Positions 1 through 64,000 of a stretch of DNA of 64,000 nucleotides are shown here, piece by piece. The position numbers were made by a program, and so were the translations under genes. Source of the DNA: Planctomycetota bacterium. GTDB lineage: Bacteria; Planctomycetota; B15-G4; SIAN01. The notes below the pieces were generated by a model, which was not told where the DNA came from, made no database searches, and saw only the letters and a list, made by a program, of their open reading frames with translations. Numbering within the stretch: the stretch's first letter is position 1; each line of letters starts with the position of its first letter. The DNA is taken from NCBI GenBank assembly GCA_016795285.1, contig JAEUIC010000022.1:124001-188000 (forward strand), written 5' to 3'.

Positions 1-6
1 CGGCGC

Positions 7-573
7 ATGAAAGCTCGATGGGCATCAATCCTGTGGCTGGCCGGATGTTCCACGACGCGCGACGTCGTGACCCCCGCAACTGCGGAGAGTGAGCGGCCGA
101 TCGCGGAGCCGCACGCGCTCGAGCCAAACGCGCTCGAACCACACACGCTCGAGCCACACACGCTCGAGCCACACACGCCCGCCGCGTGGCACGATCTCGA
201 TTCGAACGATCTCGACTGGAACGATCTCGCCGCGCGCGCCGCGCTGGTGGCGCCATCGGGGCTCGATGCCGAGGTGCGGCTCGAAGGGGCGTCGCTCACG
301 ATCGAGCTCTGGACGGTGACGTCGGACGCGCGGACCGCCAGCGAATGCGTGTCGCGCACGAGCCATCCCGCGGACGGGAGCCTCTTCTACTTCCACGGCG
401 CCGTCCGTCGCGTGACCGGCCACCTGACCGGCGCCGCCACGCTCGCCAGCGAATCGACTGTGCGCCTCGACGAGCCGCTGCGCTGCGACCCCGCCGACGG
501 CCTGCACGTCCTCGCCAAGGGCGCGATCGAGCGCGTCACGGAGTCGGCGGCGCGAAGCCGCGGCGGCGAGTAG
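7..573 (+). CDS. Small Pro/Glu repeat lipoprotein, function unknown
   Basis: 188 residues ending in TAG. The N-terminus is a short basic and hydrophobic stretch followed by a lipobox (LAGC, Cys14), so an envelope lipoprotein is likely. The hydrophobic part is short and the window begins only six bases upstream, so the true start could lie outside the window. Residues about 33-57 are a run of pentapeptides of the type [HN][AT]LEP, followed by Asp/Asn-rich text (DLDSNDLDWNDL). The rest looks like a small globular domain with two Cys. No family is recognised. It precedes the sulfatase-like gene by 55 bp on the same strand. Confidence 0.6.
   Translation: MKARWASILWLAGCSTTRDVVTPATAESERPIAEPHALEPNALEPHTLEPHTLEPHTPAAWHDLDSNDLDWNDLAARAALVAPSGLDAEVRLEGASLTIELWTVTSDARTASECVSRTSHPADGSLFYFHGAVRRVTGHLTGAATLASESTVRLDEPLRCDPADGLHVLAKGAIERVTESAARSRGGE
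118..177 (+). repeat. 15-bp tandem repeat, 4 copies
   Basis: Four in-frame copies of a 15-base unit (ctcgagccacacacg and close variants) encode the LEPHT-type pentapeptides of the lipoprotein. A degenerate partial copy precedes them. Copies 3 and 4 are identical, which suggests recent slippage. Confidence 0.85.
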
Positions 574-628
574 CCTTGCGCCTCGTCGTCCCGCGGCGCT
601 GCCGCTGCGGGTCCCACTGAGGCCCCGC

Positions 629-3208
629 ATGTCCGATCGCCGCCCGCTCCCCGCTGCCCCGTTCGCTGCCGCCCCGATCGCGCTCTCCGTGCTCGGCGCC
701 GCGGCGCTGGCGATGGCGGCCGTGCGCGGGGCGCTCGACGGTGCGGACGGCGCGGACGGCGCCGCGCCGCCCGGCGCCCGCGCGCTCGCCGGGGAGGCGC
801 CTCCGCTCCAGCGGTTGCTCGACCTGCCCGCGGTGGAGCGCAGCGACGGTGAGAGCGCCGCGGGCGGTGCCGACTCGCTCGAGACGGTGCTGCGGCGCGC
901 CTTCGTGCCGCGCTTCGTCGACGAGTTCGACGCGCCCGCGGGCGTCGCCGCCGAATGGATCAGCGGCCGCGACCTCGCCGCCTTGCCGGCGGCGCCGCGC
1001 CGCGCCGGGTTCGAGCCGTTCGCGGTCGAGGGACTGCGCGGCATCGCGGTCGTGCCGGGCGAGGGCGGCCTCGTGCGCGACTTCGCGATGTCGCCCGGCG
1101 ATTGCATCCTGGTGCGTGCGCGCGTGAAGCCGCTCGAGGCGGCGCCGCGCGATGCCGCGCTGCAGCTCGAGCCGCTCGCGGACTTGCGGCCGAACGGCGC
1201 GGCGAGCCGCAAGCTGCGTATCGGCCCGCTCTTCCGCCGCCTGCCGATGCGGGCTCCGATCGCTGCCGGCGACGACTGGCAGGAGCTCGAGCTGCTGATG
1301 CCGCCGCAGCCGGGCCTCCACGGCGTGCGCGTCGCGCTGCAACCGGGCGGCTGCGGCCTCGCGATCGATCGCGTCGAGCTGATCGAGGTGCCGCCGTCGT
1401 TCGCCACGCTGGCCGAGGTGCGGCGACCGGGCGAGCCGTGGAGCGGCCAGTCCGGCCGCCGTGCGTTGCAGGTCGGCGCGGTCCGCGCGGACGGCGTGCT
1501 CCTGGCCGGCGGCGCCACGCTCGCCGTCGAGCTGCAACTGCCGGCGCGCGCCCCCCGCTTCGAGGCGCTGCTGGCGCCGCTCGGGGGCGACGCGTCGCCG
1601 GAGCGCGCGGTCGAGCTCTGGATCGACGGCAAGAGCTTCGCGAGCTGTCCGCTGCCGCACGACCTCGACCTCCCGACGACGGGAGCGCCGCGCAACACGG
1701 TCACCGCGCGCGCTTCCGGCGACACCGCCGCCTTCTTCGAGTGGCGGGTCGACCTGGCGGCGCATGCCGGCCGCCGCGTCCGCCTCGAGCTGCGCCCGCG
1801 GGGCCGCGACAGCGTCCTCTTCGTCGGCGCGCCGCTGCTGGTCGGGGCTGCGCCGCCGACCACGCCGCCGACCACACCGTCGACCACGCCGCACCCGCCG
1901 TCCGCCGCGCGCAACCTCATCCTCCTCTCGATCGACACGTTGCGCGGCGATCAGCTCCACTGCGACGGCCATCCGGTCGCGCGCACGCCCACGATCGACC
2001 GCCTCGCCGCCGCCGGCACGCGCTTCACCAACCTCCACACCGCGTCGTCGTGGACGCTGCCCTCGCACGCGTCGCTGCTCACCGGCCTGCCGCCGCTCGC
2101 GCACGGCTGCTACCTGCCGGAGCGGCGCGTGCCCGAGCGCGTGCAGCTGCTGGCCGAGCAGTTCGCCGCGCACGGCTTCTCGACGGCGGCGTTCACGGGT
2201 GGCGGCTTCCTCGACGCCGACTTCGGCTTCGCCGCCGGCTTCGAGCGCTTCTCGCGGCGCGATCCGGGGATCGGTCCGTTCGTCGACGCGGCGGGCACGC
2301 GCGCGGCGCCGATCGATCCGGCGCTCGAGTGGATCGCGGCGCGTCGCGACGTCCCGTTCTTCCTCCTGCTGCACACCTACGCCGTGCACAACTACCTCCC
2401 CGAGCCCGAGTACGCCGCGCGCGAGCCGTCGCTCGCCGGCTTCGACCTCGCGCAGGTGCCGGCGCTGATCGCCCGCGCCACCGCCGACGACGCGAGCGCG
2501 CTGCCGCTGCTCGAGTCGCTCTACGGAGCGACGTTGCGGCAGGTCGACGCCGAGCTGGTGGCGCCGCTGCTGGCGACGCTCGAACGGCTCGGATTGGCCG
2601 ATTCGACCGTCGTCGCGCTCACCTCCGACCACGGCGAGCAGTGGTTCGCGCACGGCCGCGCCTTCCACGGCGAGCAGCTCTGGAGCGAGCTGACGCGCGT
2701 GCCGTGGATCGTGCGCGGGCCGGGCTTCGCCGCGGGCGCCGTCGACGATCAGCTCGCCGCTCACGTCGACGTGGCGCCGACACTGATGGCGCGTCTGGGC
2801 GTGCCGCGCTTCGAGCTCTCGACCGGCCGCGACCTGTTGGCGCCGCGCGCCGACGCCGCGGACGCGGCGCCGCCGATGGCGACGCAACACGTGCGCAGCG
2901 TGCCGCACGGGTTGCAGGATGGGCTGGTCGCGTGGCCGTGGAAGCTGGTGCGGCGGCGTGCGCGCGAGGGGGCCGCGCCGGTCGACGCGCTCTACCATCT
3001 CGGCCGCGATCCGGGCGAGCGGGACGACTGCGCCGCGCGCGAGCCGGAGCGCGTCGCGCAGCTGGCGCGCCTCCTCGAAACGCGCCTCGCCGAGTACGAG
3101 CTGCTGCGCAAGGCGCTCGGCGGCGACGCGGCCGGCGGCGAGTTGCAGCTCGACCCGGCGCTCGAAGCCGAGCTGCGCGCGCTCGGCTACCTCGAGGACT
3201 CGAAGTGA
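629..3208 (+). CDS. Exported sulfatase-like hydrolase (alkaline phosphatase superfamily), Thr-type
   Basis: 859 residues. The start is supported by a GAGG upstream and a hydrophobic N-terminal segment (about residues 9-31) that can act as signal or anchor. About 400 residues of unrecognised, probably beta-sandwich sequence precede the catalytic domain, which begins near residue 428 with NLILLSIDTLRGDQ (metal-binding Asp). It continues with SSWTLPSHASLLTG and a later LTSDHGEQW metal site. At the position of the formylglycine motif C/S-x-P-x-R the sequence is T-L-P-S-H, with Thr476 as the likely nucleophile and no Arg. It therefore cannot be matured by the FGly pathway, and a phosphoester or phosphonate substrate is as plausible as a sulfate ester. 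Its TGA overlaps the start of the next gene, a paralogue, so the two are co-translated. Confidence 0.85.
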   Translation: MSDRRPLPAAPFAAAPIALSVLGAAALAMAAVRGALDGADGADGAAPPGARALAGEAPPLQRLLDLPAVERSDGESAAGGADSLETVLRRAFVPRFVDEFDAPAGVAAEWISGRDLAALPAAPRRAGFEPFAVEGLRGIAVVPGEGGLVRDFAMSPGDCILVRARVKPLEAAPRDAALQLEPLADLRPNGAASRKLRIGPLFRRLPMRAPIAAGDDWQELELLMPPQPGLHGVRVALQPGGCGLAIDRVELIEVPPSFATLAEVRRPGEPWSGQSGRRALQVGAVRADGVLLAGGATLAVELQLPARAPRFEALLAPLGGDASPERAVELWIDGKSFASCPLPHDLDLPTTGAPRNTVTARASGDTAAFFEWRVDLAAHAGRRVRLELRPRGRDSVLFVGAPLLVGAAPPTTPPTTPSTTPHPPSAARNLILLSIDTLRGDQLHCDGHPVARTPTIDRLAAAGTRFTNLHTASSWTLPSHASLLTGLPPLAHGCYLPERRVPERVQLLAEQFAAHGFSTAAFTGGGFLDADFGFAAGFERFSRRDPGIGPFVDAAGTRAAPIDPALEWIAARRDVPFFLLLHTYAVHNYLPEPEYAAREPSLAGFDLAQVPALIARATADDASALPLLESLYGATLRQVDAELVAPLLATLERLGLADSTVVALTSDHGEQWFAHGRAFHGEQLWSELTRVPWIVRGPGFAAGAVDDQLAAHVDVAPTLMARLGVPRFELSTGRDLLAPRADAADAAPPMATQHVRSVPHGLQDGLVAWPWKLVRRRAREGAAPVDALYHLGRDPGERDDCAAREPERVAQLARLLETRLAEYELLRKALGGDAAGGELQLDPALEAELRALGYLEDSK

Positions 3209-5535
3209 TGCGACGCGGCGCCAGTCGCTCGATCGCGTGGGGAGGGCGCACGGTGACCCTTCGCCGGGCGGCCGCGGCCACGCTCTGCCTGCTCGTCGGT
3301 GCGGCGTGCGGGCGCGAGCCTGCGACGCCCGTGCCCGCGCCCGCCGCGCGCAACGAAGCGCCCGCTGCCGCTCTCGACGCTGCTCCAGCGGTCGTGCGGC
3401 TGCTCGATTCGTTGACGCCGGAGGACGTGGTTCCCGGCGTGCCCTCCATCGAATCGCCGCTGCCGCTCCATCGCGAAGAGGAGGGGGAGGCGGCCGTGCC
3501 GTCGCCCGTACGCCGCCTCTGCCTCGCGTTGCCGGCCAGCGAGTGCGTCCAGATCGTCGCCCGCGTGCGAACGGTCGATGGCGCCGCGGCGCGGTTGCGC
3601 GCGCAAGCCTTGCGGCGCATGCCGGCCGCGGGGGCGGCGGCGCCGGCGGAGCGCGATCGGATCGAGCCGTTGCCAGGCGTCGTCCCGGCGCCGCGTGTCG
3701 AGGTGGAGTCGGCCGAGGAGGCTCGCGCCGATTGGCACGAGCTCGAGGCGCTGCTGCTGCCGATGGTCGGGCGACGCGGCGTCGAGCTGGTGGTGGAGTC
3801 CGCGACGGGAGTCGCGATCGCGCGTCTCGAAGTGCGCCGCGTGACGCCGGTCGAGCGGCTGCTGGCGGTGCCCCGCCTTCCGGCCGATCGCTCGATCCAT
3901 GAGTGGCGACGAGTCGTGCGGCGCGGCGGCGACAGCGCCGATGCGCTGCTGCTCCATCCCGGCGGCAGCGCGCGCTGGCGTCTCGCGGTGCCGTTCCGCG
4001 CGCGCGTCGAAGCGCGACTGGCCGCTGCATCGCCGCAGGAGCACGGGCTGCGCTCGGAGTTCCGCATCGATGGGACGCCGCTCTTCCCGCCGCCGACCGC
4101 GCCGCCGGGAGAGGAGCGGTTCGTTCCGTGGAGTTGCGATCTCGCTCCCTGGGCCGGTCGCACCGTCGAATTGGTCTGGTCGCTGCCGGCCGACGCACCC
4201 GGCACGCTGCTGATCGGCGCGCCGATGCTGCTCGCCCCCCCCGAACGTCCCCGGCCGAACCTCGTCGTGATCTCGATCGACACGCTGCGCGCTGACCAGG
4301 TCGGTTGCTACGGGGGGAACGCGCGCCTCACTCCCGCCATCGACCGGCTGGCGGCGGAGGGCACGCGCTTCACCCGGTTCGTCTCCGCGTCGAGCTGGAC
4401 GTTGCCTTCCCATGCGACGCTCTTCTCCGGGCAGGAGCCGCCGGTGCATGGCGCGACGCGGATGAACCGTCGCGTCGAGCCGCAGCGCACGCCGCTGCTG
4501 GCAACGACCCTCGCGGAGGCCGGCTGGCTCACCGCGGCCTTCACCGGCGGCGGCTTCCTCGACCCGAGCTTCGGCCTCTCGGCCGGTTTCGATCGTTACT
4601 CGACTCGCGATCCTGGTCGCACGCCGGTCGGTCCGCGCGCCACCACCGAGAACCCGATGGAACCGGTCGTGCGCTGGGTCACCGCCCATCGCGACGTGCC
4701 GTTCTTCCTCTTCGTCCACACGTACGTGGTGCACGACTACGCGCCCGACGACGACGTGCTGGCGGCCGTCGCTCCGGCGGGCAGCACGCTCCGCGCGCGC
4801 GACGCCAACGCGCATGTCGTGCGGTTCGGGGCCGGCGAGACGGAGCTGAAGCCCGCGCTCGAGACGCTCTACCACGCGGCTCTCCACCAGGCCGACCAGC
4901 GCGTCGTCGATCGGCTGCTCGACACGCTCTCGATGCTCGACCTCGACGAGCGGACCCTGGTAGCGCTGGTCTCCGACCACGGCGATGAGTGGCTCGAGCA
5001 CGACGGGATCTTCCACGGCAAGGAACTCTGGCAGGAGCTGGTCCACGTGCCGTGGATCGTGCGCGGTCCGGGGGTGGCGCGCGGAGCGGCGCGCGAGGAC
5101 GTGATCGGCCACCTCGATGTCGCGCCGACGCTGCTGGCGCGGCTCGGCGTGACGGCTCCGGCCGGGATGCGTGGCGCCGACGCGCTGGCGCCCGATTACG
5201 AGACCCAGCCGGTGCTCTCGCGCGTGCAGGGCGAGGACGGCTCGCGCGTGGCGTCGGTGACCACGTGGCCGTGGCGGCTGCTGCGCCGCTTCGAGAGCGA
5301 GGACGATCCGACCGCCGAGTACCACCTCTTCCGGCTCGATCGCGACCCCTTCGAGCGCGACGACCTCGGCGAGCGCGAGCCGCAGCAGGTCGCCGCGCTC
5401 GAGCGGTGGCTCGACGCGAAGCTCGACGAATGCGAGAACGCGGCGGCGACGGGCGGGCTGTCGGTGGCTCCGCAGGCCGACATCGGCGCCGCGCTGCGCC
5501 AGCAGCTCGAGGAGCTCGGCTACACCGGCGAATGA
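3208..5535 (+). CDS. Second Thr-type sulfatase-like hydrolase, probable lipoprotein
   Basis: 775 residues. The start ATG shares its A with the TGA of the upstream paralogue (TGATG), which favours this start although the frame is open far upstream. An N-terminal hydrophobic stretch ends in VGAAC, a tolerable lipobox. The catalytic domain starts near residue 348 (NLVVISIDTLRADQ) and carries the same T-L-P-S-H active-site variant (Thr398) and VSDHGDEW metal site as its neighbour. The N-terminal 340 residues resemble those of the neighbour in layout (both end in an L-[LI]-[IV]-G-A-P stretch before the catalytic domain), pointing to tandem duplication. Substrate unknown. Confidence 0.85.
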   Translation: MRRGASRSIAWGGRTVTLRRAAAATLCLLVGAACGREPATPVPAPAARNEAPAAALDAAPAVVRLLDSLTPEDVVPGVPSIESPLPLHREEEGEAAVPSPVRRLCLALPASECVQIVARVRTVDGAAARLRAQALRRMPAAGAAAPAERDRIEPLPGVVPAPRVEVESAEEARADWHELEALLLPMVGRRGVELVVESATGVAIARLEVRRVTPVERLLAVPRLPADRSIHEWRRVVRRGGDSADALLLHPGGSARWRLAVPFRARVEARLAAASPQEHGLRSEFRIDGTPLFPPPTAPPGEERFVPWSCDLAPWAGRTVELVWSLPADAPGTLLIGAPMLLAPPERPRPNLVVISIDTLRADQVGCYGGNARLTPAIDRLAAEGTRFTRFVSASSWTLPSHATLFSGQEPPVHGATRMNRRVEPQRTPLLATTLAEAGWLTAAFTGGGFLDPSFGLSAGFDRYSTRDPGRTPVGPRATTENPMEPVVRWVTAHRDVPFFLFVHTYVVHDYAPDDDVLAAVAPAGSTLRARDANAHVVRFGAGETELKPALETLYHAALHQADQRVVDRLLDTLSMLDLDERTLVALVSDHGDEWLEHDGIFHGKELWQELVHVPWIVRGPGVARGAAREDVIGHLDVAPTLLARLGVTAPAGMRGADALAPDYETQPVLSRVQGEDGSRVASVTTWPWRLLRRFESEDDPTAEYHLFRLDRDPFERDDLGEREPQQVAALERWLDAKLDECENAAATGGLSVAPQADIGAALRQQLEELGYTGE

Positions 5536-5550
5536 GCGGTGCGCACCAGC

Positions 5551-5598
5551 GCGTCGGTGCGCGTGGCGACGCATGCGTCGGTGCGCGCGGCGACGCTC
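5551..5598 (+). repeat. 24-bp direct repeat, 2 copies
   Basis: Two adjacent 24-base copies (beginning gcgtcggtgcgcg) differ at three positions and fill most of the gap between the second sulfatase-like gene and metG. They end immediately before a TATAGT hexamer. Function unknown. Confidence 0.7.
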
Positions 5599-5599
5599 G

Positions 5600-5605
5600 T
5601 ATAGT
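5600..5605 (+). promoter_or_regulatory. Possible -10 element of metG
   Basis: TATAGT, one mismatch to TATAAT, stands out in GC-rich sequence 8 bases before the metG ATG. No Shine-Dalgarno lies between them. If it is a real -10 box, transcription would start at or next to the ATG and the mRNA would be leaderless. The -35 region is not convincing. Confidence 0.3.
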
Positions 5606-5613
5606 CCCGCCCC

Positions 5614-7275
5614 ATGAATCCTGCGCAGCGCCCCTGGTACGTCACGACGCCGATCTACTACGTGAACGATCGGCCCCACATCGGCCACTGCTTCACGACG
5701 CTCGTCGCCGACGCGGCCGCCCGCTTCGAGCGGCTGCTGCGCGGCGTCGCGACGCCCGCCGCTCCGTCGCCGACGGCGGCGCCCGCACCGGTCTTCTTCC
5801 TCACCGGCACCGACGAGCACGCCGACAAGGTGGTCACCTCGGCAGAGGCTCACCAGACGACCCCTCAGGCGTGGGCCGATCGCAACGCCGCCGAGTTCGC
5901 GAAGGCGTTCGCCGCGATGGGCTTCGCGAACGACGACTTCATCCGCACCACCGAGGCGCGCCACAAGGAGAAGGTGCCGCGCTACATCGAGAAGATGGTC
6001 GCGCGCGGCGACGTCTACCGCGGCGAGTACACCGGCTGGTACGACGCCGGCCAGGAGGAGTACCTCACCGAGACGGCCGCCAAGGAGCAGGGATTCAAGA
6101 GCGCCGTGAGCGGCAAGCCGCTCGAGAAGCGGACCGAGCCGTGCTGGTTCTTCCGCCTCTCGAAGTTCGCCGAGCCGCTGCAGCGCCACCTCGAGGCGAA
6201 CCCCCGTTTCGTGCAGCCCGACGCGCGGCGCGCCGAGGTGTTGGGCCGCATCAAGCTCGGGTTGAACGACGTGCCGATCAGCCGGCCGGTCACCGACGAT
6301 CCGGCGACGCAGTGGGGCGTCCGCATGCCGGGCGATCCGGCGAGCCGCGTCTACGTCTGGATCGACGCGCTCTTCAACTACCTCACCGCGGTCGACACGC
6401 CCGAGCGGCGCCACCTCTGGCCGCCGGCGGTGCAGCTGCTCGGCAAGGACATCCTCTGGTTCCACGCGGTGATCTGGCCGGCGCTGCTGCTCTCCATCGG
6501 CGAGGAGCTGCCCGGCACGATCTGGAGCCACGGCTGGTGGCTCTCCGAAGGCCGGAAGATGAGCAAGTCGCTCGGCAACTTCATCGCCATCGAGCAGCTC
6601 GACGCCTACGCGCGGCGCTACTCGCTCGACGCGCTGCGCTGGTACCTGCTGACGCAGGGGCCGCTCGGCGCCAACGACGCCGACTTCGTGCACGCCAAGT
6701 TCGTCGAGGTCTTCAACGCCGACCTCGCCAACGGCATCGGCAACTGCACCAGCCGCGTCGGCAACATGATCGGCAAGTACTTCGAGGGCAAGCTGCCGCT
6801 CGATGCCGCGGCCGCCGCGAAGGAGAGCCGCGTGCCGGGCTACGACTGGCCCGCGCTGGTGGCGGCGGCGGTGGCGAAGGCGGCCGCGGCCCACGCGGCG
6901 CACGACCTGCCGGGCGCGCTCGCGCCGGCGGGCGAGCTGGTGAAGGCGGTCGACGGCTACATCAACGTCACGCAGCCCTTCAAGGTGGCGAAGCTGGCGC
7001 CGACCGATCCGGCGAAGCGCGCCGAACTGGCGGCGATCCTCGCCAACTGCGCCGAGGCGCTGCGCGTCGCGGCGCTGCTCTTGTCGCCCGCGATGCCGAG
7101 CAAGATGGCGCAGGTGCTGCGCGAGTGGTCGAGCACGCCGCCGGCCGGCGTGCCGCTCGCCGAGCTCGCCCGCCTCGACGGCCCGCACTCGCTGCGCGCC
7201 GGCACCGCCATCGCGAAGGGCGAGATCCTCTTCCTGCGCGCCGATCCGGCCGAGGCGGCGCCGAGCGCGGGGTGA
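5614..7275 (+). CDS. metG: Methionyl-tRNA synthetase
   Basis: 553 residues. Cytoplasmic class I aminoacyl-tRNA synthetase that charges tRNA-Met. The N-terminal signature (TTPIYYVND then PHIGH, the HIGH motif) and the KMSKS motif at residues 315-319 (GRKMSKSLGNF) are intact. The connective-peptide region (EYTGWYDAGQEEYL) lacks the Cys knuckles of zinc-binding MetRS, so this is the zinc-free form. No C-terminal tRNA-binding (Trbp111-like) domain is present and the protein ends after the anticodon-binding helices. A low-complexity insertion (about residues 48-60, rich in Pro/Ala) lies between the HIGH region and the FFLTGTDEH motif. Only one copy is seen in this window. Confidence 0.96.
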   Translation: MNPAQRPWYVTTPIYYVNDRPHIGHCFTTLVADAAARFERLLRGVATPAAPSPTAAPAPVFFLTGTDEHADKVVTSAEAHQTTPQAWADRNAAEFAKAFAAMGFANDDFIRTTEARHKEKVPRYIEKMVARGDVYRGEYTGWYDAGQEEYLTETAAKEQGFKSAVSGKPLEKRTEPCWFFRLSKFAEPLQRHLEANPRFVQPDARRAEVLGRIKLGLNDVPISRPVTDDPATQWGVRMPGDPASRVYVWIDALFNYLTAVDTPERRHLWPPAVQLLGKDILWFHAVIWPALLLSIGEELPGTIWSHGWWLSEGRKMSKSLGNFIAIEQLDAYARRYSLDALRWYLLTQGPLGANDADFVHAKFVEVFNADLANGIGNCTSRVGNMIGKYFEGKLPLDAAAAAKESRVPGYDWPALVAAAVAKAAAAHAAHDLPGALAPAGELVKAVDGYINVTQPFKVAKLAPTDPAKRAELAAILANCAEALRVAALLLSPAMPSKMAQVLREWSSTPPAGVPLAELARLDGPHSLRAGTAIAKGEILFLRADPAEAAPSAG

Positions 7276-7801
7276 TGGCTCGCTGAGGCGCGACGGACGC
7301 TGCTCGTCATGGGCGCGTCACGGCGGTGTCATTCGCGCGTCATCGGCAACCGCGCGTCGTGCCCGCTGCGTGCGCGGGTTCCAAGAAATTCGCGCCGCGG
7401 CGCGTTCGTCCTGCTGACAAGCGCCGCGCGCGTCCGCGAGCGGTAGCGAACGATGCGGGGGAACTTCGCGTCGTCGAGCGGCCATGCGTTACCGCCGCTA
7501 CGAAGGGCCGTACGCCTCCGCGACGAGGTCGCGCGCGCGCGTCGTCGAACGGAGCGGATGAAGCGATCGGGCGCAGGTCCGGTCGCGACGATCGGTCGGA
7601 ACGACGACACGCTCGTGCATGCGAGTCCTGGGTGGCGAACCGTACTGGCGGCCGTGTGCTTTGGTTGCTCGGTGCAGCCGAGGGCGCGGTACACGGGTGC
7701 CATCGAGGGCGGACATGCGCGAGCGTGTCGCCGTTCCGACGGGTCGCGACGGCGGGGCGGAGGGGCCCGGCGAGGGAGCCGGCGCGGCAGGTCTTCCGCG
7801 C
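7276..7801. other. 526-bp convergent intergenic region without a gene
   Basis: It lies between the 3' ends of metG and the S8 peptidase gene. Short overlapping reading frames exist on both strands but none has a plausible start, length or family. The only structure I see is the long imperfect inverted repeat at 7583-7749, listed separately. Confidence 0.7.
7583..7749. repeat. Long imperfect inverted repeat with central hairpin
   Basis: The left arm contains gtcggaacgacgacacgctc (from 7595), and its near-exact reverse complement ends at 7740 (gagcgtgtcgccgttccgac). Similarity extends outward to GTCGCGAC on both sides and inward, with gaps, to a central CTCGG-TGCAG-CCGAG hairpin near 7668-7682. 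The whole element can fold into one long stem of about 165 nt. The arms encode similar peptides on opposite strands, as expected from the symmetry. It may be a bidirectional terminator, a structured RNA or an intergenic palindromic repeat. I found no second copy in this window. Confidence 0.65.
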
Positions 7802-10375
7802 TCAGCTCCCGATCGTCAGCTCCGCGCCGTTGGTGAGCGCGAACTTCTTGGCGGCGGCGGGGTCGGCCAGCAGCGCCTGGAAGTCGAGCACGGTGCCGAT
7901 CAGCGCCGGGTCGGCCGGGATCGTGTCGCTCACCGCGACGTCGCCATCGCCCGCGAGGCCGAGCGTCCCGTCGAGCGGCAGGGTGAAGGTGATCCACGGC
8001 GCCGCCACCAGCAGCTCGCCGCCGGCGTACGGGGTGTGGTCGCGCGCGAAGCCCATCACCGCCAGCGCCGTCGTGCCGCCGAGGCCGTCGCCGATCGTGA
8101 GCGTCACGTCCTCGCCGATGGTCGAGCTGCCGGAGAGCGCCAGCGTCGGGACAATCGCGCCGCTGCCGGGCGTCCCGCTGCCGTAGGTGACGAAGCCGCC
8201 GCCGGCCGGCGGGTCGAGGTTGCCGGTCGCGACCAGCGCGTAGGGCTGCGCCGTCGCGGTCGTCACCGTGCGCGAGCGGATGGTCACGACGTACCAGCCG
8301 AGCGGCGGCGCGGTGATGCGGACGCGCTCCACGTTGTTCAGCGGATCGGCGCTGCCGCCCGTCGTCGAGAAGCCGCCGCTGAAGACGTTGCCGCGGTAGA
8401 GCGTGCCGGTGGGGGTGACCACTTCGAGGTCGAGGTCGTTCACGACGGGCGCGCTCGAGTTCAACGCGCCGGCGGCGTCGGTGAAGGCGAGGCAGAGGTT
8501 CAGCTCGGAGGTGTTGGCGTAGACGTTCACGTAGTGGACGTGCGACTGGTTCGGGCCGCTGAAGCCGCCGGCCGCGTCGATGTCGGCGACCCAGAGGCGG
8601 CGCGCGTCGCCCGCGAAGTAGAGCGCGTGGTCCAGCAGCAGGCGGCCCCAGCCCTCGTCGTTGGTGGGGTAGCCCGACTCGCCCGCCATGTCGCGCGACG
8701 AGTTGAGCAGCGTCGCCTTCAGCAGCGCGCCCGACGGCACGAAGCCGTCGCCCGCGTTGGCGGCGCCACCCGGATACCAGCCCGCCTCGTAGTAGCTCTT
8801 CACCAGCGCCGCGGCGCCCGTGATGGCCGGGCACGCCATGCTGGTGCCGCTCATCGAAGTGGTGCTGCAGGTCTGGTTGTCGTTCGCCGAGCGGATGCTG
8901 CAGCCCGGCGCGAAGATCTCGGGCTTGCGCCGCCCGTCGGCCGTCGGGCCGGAGCCGGCGCTGCAGATGCGTCCTTGCGAGGAGGCCTGCTCGGTCGCGC
9001 CGACGGCCAGCACGTTCTTGGCGTTCTCCGGGTTCTTCAGCTGCGAGCCGTTGCTGACCGCGAAGCAGATCAGCGTCTCGGGGTGCTCCCACATCATCTC
9101 GTCGATGTCGACGCACCACGCGTTGTAGGCCGTGGTGAAGTCGTCGCCCCACGAGTTGGTGAAGAGCGTCGCGCCCTGCGAGTGGAGCTCCTCGAGCTTC
9201 GACTTGAAGTTGCTGCTGCCGACGAGGCTGTCGTTGGTGTGGGCGATGCGCGCGCGATAGCCGATGCCGTTGCCGCTGCGCACGCCGTTGATCGGCTCCT
9301 GGTCGCCCGCGGCGGTCCCCGCCGTATGGGTGCCGTGGCCGTCGGAATTCGAGTAGCTGCCGTTGTGCGCGACCACCTTGCGATGGGTCGGGCCGGGCGC
9401 GCTCACCGCCGGATCGTCGAACCAGCAGGCGTCGAGATCGATCGCGCCGTCGATGTGGCCGATGACGACGCCGTCACCCAGCACGCCGTTGTCCCAGACC
9501 GGCGTGCTGCCGCTGGTGTCGCTCTGGATCACCCAGGTCGTGGTGTCGTTGGGCAGCCGAGCGAGCGGCGAGAACGGAACGGCGAGCAGCGGTGCGGCGG
9601 CGGTCGGCACCGCGCCGCGTCGCGTGAGGACGGAGAGCGGCTGGATCCACTGCACGTCGCGCACGCGCGCCAACGCCAGCAAGCGGCCGAGCGGCACGCG
9701 GGCCAGCACGCGCCGCTGCAGCCCCGCCTCGGGCTCGTCGAGCGTGGCGCCCGCCACCAGGAGCTCGCCCGTCGCGCGGCCGGTGTCGCAGCCGCGGAAG
9801 AGCTGCACCATCACGTCGAGCGGCTCCGCTGCCGCCGCCGCTCGTTCCGCCGAGCCGAGCGGCAGCTCGTCCAGCGCCGCCGCGCGCGCCGCCAGCTCGG
9901 GCGCGAGGCGATAGGCAGGCTCGAAGGGCAGCAGCGCGCGCACGCGCGGCCACGCCTGCAGCGCGGACTGCGCCGCGCCATCCCCCCGAACGATGAAGGC
10001 GTGGTTCGGCACGAAGTCGAGCGCCTCGCCGCCGAGCCCCGCCAGCGTCGCGCGATCGAGCGGCGTGATCGGCCCGCGGAACTGGACGAGGAAGTAGTCG
10101 CGGTCAACGAGCGGCTGCGTGGCGGGCGCGTCACCCCACGACAGCGCTGCGGGCAGGGTCGGCCGCTCGATCAGCGGATCGAACTCGGCCGCCTGCAACA
10201 GGAGGAGGCGACCGTCGCGGAGCTTCGCGGCGGTGCGCTCGGCGGCGGCGGGGTCGGCGGATTGGGCGACGGCGGAGTGGAGGAGCGCAGCGGGCGCGGC
10301 GGCGGCATGCGTCGCGCCGAGCAGCAGGAGCTGCGGGACGCCGAATCGGCGCGAGCGGTCGAGCGGGCGAAACAT
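7802..10375 (-). CDS. Exported S8 (subtilisin-like) serine peptidase with C-terminal beta module
   Basis: 857 residues from an ATG followed by a signal peptide (hydrophobic LLLLGATHAAAAPAALL). An in-frame upstream extension exists but has no signal sequence. Residues about 60-280 form a propeptide-like region. The peptidase domain has Asp309 (in IDGAID, where DTG is usual), His347 (DGHGTHTAGT) and Ser512 (GTSMACP), so the triad is complete. A following jelly-roll region (about 580-720) resembles P-domain-like folds of secreted subtilases. The last 130 residues (from YGSGTPGSG) match the C-terminal module of four other secreted proteins in this window. It is transcribed divergently from the GH2 gene across a 214-bp gap. 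Confidence 0.85.
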   Translation of the reverse strand: MFRPLDRSRRFGVPQLLLLGATHAAAAPAALLHSAVAQSADPAAAERTAAKLRDGRLLLLQAAEFDPLIERPTLPAALSWGDAPATQPLVDRDYFLVQFRGPITPLDRATLAGLGGEALDFVPNHAFIVRGDGAAQSALQAWPRVRALLPFEPAYRLAPELAARAAALDELPLGSAERAAAAAEPLDVMVQLFRGCDTGRATGELLVAGATLDEPEAGLQRRVLARVPLGRLLALARVRDVQWIQPLSVLTRRGAVPTAAAPLLAVPFSPLARLPNDTTTWVIQSDTSGSTPVWDNGVLGDGVVIGHIDGAIDLDACWFDDPAVSAPGPTHRKVVAHNGSYSNSDGHGTHTAGTAAGDQEPINGVRSGNGIGYRARIAHTNDSLVGSSNFKSKLEELHSQGATLFTNSWGDDFTTAYNAWCVDIDEMMWEHPETLICFAVSNGSQLKNPENAKNVLAVGATEQASSQGRICSAGSGPTADGRRKPEIFAPGCSIRSANDNQTCSTTSMSGTSMACPAITGAAALVKSYYEAGWYPGGAANAGDGFVPSGALLKATLLNSSRDMAGESGYPTNDEGWGRLLLDHALYFAGDARRLWVADIDAAGGFSGPNQSHVHYVNVYANTSELNLCLAFTDAAGALNSSAPVVNDLDLEVVTPTGTLYRGNVFSGGFSTTGGSADPLNNVERVRITAPPLGWYVVTIRSRTVTTATAQPYALVATGNLDPPAGGGFVTYGSGTPGSGAIVPTLALSGSSTIGEDVTLTIGDGLGGTTALAVMGFARDHTPYAGGELLVAAPWITFTLPLDGTLGLAGDGDVAVSDTIPADPALIGTVLDFQALLADPAAAKKFALTNGAELTIGS

Positions 10376-10589
10376 GGCAGCTCCGGGGGGGTGGCCGATT
10401 CCGGCGATCGCGGTGGAGCAGCTAACCAACCCTTGCTGGAGTCGCAAGGTTGGACCCTGCAACGATGGGAGGAGTCGAACGGATTGCCGGCAACGTGGCC
10501 ATGGCATCAGGAGTGTCCGCGCGATCGGCCTCGCACGGGGTGGATCCGCTCGCTGGCGCGACGTGGGCCGCGACGGTAGTCCCACGGCC

Positions 10590-13500
10590 ATGAGTCACTG
10601 CACCGCCCGCCTCTTCGCCCGCTTCATCGTCGGCTCGTTCGCGGGCCACCTCGCGGCGTGGCTCGCGCCCGTCGTGCTGGCTGCACCGCAAGGCCGCCTC
10701 CCGCTCGAAGGCGAGTGGCAGATCGCGCCGGCGCCGGCCGCGCCTGCCGCCAGTGGAGGTGCAGCGTCCGGCGCACCGCCGCCGAGCTACGACCGGACCA
10801 TCACGGTGCCGAGCGCGTTCGAGACGGCGCTCGGCGTCGAGTTCGATGGCGTCGCGTGGTACCGGCGGACGCTGCCGTTGACGGTGGCGCAGCGCGGCGC
10901 GCGCGTGCGGATCGAGTTCGAGGCGGCGGCGACGGCGGCGCGCGTCTTGGTGAACGGCGTCGAGCTCGGCCGCCACCTCGGCGGCTGGACGCCGTTCGCG
11001 GTGGAAGCGTCGGGCAGGAGCACGGCCGACGGCCGCTCGCTGCTGCGCTTCGATGGCAGCGACGTGCTGGAGGTCGAGCTCGACGAGAAGGTCGGCCACA
11101 ACACCCAGGGCTTCCTGCCGATCATCCAGCCCCACTTCGGCGGGATCTGGCAGGAGGTGACGCTCTGCGTCGATCGCGTCCCCACCATCGACCGCGCCGA
11201 CTTCTGGAGCTTCGGCCGCTACGACCCGAAGAGCGGCGCCGGCGAACTCACGGCGCGCGTGCCGTGGCGCAACGGCCCACCGCAAGGTGGCGGGGAGTTT
11301 CCGTCCACCACCGGTGCCGGGGAGTTTCCGTCCAGCCACGGTGCCGGGGAGTTTCCGTCCAGCCACGGTGCCGGGGAGTTTCCATCCGGCAGCGCGACGA
11401 GCGGCGCCACGTTCGTCCGCGCGCCCGCCTCTGTCGTGATCGAGCTCTTCGACAACGAGCAGTCGATCGCTCGCCAAGTCGTGATCGTCGGCGAGGGCGG
11501 CTTTGAGGCTCGCGATAGCGGCAGCGGCGGCAGCGACAGCGGCGGCGCGTTGAGCGGCACGCCCGGCAGCGGCGCGCGCGAGCGACTCCGCTCCGGCTCG
11601 GGCCTCGTCGCGCCTGACGGCAGCGTCGAGCTGCGCCTGCCGATCGCCAAGGTCGAGCCGTGGGCGCCGGGGCGCGTGAAGCTCTACCGGCTGCGCGCGC
11701 AGCTGCTCGATACTAAGGGCGAGCGGCTCGACCAGGCGGAGCGCGATGTCGGCTTCCGGTCGCTCGCCGTCGACGGCACGACGATCCTCTGGAACGGCGC
11801 GCCGCTGCAGGTGCGCGGGCTGCTTCATTGGGGCTATTCGCCCCCCGACCTGGCGCCGCCGACCGTCAGCAACTACATGCACTGGAAGATGCAGCTCCTC
11901 GCGCTGAAGCGGCTGGGCTTCAACACGCTCAAGTGCTGCCTCTGGGTGCCGCCCACCTGCGTCTACGAGCTGTGCGACGAGCTCGGGATCTTGGTCTGGC
12001 AGGAGTACCCGACCTGGCACCCGCAGATGGACGAGGCGCATCGCGAGGAAGTGCGGCGCGAGTACGAGGAGTTCTTTGCGCTCGACGGCCGCCACGCGTG
12101 CGTCGCCTTCCGCTCGATCACTTGCGAGACGGGCCACGGCGCCGAGCTGCATGTCGTGAAGGAGCTCTTCGAGGCGTGCAAGTCGGCGGTCCCCGACACG
12201 CTGGTGGTCGACGACTCGAGCTGGATCGGCTGGCAGCGCATCACCGACTTCTGGGACGAGCACCCGTACGGCAACCACCGCTGGTGGCCGCAGCGCCTCG
12301 CCGACTTCGCGAAACACCAGGAAGAGAAGGGGAAGAAGCCGTTGCTGCTTGGCGAGTGCATGGCGGGCGACACGTGGTTCGATCGCGCGGCGTGGGACGC
12401 GAAGTGGGGCGCCGAAGAGGCGGCTACCGGCAAGAAATGGTGGCGCCCCGACTGCTACGAGGCGCAGGCCAAGTTCGAGGAGTGGCTGACGGCGGAGTGC
12501 GGCGCGGAGACGGTGGCGTCGCTGCTGCCGACGTCGCTCGAGACCGCCCTCGAAGCGCGCAAGTACCAGATCGAGACGCTGCGCGCGACGCTGCCCGATG
12601 CGGGCTACGTGGTGTCGGTGGCGCGCGACTTCGCGAAGGCGCGGATGGGGTTGTGGGATGACTTGGGACAGCCGAAGTGGGGGCCGGATGATTGGCGGTG
12701 GCATGGCGACGTGATGCTGTCGCTGCGGACGGAGGGGGAGCGGCGGGCGTTCGCGGGCAAGGCGGTGCTGTCGCTGGACGCGACCTGTTTCAGCAGCGAT
12801 GACCATTCGGCTGGCGGGCTGCCCTGCGACTTCAGCTACTCGATCGTCACGCTCGACGATCAAGAGCTCGCGCTTCCTACGATTTCGAGCCGGGTCGTCG
12901 TCGGCAACGAACCGCGCCGGTGCGAGATCCTGTTCGACGCGCCGGCGACCGTCTCGCCGCGGGCGTGGCAACTCCAGGCTGGGCTCGTCGGAGCGCTCGT
13001 CCTTCCGCCGTCGTCGTCCGACGGCGAGGGCGCGTTGATCGGCGAGACGATCGGCGGCTGGACCGGTCCAGGGCTCGCCGAGAACGAATGGAAGCTCTGG
13101 CAACTCCCTCCCTTCTCCGACACCCTCCCCCCCTCCGTCCGCGAAGTCGACCACCTCGACCCCGCCACGCTCGACTTCCTCGAACAGGGCGGTCGCGTGC
13201 TGCTCAAGGTCGCGGGCGCCAAGCACTCGCTGAAGAGCGACGGCATGTGGTGGCTGCGCGGCGCGCCCTTCACGCCGCCGCATCCGGTCCACGCGACCGT
13301 GCCCGCCGACATGCTGCGCGAACTCCAGCCCTTCGACCTCGACGGCGAGCGGGTGATGCCGTGGACGGTGCTGCGCGGCCAGGTCGATCCGATCCTCGCC
13401 TTCTGGGAGACGCATGACATCCCCGAAGTGCGCGCCCACCTCTTCGCGTTCGACACGCGCGTCGGCAAGGGGCGCCTGCTGGCGAGCTGCCTCGACACCG

Positions 13501-14090
13501 CGAGCGACGCGGGCCGCTACGTGCGCAGCGCCTTCGCGCGCCACCTCGCCGACGGCCCGGCGCCGAAGCGCGAGCTCGCGCCCGCGACGATCGCCGCGCT
13601 GCGCGGCCTCTTCGCCGAGCAGCGGCTCGACCTGCCGACCTGGAACTTCACGATGGACCCCGCCGACCAGGGGCTCGCCGCGGGGTTCGCGAAGCCCGCC
13701 TTCGACGCCTCCTCCTGGCGCGACATGCCGGCCGGCTCCCACTGGGAGAACCACGGCGACGACGTGAAGCACTACACCGGCATCGCCTGGTACCGCGTCG
13801 ACTTCGAGCTCGGCGCGGCGTGGGCGGGCCAGCCGGCGCGCGCCGTCTTCGAGGGGATCGACGACAGCGCGATCGTCTGGCTCGACGGCCGCGAAGTGGG
13901 TCGTTTCGGCGATCCGGCCACGCAGACGACGATCTGGCTCGAGACGCAGACGGCCGAGCTCGGCCCGCTCGCGCCCGGCAAGCACACGCTCACGCTGCGC
14001 GTCGTCGACCACGCCGGCGCCGGCGGCCTCTGGAAGCCGGTCTACCTCACGAGCGGCCCGCTCGGCGAGGTGCGCACGCTGCTCGAGTGA
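10590..14090 (+). CDS. Exported glycoside hydrolase family 2-like protein
   Basis: 1166 residues. The chosen ATG is followed by a signal peptide (FIVGSFAGHLAAWLAPVVLAAP); the frame is open further upstream but without a signal. Order: GH2 sugar-binding beta domain (PLEGEWQI, about 35-200), a minisatellite-encoded linker (233-268), an immunoglobulin-like domain, then a TIM barrel from about residue 408 (VRGLLHWGYSPPD, LGFNTLKCCLWVPP). The acid/base Glu normally sits in an N-E pair; here the candidate is Glu513 in TCETGHG, with Cys before it. Glu589 (LLLGECMAG) is a candidate nucleophile. A second GH2-type beta sandwich (about 1010-1160) closes the protein. It probably acts on plant or algal polysaccharide fragments; specificity cannot be read. 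Confidence 0.8.
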   Translation: MSHCTARLFARFIVGSFAGHLAAWLAPVVLAAPQGRLPLEGEWQIAPAPAAPAASGGAASGAPPPSYDRTITVPSAFETALGVEFDGVAWYRRTLPLTVAQRGARVRIEFEAAATAARVLVNGVELGRHLGGWTPFAVEASGRSTADGRSLLRFDGSDVLEVELDEKVGHNTQGFLPIIQPHFGGIWQEVTLCVDRVPTIDRADFWSFGRYDPKSGAGELTARVPWRNGPPQGGGEFPSTTGAGEFPSSHGAGEFPSSHGAGEFPSGSATSGATFVRAPASVVIELFDNEQSIARQVVIVGEGGFEARDSGSGGSDSGGALSGTPGSGARERLRSGSGLVAPDGSVELRLPIAKVEPWAPGRVKLYRLRAQLLDTKGERLDQAERDVGFRSLAVDGTTILWNGAPLQVRGLLHWGYSPPDLAPPTVSNYMHWKMQLLALKRLGFNTLKCCLWVPPTCVYELCDELGILVWQEYPTWHPQMDEAHREEVRREYEEFFALDGRHACVAFRSITCETGHGAELHVVKELFEACKSAVPDTLVVDDSSWIGWQRITDFWDEHPYGNHRWWPQRLADFAKHQEEKGKKPLLLGECMAGDTWFDRAAWDAKWGAEEAATGKKWWRPDCYEAQAKFEEWLTAECGAETVASLLPTSLETALEARKYQIETLRATLPDAGYVVSVARDFAKARMGLWDDLGQPKWGPDDWRWHGDVMLSLRTEGERRAFAGKAVLSLDATCFSSDDHSAGGLPCDFSYSIVTLDDQELALPTISSRVVVGNEPRRCEILFDAPATVSPRAWQLQAGLVGALVLPPSSSDGEGALIGETIGGWTGPGLAENEWKLWQLPPFSDTLPPSVREVDHLDPATLDFLEQGGRVLLKVAGAKHSLKSDGMWWLRGAPFTPPHPVHATVPADMLRELQPFDLDGERVMPWTVLRGQVDPILAFWETHDIPEVRAHLFAFDTRVGKGRLLASCLDTASDAGRYVRSAFARHLADGPAPKRELAPATIAALRGLFAEQRLDLPTWNFTMDPADQGLAAGFAKPAFDASSWRDMPAGSHWENHGDDVKHYTGIAWYRVDFELGAAWAGQPARAVFEGIDDSAIVWLDGREVGRFGDPATQTTIWLETQTAELGPLAPGKHTLTLRVVDHAGAGGLWKPVYLTSGPLGEVRTLLE
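11286..11390 (+). repeat. 27-bp minisatellite, about 4 copies, inside the GH2 gene
   Basis: Four in-frame copies of a 27-base unit (ggtgccggggagtttccgtc plus 7 bases) encode GAGEFPSSH-type nonapeptides. Copies 2 and 3 are identical and copies 1 and 4 diverge slightly. Being a multiple of three, copy-number change would alter linker length without a frameshift. Confidence 0.9.
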
Positions 14091-14115
14091 TGCCCGACAC
14101 CACCGGAGCCCCCGC

Positions 14116-14484
14116 ATGCCGCCGAAGATGTCGAAAGCGAAGGATGCCGAGTCGCTGCTGGCCGAGCTGCCGCCGCCGCTGCGCGCGGTGACGAAGCGGC
14201 TGCGCGCCTTCGTGAACGAGCACGCGCCGAAGCTCGTCGAGCAGGTCAAGTGGGGGAGCCTCTGCTTCGTCGGCAAGAAGGTCGTCTGCTACACCCACGC
14301 GCTCGAGGAGCACGTCGACTTCGGCTTCTTCCAGGGGGCGCTGCTCGACGATCCGGCGCAGGTGCTGCAGGGCAAGGGGAAGTTCCTCCGCCACGTGAAG
14401 GTCCGCAAGCCGGCCGACGTGAAGGAGAAGGTGTTGGTCCCGTTGTTGAAGCAGGCGCTCGCGCTCGACGCGAAGCCTCGCTGA
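14116..14484 (+). CDS. DUF1801 (YdhG-like) domain protein
   Basis: 122 residues with GGAG upstream of the ATG. The sequence pattern (LRAVTKRLRAFVNEHAP, VKWGSLCFVGKKVVCYTHAL, VDFGFFQGALLDDP) is that of the DUF1801/YdhG family, small cytoplasmic proteins of unknown biochemical function. It is followed 43 bp later by a second member of the same broad family, so the pair may be an old duplication. No catalytic residues can be proposed. Confidence 0.75.
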   Translation: MPPKMSKAKDAESLLAELPPPLRAVTKRLRAFVNEHAPKLVEQVKWGSLCFVGKKVVCYTHALEEHVDFGFFQGALLDDPAQVLQGKGKFLRHVKVRKPADVKEKVLVPLLKQALALDAKPR

Positions 14485-14527
14485 GATGCGGCGGTCGCCA
14501 TTGGCGGCGCGCCGAGCTGGAGCTCCC

Positions 14528-15001
14528 ATGGCACGCCCGACCTCGCACGAAGACTACCTCGCCGCGCTGCCGCCATCGCAGCGCGCGGCGCTGCAACGGC
14601 TGCGGCGCCAGATCGCGGCCGCGGCGCCCGGCGCGGTCGAGACGATCACCTACTCGCTGCCCGGCTTCCGGCTCGACGGCAAGATCCTCGTCTGCTACGC
14701 GGCGCGCGCCGGCCACTGCTCGTTCCACCCGATGAGCGATCGGACGCTCGCCGACCACGCCGCCGCGGTGGCGCGCTTCGACACGAGCCCCGGCACGTTG
14801 CGCTTCCAGCCGAGCGCCCCGCCGTCGGCGCCGCTGGTCCGCAAGCTCGTTCGCGCGCGGGTCGCGGAACTCGAGGAAGCGGCCGCAGCGCGCGCCAAGC
14901 CGAAGGCGAAGAGCAAGCCGAAGACGAAACCGAAGGCGACGGCGAGCGCGAAGGCCGCGGCGAAGGCGAAGGCGAAGCGTTCACCGCGGAGCACCCGGTG
15001 A
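14528..15001 (+). CDS. DUF1801-like protein with Lys/Ala-rich tail
   Basis: 157 residues from the ATG at 14528 (GGAG 6 bases before). An upstream in-frame ATG at 14486 is less likely because family similarity starts at SHEDYLAALPPSQR. The core (VETITYSLPGFRLDGKILVCYA, HCSFHPMSD) fits the DUF1801/YdhG group. After residue about 115 the protein becomes a low-complexity tail of alternating Lys, Ala and Pro (KPKAKSKPKTKPK), like bacterial histone H1-like C-termini, which suggests nucleic-acid or polyanion binding. The tail is probably disordered. Its TGA overlaps the next start (GTGA). Confidence 0.7.
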   Translation: MARPTSHEDYLAALPPSQRAALQRLRRQIAAAAPGAVETITYSLPGFRLDGKILVCYAARAGHCSFHPMSDRTLADHAAAVARFDTSPGTLRFQPSAPPSAPLVRKLVRARVAELEEAAAARAKPKAKSKPKTKPKATASAKAAAKAKAKRSPRSTR

Positions 15002-15858
15002 TCGCTCGCTCGAGCTCCCTCCTCCGTGCGTGCGTCGGCGCGCTCGCGTGGCGGCTCGCGGGAGCGACCGCGCTCGCGCAGTACCAGCTTCCGCCGGCGT
15101 TGGCGCGGCCACCGGAGCTGTTCGACGACCAAGTCGTCCTCAGTGCGCGCGATTCGGAGCTCGCGCGCTGCGTGCTCCGCTGGAGCCAGGGGCCGAACGC
15201 GCAAGTGACGGTGATCCGCAAGGAGCGCGAGTCGACCGCGGCGACGGCGGCCTGGTCGGTTCAGGAGCAGCTCCTGCCGGTCGGATTCGTGCCGACGGCG
15301 GTCGAGCCGCGGGTGGCCGGCGGGCAGCTGACGGAGCTCTACCTCGCAGGCATGCGGACCGACGGCTCGGCGATCGTCGAGTGCTGGTCGTTCGAGTACG
15401 GCGCGACACCGACCGGCGCGCCCTACGTCGCGCTCGCGCAGCGGCCATTGCCGATCGTCCAACGCGCGACGCGGCTCGCTTCGACCGCTTACGGGACGAT
15501 CCGCGCGCTCGGTGTCGATCCCGAGGATCGATTCCTCCTCTTCCTCAGCTACGAGAAGCCCGCGCTCTGGAAGCTCGCGTTGCCCGGCGATGGCGTGACG
15601 AAGCTCCACGACGCGACGTCGTTGCCGGCACTCGCCCACAAGGGCTCGATCCGCTTCCGGACCCACGTCACCGAAGGGCGCCAGGTCCACCTCACCAACC
15701 GGCAGCCCTACCAGCGCCCCGACCCGTCGCTGCCCGATCCGCTCGTCGTGCTGCGCGACCGCGACGACGACGGCACCTTCGACTCGGTGTGGGTACCCAC
15801 CGACGCGGAGTGGAGCGCGGGCAAGTACGACCGCGCCGAATCGTGGACGCTCCGCTGA
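14998..15858 (+). CDS. Exported protein of unknown function
   Basis: 286 residues. The GTG start overlaps the upstream stop by four bases (GTGA) and is followed by a signal peptide (ARSSSLLRACVGALAWRLAGATALAQ). The mature protein has beta-propeller-like phrases (LTELYLAGMRTDGSAIVECW, DRDDDGTFDSVWVPTD) but no clear repeat count. The DxDxDG stretch near the C-terminus looks like a calcium-binding loop. I do not recognise the family. Confidence 0.6.
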   Translation: MIARSSSLLRACVGALAWRLAGATALAQYQLPPALARPPELFDDQVVLSARDSELARCVLRWSQGPNAQVTVIRKERESTAATAAWSVQEQLLPVGFVPTAVEPRVAGGQLTELYLAGMRTDGSAIVECWSFEYGATPTGAPYVALAQRPLPIVQRATRLASTAYGTIRALGVDPEDRFLLFLSYEKPALWKLALPGDGVTKLHDATSLPALAHKGSIRFRTHVTEGRQVHLTNRQPYQRPDPSLPDPLVVLRDRDDDGTFDSVWVPTDAEWSAGKYDRAESWTLR

Positions 15859-16114
15859 ACCGCGTGGCGTCGCATCGCAGCACGCCCCGCGGCACTGCGC
15901 CAACCGCCCCGCCGGCCGCGTAGCTCTCTTCGCGGCGTTGCCCGCATCCGGCCGAGGAGCTCTTCCGCCGCTCGCGACGCCGAGTGGCCCGCGGCCCACT
16001 GCCCGCGGCCCACTGCCCGCCGCTCGGCATGCCGCTTGTGATCTCCTCCCGCGTCGCGAAGGCGCCGCCGCACCGAGCCGCCCGATTCGGCCTTGCGACG
16101 AGGGGGATGCCACG

Positions 16115-19100
16115 ATGGACGCGAAGCGCAGGGCCAACGGTGTCGGTTGGATCGAGCCGCGCGCCGCCGCCGGCCGCCGCTCGTCGCGCGGGGCGGCGCT
16201 GCTCCCCGCGCTCGCGCTCCTGTTCAGCGGCTGCGCCAGCGAGAGCCGCCTCTGGCGGATCACGCCGTTCAGCTCGACCTCCGGCGACGAGCGCGTGAAC
16301 GGCTTCCCGTTCCTCTACACCGACGGCTCCGCGACCGCGGTGCTCTGGCCGCTGATCGACTTCGATCGCGACGGCTTCGCGGTGCGGCCGCTGATCAGCA
16401 AGGACGAGTCGGAGTGGGACGTCGTCTGGCCGCTCAGCCATTGGGACACGCGCACCGGCGACGGCTGGGCGCTCACGGCCTACTCGTGTGGCGAGTCGCG
16501 CGGCCTCTTCCCGCTGTTCCACGTCGGCCCCGAGTTCAATTACGTCGGTCCCGCCTGGTGGAACGAACGCGACGGCGAAGTGCAGAGCAGCGGCCTCTTC
16601 CCGATCGCCTGGTGGGACGCGGAGCACGGCGACGGTCTGCTGCTGAACGCCTACTCGTGGCAAGGCAACCGCGGCCTCTTCCCGCTCTGCAACTTCGGGC
16701 CGTCGCTCGATTGGGTCGGGCCGGCGTGGTGGAAGAGCGAGGGCGACGCGGTCACCGATTGGGGCGTGCTGCCGCTCGGCTATCGCGACCGGGAGAGCGG
16801 CGACGGCTACCTGCTGAACGCCTACTCGTTCGGCGAGTCGCGCGGGCTCTTCCCGCTGTTCCACATGGGCCCCGAGTTCAACTTCGTCGGCCCCGCGTGG
16901 TGGCACGAGCGCGACGGCGCGGTCGACAGCTGCGGCCTCTTCCCGCTCGCGTGGATCGACGCGCACGACGGCGACGCGCTGTTCCTCAACGCCTACTCGA
17001 TCGACGGCAATCGCGGCCTCTTCCCGCTCTGCAACGTCGGCGACGAGCTCAGCTTCGTCGGCCCGTTCTGGTGGAGCCGTGCGAGCGGTGAGGGCGAGCG
17101 CGGCGAGAGCGGCGTCCTCGACCGCGCCTTGGCCGACGGCGCAGCGCCGCTCGCCGAAGGCACGCCCGCGCCCCTCGCCCCGATCGACGCGTTCGGCTGC
17201 TTCCCGCTGGCATGGGCGACGACGGACGACGACTCCTCGAGCCTCGCCCTGCTGCCGCTCTGGTACCAGCGGCTCGAGCCCGACCACGAGTTGCGCGCGG
17301 CGCTGCTGCCGCCGACCTGGTGGGAGGACGAGGGCGAGACGCAGCGCCACCTCGTGCTGCCCTTCTACGCCCACCTCGCCGACGCCGACGCGTCGTTCAC
17401 GCTGGTGGCCCCCTTCTTCGCATCGCGCGAGGACGCCGACGGCTCGAGCTGGTGGACGCTGCTCGCGAACGGCTGGCACGAGGGCGCGGAGTCGGGACTC
17501 AACCTCTATCCGCTCTGGTGGTCGTCGCAGCGCGAGTCGGAGTCGCTGACACAGCGCGAGAGTTCGCGGATGCTGCTGCCGCTCTTCCTCGATCGCCGTC
17601 GCGGGCACGAGCGGCTGCTGCTGACGCCGCTCGGCGGGCGCGGTTGGGACGAGAGCGGCGCGACCACCTTCACCAACTTCCTCGGCCCGCTCTTCCACCA
17701 CAGCCGCGGCCCCGACTCCGAATCGACAGCGCTGCTCTGGCCGCTCTTCCAGCACGAGTCGCGCGGCGACACGACCGAGATGCGCGCCTTCCCGCTCTTC
17801 GACGTGACCGTCGATCCGGCGGGCCACGACGCCTTCGCGCTGGCCGGGCTCGCGCGCGACGTCGCGCAGGGCGAGTCGCGATCGTTCCGGCTCTGGCCGC
17901 TCTGGTCCGACGTCGATCTCGCGACGGCCGACGGCGAGAGCCCCGACCTCCTCTACGAGCTGACGCTGGCGGGTCGCCGCACTGCTGCGGCACAGTGGTC
18001 GAACCACCTCTTCCCGCTCTGGTTCGCGAGCGGCGATGACGCGGGCAGCGAAGCGTCCGCGCTGGCCGGCCTCGCCCGCGTCGCGACGACCGAGCAGGGC
18101 CACGCGTGGCGCCTCTTCCCGCTCGCCTCCGCGTCCACCGATGCCGCGGCCGACGGCTGGCTCGACGACTGGACGCTCGCTCGATTCGAGCGACGCGAGC
18201 AGCCCTCGCCCGACAGCGCCGCGCCCGCAGTCACCACCTCCGCCCGCCTCTTCCCGCTCTTCCACCACGAGTCGTCTCCGAGCGGCAGCGAGTCGCGCGC
18301 CGCGCTCGGCCTCGCCCGCGTCGCCACGACCGACGCCGGCCACGCGTGGCGCCTCTTCCCGCTCGCCTCCGCGTCCACCGACGCCGCGGCCGACGGCTGG
18401 CTCGACGACTGGACGCTCGCCCGTTACGAGCGGCGCGAGCAGCCCTCGCCCGACGGCGCCGCGCCCGCGGTCACCACCGCCGCCCGCCTCTTCCCGCTCT
18501 TCCACCACGAGTCGTCTCCGAGCGGCAGCGAGTCATGCGCCGCGCTCGGCCTCGCCCGCGTCGCCACGACCGACGCCGGCCACGCATGGCGCCTCTTCCC
18601 GCTCGCCTCGGCGTCCACCGATGCCGCGGCCGACGGCTGGCTCGACGACTGGACCCTCGCCCGTTACGAGCAGCGCGACTCGGGCGCGGCGTGGCGCCTC
18701 TGGCCGCTCGTCTCGAAGACGGCGAGCGAGGCGCCGCGCGGGCCGCTCGATCTCATCACGCTGGTCGGCGTCGATCGCGACTCGTCCGAGTCGAGCCTCC
18801 ACCTCGCGACCCCGCTCGTCTTCGATCTCGATCGCCGTCGCGACGGCAGCGGCTGGGAGGCGCGCGTGCTGTCGCTGCTGCACTTCGGCCGCGAGGAGCA
18901 CGCGGTCGCGCCGGCGACGCCGGGCGTGCTGCAGCGCCGCCACGCCGGCTTCCTCTTCGACTGGTTCAAGGCCGAGCAGCGCGTCGTCGCCGACCTCGAC
19001 GGCGCCACGCGCGAGGAGTCGCACTATCGGCTGCCCTTCCTCCACGAGTACGAGCGCGAGGGCGAGACGACCGAATGGGACGCGCTCTGCTACGCCGTCC

Positions 19101-19327
19101 ACTCGGTCGACACGCCGGACGAGTCGCGCTTCAGCGTGCTCGGCTACGCCTATCGCAGCGTGCGCACCGGCGACGCGACGCAGCGCGACATCTTCCCGTT
19201 CATCACCTGCGACGACGCGCCCGACAAGAAGCGCGTCTCCTTCCTCTGGCGCCTCTTCGAGTACGAGCGGCAAGGCGACCAGGTCGGCGGCCACCTCCTC
19301 TTCATCCCGTGGGGCGACTCGCTGTGA
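16115..19327 (+). CDS. Large repeat lipoprotein with GLFPL / VGPAWW motifs
   Basis: 1070 residues. The ATG at 16115 has AGGGGG upstream and gives an N-terminus with a lipobox (FSGC). The first 330 residues are tandem motifs of about 45 residues built on GLFPLFHVGPEF, VGPAWW and a short acidic turn. Later parts repeat RLFPL and LWPL with acidic loops. Residues about 650-855 contain near-identical 80-residue repeats encoded by 240-bp DNA repeats. The regular aromatic beta pattern suggests a beta-propeller or solenoid on the cell surface. No family is recognised and no catalytic residues are evident. Its 3' end overlaps the convergent gene by 26 bp. Confidence 0.7.
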   Translation: MDAKRRANGVGWIEPRAAAGRRSSRGAALLPALALLFSGCASESRLWRITPFSSTSGDERVNGFPFLYTDGSATAVLWPLIDFDRDGFAVRPLISKDESEWDVVWPLSHWDTRTGDGWALTAYSCGESRGLFPLFHVGPEFNYVGPAWWNERDGEVQSSGLFPIAWWDAEHGDGLLLNAYSWQGNRGLFPLCNFGPSLDWVGPAWWKSEGDAVTDWGVLPLGYRDRESGDGYLLNAYSFGESRGLFPLFHMGPEFNFVGPAWWHERDGAVDSCGLFPLAWIDAHDGDALFLNAYSIDGNRGLFPLCNVGDELSFVGPFWWSRASGEGERGESGVLDRALADGAAPLAEGTPAPLAPIDAFGCFPLAWATTDDDSSSLALLPLWYQRLEPDHELRAALLPPTWWEDEGETQRHLVLPFYAHLADADASFTLVAPFFASREDADGSSWWTLLANGWHEGAESGLNLYPLWWSSQRESESLTQRESSRMLLPLFLDRRRGHERLLLTPLGGRGWDESGATTFTNFLGPLFHHSRGPDSESTALLWPLFQHESRGDTTEMRAFPLFDVTVDPAGHDAFALAGLARDVAQGESRSFRLWPLWSDVDLATADGESPDLLYELTLAGRRTAAAQWSNHLFPLWFASGDDAGSEASALAGLARVATTEQGHAWRLFPLASASTDAAADGWLDDWTLARFERREQPSPDSAAPAVTTSARLFPLFHHESSPSGSESRAALGLARVATTDAGHAWRLFPLASASTDAAADGWLDDWTLARYERREQPSPDGAAPAVTTAARLFPLFHHESSPSGSESCAALGLARVATTDAGHAWRLFPLASASTDAAADGWLDDWTLARYEQRDSGAAWRLWPLVSKTASEAPRGPLDLITLVGVDRDSSESSLHLATPLVFDLDRRRDGSGWEARVLSLLHFGREEHAVAPATPGVLQRRHAGFLFDWFKAEQRVVADLDGATREESHYRLPFLHEYEREGETTEWDALCYAVHSVDTPDESRFSVLGYAYRSVRTGDATQRDIFPFITCDDAPDKKRVSFLWRLFEYERQGDQVGGHLLFIPWGDSL
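18061..18672 (+). repeat. 240-bp tandem repeat, about 2.5 copies
   Basis: Units at 18061-18300, 18301-18540 and a partial unit 18541-18672 are nearly identical at the DNA level, including synonymous sites. Each encodes about 80 residues (LARVATT, HAWRLFPLASAS, DGWLDDWTLAR, LFPLFHHES). The low divergence points to recent amplification or ongoing homogenisation. Repeat length is a multiple of three. Confidence 0.9.
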
Positions 19328-21632
19328 ACCGATGAAGCTGGCCATCGCTCTCCGCCACCGTGAACGTCGCGCTGGCGGGATCGAGCGCGATCGGGCGCCA
19401 GAGCGCGTGATGCTCGAGCGGGGTCGGCGGGGCGAAGAGCCAGGCGCGCCAGCGGCCGGCGCGGTGGAGGCGGAGCGAGGCGCGGCCGTGCGCGTCGAGC
19501 GGCACGGTGAACTCCTCGTCGACCGCGGCCGCGCCTTCGGGAACGCTGTCGAGCAGCGGCAGCAGCACGAGTCGGCTGCCGAGCGGCGGCGGCTCGGTGC
19601 GGAGCTCCGGCGACGAGGCTGCAGGCGCGTTGGTGGAGGTCGAGGACGCTGCCTTCGCGATCTCGACGGCCAGCTCCACGGCGATTCCTGGCGATAGCTC
19701 GACCCGCCGCTCGCGCGGGCCCTGAGCGTCGAGCGTCACGCGCGCGACGCGGTGGCCGGGCGCGATCACCTCGTAGCGCGTGCCGTGGCGCGAGAGGTCG
19801 AGCCCGGCGCTGCCGTCGACGATCGCGCCGCGGAAGCCGTCCTCGGCGACCACGGCGAAGCGCGCGGGCAGCAACTGATGGTGCTCGTCGACCACGCGAA
19901 GCGCGACGCGCTCCTCCGCCAACGCCTCGAACTCGATCGCGCGCAAGTCGAGCGGCGGCAGCGTCGTCGTCGCGCCGCTTTGCACCTCGACGGCGTCGAA
20001 CCAGCGCATCTGTTGGCCGCTCGCAGCCCAAACCGTGACCAAGACGGTGCGGCGCCCGGGCTCGACGTTCTGCAGCGTGAACGTGCCGTCGGCCGCGATG
20101 TCCACGTCCTCCTCGCCCGTGTACCGCGTGGTCGGGAGCAGCGGGTAGCTGAACGTTCCGTCGGCGTTGAATCGCGGCGCGGCGGCGACGAAGGCGCGCG
20201 CGTGCGGGTCGTCGATGGGATCGGGCAAGAGCAGTCGCCCCTCGATCCGGCCGCACGGCGCGAGCGTCAGCGTGACGTCGCGCGCGCCCGCGTCGACGGA
20301 TCGCGCGTTCGCGGCGTCGGCCGACTCGACCTCGGAGAAGCCCTCCGCCGACGCAATCACCTGGAGCGATCGGCAGTCGAACGGCGCGTAGAGCGTGAAG
20401 CGGCCGTCGGCACCGCTGCGCGCGGGGTAGCGCTCGTCCAAGCGGAAGCGCTCGACGCTCTCCGCCTTGTCGCCCGTGGGCGATTCGAGCTCTTGAAGGT
20501 GCAGCGATCCGAAGACCGCCGCCCCGACGATCGCGCTTCCATCCGTCGAGACGACGCGTCCCGAGGCGAGGCGGCGCGGCGTCCGCAGCACGACCTCGCC
20601 GAGTTCGAGGGTCGGCAGCGTGCGCTCGCTCTCCTCGATGCGACGCGTCCAGCGCGCCACCACCGAGCCGGCCGCGTCGCGGAAATGGACGCGCAGTTCG
20701 GTGAAGTCGTCGAACCGTCCATGCAGGTCGACGGCGAAGCGGCCGTCCGTGGCGACATCGATCCGCAAGCGCTCGGTGATGCTGATGTGCCCGCTGCCGA
20801 GCTCGATCTCCGCATCGCACCGCGTCACCTGCAGCACGTCGCGCCATGCCGGGTCGTCGCGCAGCGCCTCCGGCACGATGAAGCGGCCGGCGACCATCGG
20901 CCCTTCCGGCTGCGCCGTGACCTCGAGCGTCGGCGGTGCGCCCGCCGGGGCACTCCGCAGCCTCTCGCCGAAGTCAGGCCAGTACGCGCCCGCAACGCGG
21001 CGCTTCTCGGGCTCAAGGGTCGCCCACGCGCCACCCGCCACGAACCCCGCCTCGACCCAACCGACGCGCGCGCGCCCCTCGACGAACTCGATCGCGACCA
21101 GCGCCGACTCGCGCTTCGAATTCAGCACCGGCTCGAGCCCGTCTCCGCCGTTGATGCGCAGCTCCAACTCCTCGCCGAAGAAGTCGGCGCGCAGGTCGCC
21201 GCGCGCTGCGCCGACGAGCGGCTCTCCGGCGTGGTTCTGCAGCTGCAGCTCGAGCGGCCGCCCCTCCGGCAGCGTGAACTCGAGCGGCTTCGTCGGCGGC
21301 ACCGCCAGATCGATCGCCGCCGCCAGCGCCTCGCGCGTCAGCACGCGCAGCTGCACGCGCCGCAGCGTCGTGCGCGCATCGTGGGGCAGCGCCGCGATCG
21401 GCCCGAAGTCGGCCATCCCGTCGGCCGCGCGCGTCGCCACCACGCGCGCCGTGTCGCTGCGAGCCGCGTCCCAAGGAGCACCGTCGACCTTGGCGAGCTC
21501 GACCGGCACGCCGCCGACCGGCTGCCCGCGCGGATCGACGACGCGCACCGCCAAGCGCGGCTCGCTACGAACGGTCGAGCAGGCGCTGCTCGTGCCGAGG
21601 GCCATCGTGATCGCCAACCAGCGGGACATCAT
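19302..21632 (-). CDS. Exported carboxypeptidase regulatory-like domain protein
   Basis: 776 residues. Two adjacent in-frame ATGs (21632, 21629) precede a signal segment ending at SSAC, possibly a lipobox. The protein is a string of beta-sandwich modules of the carboxypeptidase-regulatory type: RLAVRVVDPRGQPVGGVPVEL near the start, then GRVVSTDGSAIVGAAVFGS and ADGRFTLYAPFDC in the middle, and ADGTFTLQNVEPG later. These modules are structural or ligand binding, not peptidases. The same modules occur in the extracytoplasmic part of the sigma-factor fusion at 22756-25851. Function unknown. The stop lies inside the 3' end of the convergent repeat lipoprotein gene. Confidence 0.75.
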   Translation of the reverse strand: MMSRWLAITMALGTSSACSTVRSEPRLAVRVVDPRGQPVGGVPVELAKVDGAPWDAARSDTARVVATRAADGMADFGPIAALPHDARTTLRRVQLRVLTREALAAAIDLAVPPTKPLEFTLPEGRPLELQLQNHAGEPLVGAARGDLRADFFGEELELRINGGDGLEPVLNSKRESALVAIEFVEGRARVGWVEAGFVAGGAWATLEPEKRRVAGAYWPDFGERLRSAPAGAPPTLEVTAQPEGPMVAGRFIVPEALRDDPAWRDVLQVTRCDAEIELGSGHISITERLRIDVATDGRFAVDLHGRFDDFTELRVHFRDAAGSVVARWTRRIEESERTLPTLELGEVVLRTPRRLASGRVVSTDGSAIVGAAVFGSLHLQELESPTGDKAESVERFRLDERYPARSGADGRFTLYAPFDCRSLQVIASAEGFSEVESADAANARSVDAGARDVTLTLAPCGRIEGRLLLPDPIDDPHARAFVAAAPRFNADGTFSYPLLPTTRYTGEEDVDIAADGTFTLQNVEPGRRTVLVTVWAASGQQMRWFDAVEVQSGATTTLPPLDLRAIEFEALAEERVALRVVDEHHQLLPARFAVVAEDGFRGAIVDGSAGLDLSRHGTRYEVIAPGHRVARVTLDAQGPRERRVELSPGIAVELAVEIAKAASSTSTNAPAASSPELRTEPPPLGSRLVLLPLLDSVPEGAAAVDEEFTVPLDAHGRASLRLHRAGRWRAWLFAPPTPLEHHALWRPIALDPASATFTVAESDGQLHRFTASRPTG

Positions 21633-21706
21633 GGGCAGCTCCGCGCAGCGCGACGGCGGCCGATGGTACAAAGCGCGCACCGACCTCGCCGATCGTGGAG
21701 CCGCCG

Positions 21707-22072
21707 ATGGACCCGCTGCACGCCGCGTCGTTGCGCCCCTTCCTCCCGAGCGGTGCCGACTACGCCGCCGCGCGCCGCTTCTTCGCCGCGCTCGGCTTCA
21801 TCGAGGAGTGGGAGCACGACGGCTACGCGGGGCTCGCCAACGGCGGCGCGCGCTTCCTCCTCCAGCGTTTCGACGACGCGACCTTCGCCTCGAACTTGAT
21901 GGTGCGCGTCGACGTCGCCGACCTCGACGCTTGGTGGCGCGCGATCGAGGAGAAGCAGCTCGCTCGCGCCTTCCCGACCGCGCGTTTCAAGGGACCGACC
22001 GCCTTCCCGTGGGGCCGTGAAGCGCACGTCATCGACCTCGCGGGCGTCTGCTGGCACTTCGGCCAGAAGTGA
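21707..22072 (+). CDS. VOC (glyoxalase/bleomycin-resistance fold) protein
   Basis: 121 residues from the ATG at 21707, chosen because GGAG lies 6 bases upstream; a GTG at 21695 is the alternative. The fold signature is a single beta-alpha-beta-beta-beta pair set: YAAARRFFAALGFIEEWEHDG, GGARFLLQRF, NLMVRVDVADLDAWW, and the terminal HVIDLAGVCWHFGQ. This matches bleomycin-resistance-like VOC proteins, which act as dimers on small ligands. The usual metal ligands are not all evident, so enzymatic activity cannot be assigned. Confidence 0.75.
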   Translation: MDPLHAASLRPFLPSGADYAAARRFFAALGFIEEWEHDGYAGLANGGARFLLQRFDDATFASNLMVRVDVADLDAWWRAIEEKQLARAFPTARFKGPTAFPWGREAHVIDLAGVCWHFGQK

Positions 22073-22272
22073 CGCGGAGCGGCGAGCGCAGGCGCGCCTT
22101 CCCGCACGGCGAGCAGGGCGACCCAGGGCGACCCAAGGCGAGGTGCGGCCGTGCGTGCGGCTCGCGGCGGGGCGCGCGCGCGGACGACGGCCTCGGGTTT
22201 GCCATGGGCTCCTTGACCCGATTCGTACGAGGAGCGCGCACGAACCAACCGCGCTGCTCCGAGGAGCTGACC

Positions 22273-22722
22273 ATGCACCTGGCCGAACTGATGACGACGA
22301 AGGTCCAGAAGGTGGCGAGCACTGCCGGGGCGCAGCACGCCTACGCGCTGATGCGCGTCCGCAAGATCCACCACCTCGCGGTGGAACAGGGCGGGAAGAT
22401 CGTCGGCGTCCTCTCCGAGCGCGATCTCGGCGGCGTGCGCGGCGCCACGATGCGGCGCGACAAGCTCGTCTCCGACCTGATGGCGCGCGACGTGGTGACG
22501 GCGACGCCCGGCACGACGCTCCACGAAGCGGCTGCGAAGATGCGCGCGCGCTCGATCGGCTCGCTGCTGGTGACCGACGGCAAGGCGCTCTGCGGCATCG
22601 TCACCGTCTCCGACCTGCTCGGCGTGCTGGCGAACCAAGGCAAGCCGGCGCCCACCGCGGCGATGAAGACGGAGAAGCAGGGGCGCCCGCGGCCGGCGAA
22701 GACGCGCGCTTACTCCCGCTGA
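22273..22722 (+). CDS. CBS-domain pair protein
   Basis: 149 residues. The ATG at 22273 has GAGGAG upstream; the open frame continues upstream but the extension is not conserved-looking. Two CBS motifs follow each other: MTTKVQKVAST...HHLAVEQGGKIVGVLSERD and MARDVVTATPGTTLHEAA...GSLLVTDGKALCGIVTVSD. Such stand-alone pairs bind adenine nucleotides and usually regulate other proteins. The C-terminal 25 residues are basic and low complexity. It converges on the sigma-factor fusion gene. Confidence 0.85.
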   Translation: MHLAELMTTKVQKVASTAGAQHAYALMRVRKIHHLAVEQGGKIVGVLSERDLGGVRGATMRRDKLVSDLMARDVVTATPGTTLHEAAAKMRARSIGSLLVTDGKALCGIVTVSDLLGVLANQGKPAPTAAMKTEKQGRPRPAKTRAYSR

Positions 22723-22755
22723 TCGCGGCGCGCGCGGCGCGAGGAGCTCGATGAA

Positions 22756-25851
<3,096 letters not shown>

Positions 25852-25990
25852 GCGCAGAGGACGCCGCCGAAGGGGCGGGCGGGTTCAGGAGAGGGACGGA
25901 GCGCGCGTCAGCTTGCCGAGCGAACGCGCGGAGGCGAGCTGCCTTCGCGCCGCCTCGTCGGACTCGATCCGCGGATGCCCCCTCGAGCTC

Positions 25991-26305
25991 TCAGCGCGGC
26001 GTCGGCTTGGTCGGCGACACGCCGGCGACGATGCGCCAGAGGTAGTTGCGGTCGACCTCGACGCCCGAGGCGCGATCGCCCCGCAGCGCGACGGCGCCGA
26101 TCGGGCTCTGCGCGGAGGTGACGCGGAAGCGGTGGCCCTTCTGGCAGTTCCAACCGGTACCCGCATGCGGTGCGCCCGCCATCAGCGCGCCGCAGCGGCA
26201 GAGGAGGTGGGGCTCGGGAGTGCCCACCGGAATGACGACGGACGACGCCGCCGCTGGCACCGCGCCCGGAACGGGGGCCGGGACCGGTTTCGTTTCATCC
26301 GCCAT
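25991..26305 (-). CDS. Small Cys-motif protein, function unknown
   Basis: 104 residues. The ATG at 26305 has GGAG 6 bases upstream. After a Pro/Ala/Val-rich N-terminus comes LLCRCGALMAG and NCQKGHRFRV, a C-x-C...C...H arrangement that could bind one metal ion as a small zinc ribbon. No signal peptide. The gene lies 139 bp upstream of the sigma-factor fusion on the same strand and 157 bp after the VIT/vWA gene. Family not recognised. Confidence 0.6.
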   Translation of the reverse strand: MADETKPVPAPVPGAVPAAASSVVIPVGTPEPHLLCRCGALMAGAPHAGTGWNCQKGHRFRVTSAQSPIGAVALRGDRASGVEVDRNYLWRIVAGVSPTKPTPR

Positions 26306-26462
26306 CGCGCACTCCATCGGCGGCGCGCGGCGTAGGCGGCGCGGGAGGGCGCGGCACCGGTGGCCCCGCGCGCTCGGCCCGGTCGTGACGGTGGCGCCAT
26401 CATGCCGGTCGAGCGAGCGGAGGCGGCGAACCAAGTTTCATGGCAACCCTCACGGCCAGCTC

Positions 26463-29400
26463 TCACGGCAGATCGAGCAGCTCCGCGAGCGCGGCCACCT
26501 TGGCGCGGTAGTTCACGTCGCGGCCGAGGGCGGCGTTCCACGGTTGCGGGTCGGGGTCGGCCAGCAGGCCGAGCGCGGTGACCGCCAGGCCGCGCGCGAG
26601 CGGCGACTGCTGCGGATCGGCGGCGAGCGCGAGCAGGGGCTCGAAGGCGGCGCGGTCGCGCAGCTGCCCGAGCGCCTGTGCGGCGGCGGTCGATTCGATC
26701 AGCGTCGCGCCGTGCTGCAGCAGACGGAGCAGCGGCTCCACCGCGTCGTGGTCGCGCAGCATGGCGAGCGCGCGGGCGTACTGGAGGCGCGTGCGCGGCT
26801 CGAGGCCTGCCGCATCGAGCTTGGCGCGCAGCAGCGGCGCGGTGCCATCGGCGTGCAGCAGTGCGAGCGCTTGCGCGAGGTAGCCCTTCAGCCCGGTGTC
26901 GTTCGTCTTCTCGAGGAGTTGGAGCAGCGCCGGCAGTGCCGCCTGGCAGTCGCTCCAGCCGAGCGCCAACGCCATCGCCCCTTGGTAGCTCGGATTCGAT
27001 TGGGTGGTCAGCATCTCCTGCAGCTTGCGACCGATGCGCTCGCGCGTCTCGGCCGGCAGCGCGCGGTTCTGCAGGTAGAGGCCGAGCGCCAGCGCCGCGT
27101 GCGGCTGGTGGGTGATCCTCTTCGGCTGCGTCAGCTCGCGCAGCAGGAACGCCTCCAGCACGTCGTGCTCCGCCTCGTGCGCCGCGATGTCGGCGTCGCG
27201 CGCGCCGAGTTCCGCCAGCGCGTAGAGCGCGAAGTGGCGCGTCTGGTCGTCGTTCGAGCGCACCACGGCCTCGGTGAGCGCGGTGAAGACCGCCTCGTCG
27301 GCGAGCGTGGCGAGACGACCCAACGCCAGCGCCAGCGAGCGGCGCAGGTCTTGATCGGTGCGGTCGTGGGCGAACCGCTCGACCAGCGCGGCGAGGTGGC
27401 GGCGCACCAGCGCGGCGCTCGTCGGGCTCTGCTCGGCGAGGCGCACCAGCGCGGCCGGCACCTGCGCGCGCACGTAGACGTTCAACGAACGATCGTCGAG
27501 CCGCGCCAGCAGCGGTTCGAGCAGCGCCTCGTGGTCGCGGCTCATCTGGCCGAGCGCCAGCACGGCGCACGCCGCCACGTCGATCGGCGCCTCGCTCGCC
27601 GTCGCCGCCCATAGATCGGCGCGCGCCGCATCGGCGTGCAGCAGCCCGAGCGCCGTCGCCGCGAAGGCGCGTTGCAGCGCGTCGCCGTTCGCACGGTCGG
27701 CGAGCAGCGCGCAGAGCGGCTCGATCGCCTCCGCGCGGCCGGTGATGCCGAGCGCCACCGTCACGGTGCGCCGCACCTTCGCCGACGAGTGGTGGAGCGC
27801 CTGGAGCAGCGCTGGCACGACGCGATCGCCGACGTAGGCGCGCTCCGGCACGCAAGCGCGCGCCAGCGCCAACGCCGCCGCCTCGGCCACCTCCGCTTCG
27901 TCGCTCTGCAGCGCGTCGAGCAGCGCCGGGAGCAGCTCGCGCTGCAGCTCGGCCGGCAATGGAGCGCGCGACGACGGACGCGCCGCGGCCAGCAGCGCCT
28001 CCTTGCGATGCTCCCACCAGAACTCCCACCGCTCGAACCCCTCGCCGCCGCTGCGGCGTGCGCCCATGCCGCCGGTGGTCGGCGCTGTGCCGTTTGGCCC
28101 GTTGTAGTTCCCGCCGCCGGGGCTCGCCTTCGCGCGACCCGTGAGGAAGCCGCTGGCGCCGCTCGTGACCGAGCCGGGTGCAGGCGCTGCCGGGCCGCCG
28201 GCGCTCGCCGGCACGGAGTCGGCCGGCAGCCGATCGTGCGTGGTGCCGTCGTCGACGGTGCGGCGCGTCGCGTCGTTCGCCGCGGCCAGCGGCTGCGGCT
28301 CGAGGACGAGGAACGACGTGTAGGGGGTGACCAGCGCGTGGTCGAGGCCGAGGCGCTTCACCTCGTCGGCGATCTCCGCGTTGGGGCCGCCGATGCGCAG
28401 GTCATCGAGCAGCCGCTCGACCCGCGTCTTCGCCCAGAGCTGCGCGACGTGCGGTCGAGCGGGCGTCGCGGCCGGCAGCTCGATCGGCACGACGAGGTCG
28501 ACGCGCCCTTGCTCGCCGATGCCGCGCAGATGGAGGCGCGCGGCACCGCTGCCGCGGTAGCGGCCGGCGATGAGCAGCGCGCGCTGCTGGCAGAGGTCGG
28601 GGAGGCGGCGCGGCTCGCGGTCGAGCACGGTGATGCCGGCGCCTTCGATCTCGAAGGTCGGCTCGAGGAGGAGCGGGGTCTTGAGCCGCTCGTAGAGCGC
28701 GGCGAGCGGCACCTCGAGGTCGTCGCCCTCCTCGACGTAGCGCGCGGCGCCGCGCCCCTCGCTCGCGAGCTTGCTGAGCAGGAACTCCTTCACGCCGTTG
28801 CCGACGCCGAACGCGAAGAGGCGCGTCGAGCCGCAGGCGGCGCGCCACGCGGCGAGGAGCCGTTCGGGCTGCGTCTCGCCGACGGTCGGATCGCCGTCGG
28901 TGAGGAAGACGATCGCGGCGAGGCGCTCTGGCGCCGGCTCGAACCCCTTCAGCGCCGTCAGCAGCGCCTCCTGGATGTTGGTCCCGCCGGTCGCGTCGAG
29001 CTCGGCTGCCGCTTGGCGCGCCGCACTGACGTGGGCGCTGCTCACGTCGAGCAGTCCGCGCCGGCCGAGCGTGCGAGCGAGCGACGTGACGTCGCTCGAG
29101 AAGCTCACCACGTCGAAGCGGTCGCCCGGCTTCAGCGTGGCGAGGCCGGCCAGCAGCGCGGCGCGCGCTTGCTCGAGCTTCACGCCGGCCATCGAGCCCG
29201 AGCGGTCGACGACGAAGACGAGGTCGCGGCCGATGCGCGGCGGCGCGGCGAGGCGCGGCACCACGCGCGCGAGGAAGAAGCCCTCCTCTGCGCCCGCCGG
29301 TCGATGGGCCAGCAGCGCGAGGTCGAAGCCGTCGCGGCGCGGCAGCGCGCGCAGCTCGAAGCGGCGCACCGGCACGACGCCATCGGACGCGAACCGCGCC

Positions 29401-30026
29401 TCGCCGCACCCTTCGCGGCCTCCTTCAACGACGGAGAGCTTGGCGTCGGGATGCGACGGCGAGTCGAGGCCGGCGAGGCCGCGTTGCGCGTGCCAGGTCG
29501 CGTGCACCTGCAGGTCGCCGACCGCGCCGGCGTCGTGCGGCAGCGGGATCTCGAGCGTCTCGAGGCCGAGGTCGTCGCGCACGACGTGGGCGTAGCTGAG
29601 CTTGATGCGGACGGTGTCGCGCGCCGGGATCGGGAAGACGTTGACCCGGAAGTCGCGCCAGCCGACCTGCTCGAGCAGCCCCGGGTCCTTCTGCTTGCGG
29701 ACGATCGCGTCGTAGGTGGCGCGCGCCTCCTTCGCCTCCAGCACCTTGCCCTGCTGCTCGCGCCCCGCCATCCACATCGAGAAGGCGCCGATCACCGCGT
29801 CCTCGGGCAGCTGGAAGCGGAAGACCCCTTCCTGCACGCGGTCGGTCGTGTTGCGGAACGTCTCCTCGACGACGACGCGCGCGACCCCCTCCTCGACGAC
29901 CGCAGCAGCGTGGAACTCCTCGATGCGGACCAGCCCGTCGCGCAGCGTCAGGCTCTGCGCGGGCAGCGGAGCGGCGAGCGGTGCCGCGAGGAGCGCGAGG
30001 GCAGCGAGCGGCGGTGCGATGCGCAT
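26463..30026 (-). CDS. Exported VIT / von Willebrand A domain protein with C-terminal HEAT repeats
   Basis: 1187 residues. Start ATG 30026 has GGAG 7 bases upstream and a signal peptide (PPLAALALLAAPLAAPLPAQS). Residues about 25-170 are a VIT domain (VEETFRNTTDRVQEGVFRFQ, KVLEAKEARATYD). The vWA domain has an intact MIDAS: Asp274 in DRSGSM, TGGTNIQEA and FLTDGDPTVGE, so metal-dependent ligand binding is expected. A Pro/Gly-rich linker follows. About residues 690-1187 are HEAT/PBS-lyase-like helical repeats (ALAQALALLHADG, TAAAQALGQLRDRAA, GLAVTALGLLAD). The VIT-vWA pair resembles inter-alpha-trypsin inhibitor heavy chains. The role is probably envelope or extracellular adhesion; partner unknown. 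Confidence 0.85.
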   Translation of the reverse strand: MRIAPPLAALALLAAPLAAPLPAQSLTLRDGLVRIEEFHAAAVVEEGVARVVVEETFRNTTDRVQEGVFRFQLPEDAVIGAFSMWMAGREQQGKVLEAKEARATYDAIVRKQKDPGLLEQVGWRDFRVNVFPIPARDTVRIKLSYAHVVRDDLGLETLEIPLPHDAGAVGDLQVHATWHAQRGLAGLDSPSHPDAKLSVVEGGREGCGEARFASDGVVPVRRFELRALPRRDGFDLALLAHRPAGAEEGFFLARVVPRLAAPPRIGRDLVFVVDRSGSMAGVKLEQARAALLAGLATLKPGDRFDVVSFSSDVTSLARTLGRRGLLDVSSAHVSAARQAAAELDATGGTNIQEALLTALKGFEPAPERLAAIVFLTDGDPTVGETQPERLLAAWRAACGSTRLFAFGVGNGVKEFLLSKLASEGRGAARYVEEGDDLEVPLAALYERLKTPLLLEPTFEIEGAGITVLDREPRRLPDLCQQRALLIAGRYRGSGAARLHLRGIGEQGRVDLVVPIELPAATPARPHVAQLWAKTRVERLLDDLRIGGPNAEIADEVKRLGLDHALVTPYTSFLVLEPQPLAAANDATRRTVDDGTTHDRLPADSVPASAGGPAAPAPGSVTSGASGFLTGRAKASPGGGNYNGPNGTAPTTGGMGARRSGGEGFERWEFWWEHRKEALLAAARPSSRAPLPAELQRELLPALLDALQSDEAEVAEAAALALARACVPERAYVGDRVVPALLQALHHSSAKVRRTVTVALGITGRAEAIEPLCALLADRANGDALQRAFAATALGLLHADAARADLWAATASEAPIDVAACAVLALGQMSRDHEALLEPLLARLDDRSLNVYVRAQVPAALVRLAEQSPTSAALVRRHLAALVERFAHDRTDQDLRRSLALALGRLATLADEAVFTALTEAVVRSNDDQTRHFALYALAELGARDADIAAHEAEHDVLEAFLLRELTQPKRITHQPHAALALGLYLQNRALPAETRERIGRKLQEMLTTQSNPSYQGAMALALGWSDCQAALPALLQLLEKTNDTGLKGYLAQALALLHADGTAPLLRAKLDAAGLEPRTRLQYARALAMLRDHDAVEPLLRLLQHGATLIESTAAAQALGQLRDRAAFEPLLALAADPQQSPLARGLAVTALGLLADPDPQPWNAALGRDVNYRAKVAALAELLDLP

Positions 30027-30197
30027 GGAACTTCTCCGGCGCCGCGCGTCGCACGAGGCGATCGCAAGCGGCGTCGGAGGAGAGCGAACGTCGTTCCAGC
30101 GCGGTTGCGGCGGTGCTGCGCGCAACTCCCCGCGTTCAAACGTGGCGAGGCGGTGACGCCACGCGCGACGCGGCGGCCGCGCCCGCCGCGCGTCGCG

Positions 30198-32078
30198 TCA
30201 CCAGTCGAGCCCGCCGACCACCGCTTCGACCAATGGCGTGTAGCCGATGCCCCCTTCGACGCCGGGCAACGCCAGCACCGCTTGCGCGAAGTAGCGCTTG
30301 CCGGTGGCGAAGAGCGCGGGGTCGGCCGGGACCTCGACATCGATGACGCCGGCGACGCCGTTCATCACGAAGGGGCGCACGAGGTAGTCGCTCACCAGCA
30401 GGTGGGGCGTCTCGGGTGTCGTGGCATCGCCGAGCCCGACCAGCAGCAGCCCGAGCGTCGACGGCTCGAGCGAGCAGGCGACGCGCACGCGTGCCGTGGT
30501 GCCGAGCAGCGGCGGCGCGGCGAGATCGATGGTCGGCACGAGGCTCGGATCGAGATCGTCGCCGGCCCAGCCGCTGCCGCGGATCGAGGAGCTGGCGTCG
30601 ACGCCGTCGGCGGCGGAGAAGCACCAGACGTGGCCGAGCTCGCCGCCGCCCGCCGGGTCGTTGATGTGAGCCGTGCCGACCAAGAGGTCGTCGCCCGCGT
30701 CGGGGCGGTCGGGCTCGAGCAGCGAGGTGGTGAGTCGTCCGCGCGCCGAGATGCGGCCGAGCTTGTCGTTCTGCGCGCGCCCCTCGATGGACCAGCGCGG
30801 CCGCCATGCGGGCGTGCTCGCCTCGAACTCGAAGCAGCTGACGAGCCCGCGCTTCTCGAAGTGGTGGCGCGCGGCCACGAAGAGCTCGTGCTTGATTCGG
30901 TCGCCGGGAGGCGGGTCGAGCAGGTAGTCGCCGCTGTCGATGAAAGCGCCGAAGAACGAGCCGGGCGCCGCGCCGACCGAGCTGCCGGGCAGCAGGAGCG
31001 GCAACGCGCCGAGCGTCTCGCCGAACCACATCGCCACGTAGTTGCCGTTCTCGGCGAGGCCGAAGTCGTTGCGGTAGGTGCCGGGCGCGCCGATCAGGAG
31101 TTCGGGCTTCGCGGCGGGATCCTCGCTCAGGTCGGGGACCACGTGGATCGCGTAGCCGAACCAGTCGTGGTGCTTGGTGCCGACGAGGCGTCGAGTCGGC
31201 ACGGAGGTCAGGCCCGAGTAGATCCAGACCGCGCCGCATTCCGCGACCGGTCCGTTGTTCCACGAGTAGTCGCCGATCGCGAGGTCGATCTGGCCGTCAC
31301 CGTCGACGTCGCGGCGGAAGCTCGCGACTGCGGTGGAGTGGCCCGCCTTGCGCGTCGAGCCCGGGTTCACGTCCCAGGTGTAGAGCGGCGCGAGCGTGCG
31401 TCCGGAGATGAGGAGCGTCCAGCGGTAGCGGCCCGCACCGGCGATCAGGAAATCGTCGTGGTGGTCCCCGTTGACGTCGCCGGCCGGGGCAAGCGCGGCG
31501 CCGAAGTCGCCTTGGCTGCCATCGGGGCCGTCGCGTCCGTCCCGATCGACGAGGTCCTCGATCTCGCCGATCAGTTCCGGGACATCTGGATCGCGCAGCG
31601 AGCGGCCCGAGTAGACGCGCACGTAGGCGCGGTGGTCGTCGGTGCTGCTGCTCGGCGCCGCGATGGCGAAGTCCTCGACGCCGTCGCGATCGATGTCGCC
31701 GAGCCGCGCCAGCTCGCTCCCGAAGTCGTCCTCGGCAGCGGCCCCATGCCACGCTCGCAACGGCGCGCCGAGATGGCGGCCCGAGAAGAGGTACGCGCTG
31801 CCGACCTTGCGCTCATCGGCCCCGATCTTCCCGTTGCCGTCGAGGTCGACGTCCGTGTTGGGGGCGCCGACCAGGAAGTCGTCGAAGCGGTCGCCGTCGA
31901 CGTCGTCGATCCACTCGACGCGACCGAACCAGTCACGCAGGCGTTCGGACGGCAGCTCGAAGACGCAGGTCGCCTGCGCCGCCGCAGTCGTTCCGATCGA
32001 AGCCAGCGCTGGCACGCCCAGCAAGCCGAGCGAGATTCCGGTCGATCGTCGCCACCGCCCCCCATTCCTCTCGCGCAT
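30198..32078 (-). CDS. Exported FG-GAP (integrin-alpha-like) beta-propeller protein
   Basis: 626 residues with AGGAG before the ATG and a signal peptide (ISLGLLGVPALASIGTTAAAQ). At least five FG-GAP-type blades with calcium loops are visible: DVDGDRFDDFLVGAP, DIDRDGVEDFAIAAP, DVNGDHHDDFLIAG, DVDGDGQIDLAIGD. The last 125 residues (from GSGWAGDDLDP) are a more divergent form of the C-terminal beta module seen in four other secreted proteins here. It is the last gene of the run that begins with the three DUF3179 genes and starts 135 bp after them. Confidence 0.8.
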   Translation of the reverse strand: MRERNGGRWRRSTGISLGLLGVPALASIGTTAAAQATCVFELPSERLRDWFGRVEWIDDVDGDRFDDFLVGAPNTDVDLDGNGKIGADERKVGSAYLFSGRHLGAPLRAWHGAAAEDDFGSELARLGDIDRDGVEDFAIAAPSSSTDDHRAYVRVYSGRSLRDPDVPELIGEIEDLVDRDGRDGPDGSQGDFGAALAPAGDVNGDHHDDFLIAGAGRYRWTLLISGRTLAPLYTWDVNPGSTRKAGHSTAVASFRRDVDGDGQIDLAIGDYSWNNGPVAECGAVWIYSGLTSVPTRRLVGTKHHDWFGYAIHVVPDLSEDPAAKPELLIGAPGTYRNDFGLAENGNYVAMWFGETLGALPLLLPGSSVGAAPGSFFGAFIDSGDYLLDPPPGDRIKHELFVAARHHFEKRGLVSCFEFEASTPAWRPRWSIEGRAQNDKLGRISARGRLTTSLLEPDRPDAGDDLLVGTAHINDPAGGGELGHVWCFSAADGVDASSSIRGSGWAGDDLDPSLVPTIDLAAPPLLGTTARVRVACSLEPSTLGLLLVGLGDATTPETPHLLVSDYLVRPFVMNGVAGVIDVEVPADPALFATGKRYFAQAVLALPGVEGGIGYTPLVEAVVGGLDW

Positions 32079-32213
32079 GACCCTCTCCTGGCGTGCCGGC
32101 CGGCGGGGCTTGCACGAGCAGGAGCGTCGCCACCACCGCGAGCGCGGTCGGTGTCGACTCCGCTGCGGGCAGGCAGCGTCGGCGGTTGAGTGGGGGTGCG
32201 GGAAAGCGAGGCG

Positions 32214-33410
32214 CTACCGGCAACCTCCTGTGGCATCGCCACCGGACGGGGGCGGTGCCGGAGTCGACGGTGGCGCCGAAGGCGACGGGATTCCCGGAGC
32301 GCCGCCCCGCTGCTCGTCCTCGTCGAGCGGTGCTGCGGGCATGACGGGTGACGGTACGGTCGCGTTCGTGCCGCTGCGTCGCTCGGCGAGCGGTGGCAAC
32401 GGGCCGCCGTAGACCTCGACCTCCGCGAAGTTGTGCTCGAACCCGATTCGCTCGATCGGCACGCTCGACAGCACTCGCAACGGCCGCGCTGAGCGCAGCG
32501 GCCGCGAGCGGCCGGACACCGCGCTCCAGCGTCGCCGGCCGCCGCGCTCGAGGAGCTCGATGTCCTCGGTCACCGGGCGCGCGTCGAGCTCGATCACGTC
32601 GTCCCCGACCCGACGCGAGTAGACCGCCAGCACCTTCGGCTGCCGGCCGAACAGGATCGCGATCGGCTCGCCGCCGAGGACATCGAGCAGCAGGCCGCTC
32701 TCGGGGAATCGCGTCAGGGGATAGGCGCGCGCGGCGTCTCCCGCTCGCACCAAGAGCAGCATCCGGTCCGCCTCGCTCGGGTCCCAGATGCGGATGCGTT
32801 GGCTCCTCGTGAACTTGGCGGTGGGAGCGAGCACGCCGCTGTTGGGATACGAGGAGAGCCACGCGCCGAGGCTGGTGGTCGCGGCGGGAATCGCGTTCAA
32901 CTGGGTGCCGGTGAAGTGCCCGGCGATGGCGATTCCCGTCGCCTGGTTCCAGCTGCTCCCGGTCTCCGTGTCGTACATCGCCATGGCGCGATCGACGAGC
33001 ACGCGGAGGTTGCCGAGCGTGAGGGTCCGGTCATCGACGGTCCGCTCGTACACGACGGCGGTTTGGCACTTCACTCACCACGTGATGGCGATCGCGACGT
33101 TGTCGATGGTGTCGTTCATCACCTCGTCGACGGCGATGCGGGCGATCGGGTAGGCGCGTACGGCGTCGCCGATCCGGACCCCCAGCACGGTCTCGTCCGT
33201 GCCGATCCCTGCTTCAAGCGCCGACTCGGGGCTCAGGATCTCGCGCAGGTCGACGTGCTGCGGCGATCGCTCGCGCAACGCCAGTCGGTTCGTGTTCGGA
33301 GCGGGTGGCCCGTACTGCTCCGGGGCGGACTGCATGAGCCGCGGCAGCGCGAACGCCGTCGACGGTGCGAGCAGGAACCAGCAGCTTGCGACGCACGCGG
33401 CAATCGACAC
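32214..33410 (-). CDS. DUF3179 protein, putative selenoprotein (Sec112 encoded by TGA at 33077-33075)
   Basis: 398 residues if the in-frame TGA is read as selenocysteine. The GTG start (33410) is preceded by GGGGGAG and gives a signal peptide. Residues up to 111 (TDETVLGVRIGDAVRAYPI, DNVAIAITW) are the N-terminal half of a DUF3179 domain. After TGA the frame continues V-K-C-QTAVVYER, SSWNQATGIA and TTSLGAW, the C-terminal half. The TGA occupies the first position of the C-x-x-C motif known for this family (often CPLC), giving U-V-K-C. A hairpin at 33042-33058 could be the SECIS. A Pro/Ser-rich tail ends the protein. It is extracytoplasmic and probably redox active; the substrate is unknown. 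The alternative is a pseudogene, made unlikely by two paralogues with the same arrangement. Confidence 0.82.
33042..33058 (-). promoter_or_regulatory. SECIS-like hairpin downstream of TGA
   Basis: Starting 17 nt after the TGA, the mRNA reads CCGUCG-UGUA-CGAGCGG, a 6-bp stem with one bulged G and a UGUA loop (G at loop position 2). The loop begins 23 nt after UGA, within the range known for bacterial SECIS elements. The identical 17-mer occurs at the same distance in the other two DUF3179 genes. Confidence 0.6.
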
Positions 33411-33533
33411 GGCTCCCCCTTCCGAGCGCGCCGCCCCGAGGGCAGAGCGGAACGCCGCCCGCTGATGCGCAACCCGACGGCGGCGGCGGCAATCGACTCC
33501 GCGAGGTCGACGCGGGTCGATCGCGTCCGCCCC

Positions 33534-35516
33534 TCAGCGGCGGCCCGGCCCCTCCTTCTCGGGCGTCGGCGCGGGGGCGCCCGCGGGCGGGAGCGGTCCA
33601 CCGAAGAGCTCCGTCGCGGGGAAGTGGCGGTCGAGCGCGCTCCGATGGAGCGGCAGCGAAGGAAGCAGCCGCAACGGGGGCGCGCTCGAAGGGGGCTGCG
33701 CCGAGCCCGACAGGCCGTTCCAGCGCCGTGTCCCGCCTCGCTCCACGAGTTCGACGCCGTTGGGGATCAGCAGCGGCTCGAACTCGACCCCCTCGTGGTC
33801 GACCTGCCGCGACCACGCGCAGAGCAGCTGCAGCTGCCGCGAGCAGAGCAGCGCGATCGGCTCCTCGCCGAGCTGATCGTGCAGCAGCCCGCTCTCCGGG
33901 AAGCGGGCGAGCGGATAGGCGCGTGAGTGCTTCCCGACGCGCACGAGGAGCACCATCGACTCCTCGTCGCGTGGATCGAGGAAGCGCGCGCGCGGCGGCG
34001 GCTCGACGCCGACGGCCGGGGGGGCGATCACCCGGCTGTCGGGATGGGCGGCGAGCCACGCCCCGAGCGTGGTGGTGCACGCGGGCACGATCGGCAGGCG
34101 TCGCCCCGTGTTCTTGCCGCCGATCGAGATCCCCGTCGCCTGGTTCCAGCGGCTGCTCGTCCCCATGTCGTAGAGGATGCTCGCGCCGTCGACCGTGACT
34201 CCGAGATCGGAGAGCAGCATGGGCTGGCCGGCGAGCGTCCGCTCGTACGCGACGGCCGCTTGGCACTCCGCGCCGAACGTCGCGGCGATCGCGACCCCGC
34301 CGATCGTGTCGTTCAGGACCGCATCCTCGACGAGGCGCGCGAGCGGATAGGCGCGGGCGGCGCCGCCGAGGGCGATGCCGAGGACCGCCTCGTCATCGCC
34401 GAGGCCCGTGCGCCGCAGTTCCGCCGCAGCGAGCAGGTTGGTCGGAGCGACTTCGGTCGGAGCGCGCTTGCGACCGCGCTTGCGCGCTGGAGCTCGTTCA
34501 CGATCGCGCTCCTCGGCCGGAGGCGGGCTGCCGAAGAGCTCCACCGCCGCGAAGTTGCGGTCGACGCCGAGGCGATCGATCGGGAACGCCGTGAGCGGTC
34601 GGAGCGGTGGCGCGGAACGCGGCGGATCGGGGCGTCCCGAGATCGCGCTCCAGCGCCGCGTGCCGCCGCGCTCCGCCAGCTCGAGGCCCGCGCTCCCCGC
34701 GCGTGCCTCGAGCTCGACGATGTCCTCGCCGACCCGTCGCGACCACGCCGCCAGCACGCGAGGACGCCGTCCGAAGACGCACGCGATCGGCTCCTCGCCG
34801 AGCTGGTCGTGCAGCACGCCGTCGGCCGGGAAGCTCGCCAACGGGTAGGCGCGCAGCCGCTCGCCGAGCCGCACCATCAGGAACATCCCCTGGGCGTCGT
34901 CCTCTCCCCAGATCCGCGTGCGCTCGCGGTGCGACGCCTCGGTCAACGGCACCAGCACGCCGCTGTCGGGGTACGCGTCGAACCACGCATCGAGGGTCGT
35001 GGTGGTGACCGGCAGCGCGCGCAGCTGTTGGCCCTCGAGCGGGCCCTCGACGGCGATGCCGGTCGCCTGATTCCAGAGGCTCCCCGACTCGGGGTCGTCC
35101 ATGCCCAGCGCACGGTCGACCAACCGGCCGCTGTGGCCGAACGAGAGCAGCTGTCCCGCGACGTTCCGCTCGTACACGACGGCGGTCTGGCAGACCATTC
35201 ACCACGTGACGGCGATGGCGACGTTGTCGACCGTGTCGTTCATCACCTCGTCGAGGGCGATGCGCGCGATCGGGTAGGCGCGCGCCACGTCGCCGATCTG
35301 GACGCCGATCACCAGCTCGTCGCCGCCGATGCCGGCGCGCTGCGCGGCGACGCGGCCGATCACCTCGCGCGGCTCGACGAAGGTCGGCGGATGGCCGAGG
35401 CGGCGGTCCTGGCGGCGGGGCGCTGGCGCGCGGCGTTGCGTGTCGGGCAGCGGTGGTTCCGGCGCTGGCGGCTCCTGCCGCAACGCCGCCGCCACGAGGA
35501 TCGCGCTCCACTGCAC
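33534..35516 (-). CDS. Tandem DUF3179 protein, putative selenoprotein (Sec106 encoded by TGA at 35201-35199)
   Basis: 660 residues with Sec. The GTG start at 35516 has GGAG 5 bases upstream and lies 27 bp after the preceding DUF3179 gene, so they form an operon. Domain 1 (about 45-330) runs through VDNVAIAVTW, then U-M-V-C-QTAVVYER, SLWNQATGIAVEG and TTTLDAWF. Domain 2 (about 360-650) repeats the whole pattern (DEAVLGIALGGAARAYPLA, SRWNQATGISIGG, TTTLGAWL). At its equivalent site it reads G-A-E-C (Gly415, Cys418), so only the first domain carries the Sec position. Domain 2 may be structural or catalytically altered. Sequences flanking TGA are in one frame and belong to one domain. Confidence 0.82.
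35166..35182 (-). promoter_or_regulatory. SECIS-like hairpin downstream of TGA
   Basis: Same 17-nt hairpin (CCGUCG-UGUA-CGAGCGG) beginning 17 nt after the TGA of the tandem DUF3179 gene. The spacer between TGA and hairpin differs in sequence (AUGGUCUGCC...) but not in length. Confidence 0.6.
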
Positions 35517-35543
35517 GGTAGCTCCAGTTCCCGGCCGCGCCGC

Positions 35544-36701
35544 TCAGCGCGAGCGGTCGTCGTCCGATTCGCCGCCCTGCGGCGCGGACGGCGGCGGCGG
35601 CGCGGGGTCAGGCGGCAGCGGCGCTGCGGGTGGCACCGGCGCGGCGGGCGTGGTGGCGGTGGCGCGCTCGCCATCGCCGGGCGCGGGTGGCAAGGGGCCG
35701 CCGAACAGGTCGATGCCGCGGTAGTTGAGTTCGAGGCCGGCGCGATCGATCGGCAGGCAAGCGAGCTTCCGCAGCGGGCGCGCCGAGCGCAGCGGTCGCG
35801 AGCGGCCCGAGACCGCGCTCCAGCGCCGCCGACCGCCCCGCTCGAGCAGCTCGATGTCCTCGGTCACCGGGCGCGCGTCGAGCTCGATCACCTCGGCGCC
35901 GACCCGTCGCGAGTAGGCCGCCAGCACCTTCGGGCGGCGGCCGAAGAGGAGCGCGATCGGTTCGTCGCCGAGCGTGTCGTGCAGCAGGCCGCTCTCGGGG
36001 AAGCGGGACAGCGGGTAGGCGCGCGAGAGGGGGCCGATCTGCACCACCAGCAGCAGCGAGTCCGCCACCGCGGGGTCCCAGATGCGCACCTTCTGGCGCC
36101 AGGTGAGTTCGCTCGAAGGCGCGATCACGCCGCTGTTGGGATAGGACGCGAGCCAGGCGCCGAGGCTCGTGGTCGAGGCCGGAACCACGACGAGCTGCGT
36201 GCCGGCGTGCGTTCCGGTCATGGCGATGCCGGTCGCTTGGTTCCAGCTGCTGCCGGTCTCGGCGTCGTACATCGCCATCGCGCGGTCGACGACGAAGCCG
36301 AGGTTGCCGAAGCTGAAGAGCTGCTCGCCGATCTTCCGCTCGTACACGACGGCGGATTGGCACTTCACTCACCACGTGATGGCGATCGCGACGTTGTCGA
36401 CCGTGTCGTTCAGCACCTCCTCGACGGCGACGCGCGCGATCGGATAGGCGCGCACGGCGTCGCCGACCTTCACGCCCAGCACCGTCTCGTCCGTGCCGAT
36501 GCCGTTCATCAGCGCGGCCTTCGGGCTCAGCACCTCGCTGGCGTCGAGCGTGCGCGGCGGGCGTGCGCGCGTGGCCACCACGCGGTCGTTCGGTGCCGGC
36601 GGCCCGTAGCCGTCGAGAGGGGAGTCGGGTCGCGCCCCGGGCGCCTGTGGCCACAGGAGCGAGGAGAGGACGAAGCTCGCGACACCCCCCGTGATCGGCA
36701 C
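35544..36701 (-). CDS. DUF3179 protein, putative selenoprotein (Sec111 encoded by TGA at 36371-36369)
   Basis: 385 residues with Sec. The GTG at 36701 is chosen because it has GAGGGC upstream and aligns the N-terminus (PITGGVASFVLSSLL, then YGPPAPN) with the paralogue at 33410 (SIAACVASCWFLL, YGPPAPN). A longer frame starts at 36863. The N-terminal half ends VDNVAIAITW; after TGA the frame reads V-K-C-QSAVVYERK, SSWNQATGIAMTG and TTSLGAWLAS. U-V-K-C replaces the family's C-x-x-C. It is the first gene of the DUF3179 operon, with a signal peptide and a Pro/Ala-rich C-terminal tail. It is most similar to the 32214-33410 gene; the two probably arose by duplication around the tandem gene. Confidence 0.82.
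36336..36352 (-). promoter_or_regulatory. SECIS-like hairpin downstream of TGA
   Basis: Third copy of the 17-nt hairpin, again starting 17 nt after the in-frame TGA. It encodes A-V-V-Y-E-R with identical synonymous codons in all three genes. Confidence 0.6.
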
Positions 36702-36975
36702 GACACGCCCTCGCACGGCGCGCGCGCCGTCGGCAGGACGGAGCGTCGCGCGTCGTCCCATGCGTGAGGCGGTGGATCGTGCGGCAACGGCTTCTGCTCG
36801 GACGCGCGGCGAGAGCCGGCCGGCGAAATAAAGAAATGCGCAATCGGCGGACTCGACCGGCAATCGGCCGTGGTGGCGCGCCGCAACGGCCGGCGGCGGT
36901 CGCCTCGACCTCGTCAGCGCGCGCGTGCGGAGTTAGAACGCCGCCTCTGCCTCTTCTGCCAGTGGGGGTGCCAGC
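36702..36975. promoter_or_regulatory. Divergent intergenic region with AT-rich patch
   Basis: 274 bp between the starts of the DUF3179 operon (-) and the ECF sigma/kinase pair (+). It must hold promoters for both. The only AT-rich stretch in this GC-rich setting is aaataaagaaatg near 36827-36839; I cannot assign -35/-10 boxes with confidence. Confidence 0.35.
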
Positions 36976-37482
36976 GTGTCGTTCAAGGAACAGTTCGAGC
37001 AGCTCTACCAGGACATCAAGCGCATCGCGCGCACGCGCATGCGCGACGACGGCCAAGCGCGCGCCGTGCGCCCGACGTCGCTGGTCCACGCCGTCTACCT
37101 GCGCTGGCAGAAGGGCAAGAAGGTCGAGGCGGCGAGCCGCGAGGAGTTCCTCGGCATCGCGGCGCACATCATGCGCGAGGTGCTGGTCGACCAGGCGCGC
37201 GCCGCCAACGCCATCAAGCGCGGCGGCCGGGTGCGCCGCGTGCTGCTCGAGGACGACCACCTGGTCGAGAGCCGCCCGCAGTTCGACATCCTCGTGCTCG
37301 ACGAGGCGCTGCAGAGGCTGAAGGAGCTCCACGAGCGGCAGTACCGCGTCGTGGTGATGACCTTCTTCGCCGGGATGACGCAGCCCGAGGTGGCGCGCGC
37401 CATCGGCGTCTCGGAGCGCACGGTGCGCAACGACTGGGTCTCGGCGCAGGCGTGGATGCACGCCGAGCTCGGCGGGTCGTGA
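36976..37482 (+). CDS. ECF-type RNA polymerase sigma factor
   Basis: 168 residues from a GTG start. Region 2-like text (LYQDIKRIARTRMRDDG, RPTSLVHAVYLRW, AAHIMREVLVDQARA) and region 4 (LQRLKELHERQYRVVVMTFF, MTQPEVARAIGVSERTVRNDW) define an extracytoplasmic-function sigma factor of the planctomycete/acidobacterial type that lacks a dedicated anti-sigma. The kinase gene downstream overlaps it by four bases (GTGA), so the two are translationally coupled. Phosphorylation control by that kinase is the natural inference. Confidence 0.88.
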   Translation: MSFKEQFEQLYQDIKRIARTRMRDDGQARAVRPTSLVHAVYLRWQKGKKVEAASREEFLGIAAHIMREVLVDQARAANAIKRGGRVRRVLLEDDHLVESRPQFDILVLDEALQRLKELHERQYRVVVMTFFAGMTQPEVARAIGVSERTVRNDWVSAQAWMHAELGGS

Positions 37483-40217
37483 GCGGCGGCAACGAGGCCC
37501 GGCTCCACCAGCGCGCTTGCGAGGTGATGGCCGAGGCGATCGAGCTGCCCATCGCCGAGCGCTCCGCCTTCCTCGCGCGCGAATGCGGCGCCGATGGCGA
37601 GCTGCGGTCGCGCGTCGATCGGCTGCTCGAGCACCATCGCGCGACCGGGGTGCTGAAGCCCATGGTCGACTCGCGCGCGCTCGACGAGTTCGCGGCGCAA
37701 GGAGCCGAGGGCGAGGACGCCGACGCCGCGCCCGCGCCGGAACCGCCGCTCCCCGAGCGGATCGGCCCGTTCCGCATCGTGCGCGAGCTCGGTCGCGGCA
37801 GCCACGGCGTCGTCTACGAGGCGGAGCAGGAGGCGCCGCGCCGCCGCGTCGCGCTCAAGGTGCTGCAGCCCGGCTGGCTCTCCGCGGCGCAGGCGGGCCG
37901 CTTCGAGCGCGAGGCGGCCGCGCTGGCTCGCTTCCACCACGAAGGGCTCGCGGCGATCCATGAGGCGGGGCGCGCCGAGACGGCGGGCGGCTTGCTGCCG
38001 TGGTTCGCCATGGAGCTGGTCGACGGCATGCCGCTCGATCGCTTCGTGGCGGAGCGGCAGCCGCCGCGCCGCGCGCGCATCGAGCTGTTGGCGCAGATCG
38101 CCGCCGCGGTGCAGCACGCCCACGAACACGGCGTGATCCACCGCGACTTGAAGCCGGCCAACGTGCTGGTGCAGGAGGATGGCCGCCCGAAAGTGGTCGA
38201 CTTCGGCGTGGCGGCGCTGCTCAATCCCGACACGGCGACGTTGGAGCAGCTGACCGCGAGCGGCGCCTTCGTCGGCACGCTCGCCTACGTGAGCCCCGAG
38301 CAGGCGAGCGGCGCGGCGCGCCAGGTCGACGCGCGCGCCGACGTCTACTCGCTCGGCGTCATGGCCTACGAGCTGCTGGCCGGCCGCCTGCCCTACGAGA
38401 CGCGCGACCGCTCGCTCTCCGCCGCGCTCCAGCTGATCGCCGAGTTCGAGCCGGTCGCGCTGCGCCGCATCGACCCGGCGATCCCGCTCGACCTCGAGAA
38501 CCTCGTCCGCAAGGCGATGGAGAAGGACCCGGCGCGCCGCTACGCGAGCGCCGCCGCGCTCCACGCCGACCTGCGCGCCTGGCTCTCCGATCGCCCGGTC
38601 ACCGCCCGCGCCCCGAGCGCGCTCTACGTCGCCGCGAAATTCGCGCGCCGCCATCGCGGGCTGGTGGCCGGGCTCGCCGTCGCGCTCGCGGCGCTGGTGG
38701 CGGGGTTCGCGATGCTGAGCATCGGGCTGGCGCGGGCGAAGGAGTCGCTGGCCGACGCCTTCGAGAGCCGGCTGCGGCTCTTCGAGTTCATCAACTCGCA
38801 GATTCGACTGCTCCGTCGCGGCGCCGACACGCCAGGTGCCCAGCAACGGCTGCGCGAGTCGCTGGCCGAGCTGCGGCGCATCGTCGACGACGCCGCTCTC
38901 GAGCCGGCCGCGGGCGAAGACGATCCGCGCGTGCTGGCGGCTTGGGCCGATTTCCTCGATGCCGAGGCCGACGTGTTGCTGGCGATCGGGCGGATCGACG
39001 ACGCCGAAGCGAACTGGACCGAAGTGCTGGCGCTGCGCGAGGCGCTGGTCGCGAAGGGCGATCCGGGCCGCGAGATCGCTCACGTGCGGGCGCTGGCAGT
39101 CGCCCACGTGAAGCTCGGCAACGTGGCGGGGGTGCGCCAGCAGACGGCGCGCGAGCTCGAGCTCTACCAGGTGGCGCTGGCGCAGAACGAGGCGCTGGTG
39201 CGCGCCCATCCCGACGACGCCGGTGCGCTCGACGACCTCTGCTACAGCTACGAGCGGATGGCCGATCTCGAGCTGCGCCGCCAGCGTCTCGACGAGGCGA
39301 TCGTCTTCGCGGACTTGCGGGTCGAGGGGGCGCGCCGCCTGCAGCAGCTCGCCGGTTCCGACGCCGAGCGGCAGTTCCACCTCGCTCGGGCGCTGATGTT
39401 CCGCTTCCAGATCGACGATTCGCAGCTAACCAGCGCGGAGCGCGTCGCGCGACTCGCGCCGATTCGCGTTGCGTTGGCGGCGGTGAGCGATCCGCAGTCG
39501 GTCGAGCGGCGGCTGCGGCTGCTCGAGCACAACGTCGACTCGATCGAACTCGGAGAGCTGACGATCGACGGCCGCTTCGAGACCTTGGCGCCGCTGCTGA
39601 CGCGGTGCAAGCGAAGGCTCGAACGCCTGCTGTCGTCCCATCCCGGCGACCTCGAGATCAGGGTGACCTGGGACAGCTTCGAGTCGGCGCGCGCGCTGGT
39701 GCGCGCCCGCAGCGAGCCCGCAGCCGCATTGGCGGACGAGGTCGACGCGAAGCTCGCCGAGTTCGAGGAGCGTCGGATGGCGGCTGACGACAGTACGCGC
39801 CGCCGGATGAACGGGGTGCTGCACCATCTGCTGCAGAACCGCCACACGCTGTACTACAACCACTTGCCTGAACGGATGACGCGCGAGCGGGTCGCCGCGG
39901 ACCTCGATCGCCTCGACGCGCTGTCACGAGAGCCGGGAGCGGACCAGGCATCGTTGGTGGCCGCGCAGCTCTGCCTCAGCCCGCACGCCTGCGAGCTCGG
40001 ATTCGAGGAGGAGGGGAAGCGGCGGTTGCTCGAACTCCTCGCGGCCGCGGCGACGGTGCCCCCCGAATGGCTCGAGGCGCAGTTCCATACGTTCTCGGCT
40101 TCGAGGCAGTCGGGGCCGGCGCGTTGGTTGGCGGCGGAAGTGCGCGCGCGCTGGACGGAGTTGCGGCCGTCGCTGGCAGCCCGGTTGGCGCAGGTCGACG
40201 CGGCCGCCGGCGAATGA
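37479..40217 (+). CDS. Membrane Ser/Thr protein kinase, PknB-like
   Basis: 912 residues. The GTG start at 37479 overlaps the sigma factor stop; the longer open frame upstream lies inside the sigma gene. A 90-residue N-terminal helical region precedes a Hanks-type kinase domain (about 95-370): Gly loop GRGSHGVVYEAE, Lys in ALKVL, HRDLKPANVL, VVDFGVA and SPEQ. All catalytic residues are present. A transmembrane helix follows near residue 395 (LVAGLAVALAALVAGFAML). The remaining 500 residues are helical and TPR-like, presumably outside the membrane, a layout common in kinases paired with ECF sigma factors. Confidence 0.88.
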   Translation: MSGGNEARLHQRACEVMAEAIELPIAERSAFLARECGADGELRSRVDRLLEHHRATGVLKPMVDSRALDEFAAQGAEGEDADAAPAPEPPLPERIGPFRIVRELGRGSHGVVYEAEQEAPRRRVALKVLQPGWLSAAQAGRFEREAAALARFHHEGLAAIHEAGRAETAGGLLPWFAMELVDGMPLDRFVAERQPPRRARIELLAQIAAAVQHAHEHGVIHRDLKPANVLVQEDGRPKVVDFGVAALLNPDTATLEQLTASGAFVGTLAYVSPEQASGAARQVDARADVYSLGVMAYELLAGRLPYETRDRSLSAALQLIAEFEPVALRRIDPAIPLDLENLVRKAMEKDPARRYASAAALHADLRAWLSDRPVTARAPSALYVAAKFARRHRGLVAGLAVALAALVAGFAMLSIGLARAKESLADAFESRLRLFEFINSQIRLLRRGADTPGAQQRLRESLAELRRIVDDAALEPAAGEDDPRVLAAWADFLDAEADVLLAIGRIDDAEANWTEVLALREALVAKGDPGREIAHVRALAVAHVKLGNVAGVRQQTARELELYQVALAQNEALVRAHPDDAGALDDLCYSYERMADLELRRQRLDEAIVFADLRVEGARRLQQLAGSDAERQFHLARALMFRFQIDDSQLTSAERVARLAPIRVALAAVSDPQSVERRLRLLEHNVDSIELGELTIDGRFETLAPLLTRCKRRLERLLSSHPGDLEIRVTWDSFESARALVRARSEPAAALADEVDAKLAEFEERRMAADDSTRRRMNGVLHHLLQNRHTLYYNHLPERMTRERVAADLDRLDALSREPGADQASLVAAQLCLSPHACELGFEEEGKRRLLELLAAAATVPPEWLEAQFHTFSASRQSGPARWLAAEVRARWTELRPSLAARLAQVDAAAGE

Positions 40218-40218
40218 A

Positions 40219-40260
40219 GCAGGGCGCGCCGGCGGGAGTTCCCCGCGCGACGCGCCCTGC
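40219..40260. terminator. Hairpin between convergent genes
   Basis: GCAGGGCGCG (40219-40228) and CGCGCCCTGC (40251-40260) form a perfect 10-bp stem with a GC-rich interior that can pair further. It starts three bases after the kinase stop and could serve both converging genes. There is no T-tract. Confidence 0.5.
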
Positions 40261-40275
40261 GAAGCTGCCGCCGCC

Positions 40276-40291
40276 ACCGCTCGCGAGCGGT
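40276..40291. terminator. 16-bp perfect palindrome near the DUF2911 gene end
   Basis: ACCGCTCGCGAGCGGT is fully self-complementary and flanked by further complementary GC bases. It lies 22 bp past the DUF2911 stop, on the terminator side of the minus-strand gene. It could also be a protein-binding site. Confidence 0.4.
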
Positions 40292-40312
40292 GCGGCGCAC
40301 GTCAGCGAGCGA

Positions 40313-40858
40313 TCACTTCTCGAGCGTCACCGGCAGCAGGCAGCGCGACTTGCCGAAGGCGATGACGAGCTCGGCGGTGAAGTCCTTCTCGCCGGCGCGG
40401 AGCCCCAGCGCGAGGCGCTTCTGGTCGTCGTCGACCGTCTTCAGCGTGAGCGGCAGCGTCACGGTGGCCGCCTCGCCGATCAGCGACACCTGCCAGCCGA
40501 ACTTCTCGTCGATGGTGAAGGCGACCTTGTAGGTGCCGGCCGCGACCTTCGTCTCGCCGATCGCGATGCCGGTGGCGAGCTTCAGCGTGCCGAGCGGCGT
40601 GCGCTCGGCCGACTTGTTGATGGCCGCGCGCATGTCGCCGCGGGTCGCCTCGTCGGCGAGCTGCGCCGCCCACTGCCCGCCGGCCCAGGTGATGGCGGTG
40701 TAGCTGAGCTCGATCGTCTTGTCGCCGAACGCGATGGTCTGGCCGACCGTCGGGGCGTTGCGATTGCTGCTGCCCATGCGCTGGGCGAACGCGCTGCTGC
40801 TGCAGACGACGATGACGGCGAGCGCGGTGCAGAGCCGCTTCAGGGCGAATCGGGACAT
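40313..40858 (-). CDS. Exported DUF2911-type protein
   Basis: 181 residues. ATG 40858 has GGAG 7 bases upstream and a signal peptide (FALKRLCTALAVIVVCSSSAFAQ). The mature part (GQTIAFGDKTIELSYTAI, VAAGTYKVAFTIDEKFGWQV, TAELVIAFGKSRCLLPVTLE) follows the pattern of DUF2911 proteins, secreted beta-rich proteins without known activity. The upstream gene on the same strand is the thioredoxin/MsrA selenoprotein, 100 bp away; co-transcription is possible. Confidence 0.7.
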   Translation of the reverse strand: MSRFALKRLCTALAVIVVCSSSAFAQRMGSSNRNAPTVGQTIAFGDKTIELSYTAITWAGGQWAAQLADEATRGDMRAAINKSAERTPLGTLKLATGIAIGETKVAAGTYKVAFTIDEKFGWQVSLIGEAATVTLPLTLKTVDDDQKRLALGLRAGEKDFTAELVIAFGKSRCLLPVTLEK

Positions 40859-40958
40859 GGAGAGCTCCTTCAACGTAGGGGTGTCGGGGATGCGAGCAGC
40901 GTCGCCGGCGCCCTCTCGACCGCCGGACGAGCGAAGGCGGCGGAGCATAACGGCGCCG

Positions 40959-42131
40959 TCAGCGGTCGATCGGCGGCTCGGCTGAGGATTGCGTGAAGAG
41001 TGCGGCGACCGCGTCGAAGTAGCTCGCGAAACGGCCGAGCGACTCGGCCGGGTCGAGCTTGGCGAGATGGGCGCGTGCCCACTCGGAGGCGTCGGGGAGG
41101 CGGCGCGCGAGGAGCTGCTGCCGCGGGCTCAGCGACGCGAGCGGATCGCCGCCGCTCGCGAACGCGGCGTTCGACCGCGCCTGCTGCAGCGGGGTCATCG
41201 GCAGCTGCCATTGCGGCGTCGCGCGCAGTGCATGCTTGCGATCGGAGGCCTTGGCGGGCGTCGCAGCGGCCAGCGCCGCGCGGTCGTCGCTGAGGTCGCG
41301 GTTCGCGCAAGCGAGATGCTTCCACGTCGCCGCCAGCGTCGCGCGATCGACGACGCTCGGGTCGTACTCGACGAGCACGCCCTCCTCGACCTTGCCGCTC
41401 CCGCTGACCGCGGGCGGCACGTCGACGGCGCTCGTCGCGAGGACGCCGTCGAGCGCGCCGAACGCCGCCTCGCCCTCCCAGAAGCAGTACATCGTGAAGA
41501 GCGCCTGCGCGCGCGGCGCACCGAGCTCGCGCGCCAGGTTCGCGAGGTAGGCGGGGACCGGCCGCTTCGCCGCGGCGAGGGCGTCGACCAGCCGCTGCGC
41601 GACGGCGGCGCTGCTCCAGATGCCGTCGCGCCGCGCGAGGACGTCCTTGCCGCTCGCGTCGAGGAAGCGCAGCACCGGGTTGTTCCAGGCCGGCTCGGCG
41701 AAGCGGGTGCGCAGCTCGTCGTCGCGGCCCGGCTTGTTGTTGAAGACCAGCAGCGGGACGAACTCGTCTTCGAGCGCTTCGACCAGCAGCGGCTGGGAGA
41801 TCGGCCCACGGCCGAAGTCGACGCAGGTGCTTCAGCCAGGCACTTCCTGGAACAGCACGGCGAGCGGCTTGCCGGTCGCTTTCGATTGCGCGAGCGCGGC
41901 GTCGAGATCGCGCTGCCAATCGACCTGGCCGAGCTCGATCGGCGTCGTCGGCGCGCGAGCTTCTTCGGCGTCGCCGGCCGCGGGTGCCGGCGCCTCCTGC
42001 GGCACGAGCGGCGCCGCCGACGTCGGCGAGGCGCCGATCGCGGCGCAAGCGCAGCTGGCCAGAGCGAGCGTCGCCGCGTGGCGCAGGCTCGTGCTCGAGC
42101 GAGCTCTCGATCCAGTCGGTCCGGTTGCCAT
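40959..42131 (-). CDS. Exported thioredoxin-like / MsrA-like fusion, putative selenoprotein (Sec100 encoded by TGA at 41834-41832)
   Basis: 390 residues with Sec. ATG 42131 has GGAG upstream and a signal peptide (SLRHAATLALASCACAAIGASPTSAA). The first domain is thioredoxin-like: KPLAVLFQEVPG, then TGA, then S-T-C-VDFGRGPISQPLLVEALE, giving U-S-T-C where C-x-x-C is expected, followed by VPLLVFNN and WNNPVLRFLDASG. The second domain (from about 205) has an MsrA-like core: Cys216 in YCFWEGEAAF, DGVLATSA, then VLVEYDPSVVDRATL, but it is shorter than classical MsrA. A Sec-thioredoxin fused to a methionine sulfoxide reductase suggests internal electron delivery for periplasmic repair. No stop-free alternative frame explains both parts. 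Confidence 0.82.
41801..41815 (-). promoter_or_regulatory. SECIS-like hairpin downstream of TGA
   Basis: Starting 17 nt after the TGA the mRNA reads UCGGCC-GUG-GGCCGA, a perfect 6-bp stem with a GUG loop (G at loop position 1). Spacing to TGA is the same as in the DUF3179 genes although the sequence is unrelated. Confidence 0.6.
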
Positions 42132-42237
42132 GGCGCTCTCCGTCGGAGCGCGCCGCGAAGGGGCGGCGACTCCGACGGAGAGCATGCAGCGGCGCGGTCG
42201 CTGCGTCACTGCATCACGGCGTCACTGCGTCAATCCA

Positions 42238-43899
42238 TCACTGCGAGACGGCGCGCACTCCGTTCGACGCGGCCAGCCCGCGCGGCGCCGCCGGGTCGCT
42301 GATCCAGCACTGGAACCACCACTCCTCGCCGGACGGCAGCCCGTCGGGCCACGTGTCGGAGAGCGAGAGCGCGCCGTTCGCGTCGGTGAGCGCGAGCGGC
42401 AGGACCACGTCGGGCGCCGGCAGCAGCGTGCCGCTCATGAAGGGCAGGTCGATGCGGCTCGCGCCGACGATCAGCCACGTGCTCGCCAGCGGCTTCGCGC
42501 CGGTGAGCTCGAGGCCGACCGTGTTGCTGCCGGCCGGATGGCCGGTGCCGCGCAGCTTCGGGAGCCCGTTGCTGCCGGCGAGCGCGCCGCCGAGCGAGTT
42601 CCAGACGCCCGTTTGCGCGTAGTGGAAGACGGTGAAAGTCGACTCGCCGACGGTGGCGACGCTGTTGTCGGAGAGGCGCACGACGCCGCGGCCGCGCACG
42701 GACTTGTCGTTGGCGGAGTACCACTCTTCGGTGCCGTCCGGCGCGTAGCGGACCGTGACCGTCTTCAGGTAGCTCAAGTTGCCCGAGGTCGGACCGGGGC
42801 CGCCTTGGCCGGTGACGTAGATCTCGTCATCGGGGCCAATCGTCAGCCCGTAAGGCACTTCGTCGTTGTACTGGTGGCGGTCGTAGGTGGCCGACCAGAG
42901 CAGCGAGCCGTCAGGCGCGATCTTGTGGGTCAACCAATCGAGGTAACCGCCCGTCCCTTGGTAGCCGGTGACGACGAGGTTCGACGCCGAGTCGAACGCG
43001 AGCCGCGTCCCGAGGATGCCGCCGTAGCCGTTGCTCCAGAGCAGGTTGCCGGCGGCGTCGAGCTGGTGGACGACCATCTGGCTGCCGTTGCTGGCGCAGA
43101 TGGCGAGCTCGTTCGTCGGGCTGAGCGCGAGGTCCCAGCCGCTGCTCGACGAGCTGGTCGTGTAGCGCCAGAGGAGCCCGCCATTCGGGTCGTACGCCTC
43201 GGTCACCATCCCGCCGAGCGTGCCACCGGTGACGTAGCTGTTGCCCGCCGCGTCGACGACCAGTCCGCCCGCCGAGTCCTTCGTGCCGGCCGCGTAGCCG
43301 GCGGTGCGCGTCCACAGCTTGGTGCCGTCGGGCGCGTACTTGATGGTGACGAGGTCTTCGCTGAAGAAGCCGCTCGAGTCGGCGAGGAAGGCGCTGCCGA
43401 GCACGATCGCGTTGCCCGCCGCGTCGGAGGCGATGCGTGCGGTGCGGCCGAAGGTGTAGGAGATGACGTCGGACCACTGCAGGTTGCCGGCGGGGTCGTA
43501 CTTGAGCGTCACGAAGCCGCTCGGCGTCTGGCTCGAGCCGGCGACGAGGTAGCCGCTCACCAGCGGGTTGCCCGACGGGTCGAGCGCGAGCCAGCTGCCC
43601 TGCTCGCGCGTGCCCGGGTTGTCGAACTCGACCTGCCACAGGACGTTGCCGGCGCGATCGAGCTTGGCGAGCTCGACGAAGGCGAAGGGATAGGAGCCGA
43701 CGACGTAGAGGTCGTCGGCCGCGTCGGCGGCAATCATCGCTCCCCACAGGTGGGAAGAGCCGCTCATGAGCGTCTCGTTCCAATCTTCGGACACCGCCTG
43801 GAATGCGCGTGCAGTCGGTGCGCTGCTCGCGGCAACGATTGCAGCGAGGGCGACGGGGGCGAGCGTCCGGGACGGTCGGCAGGTCGTGCGCTTGGACAT
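42238..43899 (-). CDS. Exported SBBP-type beta-propeller protein with C-terminal beta module
   Basis: 553 residues. ATG 43899 has GGAG upstream and a signal peptide (LAPVALAAIVAASSAPTARAF). Repeated blades follow the pattern AADAADDLYVVGSY / LDRAGNVLWQVEF, DPSGNPLVSGY / YDPAGNLQWS, DAAGNSYVTGG / YDPNGGLLWRY, typical of SBBP (seven-bladed propeller) repeats. The last 110 residues (from GLPKLRGTGHPAG to SNGVRAVSQ) correspond to the secreted C-terminal module shared in this window. Function unknown, probably surface or extracellular. Confidence 0.8.
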   Translation of the reverse strand: MSKRTTCRPSRTLAPVALAAIVAASSAPTARAFQAVSEDWNETLMSGSSHLWGAMIAADAADDLYVVGSYPFAFVELAKLDRAGNVLWQVEFDNPGTREQGSWLALDPSGNPLVSGYLVAGSSQTPSGFVTLKYDPAGNLQWSDVISYTFGRTARIASDAAGNAIVLGSAFLADSSGFFSEDLVTIKYAPDGTKLWTRTAGYAAGTKDSAGGLVVDAAGNSYVTGGTLGGMVTEAYDPNGGLLWRYTTSSSSSGWDLALSPTNELAICASNGSQMVVHQLDAAGNLLWSNGYGGILGTRLAFDSASNLVVTGYQGTGGYLDWLTHKIAPDGSLLWSATYDRHQYNDEVPYGLTIGPDDEIYVTGQGGPGPTSGNLSYLKTVTVRYAPDGTEEWYSANDKSVRGRGVVRLSDNSVATVGESTFTVFHYAQTGVWNSLGGALAGSNGLPKLRGTGHPAGSNTVGLELTGAKPLASTWLIVGASRIDLPFMSGTLLPAPDVVLPLALTDANGALSLSDTWPDGLPSGEEWWFQCWISDPAAPRGLAASNGVRAVSQ

Positions 43900-43968
43900 G
43901 GCTTGAGCTCCTCTTATGGCGGGGAGGAGGTGCAAGCGGGGTGCCGCCATCGCTTCGCGCGCGGAGCG

Positions 43969-45617
<1,649 letters not shown>

Positions 45618-45618
<1 letters not shown>

Positions 45619-46148
45619 CACAGCGGGCGCGCGAAGAAGCGATCGCAGCCGTGGTGGCCGGTCGCCCCCTCCGGCGCGCAGAGCGGCGTGAATCCGGCAG
45701 CGAGGTAGAGCTTGCGCGCGGCGTCCATCCACGAGGTCGTCTCCAGGTAGCAGCGCCGGTAGCCGACCGCGCGCATCTCGTCGAGCAGCCGCTCGAGCAG
45801 CGCTCGCCCGATGCCCCGTCCGCGCGCGAGCGGCCGGAAGTACATCTTCCGCAGCTCGCAAGTGGCGGCGGCGTCGTCGCTGCCCGCGAGGCGCGCGAAG
45901 CCGCCGCCCCCGATCACCGTGCCGTCGAGCTCGACGACGAAGTAGCGCGCTTGCGGCGTCGCGTAGGCGCGGCTCATCGCGGCGACCTCGGCGTCGTGGA
46001 TCGCGAAGCCTTCGCCGGTGCAGCGGTGCTCGGTCATCACGTCGCGGATGACGGCGGCGATGGCGGCGTCGTCGGCGGGGGCGATCGGGCGGAGGCGGAA
46101 GGCGATGCCGCCGCGGGGCGTGTTGCGCGAAGGATCGGGAGTGTCCAT
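45618..46148 (-). CDS. GNAT family N-acetyltransferase
   Basis: 176 residues from the ATG at 46148 (a longer frame begins at 46205). The GNAT core is clear: RLRPIAPADDAAIAAVIRDV, YFVVELDGTVIGGGGFARL, CELRKMYFRPLARGRGIGRALL with the acetyl-CoA-binding RGRGIG loop, and GYRRCYLETTSWMDAARKLYLAAGF. Cytoplasmic acetyl transfer to an unknown amine. Its stop overlaps the start of the exported propeller gene. Confidence 0.88.
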
Positions 46149-46258
46149 CGCGCCAGTTGATCGGGCGCTGCGGCGCTCTGCCAGGGCTGCGAGGGGTAGG
46201 GCCATCGCGGTGGAGGAGGCGGCTCGCGGCGCGGGCGTGAAAAGCGGTGCGGCAGCGC

Positions 46259-46264
46259 TACTTT
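46259..46264 (+). promoter_or_regulatory. Possible -10 element, short or no leader
   Basis: TACTTT lies 9 bases before the ATG of the DUF1801-tail protein, with GTGAAA 16 bases further upstream as a weak -35. As at metG, no Shine-Dalgarno is seen, so a leaderless transcript is possible. Confidence 0.25.
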
Positions 46265-46273
46265 GCGCCGACC

Positions 46274-46903
46274 ATGCAAAGCAAAGCCGCCACCGTCGCC
46301 GACTACCTCGCCGAGCTCCCCGCCGACCGCCGCGCCGAGATCGAGAAGGTGCGCGCCGTCGTGCTGGCCCACCTCGACCGCAGCGGATTCGAGGAGGGGA
46401 TGCAGTACGGGATGATCGGCTGGTACGTGCCGCACCGGATCTTCCCGGCCGGCTACCACTGCGATCCGAAGCAGCCGCTGCCCTACGCCGCCCTCGCCTC
46501 GCAGAAGAACTACGGCGCGCTCTACCTGATGGGGCTCTACGGCGGCGAGGAGAAGAGCCACCCGGCGCGCGAGCTCTACGAGTGGTTCGTCGCGGCGTGG
46601 AAGAAGAGCGGCAAGAAGCTCGACATGGGCAAGGTCTGCATCCGCTTCAAGAAGGCGGACGACCTCGCGCTCGACGTGATCGGCGAGGCGTTCTGCCGGC
46701 TGACCGCGAAGCGCTACATCGCCGCCTACTCCGCGCTGCGCGACGCGCAGGCGAAGAAGGGCCCGATGCCGCGCGCCGAGATCCAGAAGAGGGTCGCCGC
46801 GCGGAAGGCCGAGCAGGCGGCGGCGAAGGCGGCGAAGCCCAAGAAGGCGGCGGCGAAGAAGGTGACAGCGAAGAAGTCGGGCGGCGCGCGGAAGGGGAAG
46901 TGA
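46274..46903 (+). CDS. DUF1801-like protein with Lys/Ala-rich tail
   Basis: 209 residues from the ATG at 46274; an upstream in-frame ATG (46247) lacks support. The core (ATVADYLAELPADRRAEIEKV, FEEGMQYGMIGWYVPHR, YMGLYGG-like and KVCIRFKKADDLALDVIGE patterns) belongs to the DUF1801 group. From about residue 180 the sequence is a Lys/Ala tail (AAKPKKAAAKKVTAKKSGG) like that of the 14528-15001 protein, again suggesting polyanion or DNA binding. Function unknown. Confidence 0.75.
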   Translation: MQSKAATVADYLAELPADRRAEIEKVRAVVLAHLDRSGFEEGMQYGMIGWYVPHRIFPAGYHCDPKQPLPYAALASQKNYGALYLMGLYGGEEKSHPARELYEWFVAAWKKSGKKLDMGKVCIRFKKADDLALDVIGEAFCRLTAKRYIAAYSALRDAQAKKGPMPRAEIQKRVAARKAEQAAAKAAKPKKAAAKKVTAKKSGGARKGK

Positions 46904-46950
46904 GGGCGGGTAGGGGCGACCGCGCCGTCTGGCCCGGCGCACTGTCCTGA

Positions 46951-46970
46951 CGCCGCGGGATGTCGCGGCG
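46951..46970. terminator. GC hairpin between convergent genes
   Basis: CGCCGCG-GGATGT-CGCGGCG, a perfect 7-bp stem with a 6-base loop, lies between the DUF1801 gene end (46903) and the convergent propeller gene end (46973). No T-tract follows. Confidence 0.5.
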
Positions 46971-46972
46971 CC

Positions 46973-48670
46973 TCAGAAACCGACGTGCAGCTCGAGGCCC
47001 GGCGTGAAGCTGACTCCTCCGCTCGCCGCGGAGTCGAACTGCAAGACCTGTGCGAACAAGGCGAGACCGACGACGCTCTCGTCGTACGGCAGCTCCTCGA
47101 TGAAGTCGTATCCCGCAGTGAAGAGGACGAACGGCACGTTCGCGATCGGCAGCAGCAGCAACTCGCCGCCGAGCGAGGTCGGGATCTGCGCCGCCTGCAC
47201 GCCGAGCAGCAGGAAGCCGACGTTGTAGGGTGCGCGCGAGGAGCTGTCGACGTGTGCCGTGAGCGTCGTCCCGACGATCGGGTCGGCGCTGCAGCCGAAG
47301 CCGGGGACGCCGTGCTTGCCCGGCCAGCCAGTGCCGTAGCTGCTCCATGCGGCAGCTTGGTCGATCTGCATCGAGTGGCCGACGATGGTGTACGAGAAGA
47401 GTGGGGCGAAGAGGTTGGTGGCGAAGCTCGAGAAGGCGATCAGATTCCCGTCGGCGGAGATCGAAGGGCCGCCGCAGTTCCCAGACGCTTCGTTTCCGTC
47501 CGCGTCACGACTGACCAAGCGCGTCAGGTTCCGGTCTCGATCCCGGACGAACACCTGCCCTGACGCTCGATGGATGGGATCGCCCTCGATCAGTTCCCTC
47601 GAGGTGCTCGTGAAGGCGACGAGCCGACCGTCGCCGCTCGGAACCGCCCAGGGTGCGGAGAAGGGGTCATCGCGTTCATTCGCTGGATCCCCGTCGGGCT
47701 TGCAGGTGACGAGTTCCGTCATGCCTGTGTCTCGATCATGCAGGAAGACGTGATAGCCGATCCAATCCACCGGGTGGTCGAACGCGACGAGGTCAGTCTC
47801 GGCGGAGGCGAACGCGACGTATCGCCCATCGGGAGAGATCTGCGGATACTTCCCGAGCCGCGGAGTGCCGTCAGTGGCGATCGAGATGCAGCTTGTCGTG
47901 CCGAGCAAGCGATCGCGAAGGAAGACGCCACCATCCGATGCCCGGTCATCGAGCAGGTTGTTCGCCTCGCTCCAGAAGCTGACGAACCGTCCGTCAGCGG
48001 AGACGGTCGGCGAATAGGAGTCGTCATCGGCCAACGTGCCGTTCGTGCTGACGCACACCAACGTCGTGGTCGCGGTCGCGATGTCGTGCGCATAGACCGC
48101 CGCAGTGCCGATGCCCCAGGGATAGAACGCGAAGGCGGGTGTCGCAGTGAACACCACAGTCGAGCCGTCAGCACTGATCGTCGGCGCCTCTGCCAAGTAC
48201 GAATCGAATGCGTGATCCGGGTCGATCGGCGGATCGACCGGAATCCGTGTCGTCGTCCCGGCGCGGAGATCTCGCAAGAAGATGTCACGCCCCAGGTTGT
48301 CGTCGTCGGCGACGAGATCTGACGCGTCGCTCGAGAACACGATGCGGGTTCCGTCATCAGAGGCGCAGGGAGTTCGCGGGTAACCGATCGAACGAGTTCC
48401 TTGGTAAGTCACGCTCGCCAGCGTCAGCGTGCCGGTGTGAAGATCGGCGACGAAGATGTCGCTATGCCATGCGTCGAGCGGATCCGATTCGGACTCGAAG
48501 GCGATGGCGCGACCGCTCATCGTGAGGCGCACCCATCCACCGCTCGTGGGCAAGCCCACCCCGGCTCCGTCCGGCAGCAACGGAAACGTCGACTGTGCAC
48601 CAGCTGGCGCAGCGAGGGCGGCGAGGACGGCGAGGACGGCGAGGATGCGAGCCGGCGGTGCTTGATTCAT
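46973..48670 (-). CDS. Exported PD40/TolB-type beta-propeller protein with C-terminal beta module
   Basis: 565 residues. GGGAG precedes the ATG and a signal peptide follows (ILAVLAVLAALAAPAGAQS). Blades have the form SDDGTRIVFSSDASDLVADD / DIFLRDLRAGTTTRI, SADGRFVSFWSEANNL / GVFLRDRLLGTTS, SPDGRYVAFASAETDL / HVFLHDRDTG. The last 120 residues (YGTGWPGKHGVPG, LGGELLLLP, FAQVLQFDSAASGG) form the shared C-terminal module. The next gene upstream on the same strand is a paralogue of the same architecture, 28 bp away. Function unknown. Confidence 0.8.
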   Translation of the reverse strand: MNQAPPARILAVLAVLAALAAPAGAQSTFPLLPDGAGVGLPTSGGWVRLTMSGRAIAFESESDPLDAWHSDIFVADLHTGTLTLASVTYQGTRSIGYPRTPCASDDGTRIVFSSDASDLVADDDNLGRDIFLRDLRAGTTTRIPVDPPIDPDHAFDSYLAEAPTISADGSTVVFTATPAFAFYPWGIGTAAVYAHDIATATTTLVCVSTNGTLADDDSYSPTVSADGRFVSFWSEANNLLDDRASDGGVFLRDRLLGTTSCISIATDGTPRLGKYPQISPDGRYVAFASAETDLVAFDHPVDWIGYHVFLHDRDTGMTELVTCKPDGDPANERDDPFSAPWAVPSGDGRLVAFTSTSRELIEGDPIHRASGQVFVRDRDRNLTRLVSRDADGNEASGNCGGPSISADGNLIAFSSFATNLFAPLFSYTIVGHSMQIDQAAAWSSYGTGWPGKHGVPGFGCSADPIVGTTLTAHVDSSSRAPYNVGFLLLGVQAAQIPTSLGGELLLLPIANVPFVLFTAGYDFIEELPYDESVVGLALFAQVLQFDSAASGGVSFTPGLELHVGF

Positions 48671-48698
48671 CGCGTGAACTCCCTGCAGCAGTGATCGG

Positions 48699-50411
48699 TC
48701 AGTAGCCCGGAGCGACTTCGATTCCCGCAGTCATCGCAACTCCGTCGCATGCCCATGGGTCGAGCAGCAGTGCCTGCGTGAAGAGCGAGATCCCGACCAA
48801 CGACTCGTCGACCGGGACGCAGAAGTCGAGGACGTTCGATCCTGGCGCCAGCGGTAGCGCGGACGCGAAGTCGGGTACGACCAACAGGGACCCGCCGTAG
48901 AGCGGAAGGTCATCGGACGCCGATCCGACCAGCAGCGCGGCGACGGTCCAGAGTCCCGACGAGTTGCCGATGGTGAGCGTCAGGTCCTTGCCCAGCATCG
49001 GGAGGTCGTTCAGCGCGAAGCTTGGGATCCCGAGCCGACCGGTGGTTCCGTTGCCGTACTCGACGACCTTCGCGACATCGAAGATCCGCTCGCGGACGAA
49101 GACGTCGGTGGAGTGGTTCGTGTCGTTGCTCACCAGCGAGTCGTCAGCACTGGTGAACGCATAGAAACGGCCGTCCATCGACAAGGAGACGCCGCTGGTC
49201 GGTTGATCTGACAGCACGTCGTCGTCACCGAACGGGATCGGAAGCGTGAACCCGAACTCCCGGTCTCGAACCATGCACGTCCATTCCAGCGAGTCGTAGC
49301 CGTACGCCGGGCCATACCCGTCGAAGGCGACGAATCGGCCATCCGCCGAGATCGAATGGACCCAGCTGCCGAATTCCGAGTCGATTCCATTGCCTTCGGA
49401 GTCGACGCTCAGGAACTCCGTCACATCGAGGAGGCGATCGCGCAGGTAAGCCCCGCCGAATTGATCGATGTCGCCGTCGAGGATCACGCCATGACGATCG
49501 AAGAAGGCGACGAAGCGGCCATCCCCCGACATGAAGGCCGGCTTGAGCTCGGCGTACGGGACGGGCAGGCCGCTTTCAGTGACGTCGATCAACTCGATGG
49601 ATGCGGTGGCTCGATCGACTGCGTAGATGTGCAAGTTGTTCGTGTCACCGGCGACGAGATCCGCATCCGTCACGAAGCAGACGGTTCCACCGTCTCGAGA
49701 GATGGTCGGAAGCGTGCAGATTCGGTATCGGTCAGCTTCAACACCGCTCTCCGTCAGGCTGACACGAGTCGTCGTGCCGGTCGATCGATCATGGACGAAG
49801 ATGTCGGGTTCACCATTCGTGTCGCTTGGAACCAAGTCGAATGCCCAGCTCGAGAACGCGATGAGCTGGCCATCGCTGCTCACGGAAGGAGCTTCCGATC
49901 TCCCATGGCTTCGGGTCCCTGTGTAGGAATCAGAGATCCGCGAGAGCGTGTCGGTGAGCCGATCCCACGCGAAGATGTCGACCGAGGAGTTCTTGTCTGG
50001 CGGCACCAAGTTCGTTGCTGCACTTGCGAATACCACGGTGGATCCATCAGCTGAGAGTGCCGCTTGCCAACTGTAGTCGTCACCAGGACTGCCGTTGCCG
50101 TCATGGCTGACGAGGAACGTCTCGTTGAGCCAAAGGTCGCGCAGGAAGACGTCAGAAGCATGATTGGTGTCGCCAGTGACGACGCCGTCGTCATCGGTCG
50201 CGAAGACCACGAAGCGGCCGTCGTCCGAGATGCAGTTCTGCGTCCCACCGAGGCGCGCACCCCCCGAGATCTCCGCGTCACCGGGAGCGAGGCTCGCCCG
50301 CGTGGTCGATTGGGCGATTGCTGGCTGGGTCAGCGCCGCCGCCAGCAGACTGATGACGAAGGTGGACAGCCCTCGGGACTTGAGTTGCGCGGACGGTGCG
50401 ATTCGAGCCAT
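48699..50411 (-). CDS. Paralogous exported PD40/TolB-type beta-propeller protein with C-terminal beta module
   Basis: 570 residues with GAGGGGGG before the ATG and a signal peptide (FVISLLAAALTQPAIAQS). Blades such as SDDGRFVVFATDDDGVVTGD / DVFLRDLWLNE and SADGSTVVFASAATNLVPPD repeat through the protein. The C-terminal module (YGNGTTGRLGIPSF, YGGSLLVVPDF, FTQALLLDPWACDG) is the clearest example in the window. Base composition is visibly lower in GC than its surroundings (some lines near 55%), with more A/T third positions, so a different origin or relaxed codon selection is possible. Confidence 0.8.
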   Translation of the reverse strand: MARIAPSAQLKSRGLSTFVISLLAAALTQPAIAQSTTRASLAPGDAEISGGARLGGTQNCISDDGRFVVFATDDDGVVTGDTNHASDVFLRDLWLNETFLVSHDGNGSPGDDYSWQAALSADGSTVVFASAATNLVPPDKNSSVDIFAWDRLTDTLSRISDSYTGTRSHGRSEAPSVSSDGQLIAFSSWAFDLVPSDTNGEPDIFVHDRSTGTTTRVSLTESGVEADRYRICTLPTISRDGGTVCFVTDADLVAGDTNNLHIYAVDRATASIELIDVTESGLPVPYAELKPAFMSGDGRFVAFFDRHGVILDGDIDQFGGAYLRDRLLDVTEFLSVDSEGNGIDSEFGSWVHSISADGRFVAFDGYGPAYGYDSLEWTCMVRDREFGFTLPIPFGDDDVLSDQPTSGVSLSMDGRFYAFTSADDSLVSNDTNHSTDVFVRERIFDVAKVVEYGNGTTGRLGIPSFALNDLPMLGKDLTLTIGNSSGLWTVAALLVGSASDDLPLYGGSLLVVPDFASALPLAPGSNVLDFCVPVDESLVGISLFTQALLLDPWACDGVAMTAGIEVAPGY

Positions 50412-50503
50412 TCGGCGCCCCCCTCGAGTTCGTCGCGACGTTCCGCAGGAGATCCCCCGCGCGTCGGCCGCGACCGCGTCGATAGCGCCACTCTCGTCCG
50501 GCG

Positions 50504-51127
50504 CTACCCCTCCACCACCCCGATCCAGTCGAGCTCGCGGAGCTTGCCGTCGAGGTCCATGCCGTAGCCGACGATCCAGCCGTCGGCGACGTCGAAGCCG
50601 ACCCAGTCGAGCGCGACGTGGACGCGGCGGCGGGCGTGCTTGCTGACCAGGACGCCGACGCGGACGCGCGCCGCCCCGGCCGCAGCGACGCGCGCCACCA
50701 CCGCTTCGAGCGTGCGCCCCTCGTCGGCGATGTCGTCGAGGACGATCACCTCGCGCTCGCGGCAGCGCGCTTCGTCGAACCCGTCGATCGTCACCGGCAC
50801 GAGCTGCTGCCCCTCGGTCCGGCGCGCGCGCACCACCAGCGTCTCCGCGACCAGGCCGTCGCGAGCGGCGGCGTCGAGCAGCGTCGCGGCGAAGCGGCGC
50901 GCCCCTTCGGCGATCACGATGAAGAGCGGCGCGAGCGGCGGTGGCGTCGCCGTTGCGTGCGCCGTGCAGCTCGCTGCGTCGCCCGCCGTGCGGCCCGCCG
51001 CTTCCTGCTCCTGCCGCAGCGTCCGCGCGATCGCGGCGCCGAGCTCCTCGATCCGCTCGCGCACCCGCGCCGCCGGGATCAACTCCTGCAACCGCGGCGC
51101 GACGTGCTCACCGCTGCCGCCGCTCAT
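50504..51127 (-). CDS. Hypoxanthine-type phosphoribosyltransferase
   Basis: 207 residues. The ATG at 51127 overlaps the stop of the sigma-54 activator (ATGA), which decides the start within a longer open frame. The PRTase fold is shown by LFIVIAEGARRFAATLL and the PRPP-binding motif REVIVLDDIADEGRTLEA, then RVGVLVSKHARR and VGFDVADGWIVGYGMDLDG, which match HPRT. It would convert hypoxanthine or guanine plus PRPP to the nucleotide. An extra low-complexity insertion (about residues 44-66) follows the N-terminal helix. The call to the HPRT branch is firm; exact base preference is not. Confidence 0.82.
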   Translation of the reverse strand: MSGGSGEHVAPRLQELIPAARVRERIEELGAAIARTLRQEQEAAGRTAGDAASCTAHATATPPPLAPLFIVIAEGARRFAATLLDAAARDGLVAETLVVRARRTEGQQLVPVTIDGFDEARCREREVIVLDDIADEGRTLEAVVARVAAAGAARVRVGVLVSKHARRRVHVALDWVGFDVADGWIVGYGMDLDGKLRELDWIGVVEG

Positions 51128-52779
51128 GCCCCGCCGCTCCGCTTCTGGAAGTCGCGCGCGCCGCCGAGCCCGAGCTTCTCCATGCGGCTGCGCAGCGTGC
51201 TCGGCGGCACGTCCAGCAACTGCGCGGCGCCGCCCTCGCCGTAGATGCGGCCGCCGGTGCGGGCGAGCGTCTGCTCGATGTGGAGGCGTTCCGCGGCCTC
51301 GAGCGTGAGCGGTGCGCTTCCGATGGGGGGCAGCGCTGCGGGCGCGGCCGGCGCCGCGCGTTCCGTCGCGGTCGCGCTCGGCGGTGCAGGCGGCAGTGCA
51401 CCGCGCTCGAGGAGCAGTTCCGCGACGTCGATCGCGCCGCCACTCGCGAGCAGCGTCGCGCGTTCGAGCACGTTCAGCAGCTCGCGCACGTTGCCGCGCC
51501 ACGGCGCCGCCTGCAGCGCGCGCTGCGCCGCCTCGGTGAGCTGCAGCGGCGCGCGGCCGTTGCGGCGGGCGAGCTCGGCCAGGTGGCGCTGCGCGAGCGC
51601 GACCACCTCGTCGCGCCGCTCGCGCAAGGGCGGCAGCTCGATCGGGAAGACGGCGAGGCGCCAGTAGAGGTCCTCGCGGAACCGCTTGGCCGCCACCGCC
51701 TGCTGCAGGTCGGCGTTGGTCGCCGCGATCACGCGCACGTCGACCTTCACGGTGCGGTCGCTGCCGACCGGCTCGAAGCAGCCCTCCTGCAGCACGCGCA
51801 GCAGCTTCGCCTGCAGCTCGAGCGGCAGGTCGCCCACCTCGTCGAGGAAGAGCGTGCCGCCGTTGGCGACCTGGAAGCGGCCGAGGCGGTCGTGCACGGC
51901 GCCGCTGTAGGCGCCCTTCACGTGGCCGAAGAGCTCGCTCTCGACCGTGCCGGCCGGCAGCGCTGCGCAGTTGAGCGAGACGAGCGGCTGCTCGGCGCGC
52001 GGCGACCATTCGTGGATCGCGCGCGCGCAGATCTCCTTGCCGGTGCCGGTCTCGCCGGTGAGCAGGACCGGCATCGTCGACCCCGCGACCTTCCGCGCCA
52101 GCTCGACCACGCGCTGCATCGGCGCGCTGGTGCATGCCGCGAGCTTCGCGCCCGCGCTGGTCGGCCCTTCGACCGCCTCGCGCAGCAGGCGCTGCCCCTC
52201 GACCAGCTGCTCGCGCAGCAGCGTCAACGCACGCGTCTGCTCGCCGAAGCTCATCGCCAGCGCCAGCAGGCGCCCGAAGATCTCCGCGAGCTCGACCATG
52301 CCCGGCGCGTAGTTGCCGCACTGCGCGCGATCGAACGTCATCGCGCCCAGCAGCGTCTCGCGCGCGGCGAGCGGCACGACCATGCAGTGGTGGCCGTGCG
52401 GCAGGTCGAGGATGCCGTCGTAGGGATCGCCGTCGCCGTCGGCATGGTCGTGCTCGGCGAAGCGGACCGCGCGCCCCTCCTTCAACGCGCGGCGCACCGA
52501 CGGGAAGTCGGCGAGCTTCAGCCGATGGCGGCGCACCTTGTCGCTGTCGAGCGGCCCATGCGCGACGCGCACCGCGAGCTCGTCGCCGTCGAGCTCGAGG
52601 ATCGCGGCGAGGTCGAACGGGAGCAGGTGCGCCAGCGCCGCCAGCGCGCCCGCCAGCAGCTCGTTCACCTCCTCGCGCGAGGTGCCGGCGACCAGCGCCT
52701 GCTGCAGTTGGCGCGCGAGGTCGTCGACGGCGCCGTCGGCGGGCGCGGCGGGGCGATTCGGGCGCGGCGGTGCGGGCAT
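51124..52779 (-). CDS. Sigma-54-dependent transcriptional activator with GAF-like sensor
   Basis: 551 residues. ATG 52779 has GGGAG upstream. Residues about 20-190 form a GAF-like sensor ([41 protein letters not shown]). The AAA+ domain follows with Walker A GETGTGKE, the sigma-54 contact loop GAYSGA (instead of GAFTGA), Walker [13 protein letters not shown] and the [15 protein letters not shown] sensor region. A Fis-type HTH closes the protein ([21 protein letters not shown]). It resembles FhlA/NorR-type activators. It is coupled to the phosphoribosyltransferase gene and divergent from the Rpn genes; the sigma-54 target is not visible. Confidence 0.9.
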
Positions 52780-52904
52780 GGAGGCTCCCTCGAACAGGAA
52801 CGCGGAGGCGGGCGGGCCGGCGCCAGTCTCGCAGCCGCGATCGGCCGGAGCTACTGCCGCGTGACCGGCCGTCACCAGCGCGGGATCGCGACGTCTCCTT
52901 GCGC

Positions 52905-53888
52905 ATGGAGCCGACGCCTCACGACGCCCTCTTCCGCGCCATCTTCAGCCAACCGCGCCATGCCGAGGCGGAGCTGCGGGCGGCGCTCCCGCGCGAGTGG
53001 GCGGCGGCGATCGAGTGGGGGACGCTGACGTTGCGCGACGGGACGCTCGTCGATGACGAACTGCGCCGTCGCACGGCTGACCTCCTCTTCGAGGCGCGGC
53101 GGCACGACGGCGAACCGACCCTGCTGCTCTTCCTCATGGAGCACCAGAGCACCAGCGACCGCCGGATGGCGCTGCGGCTGCTCGGCTACCAGACGCGGAT
53201 CCTCGAGCGGTGGGCGGTCGAGCAGCCGGACGCGCGGCGGCTGCCGACGGTGCTCTCGCTGCTGCTGCATCAAGGAGCGAAGCCGTGGCCGTGGCCGGCG
53301 ACCTTCGCGGGCTCGATCGGCGGGACGCCGTTGCCGCTGGTGGCGGGCACGCCGGCGCCGCTCGACTTCGGCTTCTTCCTGGACGACCTCGCGACGCAAT
53401 CGGACGCGCAGCTGCTCGTGCGCGGCGAGGACGCGGTCGTGAAGCTCACGCTGCTGGCGTTGCGCCACGGCCGCGCGGGCGAGCGGCTCGTCGAGCTGCT
53501 GATCGGCGCGTTCGAAGCGCTCGCGAACGATCTGCGCGGGTCGGGCGCCGCGAAGGCGCTCGAAATGCTCGCGCGCTATGTTTGCAACGCGAGTCCGGAG
53601 CCGGCCACCGCGCTGCGTCGAGTCGCCGCTGCGGCCTTGCCCCACCATGTGAGGAGCCCCTTCATGACGCTCGCCGACAACCTCCGCGCCGAGGGCCGCG
53701 CCGAGGGCCGCGCCGCAGGAGAGCTGCGCGCGCTGCGCGAGATGCTGGGCGAGCTGCTCGCGGAGCGCTTCGGCCCGCTCGACGGCGCCGCCATCGGGGC
53801 GCTCGACGGTGCCGACGCCGGCACGCTGCGCCGCTGGATCCGCCAGTTCGTCCGCGCCAACTCCGTCGCGGAGCTGCTGGCGAGCTGA
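52905..53888 (+). CDS. Rpn family (PD-(D/E)XK) nuclease-like protein
   Basis: 327 residues from ATG 52905, supported by alignment with the next gene (PTPHDALFRAIF). The family, also called Transposase_31 or recombination-promoting nuclease, is recognised by PHDALFRAIF, the nuclease core DELRRRTADLLFE with FLMEHQSTSDRRMALRLLGY, and the C-terminal LADNLRAEGRAEGRAAGELRAL helix. D, E-x-Q residues needed for metal-dependent DNA cleavage are visible. A paralogue follows 99 bp downstream. No terminal repeats of a mobile element are seen. Confidence 0.85.
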   Translation: MEPTPHDALFRAIFSQPRHAEAELRAALPREWAAAIEWGTLTLRDGTLVDDELRRRTADLLFEARRHDGEPTLLLFLMEHQSTSDRRMALRLLGYQTRILERWAVEQPDARRLPTVLSLLLHQGAKPWPWPATFAGSIGGTPLPLVAGTPAPLDFGFFLDDLATQSDAQLLVRGEDAVVKLTLLALRHGRAGERLVELLIGAFEALANDLRGSGAAKALEMLARYVCNASPEPATALRRVAAAALPHHVRSPFMTLADNLRAEGRAEGRAAGELRALREMLGELLAERFGPLDGAAIGALDGADAGTLRRWIRQFVRANSVAELLAS

Positions 53889-53987
53889 GGTTCGCAGGCC
53901 GGATCGACGGCGGCCGCGACCTGAGCGGCGCGAGGTCGCGCAGTGCCGATCGCGTCACCACCGATCGCGAGCGACGTCTGGTTCGTC

Positions 53988-54959
53988 GTGAATCCGACAC
54001 CCCATGACGCCCTCGTCCGCGCCATCTTCGGCCAGCTGCCGCACGCTGCGGCGGAGCTCGAGGCCGTGTTGCCGCCGGAAGTGCGGGGCGAGCTCGACCT
54101 CGCGACGTTGCGGCCGCTCGATCGCGCCTTCGTCGATGCGACCCTGCGGGCGAGCGCCGCCGATCTGCTCTTCGAGGTGCAGCAGCGGAGCGGCGTGCCG
54201 GCGTGGGTCTACCTGCTGCTCGAACACCAGAGCACGGTCGATCGGCGCCTGCCGCTGCGCCTGCTCGCCTACATGACGCGGATCTGGGAGCGACAGGCGG
54301 AGCAGGGTGGCGAGGCGGCGACGCTGCCGCCGATCGTGCCGGTGCTGATCCACCAGGGGCCGCGGCCGTTCCGGGGCTCGGCGCGGTTCGCGGCGTCGCT
54401 CGAAGCGAGCGTGCCGTTGCGCGCGGCGATGGGGGATCGGCTGCTCGACTTCGAGTTCTTCGTCGATGACCTCGCGGCCCACTCCGACGTGGAGCTCCTC
54501 GCGCGCGGACGCGATGCGATCGCACGGCTCGCGTGGCTGGCGCTGCGGAACGGGCGCGACCATCCTCGGCTGCTCACCCACCTCACGGCGGCGATTCGCC
54601 ACCTCGAAGCCGACTTGCGCGGGCCGGCGACGTTGCCGGCGCTGGTGCAGCTCTACCGCTATGTTTGCGACGTCAGCGACGAGCCGTGGGCGGCGGTGAA
54701 AGACGCCTTCGCAGCCGCGCTGACGCCCGCTTCGAGGAGTTCGTTCATGACCATCGCCGATCAGCTGCGCGCCGAAGGGCGCATCGAGGGGCGTGTCGAG
54801 GCGCTGCGCGAGAGCCTGCTCGAGCTGCTGCAGGTGAAGTTCGGCGAGGTCGATGCGGCGACGCGTGCGCGGATCGCGGCGGCAGAGAGCGAATCGCTGC
54901 GGCGCTGGCTGCGGCGGCTGCTCGAGGCCGCGACGCTGCCGGCGGTCTTCGAAGGCTGA
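53988..54959 (+). CDS. Second Rpn family nuclease-like protein
   Basis: 323 residues. The GTG at 53988 is chosen because it places NPTPHDALVRAIF at the N-terminus exactly like the paralogue; an earlier GTG (53943) is possible. The nuclease core is ASAADLLFEVQ with LLLEHQSTVDRRLPLRLLAY, and the protein ends with a charged helical region (IADQLRAEGRIEGRVEALRESLLELL). Overall similarity to the preceding gene is clear but not close, so the duplication is old or both were acquired. Confidence 0.85.
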   Translation: MNPTPHDALVRAIFGQLPHAAAELEAVLPPEVRGELDLATLRPLDRAFVDATLRASAADLLFEVQQRSGVPAWVYLLLEHQSTVDRRLPLRLLAYMTRIWERQAEQGGEAATLPPIVPVLIHQGPRPFRGSARFAASLEASVPLRAAMGDRLLDFEFFVDDLAAHSDVELLARGRDAIARLAWLALRNGRDHPRLLTHLTAAIRHLEADLRGPATLPALVQLYRYVCDVSDEPWAAVKDAFAAALTPASRSSFMTIADQLRAEGRIEGRVEALRESLLELLQVKFGEVDAATRARIAAAESESLRRWLRRLLEAATLPAVFEG

Positions 54960-54971
54960 GCTACTTCGCCG

Positions 54972-55433
54972 CTACTTCGCCGCCGGCCCGCGCACCTCGC
55001 GCAGGAACCACCAGTGGTGGCCCTCGAGGTCGATCGCGCGGTAGCCGCGGTGGGCGCCGTACTCGGGGCCGTAGTCCTGCGTCTCGGGCTCGCTGGCGAT
55101 GGCGGCTCCGGCGGCGCGCGCGCGAGCGCAGTGGGCGTCGGGATCGTCGACGACGACGCAGAGCGACTGGGTGTTGGCGCCGGCGAGCGAGCGCGGCGAG
55201 CGGGTGTGGGTCAGCTCCGGATGGGCGGGGTTCTTCGCGTTCGCCACCATCACCAGCCCGTCGCCGCACTCGAGCTCCGAGTGGACGACGCGACCGTCGT
55301 CGCCATCGATGCGCAGGCGCACCTTGAGATCGAACGCACGCACCAGCCAGTCGATGGCTGCCGCGGCATCGTCGTAGAAGAGCGCCGGCGCGACGCGCGG
55401 CCAGCCGGCGTGCGAGGGCTTCGCGAAGCTCAC
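54972..55433 (-). CDS. VOC family (glyoxalase-like) protein
   Basis: 153 residues. The GTG start overlaps the stop of the upstream gene (GTGA). The sequence carries the two beta-alpha-beta halves of the VOC fold: RVAPALFYDDAAAAIDWLVRAF, VVHSELECGDGLVMVANAKN, TQSLCVVVDDPDAHCARARAAG and GYRAIDLEGHHWWFLREV. This is the PhnB/glyoxalase-like type often annotated as bleomycin resistance. It is the last gene of the run that starts with the heavy-metal efflux genes. Ligand unknown. Confidence 0.82.
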   Translation of the reverse strand: MSFAKPSHAGWPRVAPALFYDDAAAAIDWLVRAFDLKVRLRIDGDDGRVVHSELECGDGLVMVANAKNPAHPELTHTRSPRSLAGANTQSLCVVVDDPDAHCARARAAGAAIASEPETQDYGPEYGAHRGYRAIDLEGHHWWFLREVRGPAAK

Positions 55434-55963
55434 GGCTTCACCCAGATTCCCGACGCGACGACGATGACGTTGCCGCCCGCGTCCTTGCGGGCCTCGCCGG
55501 TGACGACCACCTCCTTCAGGTGGTCGATGCCGTGGACGCCCAGCACGCTGCCGGCCGCGAGCTTGCCGTCGACGCGGAACTCGACGGTGGCCGACTGCTT
55601 CGCCATCACGTCGGCCGGCGTGCAGCAGTAGTCCCACGGCGTCGGGCACTCGTCGCCCATCTCGATGCACCCCTTCTGCGAGAGGTCGACCAACGAGAAG
55701 TAGGCGGCGTCGCTCCCCTCGACGCCGACGCGCCCGCGCATCACCACCGGGCCGGGTGCGGCGAGCGCTTCGATCGCTTCGCCGACCCCCTTCGCGCCGG
55801 CCGGTTCGGCCGCCAGCGCCACGCTCGCGGGGAGCGCCGCCTTCGTCGTCGCAGCGCCGCCGGAGCCTTCGCCGCCGCCAGCCGGGTCGCCGCCGCAGCG
55901 AGGAAGCGCCGCGAGTGCCGCGATCAGCGCGAGCGCGCGGGTGCAACGGAACGGGTGGATCAT
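55430..55963 (-). CDS. Small exported Cys-rich protein of the metal-efflux operon
   Basis: 177 residues. ATG 55963 has GGAG upstream and a hydrophobic N-terminus (ALALIAALAALPRCGG); the Cys could be lipidated although the lipobox is poor. The mature part contains PVVMRGRVGVEG, a beta-barrel-like start, and a Cys cluster GCIEMGDECPTPWDYCC, then FRVDGKLAAGSVLGVHGIDHL. The cluster could bind a metal ion or form disulfides. It lies 137 bp after the other small exported protein of the operon. Family function not known to me; a metal-related role is inferred from position. Confidence 0.65.
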   Translation of the reverse strand: MIHPFRCTRALALIAALAALPRCGGDPAGGGEGSGGAATTKAALPASVALAAEPAGAKGVGEAIEALAAPGPVVMRGRVGVEGSDAAYFSLVDLSQKGCIEMGDECPTPWDYCCTPADVMAKQSATVEFRVDGKLAAGSVLGVHGIDHLKEVVVTGEARKDAGGNVIVVASGIWVKP

Positions 55964-56100
55964 CGTCGTCTCTCCGGTTCGTCGCCGCGGTCGCGGACGA
56001 CGCCATCGCGCAGGTCTCGGTCGCCCGGCAGCGTAGCGGCCGCCGTCGACGCCGGGTGCTTCGTCGCGCGGGTCGCGACCGCACCCGACGCGCGTCGCCA

Positions 56101-56565
56101 TCAGTTGCGCAGTTCGAACGAGAGCCGGTGCTTCTCGCCGGTGGCGGTCTCGAGCTCGACCCACAACTTGCTGCCGGTGGGCAGCGGTTGCGGCACCTCG
56201 GCGTGGGTGTGCCAATGGTCGACCTCGACGTCGGCCTTCGCCTTCACCGAGCCCTTGGCGTCCTCGGTGCCGATCCAGAAGCGGCAGCTCGCCATCCCGC
56301 CGGTGCCGCCGTCGACCCAGATGTCGACCGGCGCGTCGGCTCCGAGCGGGCCCGCGCCGTCGCGCGCCGCCTTCACCTTGTGGCCGGCGATCGTCTGCTC
56401 GCCCATCGGCACGACGCCCTCGGCACCGTGGACATCGTCGTTCGCCGCGCCGCCAGCCGCCGGCGCGCGCGCGGGTGGCACGCTCTCCTCGCCGCAGCTC
56501 GGCAGCGCGAGGCCCGCCAGCAGCGCCGTCCACACGGTCGCCGCCACCATTCGGGTCGGGTTCAT
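56101..56565 (-). CDS. Small lipoprotein of the metal-efflux operon
   Basis: 154 residues. The ATG overlaps the stop of the CusA-like gene (ATGA). Lipobox LPSC after a hydrophobic stretch (ATVWTALLAGLALPSC). The mature part has VDIWVDGGTGGMASCRFWIG, EVDHWHTHAEVPQPLP and LWVELETATGEKHRLSFEL. The His-Trp-His-x-His cluster suggests metal binding, consistent with an accessory periplasmic protein of the pump. Family not recognised. Confidence 0.65.
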   Translation of the reverse strand: MNPTRMVAATVWTALLAGLALPSCGEESVPPARAPAAGGAANDDVHGAEGVVPMGEQTIAGHKVKAARDGAGPLGADAPVDIWVDGGTGGMASCRFWIGTEDAKGSVKAKADVEVDHWHTHAEVPQPLPTGSKLWVELETATGEKHRLSFELRN

Positions 56566-59500
56566 CCTCGATCCTCCTCGTGTGGGACGTTCGAAGCAGC
56601 AGGCTTCGCCTCGAGCGCGGCGGTCTCGTCCGCTGCCGTCTCGATCGAACGCCCCTTGCGGAACGCCAGCGAGTAGCCGGCGGGAACGACGAACAGGTTG
56701 AGCAGCGTGGAGGAGAGCAATCCTCCCAGCACCACGATCGCGAGCGGCGCCAGCAGCTCGCTGCCGGGTCGGCCGCGCGCCATCGCCAGCGGGATCAGCC
56801 CCAACGCCGCGGTGAGCGCGGTCATCAGGATCGGCACCAGCCGCTCGAGCGAGCCGGTGACGATCGCCTCCGGCAGCGGGCGCCCCTCGACGCGCTGCAG
56901 GTGGTCGTAGTGGTTCACCAGCAGGATGCCGTTGCGCACCGCGATGCCGAACAGCGTCACGAAGCCGACCATGCTGGCGATCGACAGCACCGGCGCGACG
57001 TAGCGCTCGCCGGAGAGGCCGAGCAGCGCCGCGGTGTTGCCGAGCAGCGACGGCGACTCGGCCAGGTAGATCGCGGTGATGCCGCCGATCAGCGACAGCG
57101 GCAGGTTCAGCATCACGAGGCCGGCGACGCGCGCATGGCCGGTCGACAGCTGCAGCAGCAGGAACATCAGCACGGCGACGCCCGCGCCCATGACGAAGAT
57201 GGTGCGGCTCGCCGACTGCTGCGCCTCGAACTGGCCGCCGTAGCGCACCGTGCAGCCGGCCGCGCGCACGATCGGATCGACCTGCGCCTGCACCGCGGCG
57301 ACGAGCTGGCCGAGGTTGTAGCCGTCGGCGACGTTGGCGGAGATGACCGCCTTGCGTTGCGCGTTCTCGCGCGTGATCAGGTTGCTGGTGCGCTCGGGGC
57401 CGAGGTCGGCGACCTCGCGCAGCCGCACGCGCGCGCCGCCGACGCCGCGCAGCTCGAGCTCCATCACCTGCTCGAGGCGCTGCCGCTCCTCCTCGGCGAG
57501 GCGCACCACGATCTCGTGGCGACGCACGCCCTCGTTCACCTCGGCGACGCGCTCGCCGTAGAGCGCCATCTGCACCTGCGCGGCGGCGCCCGCCGGCGTG
57601 AGGCCCGCCGCGGCGAGCTCCTGCGGCCGGTAGCGGATCGGCAGCGAGGTGATCATCACCTCGCGATGGGCGGCGACGTCGCGCGTGCCGGGGAGCGCGC
57701 GCAGGGCGGCGTCGATGTCGCGCGCGACGCGGCGCAGCACGTCGAGCTCCTCGCCGTAGACGTCGATGGCGATGGCGGCCGGCGTCCCCGACAGCACGTG
57801 GGAGAGGCGGTGCTCGATCGGCTGGCCGACCATCGTGGTGATGCCGGGCACGTTGCCGAGCACGCGGTCGATCGCGGCGCGGATCGCGTCCTGGTCGGCG
57901 CCCTCCTGCACCGTCACCTCGATCTCGGAGTTGCTGACCGGCTCGGCGTGCTCGTCGCGCTCGGCGCGGCCGGTGCGGCGCGTGACGCTCGCGACGCCGT
58001 CGATGGCGGCGAGCTGCTTCTCGACGCCGGTGGCGAGGCGATCGCTCTCGCGCAACGAGGTGCCGGGCGGCGCCATCAGGAAGACGGTGAAGGTGCCCTC
58101 CTTGAAGCTCGGCAGGAACGAGCTGCCGAAGGTGGCGGCAAGCGCCAGCGCTCCCGCGGTCAGCGCCGCCGCGGCGCACAGCACGACGCCGCGCCGATGC
58201 AGCGCCCACCGCAGCGCGGGGCGGTAGGCCCGCTTCAGCACGCGCACCAGCGGTCCGTCGTGGCCGCCGATCGCCTCGTGACGCGCGCCGGCGCCGTGCA
58301 GCGGCGCGTCGCTCGCCGCCACCGTCGCGAACTTCCGGCGGAAGAGCGCCTTGCAGAGCGCCGGCGTGACCGTCAGCGCGACCAGCAGCGAGGCGAGGAT
58401 CGAGGTGATGTAGGCGATGCCGAGCGGCTGGAAGAAGCGCCCCTCGAGGCCGTCGAGGAAGAGCAGCGGCACGAAGACCATGCAGATGATCACGGTGGCG
58501 AAGACGACGGAGCTGCGGATCTCGTTGCTGGCCGCGTAGATCACCGCGACGACGCTGCGCCGTTGCTCGCGCGGCCGGGCCCGCTCCTCGCGCAGCCGCC
58601 GCAGCACGTTCTCGACGTCGATGATCGCGTCGTCGACCAGCTCGCCGATGGCGACGGCGAGGCCGCCGAGCGTCATCACGTTGATCGAGAGGCCGAAGAG
58701 GCGCAGCAGCAGCAACGCCACCGCCAGCGAGAGCGGCAGCGCCATCAGCGTCACCAGCGTGGCGCGCGCATCGAGCAGGAAGAGGATCAGGATCACGGCG
58801 ACGATGAGGCTCGCCTCGACCAGCACGCGCACCACGTTGTCGACCGACCGCTCGATGAAGCGCGCCGCGCGGAACGGCTCGCGGTTCAGCTGCATGCCGG
58901 CCGGCAGCGCCTTCTCGACCTGGTCGAGCACGAGGTCGATCTGGCGCGTCAGCTCGAGGGTGTTGGTGCCGGGCGTCTTCTGCACGCTCAGCACCACCGC
59001 CGGCACGCCGTCGTCGGAGGCGGTGCCGCGGCGCGGCGCAGCACCGAGCCGCACGTCGGCCACCTGCCCGATCGTCACGGCGGCCCCCTCGTGGTGGCGC
59101 ACCAGCGTGCGCTCGAGGTCGGCCACGCCGGTCACGCGCGCCATCTGCCGGATCGGCAGCTCGAGGTTCTCGACGTCGGGCAGGTAGCCGGCGCCCGCCA
59201 CGCTGTGGGCGCCGCGCGCTGCCTCGACCACCTCGGCGAGCGTGAGGCCGTGCAGCGCGAGCTGCTCCGAGCGGACGTCGACCTGGTACTGCGGCAGCTC
59301 GCCGCCGATGGCGACCACCTGCGCGACGCCCGGCACCGCCAGCAGCTTGTTGCGCAGCTCGTACTCGGCGTAGGCGCGCAGCTCGAGCGGCGTCGCGCTG
59401 CCATCGGGCGACGAGAGCGCCATCAGCAGGATCTCGCCGGTGATGCTGGTGACCGGCGTGATCTCGGCGTGCGTCTCGGGCGGCAGCGTCTCGCGCACCG

Positions 59501-59846
59501 CGGAGAGGCGCTCGGCCACCAGCTGGCGCGCGCGGTAGAGATCGCTGCCCCAGTCGAACTCGACCCAGACGATCGAGAGGCTCGTCGCCGACGCCGAGCG
59601 GACGCGGCGCGTGCCGGGCAGCCCGTTCACCGCCGTCTCGATCGGGAAGGTGACGTTCATCTCGACTTCGTCGGCCGCCAGCCCGCCCGCCTCGGTCATC
59701 ACCACGACCGTCGGCGCGTTCAGCTCGGGGAAGACGTCGACCGGCAGCGCGCCGAGCTGCCAGCCGGCGAACGCCAGCAGCAGCCCGGCCAGCACCAGCA
59801 CCAGCGAGGCGTGCTTCAGCGAGAAGGCGATCAGCTTCGCCAGCAC
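56562..59846 (-). CDS. Heavy-metal efflux RND transporter, CusA/CzcA-like
   Basis: 1094 residues. The GTG start lies 2 bp after the CusB-like stop; the much longer open frame upstream runs over that gene. Inner-membrane proton/metal antiporter pumping cations out through the tripartite complex. Landmarks: the first TM (KLIAFSLKHASLVLVLAGLLL), DVFPELNAPTVVVMTEAGG, the central porter domain, TM4 acidic motif GELVDDAIIDVENVLRR of heavy-metal RND pumps, FVPLLFLDGLEGRFFQPLG, and the second-half counterpart ending in GLIPLAMARGRPGSELLAPL. Length is typical for the family. The metal (Cu/Ag or Zn/Co/Cd) cannot be fixed by sequence reading. Confidence 0.92.
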   Translation of the reverse strand: MLAKLIAFSLKHASLVLVLAGLLLAFAGWQLGALPVDVFPELNAPTVVVMTEAGGLAADEVEMNVTFPIETAVNGLPGTRRVRSASATSLSIVWVEFDWGSDLYRARQLVAERLSAVRETLPPETHAEITPVTSITGEILLMALSSPDGSATPLELRAYAEYELRNKLLAVPGVAQVVAIGGELPQYQVDVRSEQLALHGLTLAEVVEAARGAHSVAGAGYLPDVENLELPIRQMARVTGVADLERTLVRHHEGAAVTIGQVADVRLGAAPRRGTASDDGVPAVVLSVQKTPGTNTLELTRQIDLVLDQVEKALPAGMQLNREPFRAARFIERSVDNVVRVLVEASLIVAVILILFLLDARATLVTLMALPLSLAVALLLLRLFGLSINVMTLGGLAVAIGELVDDAIIDVENVLRRLREERARPREQRRSVVAVIYAASNEIRSSVVFATVIICMVFVPLLFLDGLEGRFFQPLGIAYITSILASLLVALTVTPALCKALFRRKFATVAASDAPLHGAGARHEAIGGHDGPLVRVLKRAYRPALRWALHRRGVVLCAAAALTAGALALAATFGSSFLPSFKEGTFTVFLMAPPGTSLRESDRLATGVEKQLAAIDGVASVTRRTGRAERDEHAEPVSNSEIEVTVQEGADQDAIRAAIDRVLGNVPGITTMVGQPIEHRLSHVLSGTPAAIAIDVYGEELDVLRRVARDIDAALRALPGTRDVAAHREVMITSLPIRYRPQELAAAGLTPAGAAAQVQMALYGERVAEVNEGVRRHEIVVRLAEEERQRLEQVMELELRGVGGARVRLREVADLGPERTSNLITRENAQRKAVISANVADGYNLGQLVAAVQAQVDPIVRAAGCTVRYGGQFEAQQSASRTIFVMGAGVAVLMFLLLQLSTGHARVAGLVMLNLPLSLIGGITAIYLAESPSLLGNTAALLGLSGERYVAPVLSIASMVGFVTLFGIAVRNGILLVNHYDHLQRVEGRPLPEAIVTGSLERLVPILMTALTAALGLIPLAMARGRPGSELLAPLAIVVLGGLLSSTLLNLFVVPAGYSLAFRKGRSIETAADETAALEAKPAASNVPHEEDRG

Positions 59847-59848
59847 GG

Positions 59849-61210
59849 TCAGTGCTCCCCCTCGTGGAAGGTGCCGTCGGGATGGAAGTGGCCACCCTTC
59901 GCCGCGGCGCCGCTGGTGGCGAGCATCAGCTGGTAGTTGCCCGCCAGCACCACCTCGTCGCCCTCCTTCACGCCGCTCAGGATCTGGATGAAGCGGCCGT
60001 CCGAGAGGCCGAGGTCGGCGTCGAGCTTGATCGCGAAGTCGGGCGCGGCGGGGTCGCGGCGGAAGATCACCGGCATCGCGCCGTCGCGCGCGACGGCCGA
60101 GAGCGGGATCGCCAGCTCCGGCGTGCCGCCCTCGAGCGTGACCTCGAGGTGGGCGGCGATGCCGGCCCGCGCCCAGCGCGCGAGCTGCGCCGGCTGCACG
60201 AGGAGGTCGATGGTGCGCTCGTCGGCGTCGGCCGCGAGGCCGAGCTCGAGCGTGCCGCTCATCGTCTCGTCGAGCGCGATCGAGCCGCCCTGCGGCGGCG
60301 CGATGACGGCCGGCAAGCCGTCGCGCAGCTGCCCGAGGTCGGCCTGCAGGCCGCGCGCGCGGAAGCGCAGCTCGTCGGGGCGCACCAGCGTCAGCACGAG
60401 GTCGTTCTCGGCCACCAACCCGCCCGGCGTGACGCCGAGCAGCTCCACCACGCCGTCGGCCACCGCGCAGACCGCGAACCCCTCGCCCGGCTCGGTGCCC
60501 GGGTGGTCGCCGCCGCAGTGGCTCGCGCGCACCAGCGTCGCATGGCGCGACTCGAGCGCGCGCAGCTGCGCATCGACCTCCGCCTGCTCCGCCCCGAGCT
60601 GCGCGTCCTTCTCCATCTGGTCGGCGAGCTCCGCCTGCGTCTGGTTCAGCGTCGCGCGCGCCTCGGTCAGCTGCGCCGCGCTGCCGCCGCCGGCGCGCCG
60701 CAGCTCCTCGAGCTGCACCAACCGCTCCTTCCAGAGCGCGACCTTGTCGCCGAGGCTCTGCTCGTGGACGCGATGCGCCTCGCGCAGCGGCACCATCGAG
60801 GCGGCGCGCGCGCGCGCGGAGCCGATGCGCTCGTGCAGCTCGCGCCAGTCGGAGGAGTCGATGCGGTAGAGCGGCGTGCCGGCCGCGACGCGCTGGTACT
60901 CCGCCACCAGGAGCTCGATGCGGCCCGAGAGCGGCGCGCGGTACTCGCGGCGCGCGGTGGGGAGCCGCTCGAAGCGGCCGGGCACCCGCAGCGTGCGCTC
61001 GACCTTGCGCGACTCGACCTTGGCGAAGGTCATCCCGAGGTTGGCCTGCACGGTGGCGGGGATCGCGATGCGGCGCGAGGGGGCCTCGTCGCCGCCTCCG
61101 GTCGCGCCGCCATCGACCGGATGGTCGTGCGCGCGGTCGCACGCCGGGGCCGCGAGCAGCAGCGCGACCAGCAGCCCACGGCGCGGCGAGCAGTTCATGG
61201 CACGAGTCAT
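59849..61210 (-). CDS. Efflux periplasmic adaptor, CusB-like, with His-rich C-terminus
   Basis: 453 residues. ATG 61210 overlaps the TolC-like stop (ATGA). An N-terminal lipobox-like LLAAPACD suggests a lipid anchor. The adaptor core includes RVPGRFERLPTARREYRAPLSG, a long alpha-helical hairpin (about 120-230), the returning barrel (GVVELLGVTPGGLVAENDLV) and DGRFIQILSGVKEGDEVVLAG. The tail GGHFHPDGTFHEGEH is rich in His and probably binds metal. It links the RND pump with the outer-membrane channel. Confidence 0.9.
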   Translation of the reverse strand: MTRAMNCSPRRGLLVALLLAAPACDRAHDHPVDGGATGGGDEAPSRRIAIPATVQANLGMTFAKVESRKVERTLRVPGRFERLPTARREYRAPLSGRIELLVAEYQRVAAGTPLYRIDSSDWRELHERIGSARARAASMVPLREAHRVHEQSLGDKVALWKERLVQLEELRRAGGGSAAQLTEARATLNQTQAELADQMEKDAQLGAEQAEVDAQLRALESRHATLVRASHCGGDHPGTEPGEGFAVCAVADGVVELLGVTPGGLVAENDLVLTLVRPDELRFRARGLQADLGQLRDGLPAVIAPPQGGSIALDETMSGTLELGLAADADERTIDLLVQPAQLARWARAGIAAHLEVTLEGGTPELAIPLSAVARDGAMPVIFRRDPAAPDFAIKLDADLGLSDGRFIQILSGVKEGDEVVLAGNYQLMLATSGAAAKGGHFHPDGTFHEGEH

Positions 61211-62691
61211 CGCGAGCTCCTCGGTTCGTCGTCGGTCGTGGTCTCGGTCGCGCTCTCGATCGCGTGATCGCCCGCGTGGAGCGGCGGCGCATGCACGACC
61301 TCGTGGCGATCGATGGCGGCGCGCGTCTCCGCCAGCGCCGCGTCGATCAGCTGCAACTTCGCCTCGCGTTGCCGCGCGAGGCTGTCGAGCAGCACCAGCG
61401 CGTGCAGCTCGCCGAGCCCGGCCAGGTGGCGCGCGTCGGCGAACTGCTGATCGGCCAGCGGCACGAGCCCCTCCTCGATTGCGACCCGCTGCGCGCGGGC
61501 CGCCGCCAGCTCCGTCTCGGCCGCGTGGCGTGCGTCGAGCAGCTGCTCCAACGCGAGCGCGACCTCGGCGCCGGTCAACGCGCGGCGCGCCGTCGCCTCG
61601 GCGATCGCGCGGCGGTTGCGCTCGAAGAGCGGCAACGGCAGCGACAGGCCGAGCAGCACCTGATCCAGGCCGTCCTCGCGACCGAGGCCCGGCGCCAGCT
61701 CGAGGTCGGGGTACTGCCGCCGGATCTCGAGCTCGAGCGCCGCTTCGGCCGCCTCATGCTCCGCCTGCGCCAGCACGAGGGCGGGATGGCGGCGCAGCCC
61801 GCTGTCGTTCGCGGACCCGTCGTTCGCGAGCGCCGTTGCCGCGTCGTTCGCCGGCGCTTCCTCCGCGTGCGGCGGCGCGAGCGCGCCCTCGCTCGCCAAC
61901 GGAAGTTCCGCGCTCGGCGCCAAGCCGAGCAGCCGGCGCACCGCGTGGTGGGTGCGCTGCAGCTCGGCCGAAAGCTGCGCCGCGCGCGCCATCAGCGTCG
62001 CCTGCTCGATCCGGAAGAGGCGCGCTTCGGCGCGCGTCAGGTCGCCCGCCTGCTCCATCCGATCGACGACGACGATGATCTCCGCCAGCGCCGCCACCGC
62101 CTCGTGCGTGACCGTCGCGCGACGACTGGCCGCCTCCCGCTCGGCGAGGGCGCGGCGCACCTCCATGCGCGTGCGCCACTCGGCCGCGGCCAGCCGGGCT
62201 CGCGCGACGGCGTGGTCGCGGCCGGCCTGCGTCCGCTCGAGTTCGAGGCGGCCGGAGAGCGGCAGCGTCAACCCGAGCGAGCCGAACAGCTTCCACGGTT
62301 CCGCGCTGCTCGAGACGATCTTCGCGATGTCGACGCCGAGCGTCGGATCGCTCCACGCGCCGGCATGGTCGACGCCGGCCAGCGTGAGGCCGGTGGCGAG
62401 GCGCGCGCGGCGCAGCTCGCCGTTGAAGACCAGCGCGACGACCTCCGCCTCGTCGGCATCGAGGCCGTCGCTGGCGTCGAACGGTCGCGCCGCTTCGCGC
62501 GGCGGCGCGCGCAACGACTGCGCGAACGCCGCGACGGCCGGCGCGCTCGGCGAGCGGGCGAGCCACTCGTCGAGATGGCGCTCGAGCGCCGGCGGCGCCG
62601 CGGTGTAGCTCTGGCAGCCGGTGGCCGTCAGCACGGCGATCGAACCGAGCGCGGCGGCGCGCCGGCCCGATCGGGTCCGATGGGATGACAT
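61207..62691 (-). CDS. Outer-membrane efflux protein, TolC/CusC-like lipoprotein
   Basis: 494 residues. Lipobox LTATGC after a short signal. The two repeated halves of the TolC fold are seen: first half AEVVALVFNGELRRARLATG, GSLGLTLPLSGRLELERTQAG and long helices; second half HPALVLAQAEHEAAEAALELE, LGLSLPLPLFERNRRAIAEA and the coiled segment TELAAARAQRVAIEEGLVPLA. A Glu/Ala/Asn-rich insertion separates the halves. It starts 87 bp after the His-rich protein gene and overlaps the adaptor gene. Confidence 0.9.
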   Translation of the reverse strand: MSSHRTRSGRRAAALGSIAVLTATGCQSYTAAPPALERHLDEWLARSPSAPAVAAFAQSLRAPPREAARPFDASDGLDADEAEVVALVFNGELRRARLATGLTLAGVDHAGAWSDPTLGVDIAKIVSSSAEPWKLFGSLGLTLPLSGRLELERTQAGRDHAVARARLAAAEWRTRMEVRRALAEREAASRRATVTHEAVAALAEIIVVVDRMEQAGDLTRAEARLFRIEQATLMARAAQLSAELQRTHHAVRRLLGLAPSAELPLASEGALAPPHAEEAPANDAATALANDGSANDSGLRRHPALVLAQAEHEAAEAALELEIRRQYPDLELAPGLGREDGLDQVLLGLSLPLPLFERNRRAIAEATARRALTGAEVALALEQLLDARHAAETELAAARAQRVAIEEGLVPLADQQFADARHLAGLGELHALVLLDSLARQREAKLQLIDAALAETRAAIDRHEVVHAPPLHAGDHAIESATETTTDDEPRSSR

Positions 62692-62778
62692 GCAGCGATC
62701 TCGTCCTCTGCCGTTGGAGCGCAGCGAGTGCGCAACGGAACGACCCTTCGCGCGGCGGGAGGCGCCGCGGCGACGGGC

Positions 62779-63297
62779 TCAGACGAGGTCGGCGGGTGGG
62801 GCGCGCGACTGCTCGGGACGGCGCGGCGGCGGGCTGCGGGGCGGCGGCGCCGGCGGGCAGCGCGCGACGAAGGAGGCGCGCTGCGGCGCGAGTTCGTCGG
62901 CCGCGGCCGCAGGCAACGCGACCGGCGCCACGTCGAGCGTCGGCACGCTCGCTTCGTGGTCGCGGCGCACATGGCTGTCGATCAGGTGGTCGAGCGCCGA
63001 GTGCGGCGGCAGGCGCGATTCGTCGTCGCAGCCGGTGGGGGCGGCGGGCAGCGCGTCGCGCGTCGCGTCATGACCGTGAGGGTGATCGTGCGTGCGAGCG
63101 TCGCGGGACGCGTGGTGCTCGCCGTGGCCGAACGCGCCGTAGTGGACGTGGTCGCCGCCGTGGTCGGAGTGGTAGTGCTCGTCGGCGGCCAGATGGATCG
63201 GCAGCCCGACCACCTGCGCCACGACCGCGAGCCACGCCAGCACGGCGAGCGTGCAGCGCAGCGGCGTCCTGCGGCGGCGGGGGGGCGAGCGCGTCAT
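62779..63297 (-). CDS. His-rich exported protein, first gene of the metal-efflux operon
   Basis: 172 residues. The ATG at 63297 is chosen because it opens an N-terminal hydrophobic segment (LRCTLAVLAWLAVVAQVVGLP); no clear SD is present and the frame is open upstream. The middle is extremely His-rich (HYHSDHGGDHVHYGAFGHG, HHASRDARTHDHPHGHD), a typical metal-binding stretch, and the C-terminus is Pro/Arg-rich. Position ahead of TolC-, CusB- and CusA-like genes suggests a periplasmic metal buffer or sensor for the pump. Confidence 0.7.
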   Translation of the reverse strand: MTRSPPRRRRTPLRCTLAVLAWLAVVAQVVGLPIHLAADEHYHSDHGGDHVHYGAFGHGEHHASRDARTHDHPHGHDATRDALPAAPTGCDDESRLPPHSALDHLIDSHVRRDHEASVPTLDVAPVALPAAAADELAPQRASFVARCPPAPPPRSPPPRRPEQSRAPPADLV

Positions 63298-63497
63298 CGG
63301 GTCGGCATCGTGACTCGTCGGGGGCGGTACCGCAAGTTCGCCCTTCGCGACCGTGAAGCTTGAGCGGCGCCGCGCATCGAGCCCCCGCGCCCCGCGCGCC
63401 CCTTCGCTACTGTCCTGCCCCTTCTTGGCGCCGCCGCGCGCGCGCCGCAGTGCCGAGGCAGCGCGGACGTGCTGCCGATTCGACCCCGGAGCGGACC

Positions 63498-64000
63498 ATG
63501 GGCCTGTTCGACAAGTGGAAGAAGAAGAGCGACGACCGTCCGGCCGAGCTGCCGAACGAGCTGCCGCTCGAGCCGAAGCCGAAGGCTCCGGACGCTCCCT
63601 CCGGCGACGACGCGCTGCCGAGCGGCTTGAGCGGCGACGCGGCGGAGATCGCGGCGGAAGCGGCCGCTCGCGAGGCGCGCGATCTGGCCGAGGCGCGCGG
63701 CGGCGCGGCGCCCCCGCCCCAGCGTGCGGCGGCGGCTGCGGCGACGGCGGCGACGGCCGCTGCCGCGGCTCCGAAGATGCGCGTCTTCGATGCGCTCGGC
63801 CGCACGCTCGAGCTGCCGCGCGACGTCTACTTCGCACAGCTCCTGACCCCCGCACTGGTGCGCGCGCAGGAGAGCGCCGGACCGCTCGCCGCGCTGCTGC
63901 GCAACGCGCTGAACGACGGCTTCTCGCGCGAACTGCTGCCGTTCACGGCGAAGCTGCTCGCGCTCGGCGGCGACACGGCGCAGGCGCGCACGCTGCACGG
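63498..64000 (+). CDS. Partial gene, unknown, truncated by the window end
   Basis: Begins with ATG 63498 (GGAG 6 bases upstream) and stays open to the last base, at least 167 residues. The start MGLFDKWKKKSDD is followed by an acidic Pro/Ala-rich low-complexity region to about residue 95, then a more globular part (RVFDALGRTLELPRDVYFAQLL, LAALLRNALNDGFSRELLP). No signal peptide. The later part may begin a TPR-like helical domain. Divergent from the efflux operon across 200 bp. Confidence 0.65.
   Translation, partial: MGLFDKWKKKSDDRPAELPNELPLEPKPKAPDAPSGDDALPSGLSGDAAEIAAEAAAREARDLAEARGGAAPPPQRAAAAAATAATAAAAAPKMRVFDALGRTLELPRDVYFAQLLTPALVRAQESAGPLAALLRNALNDGFSRELLPFTAKLLALGGDTAQARTLH

Follow-up and report, generated by a model that had tools for sequence, protein, structure and literature searches.

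The question raised by this locus is whether a reading frame with a single internal TGA encodes one selenoprotein and, if so, which chemistry that protein may carry out. The window, by which we mean the whole stretch of 64,000 nucleotides of a Planctomycetota contig that was analysed, had received a first-pass annotation placing at 40959-42131 an exported selenocysteine (Sec) thioredoxin fused to a methionine sulfoxide reductase of the MsrA type. The interval was right and has to be read on the minus strand; a plus-strand reading of it gave no sensible protein. Translation from 42131 to 40959 with the TGA read through yielded 390 residues with a single internal U, followed by the terminal TGA (40961-40959). 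As had been claimed, the one in-frame TGA (codon 41834-41832) falls on the first residue of the thioredoxin C-x-x-C motif, read as VPG-U-S-T-C, and the sequences YCFWEGEAAF, with Cys216, and VLVEYDP are both present in the translation. The N-terminus has a basic and a hydrophobic segment and, in addition, an Ala-rich region resembling a cleavage site, and the N-termini of nearly all homologues are hydrophobic. The export signal was judged by eye and by hydropathy, and on these grounds the proposed location outside the cytoplasm appears probable. The parts of the gene are listed in Table 1.

Table 1. The gene and its parts, with positions in the window.
Feature	Position	Strand	Basis or remark
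Whole CDS	40959..42131	minus	390 aa, Sec at residue 100, NCBIfam NF041383 member
Probable export signal, residues 1-40 (MATGPTGSRARSSTSLRHAATLALASCACAAIGASPTSAA)	42012..42131	minus	sequence and hydrophobic homologue N-termini
Thioredoxin_7 domain, residues 71-159, DsbD-gamma/DsbH-like fold	41655..41921	minus	Pfam and structure comparison
Sec-UGA codon, U100 of VPG-U-S-T-C	41832..41834	minus	translation and homologue alignment
Cys103, partner of U100, invariant (32/32)	41823..41825	minus	alignment
SECIS-like hairpin with a 6-bp stem, UCGGCC-GUG-GGCCGA, loop 22 nt downstream of UGA	41801..41815	minus	folding and criteria
MsrA-derived domain, residues 204-340	41112..41522	minus	profile, model, Foldseek
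Cys216 (YCFWEG), at the position of the catalytic Cys of MsrA; Sec takes its place in 14/32 homologues	41484..41486	minus	alignment
Glu250, corresponding to the acid catalyst of MsrA (Glu94 in E. coli, Glu55 in Clostridium oremlandii), invariant (32/32)	41382..41384	minus	alignment
Cys275, possible resolving cysteine, present in 27/32	41307..41309	minus	alignment
C-terminal helical tail, residues 341-390	40962..41111	minus	secondary structure of the model

The annotation also referred to an "unrelated gene" with a TGA, which is likely to be a member of a tandem array of three DUF3179 genes on the minus strand (32214-33410, 33534-35516 and 35544-36863). Each of these has one in-frame TGA in a T-W-U-x-x-C motif (the codons start at 33077, 35201 and 36371), and the middle gene contains two DUF3179 copies, the second of which lacks Sec. 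DUF3179 selenoproteins have already been catalogued (PMC13188914). Elsewhere in the same genome, an exported thioredoxin-like gene (L011, C38:68920-69351, minus strand), apparently with two thioredoxin domains, also has an in-frame TGA (FFTSDG-U-G-P-C).

A scan of the NCBIfam models gave a full-length match to NF041383 (positions 1-285 of 287, 343.1 bits, E=1.5e-102, cut-off 275), the "VPGUxxT family thioredoxin-like (seleno)protein, type 2", also known as hypothetical protein OS_HP5, whose VPG-U/C motif is present in the window protein. In a 2026 review the VPGU-motif family appears as a high-confidence predicted selenoprotein with one Sec (PMC13188914). Genes of this type have not gone unnoticed, since a curated NCBI model exists for exactly such a protein, as does the review entry. 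Because it belongs to a catalogued family, the selenoprotein of the window is not itself new; the gene adds a new member to that family. As to the MsrA ancestry of its second half and the two-Sec form described below, neither is mentioned in the sources read, and both are new relative to these, though perhaps not in general.

Homologues were sought in up to 392 genomes belonging to the phylum of the window, and 38 of these gave a strong match; the set consists of draft genomes from one phylum. Thirty-two full-length proteins were aligned, and a 33rd, L067, contains Ns. The codon at the first redox site (site 1) is TGA in 22 of the 32 aligned proteins and encodes Cys in the other 10. The genome of the window encodes tRNA-Sec (76 bits), SelB (336 bits) and SelA (478 bits), and tRNA-Sec was detected in 21 of 25 genomes carrying the gene. 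The four gene-bearing genomes without a match are G220, whose copy is of the Cys/Cys form, and G065, G164 and G173, which have TGA forms and are drafts 77-84% complete.

Since Rfam at gathering thresholds retrieved nothing in the window, the SECIS element was tested by folding and by comparative counts. The bacterial SECIS model requires a hairpin 16-37 nt after the UGA with a loop of 3-9 nt containing G(G/U) and a stem of 4-16 bp, at most -7.5 kcal/mol (PMC13188914). The hairpin in the window agrees with this description (6 bp, loop GUG, 22 nt, -8.9 kcal/mol). The fold energy of the 51 nt following the TGA is unexceptional (z -1.29), so that the case for a SECIS rests on the criteria and on comparison. 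Of the 38 Sec sites, 22 passed the strict criteria, among them the one in the window; none of 28 Cys sites did, against a background of 7.7% among random 60-mers from the window. The commoner subtype of the family likewise shows a covarying hairpin of its own at site 1, in which 76.8% of cells are paired vs. at most 45.5% in slid controls.

As far as the letters of the genomes allow one to judge, every mark of a selenoprotein gene is present, and the TGA at VPG-U-S-T-C is not there by chance. One could still argue that it is a real stop, with two separate genes, a broken pseudogene or a sequencing error behind it, as the internal TGA resembles a stop and GTG codons are found downstream. Against this stand the exchange of TGA for Cys at the same codon, the SECIS and the Sec machinery, as well as ten Cys/Cys homologues in which one frame runs from the thioredoxin through the MsrA-like part with no stop. 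A real stop is therefore very improbable. Because the Cys/Cys homologues are unbroken, the thioredoxin and the MsrA-derived domain must be fused in a single protein, as the first reading of the locus had it. The counter-sign named there, homologues with the halves as separate genes, did not refute the fusion, since ten homologues span both domains.

The N-terminal half matches Thioredoxin_7 over residues 71-159 (Pfam, E=6.6e-9), and a Foldseek search with the whole model retrieved DsbH, DsbD-gamma and AGR folds for it. The VPGU thioredoxin half can also be found where the MsrA core is missing: it stands alone in L132. In L129 and L130, a VPGU/EPGU Sec thioredoxin is followed by a helical-repeat-like region in place of the MsrA-derived domain. 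A further family member, L131 (the same gene as L037), has lost the MsrA core and retains what flanks it, the Sec thioredoxin on one side and the helical tail of the C-terminus on the other.

For the C-terminal half, a profile search had been suggested as a check of MsrA similarity, and such a search found it. The MsrA similarity is weak when a single sequence is used and decisive when profiles and structure are. The PMSR profile (PF01625) matched the window sequence at residues 210-269 with E=0.016 and 15.9 bits, which is below the Pfam gathering cut-off of 23.7; taken individually, 32 of 32 members matched it at E up to 1, the best at 1.9e-6. When hhalign was used to compare the profile of the C-terminal domain with one built from 26 MsrAs of related genomes, a probability of 99.3% and E=2e-20 were obtained, and the comparison with solved MsrAs in the PDB gave E=1.5e-11. 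The C-terminal positions of NF041383 also match true MsrA genes elsewhere, for example G010:C199 (E=1.7e-8), itself a PF01625 match. The AlphaFold2 models are confident (pLDDT 93.5 for the whole chain and 96.9 for the domain), and the top Foldseek matches of the domain are all MsrAs, the best being the seleno-MsrA of C. oremlandii (TM 0.77 by query). Profiles and the predicted structure thus show the C-terminal half to be derived from MsrA.

The active site of C. oremlandii MsrA consists of GCFWG together with Tyr47, Glu55, Gln89, Tyr90, His137 and Tyr140 (PMC4333827). Invariant in 32 of 32 family members are the nucleophile (C or U at 216), the F or Y next to it, Trp218 and Glu250. In the joint alignment the family lacks the loops that carry Tyr47 and Gln89-Tyr90, and with them the oxygen-binding tyrosines (Tyr47 and Tyr90 in C. 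oremlandii, Tyr82 and Tyr134 in E. coli). His137, of the methyl pocket, is replaced in the family, and a tyrosine near Tyr140 is kept by many members and missing from the window protein. Because of these losses of loops and of His137, the substrate pocket differs. We rejected an alternative alignment of the DxKYY motif with loop Asp129-Tyr134 of the E. coli enzyme, as both the joint alignment and hhalign place DxKYY at the C-terminal YHQxY segment. Three ordinary MsrA genes of related genomes (L088, L090 and L094) have Sec at the catalytic position (GUFWG), and L094, which belongs to the C. oremlandii type of MsrA, also has a Cys close to the position of Cys275.

These features bear on the substrate. 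A true periplasmic methionine-S-sulfoxide reductase, acting on peptides like the thioredoxin-MsrA part of PilB, would fit the MsrA ancestry, the invariance of the nucleophile, Trp and catalytic Glu, and the precedent of PilB, where a thioredoxin is fused to MsrA outside the cytoplasm. It accords poorly with the deletion of both oxygen-binding-tyrosine loops and the loss of the methyl-pocket His, with the PMSR score of the window protein and with a normal, separate MsrA encoded elsewhere in its genome. We consider such an enzyme rather unlikely; with both oxygen-binding tyrosines gone, standard MsrA activity is disfavoured, and ordinary peptide methionine-S-sulfoxide would be a doubtful substrate. 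The first-pass assignment of methionine sulfoxide reductase activity thus appears to go beyond the evidence. A sulfoxide-like group, or some other small group containing oxidised sulfur, is the probable substrate.

The most telling fact about the family is a second Sec at the MsrA-type position (site 2) in nearly half of the homologues. Of the 33 full-length homologues, 15 have a TGA codon where the window gene has that for Cys216; in the window gene, the only Sec is that of site 1. The site-2 Sec forms share a 7-bp hairpin that starts 19 nt after the UGA and has an AGUU or GGUU loop. In these forms 91.8% of cells are paired and four pairs are changed on both sides, i.e., in a compensatory manner, whereas the same columns in Cys forms are 39.7% paired, no better than shuffles. 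A SECIS hairpin is found at most site-2 Sec sites and is missing from all 18 site-2 Cys versions. Sec and Cys are thus exchanged at both sites, with at least five changes at site 1 and at least three at site 2 as the minimum on the tree, and the data support selection for thiol or selenol chemistry at both. The combinations at sites 1 and 2 among the 33 full-length homologues are UU in 15, UC in 8, CC in 10 and CU in none. The absence of CU in this set (loci L010-L041 and L064-L069), although site-2 Sec is common, may be partly explained by shared ancestry. Position 275 lacks a Cys in 5 of 32 proteins, 3 of which are two-Sec forms. Since gene callers that miss either TGA would truncate them, two-Sec members are probably under-reported in number.

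The second Sec also bears on the idea that the protein is mainly a thioredoxin-type disulfide reductase, whose MsrA-derived domain binds a client or partner and contributes its Cys or Sec as a docking or relay thiol. In several genomes the VPGU half is found with no MsrA core, either by itself, joined to helical repeats or followed by just the helical tail, so the thioredoxin may have a job other than serving site 2, and the loss of the MsrA substrate loops would suit a binding role. Two observations argue instead for real chemistry at site 2 and make a disulfide reductase of this kind unlikely: 15 of the 33 homologues have Sec there, with SECIS hairpins dedicated to it, and the Glu of the catalytic type is invariant.

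A second Sec at the MsrA active site of many relatives makes a built-in, two-site electron relay likely. We lean towards an oxidoreductase that is exported, being either periplasmic or anchored in the membrane, and that combines two redox sites in a single chain, where Sec100-Cys103 recharges the MsrA-type site. Site 1 would be a DsbD-gamma-like thioredoxin using Sec100-Cys103, and site 2 a derivative of the C. oremlandii type of MsrA, in which Trp218 and Glu250 accompany Cys216, a position taken by Sec in many relatives. An oxidised sulfur compound would be attacked by site 2, leaving a sulfenic acid on Cys216 or a disulfide with Cys275; the Cys216-type thiol or selenol would then be re-reduced by Sec100-Cys103 of the same chain, and site 1 may in turn be recharged by a membrane reductase of the DsbD/CcdA type. 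A UxxC thioredoxin has to be re-reduced from outside, so the self-contained repair enzyme proposed at first is unlikely; the genome does encode a DsbD_TM protein that could supply the electrons. For such a relay PilB, a thioredoxin-MsrA-MsrB chain, is a precedent (PMC12288474). Further caution is called for since the MsrA of C. oremlandii is recycled by glutaredoxin rather than thioredoxin (PMC4333827). More tentatively, these proteins may form a widespread exported two-Sec family with a selenium-to-selenium relay in cis and a substrate other than peptide methionine sulfoxide.

The surroundings of the gene give no clue from an operon to the pathway, since in an all-against-all comparison of 22 regions of about 8-13 kb essentially just the gene itself and frames overlapping it recurred, and no conserved neighbour gene was found within 6 kb. 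The family has so far been named for its thioredoxin motif only, and the recognition of a redox-active MsrA derivative in its second half, and of Sec at both sites in many members, offers a concrete idea of its chemistry. The electron relay in cis is a prediction that can be tested in one recombinant chain. If the substrate is not methionine sulfoxide, the active site of MsrA would here have been adapted to a new compound of oxidised sulfur.

Several known systems resemble the window protein in part. NF041383 shares the VPGU motif and matches it over the full length, while its name and the review entry (PMC13188914) are silent on the MsrA ancestry and on a second Sec. The type 1 model, NF041382, matches the thioredoxin half (positions 12-154, 120 bits), far under its cut-off of 350, and leaves the C-terminal half unmatched. 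The DsbD gamma domain and DsbH-like thioredoxins have the fold of the N-terminal half (1vrs and 2fwh, TM 0.75 by target; 2ju5, DsbH); unlike these, the window protein has Sec at the position of the first Cys and lacks a membrane domain in its chain. PilB and MsrAB1 (thioredoxin-MsrA-MsrB, in Neisseria and Fusobacterium) are likewise exported, with an N-terminal thioredoxin preceding an MsrA-type domain, and take electrons from DsbD or CcdA, as the window protein may do. In contrast to them, its thioredoxin is of the Thioredoxin_7/DsbD-gamma type with Sec, its MsrA core is trimmed, and no separate match to an MsrB domain after the MsrA part was found in the Pfam or NCBIfam scans. Closest to the C-terminal domain in fold is the C. 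oremlandii seleno-MsrA (PDB 4u66 and 4lwj; PMC4333827), with which it shares Sec or Cys in xCFW, the catalytic Glu and a helical C-terminal part. The window family differs from that enzyme in lacking the Tyr47 and Gln89-Tyr90 loops and His137, and in having a Sec thioredoxin in front and, in most members, a possible resolving Cys (275).
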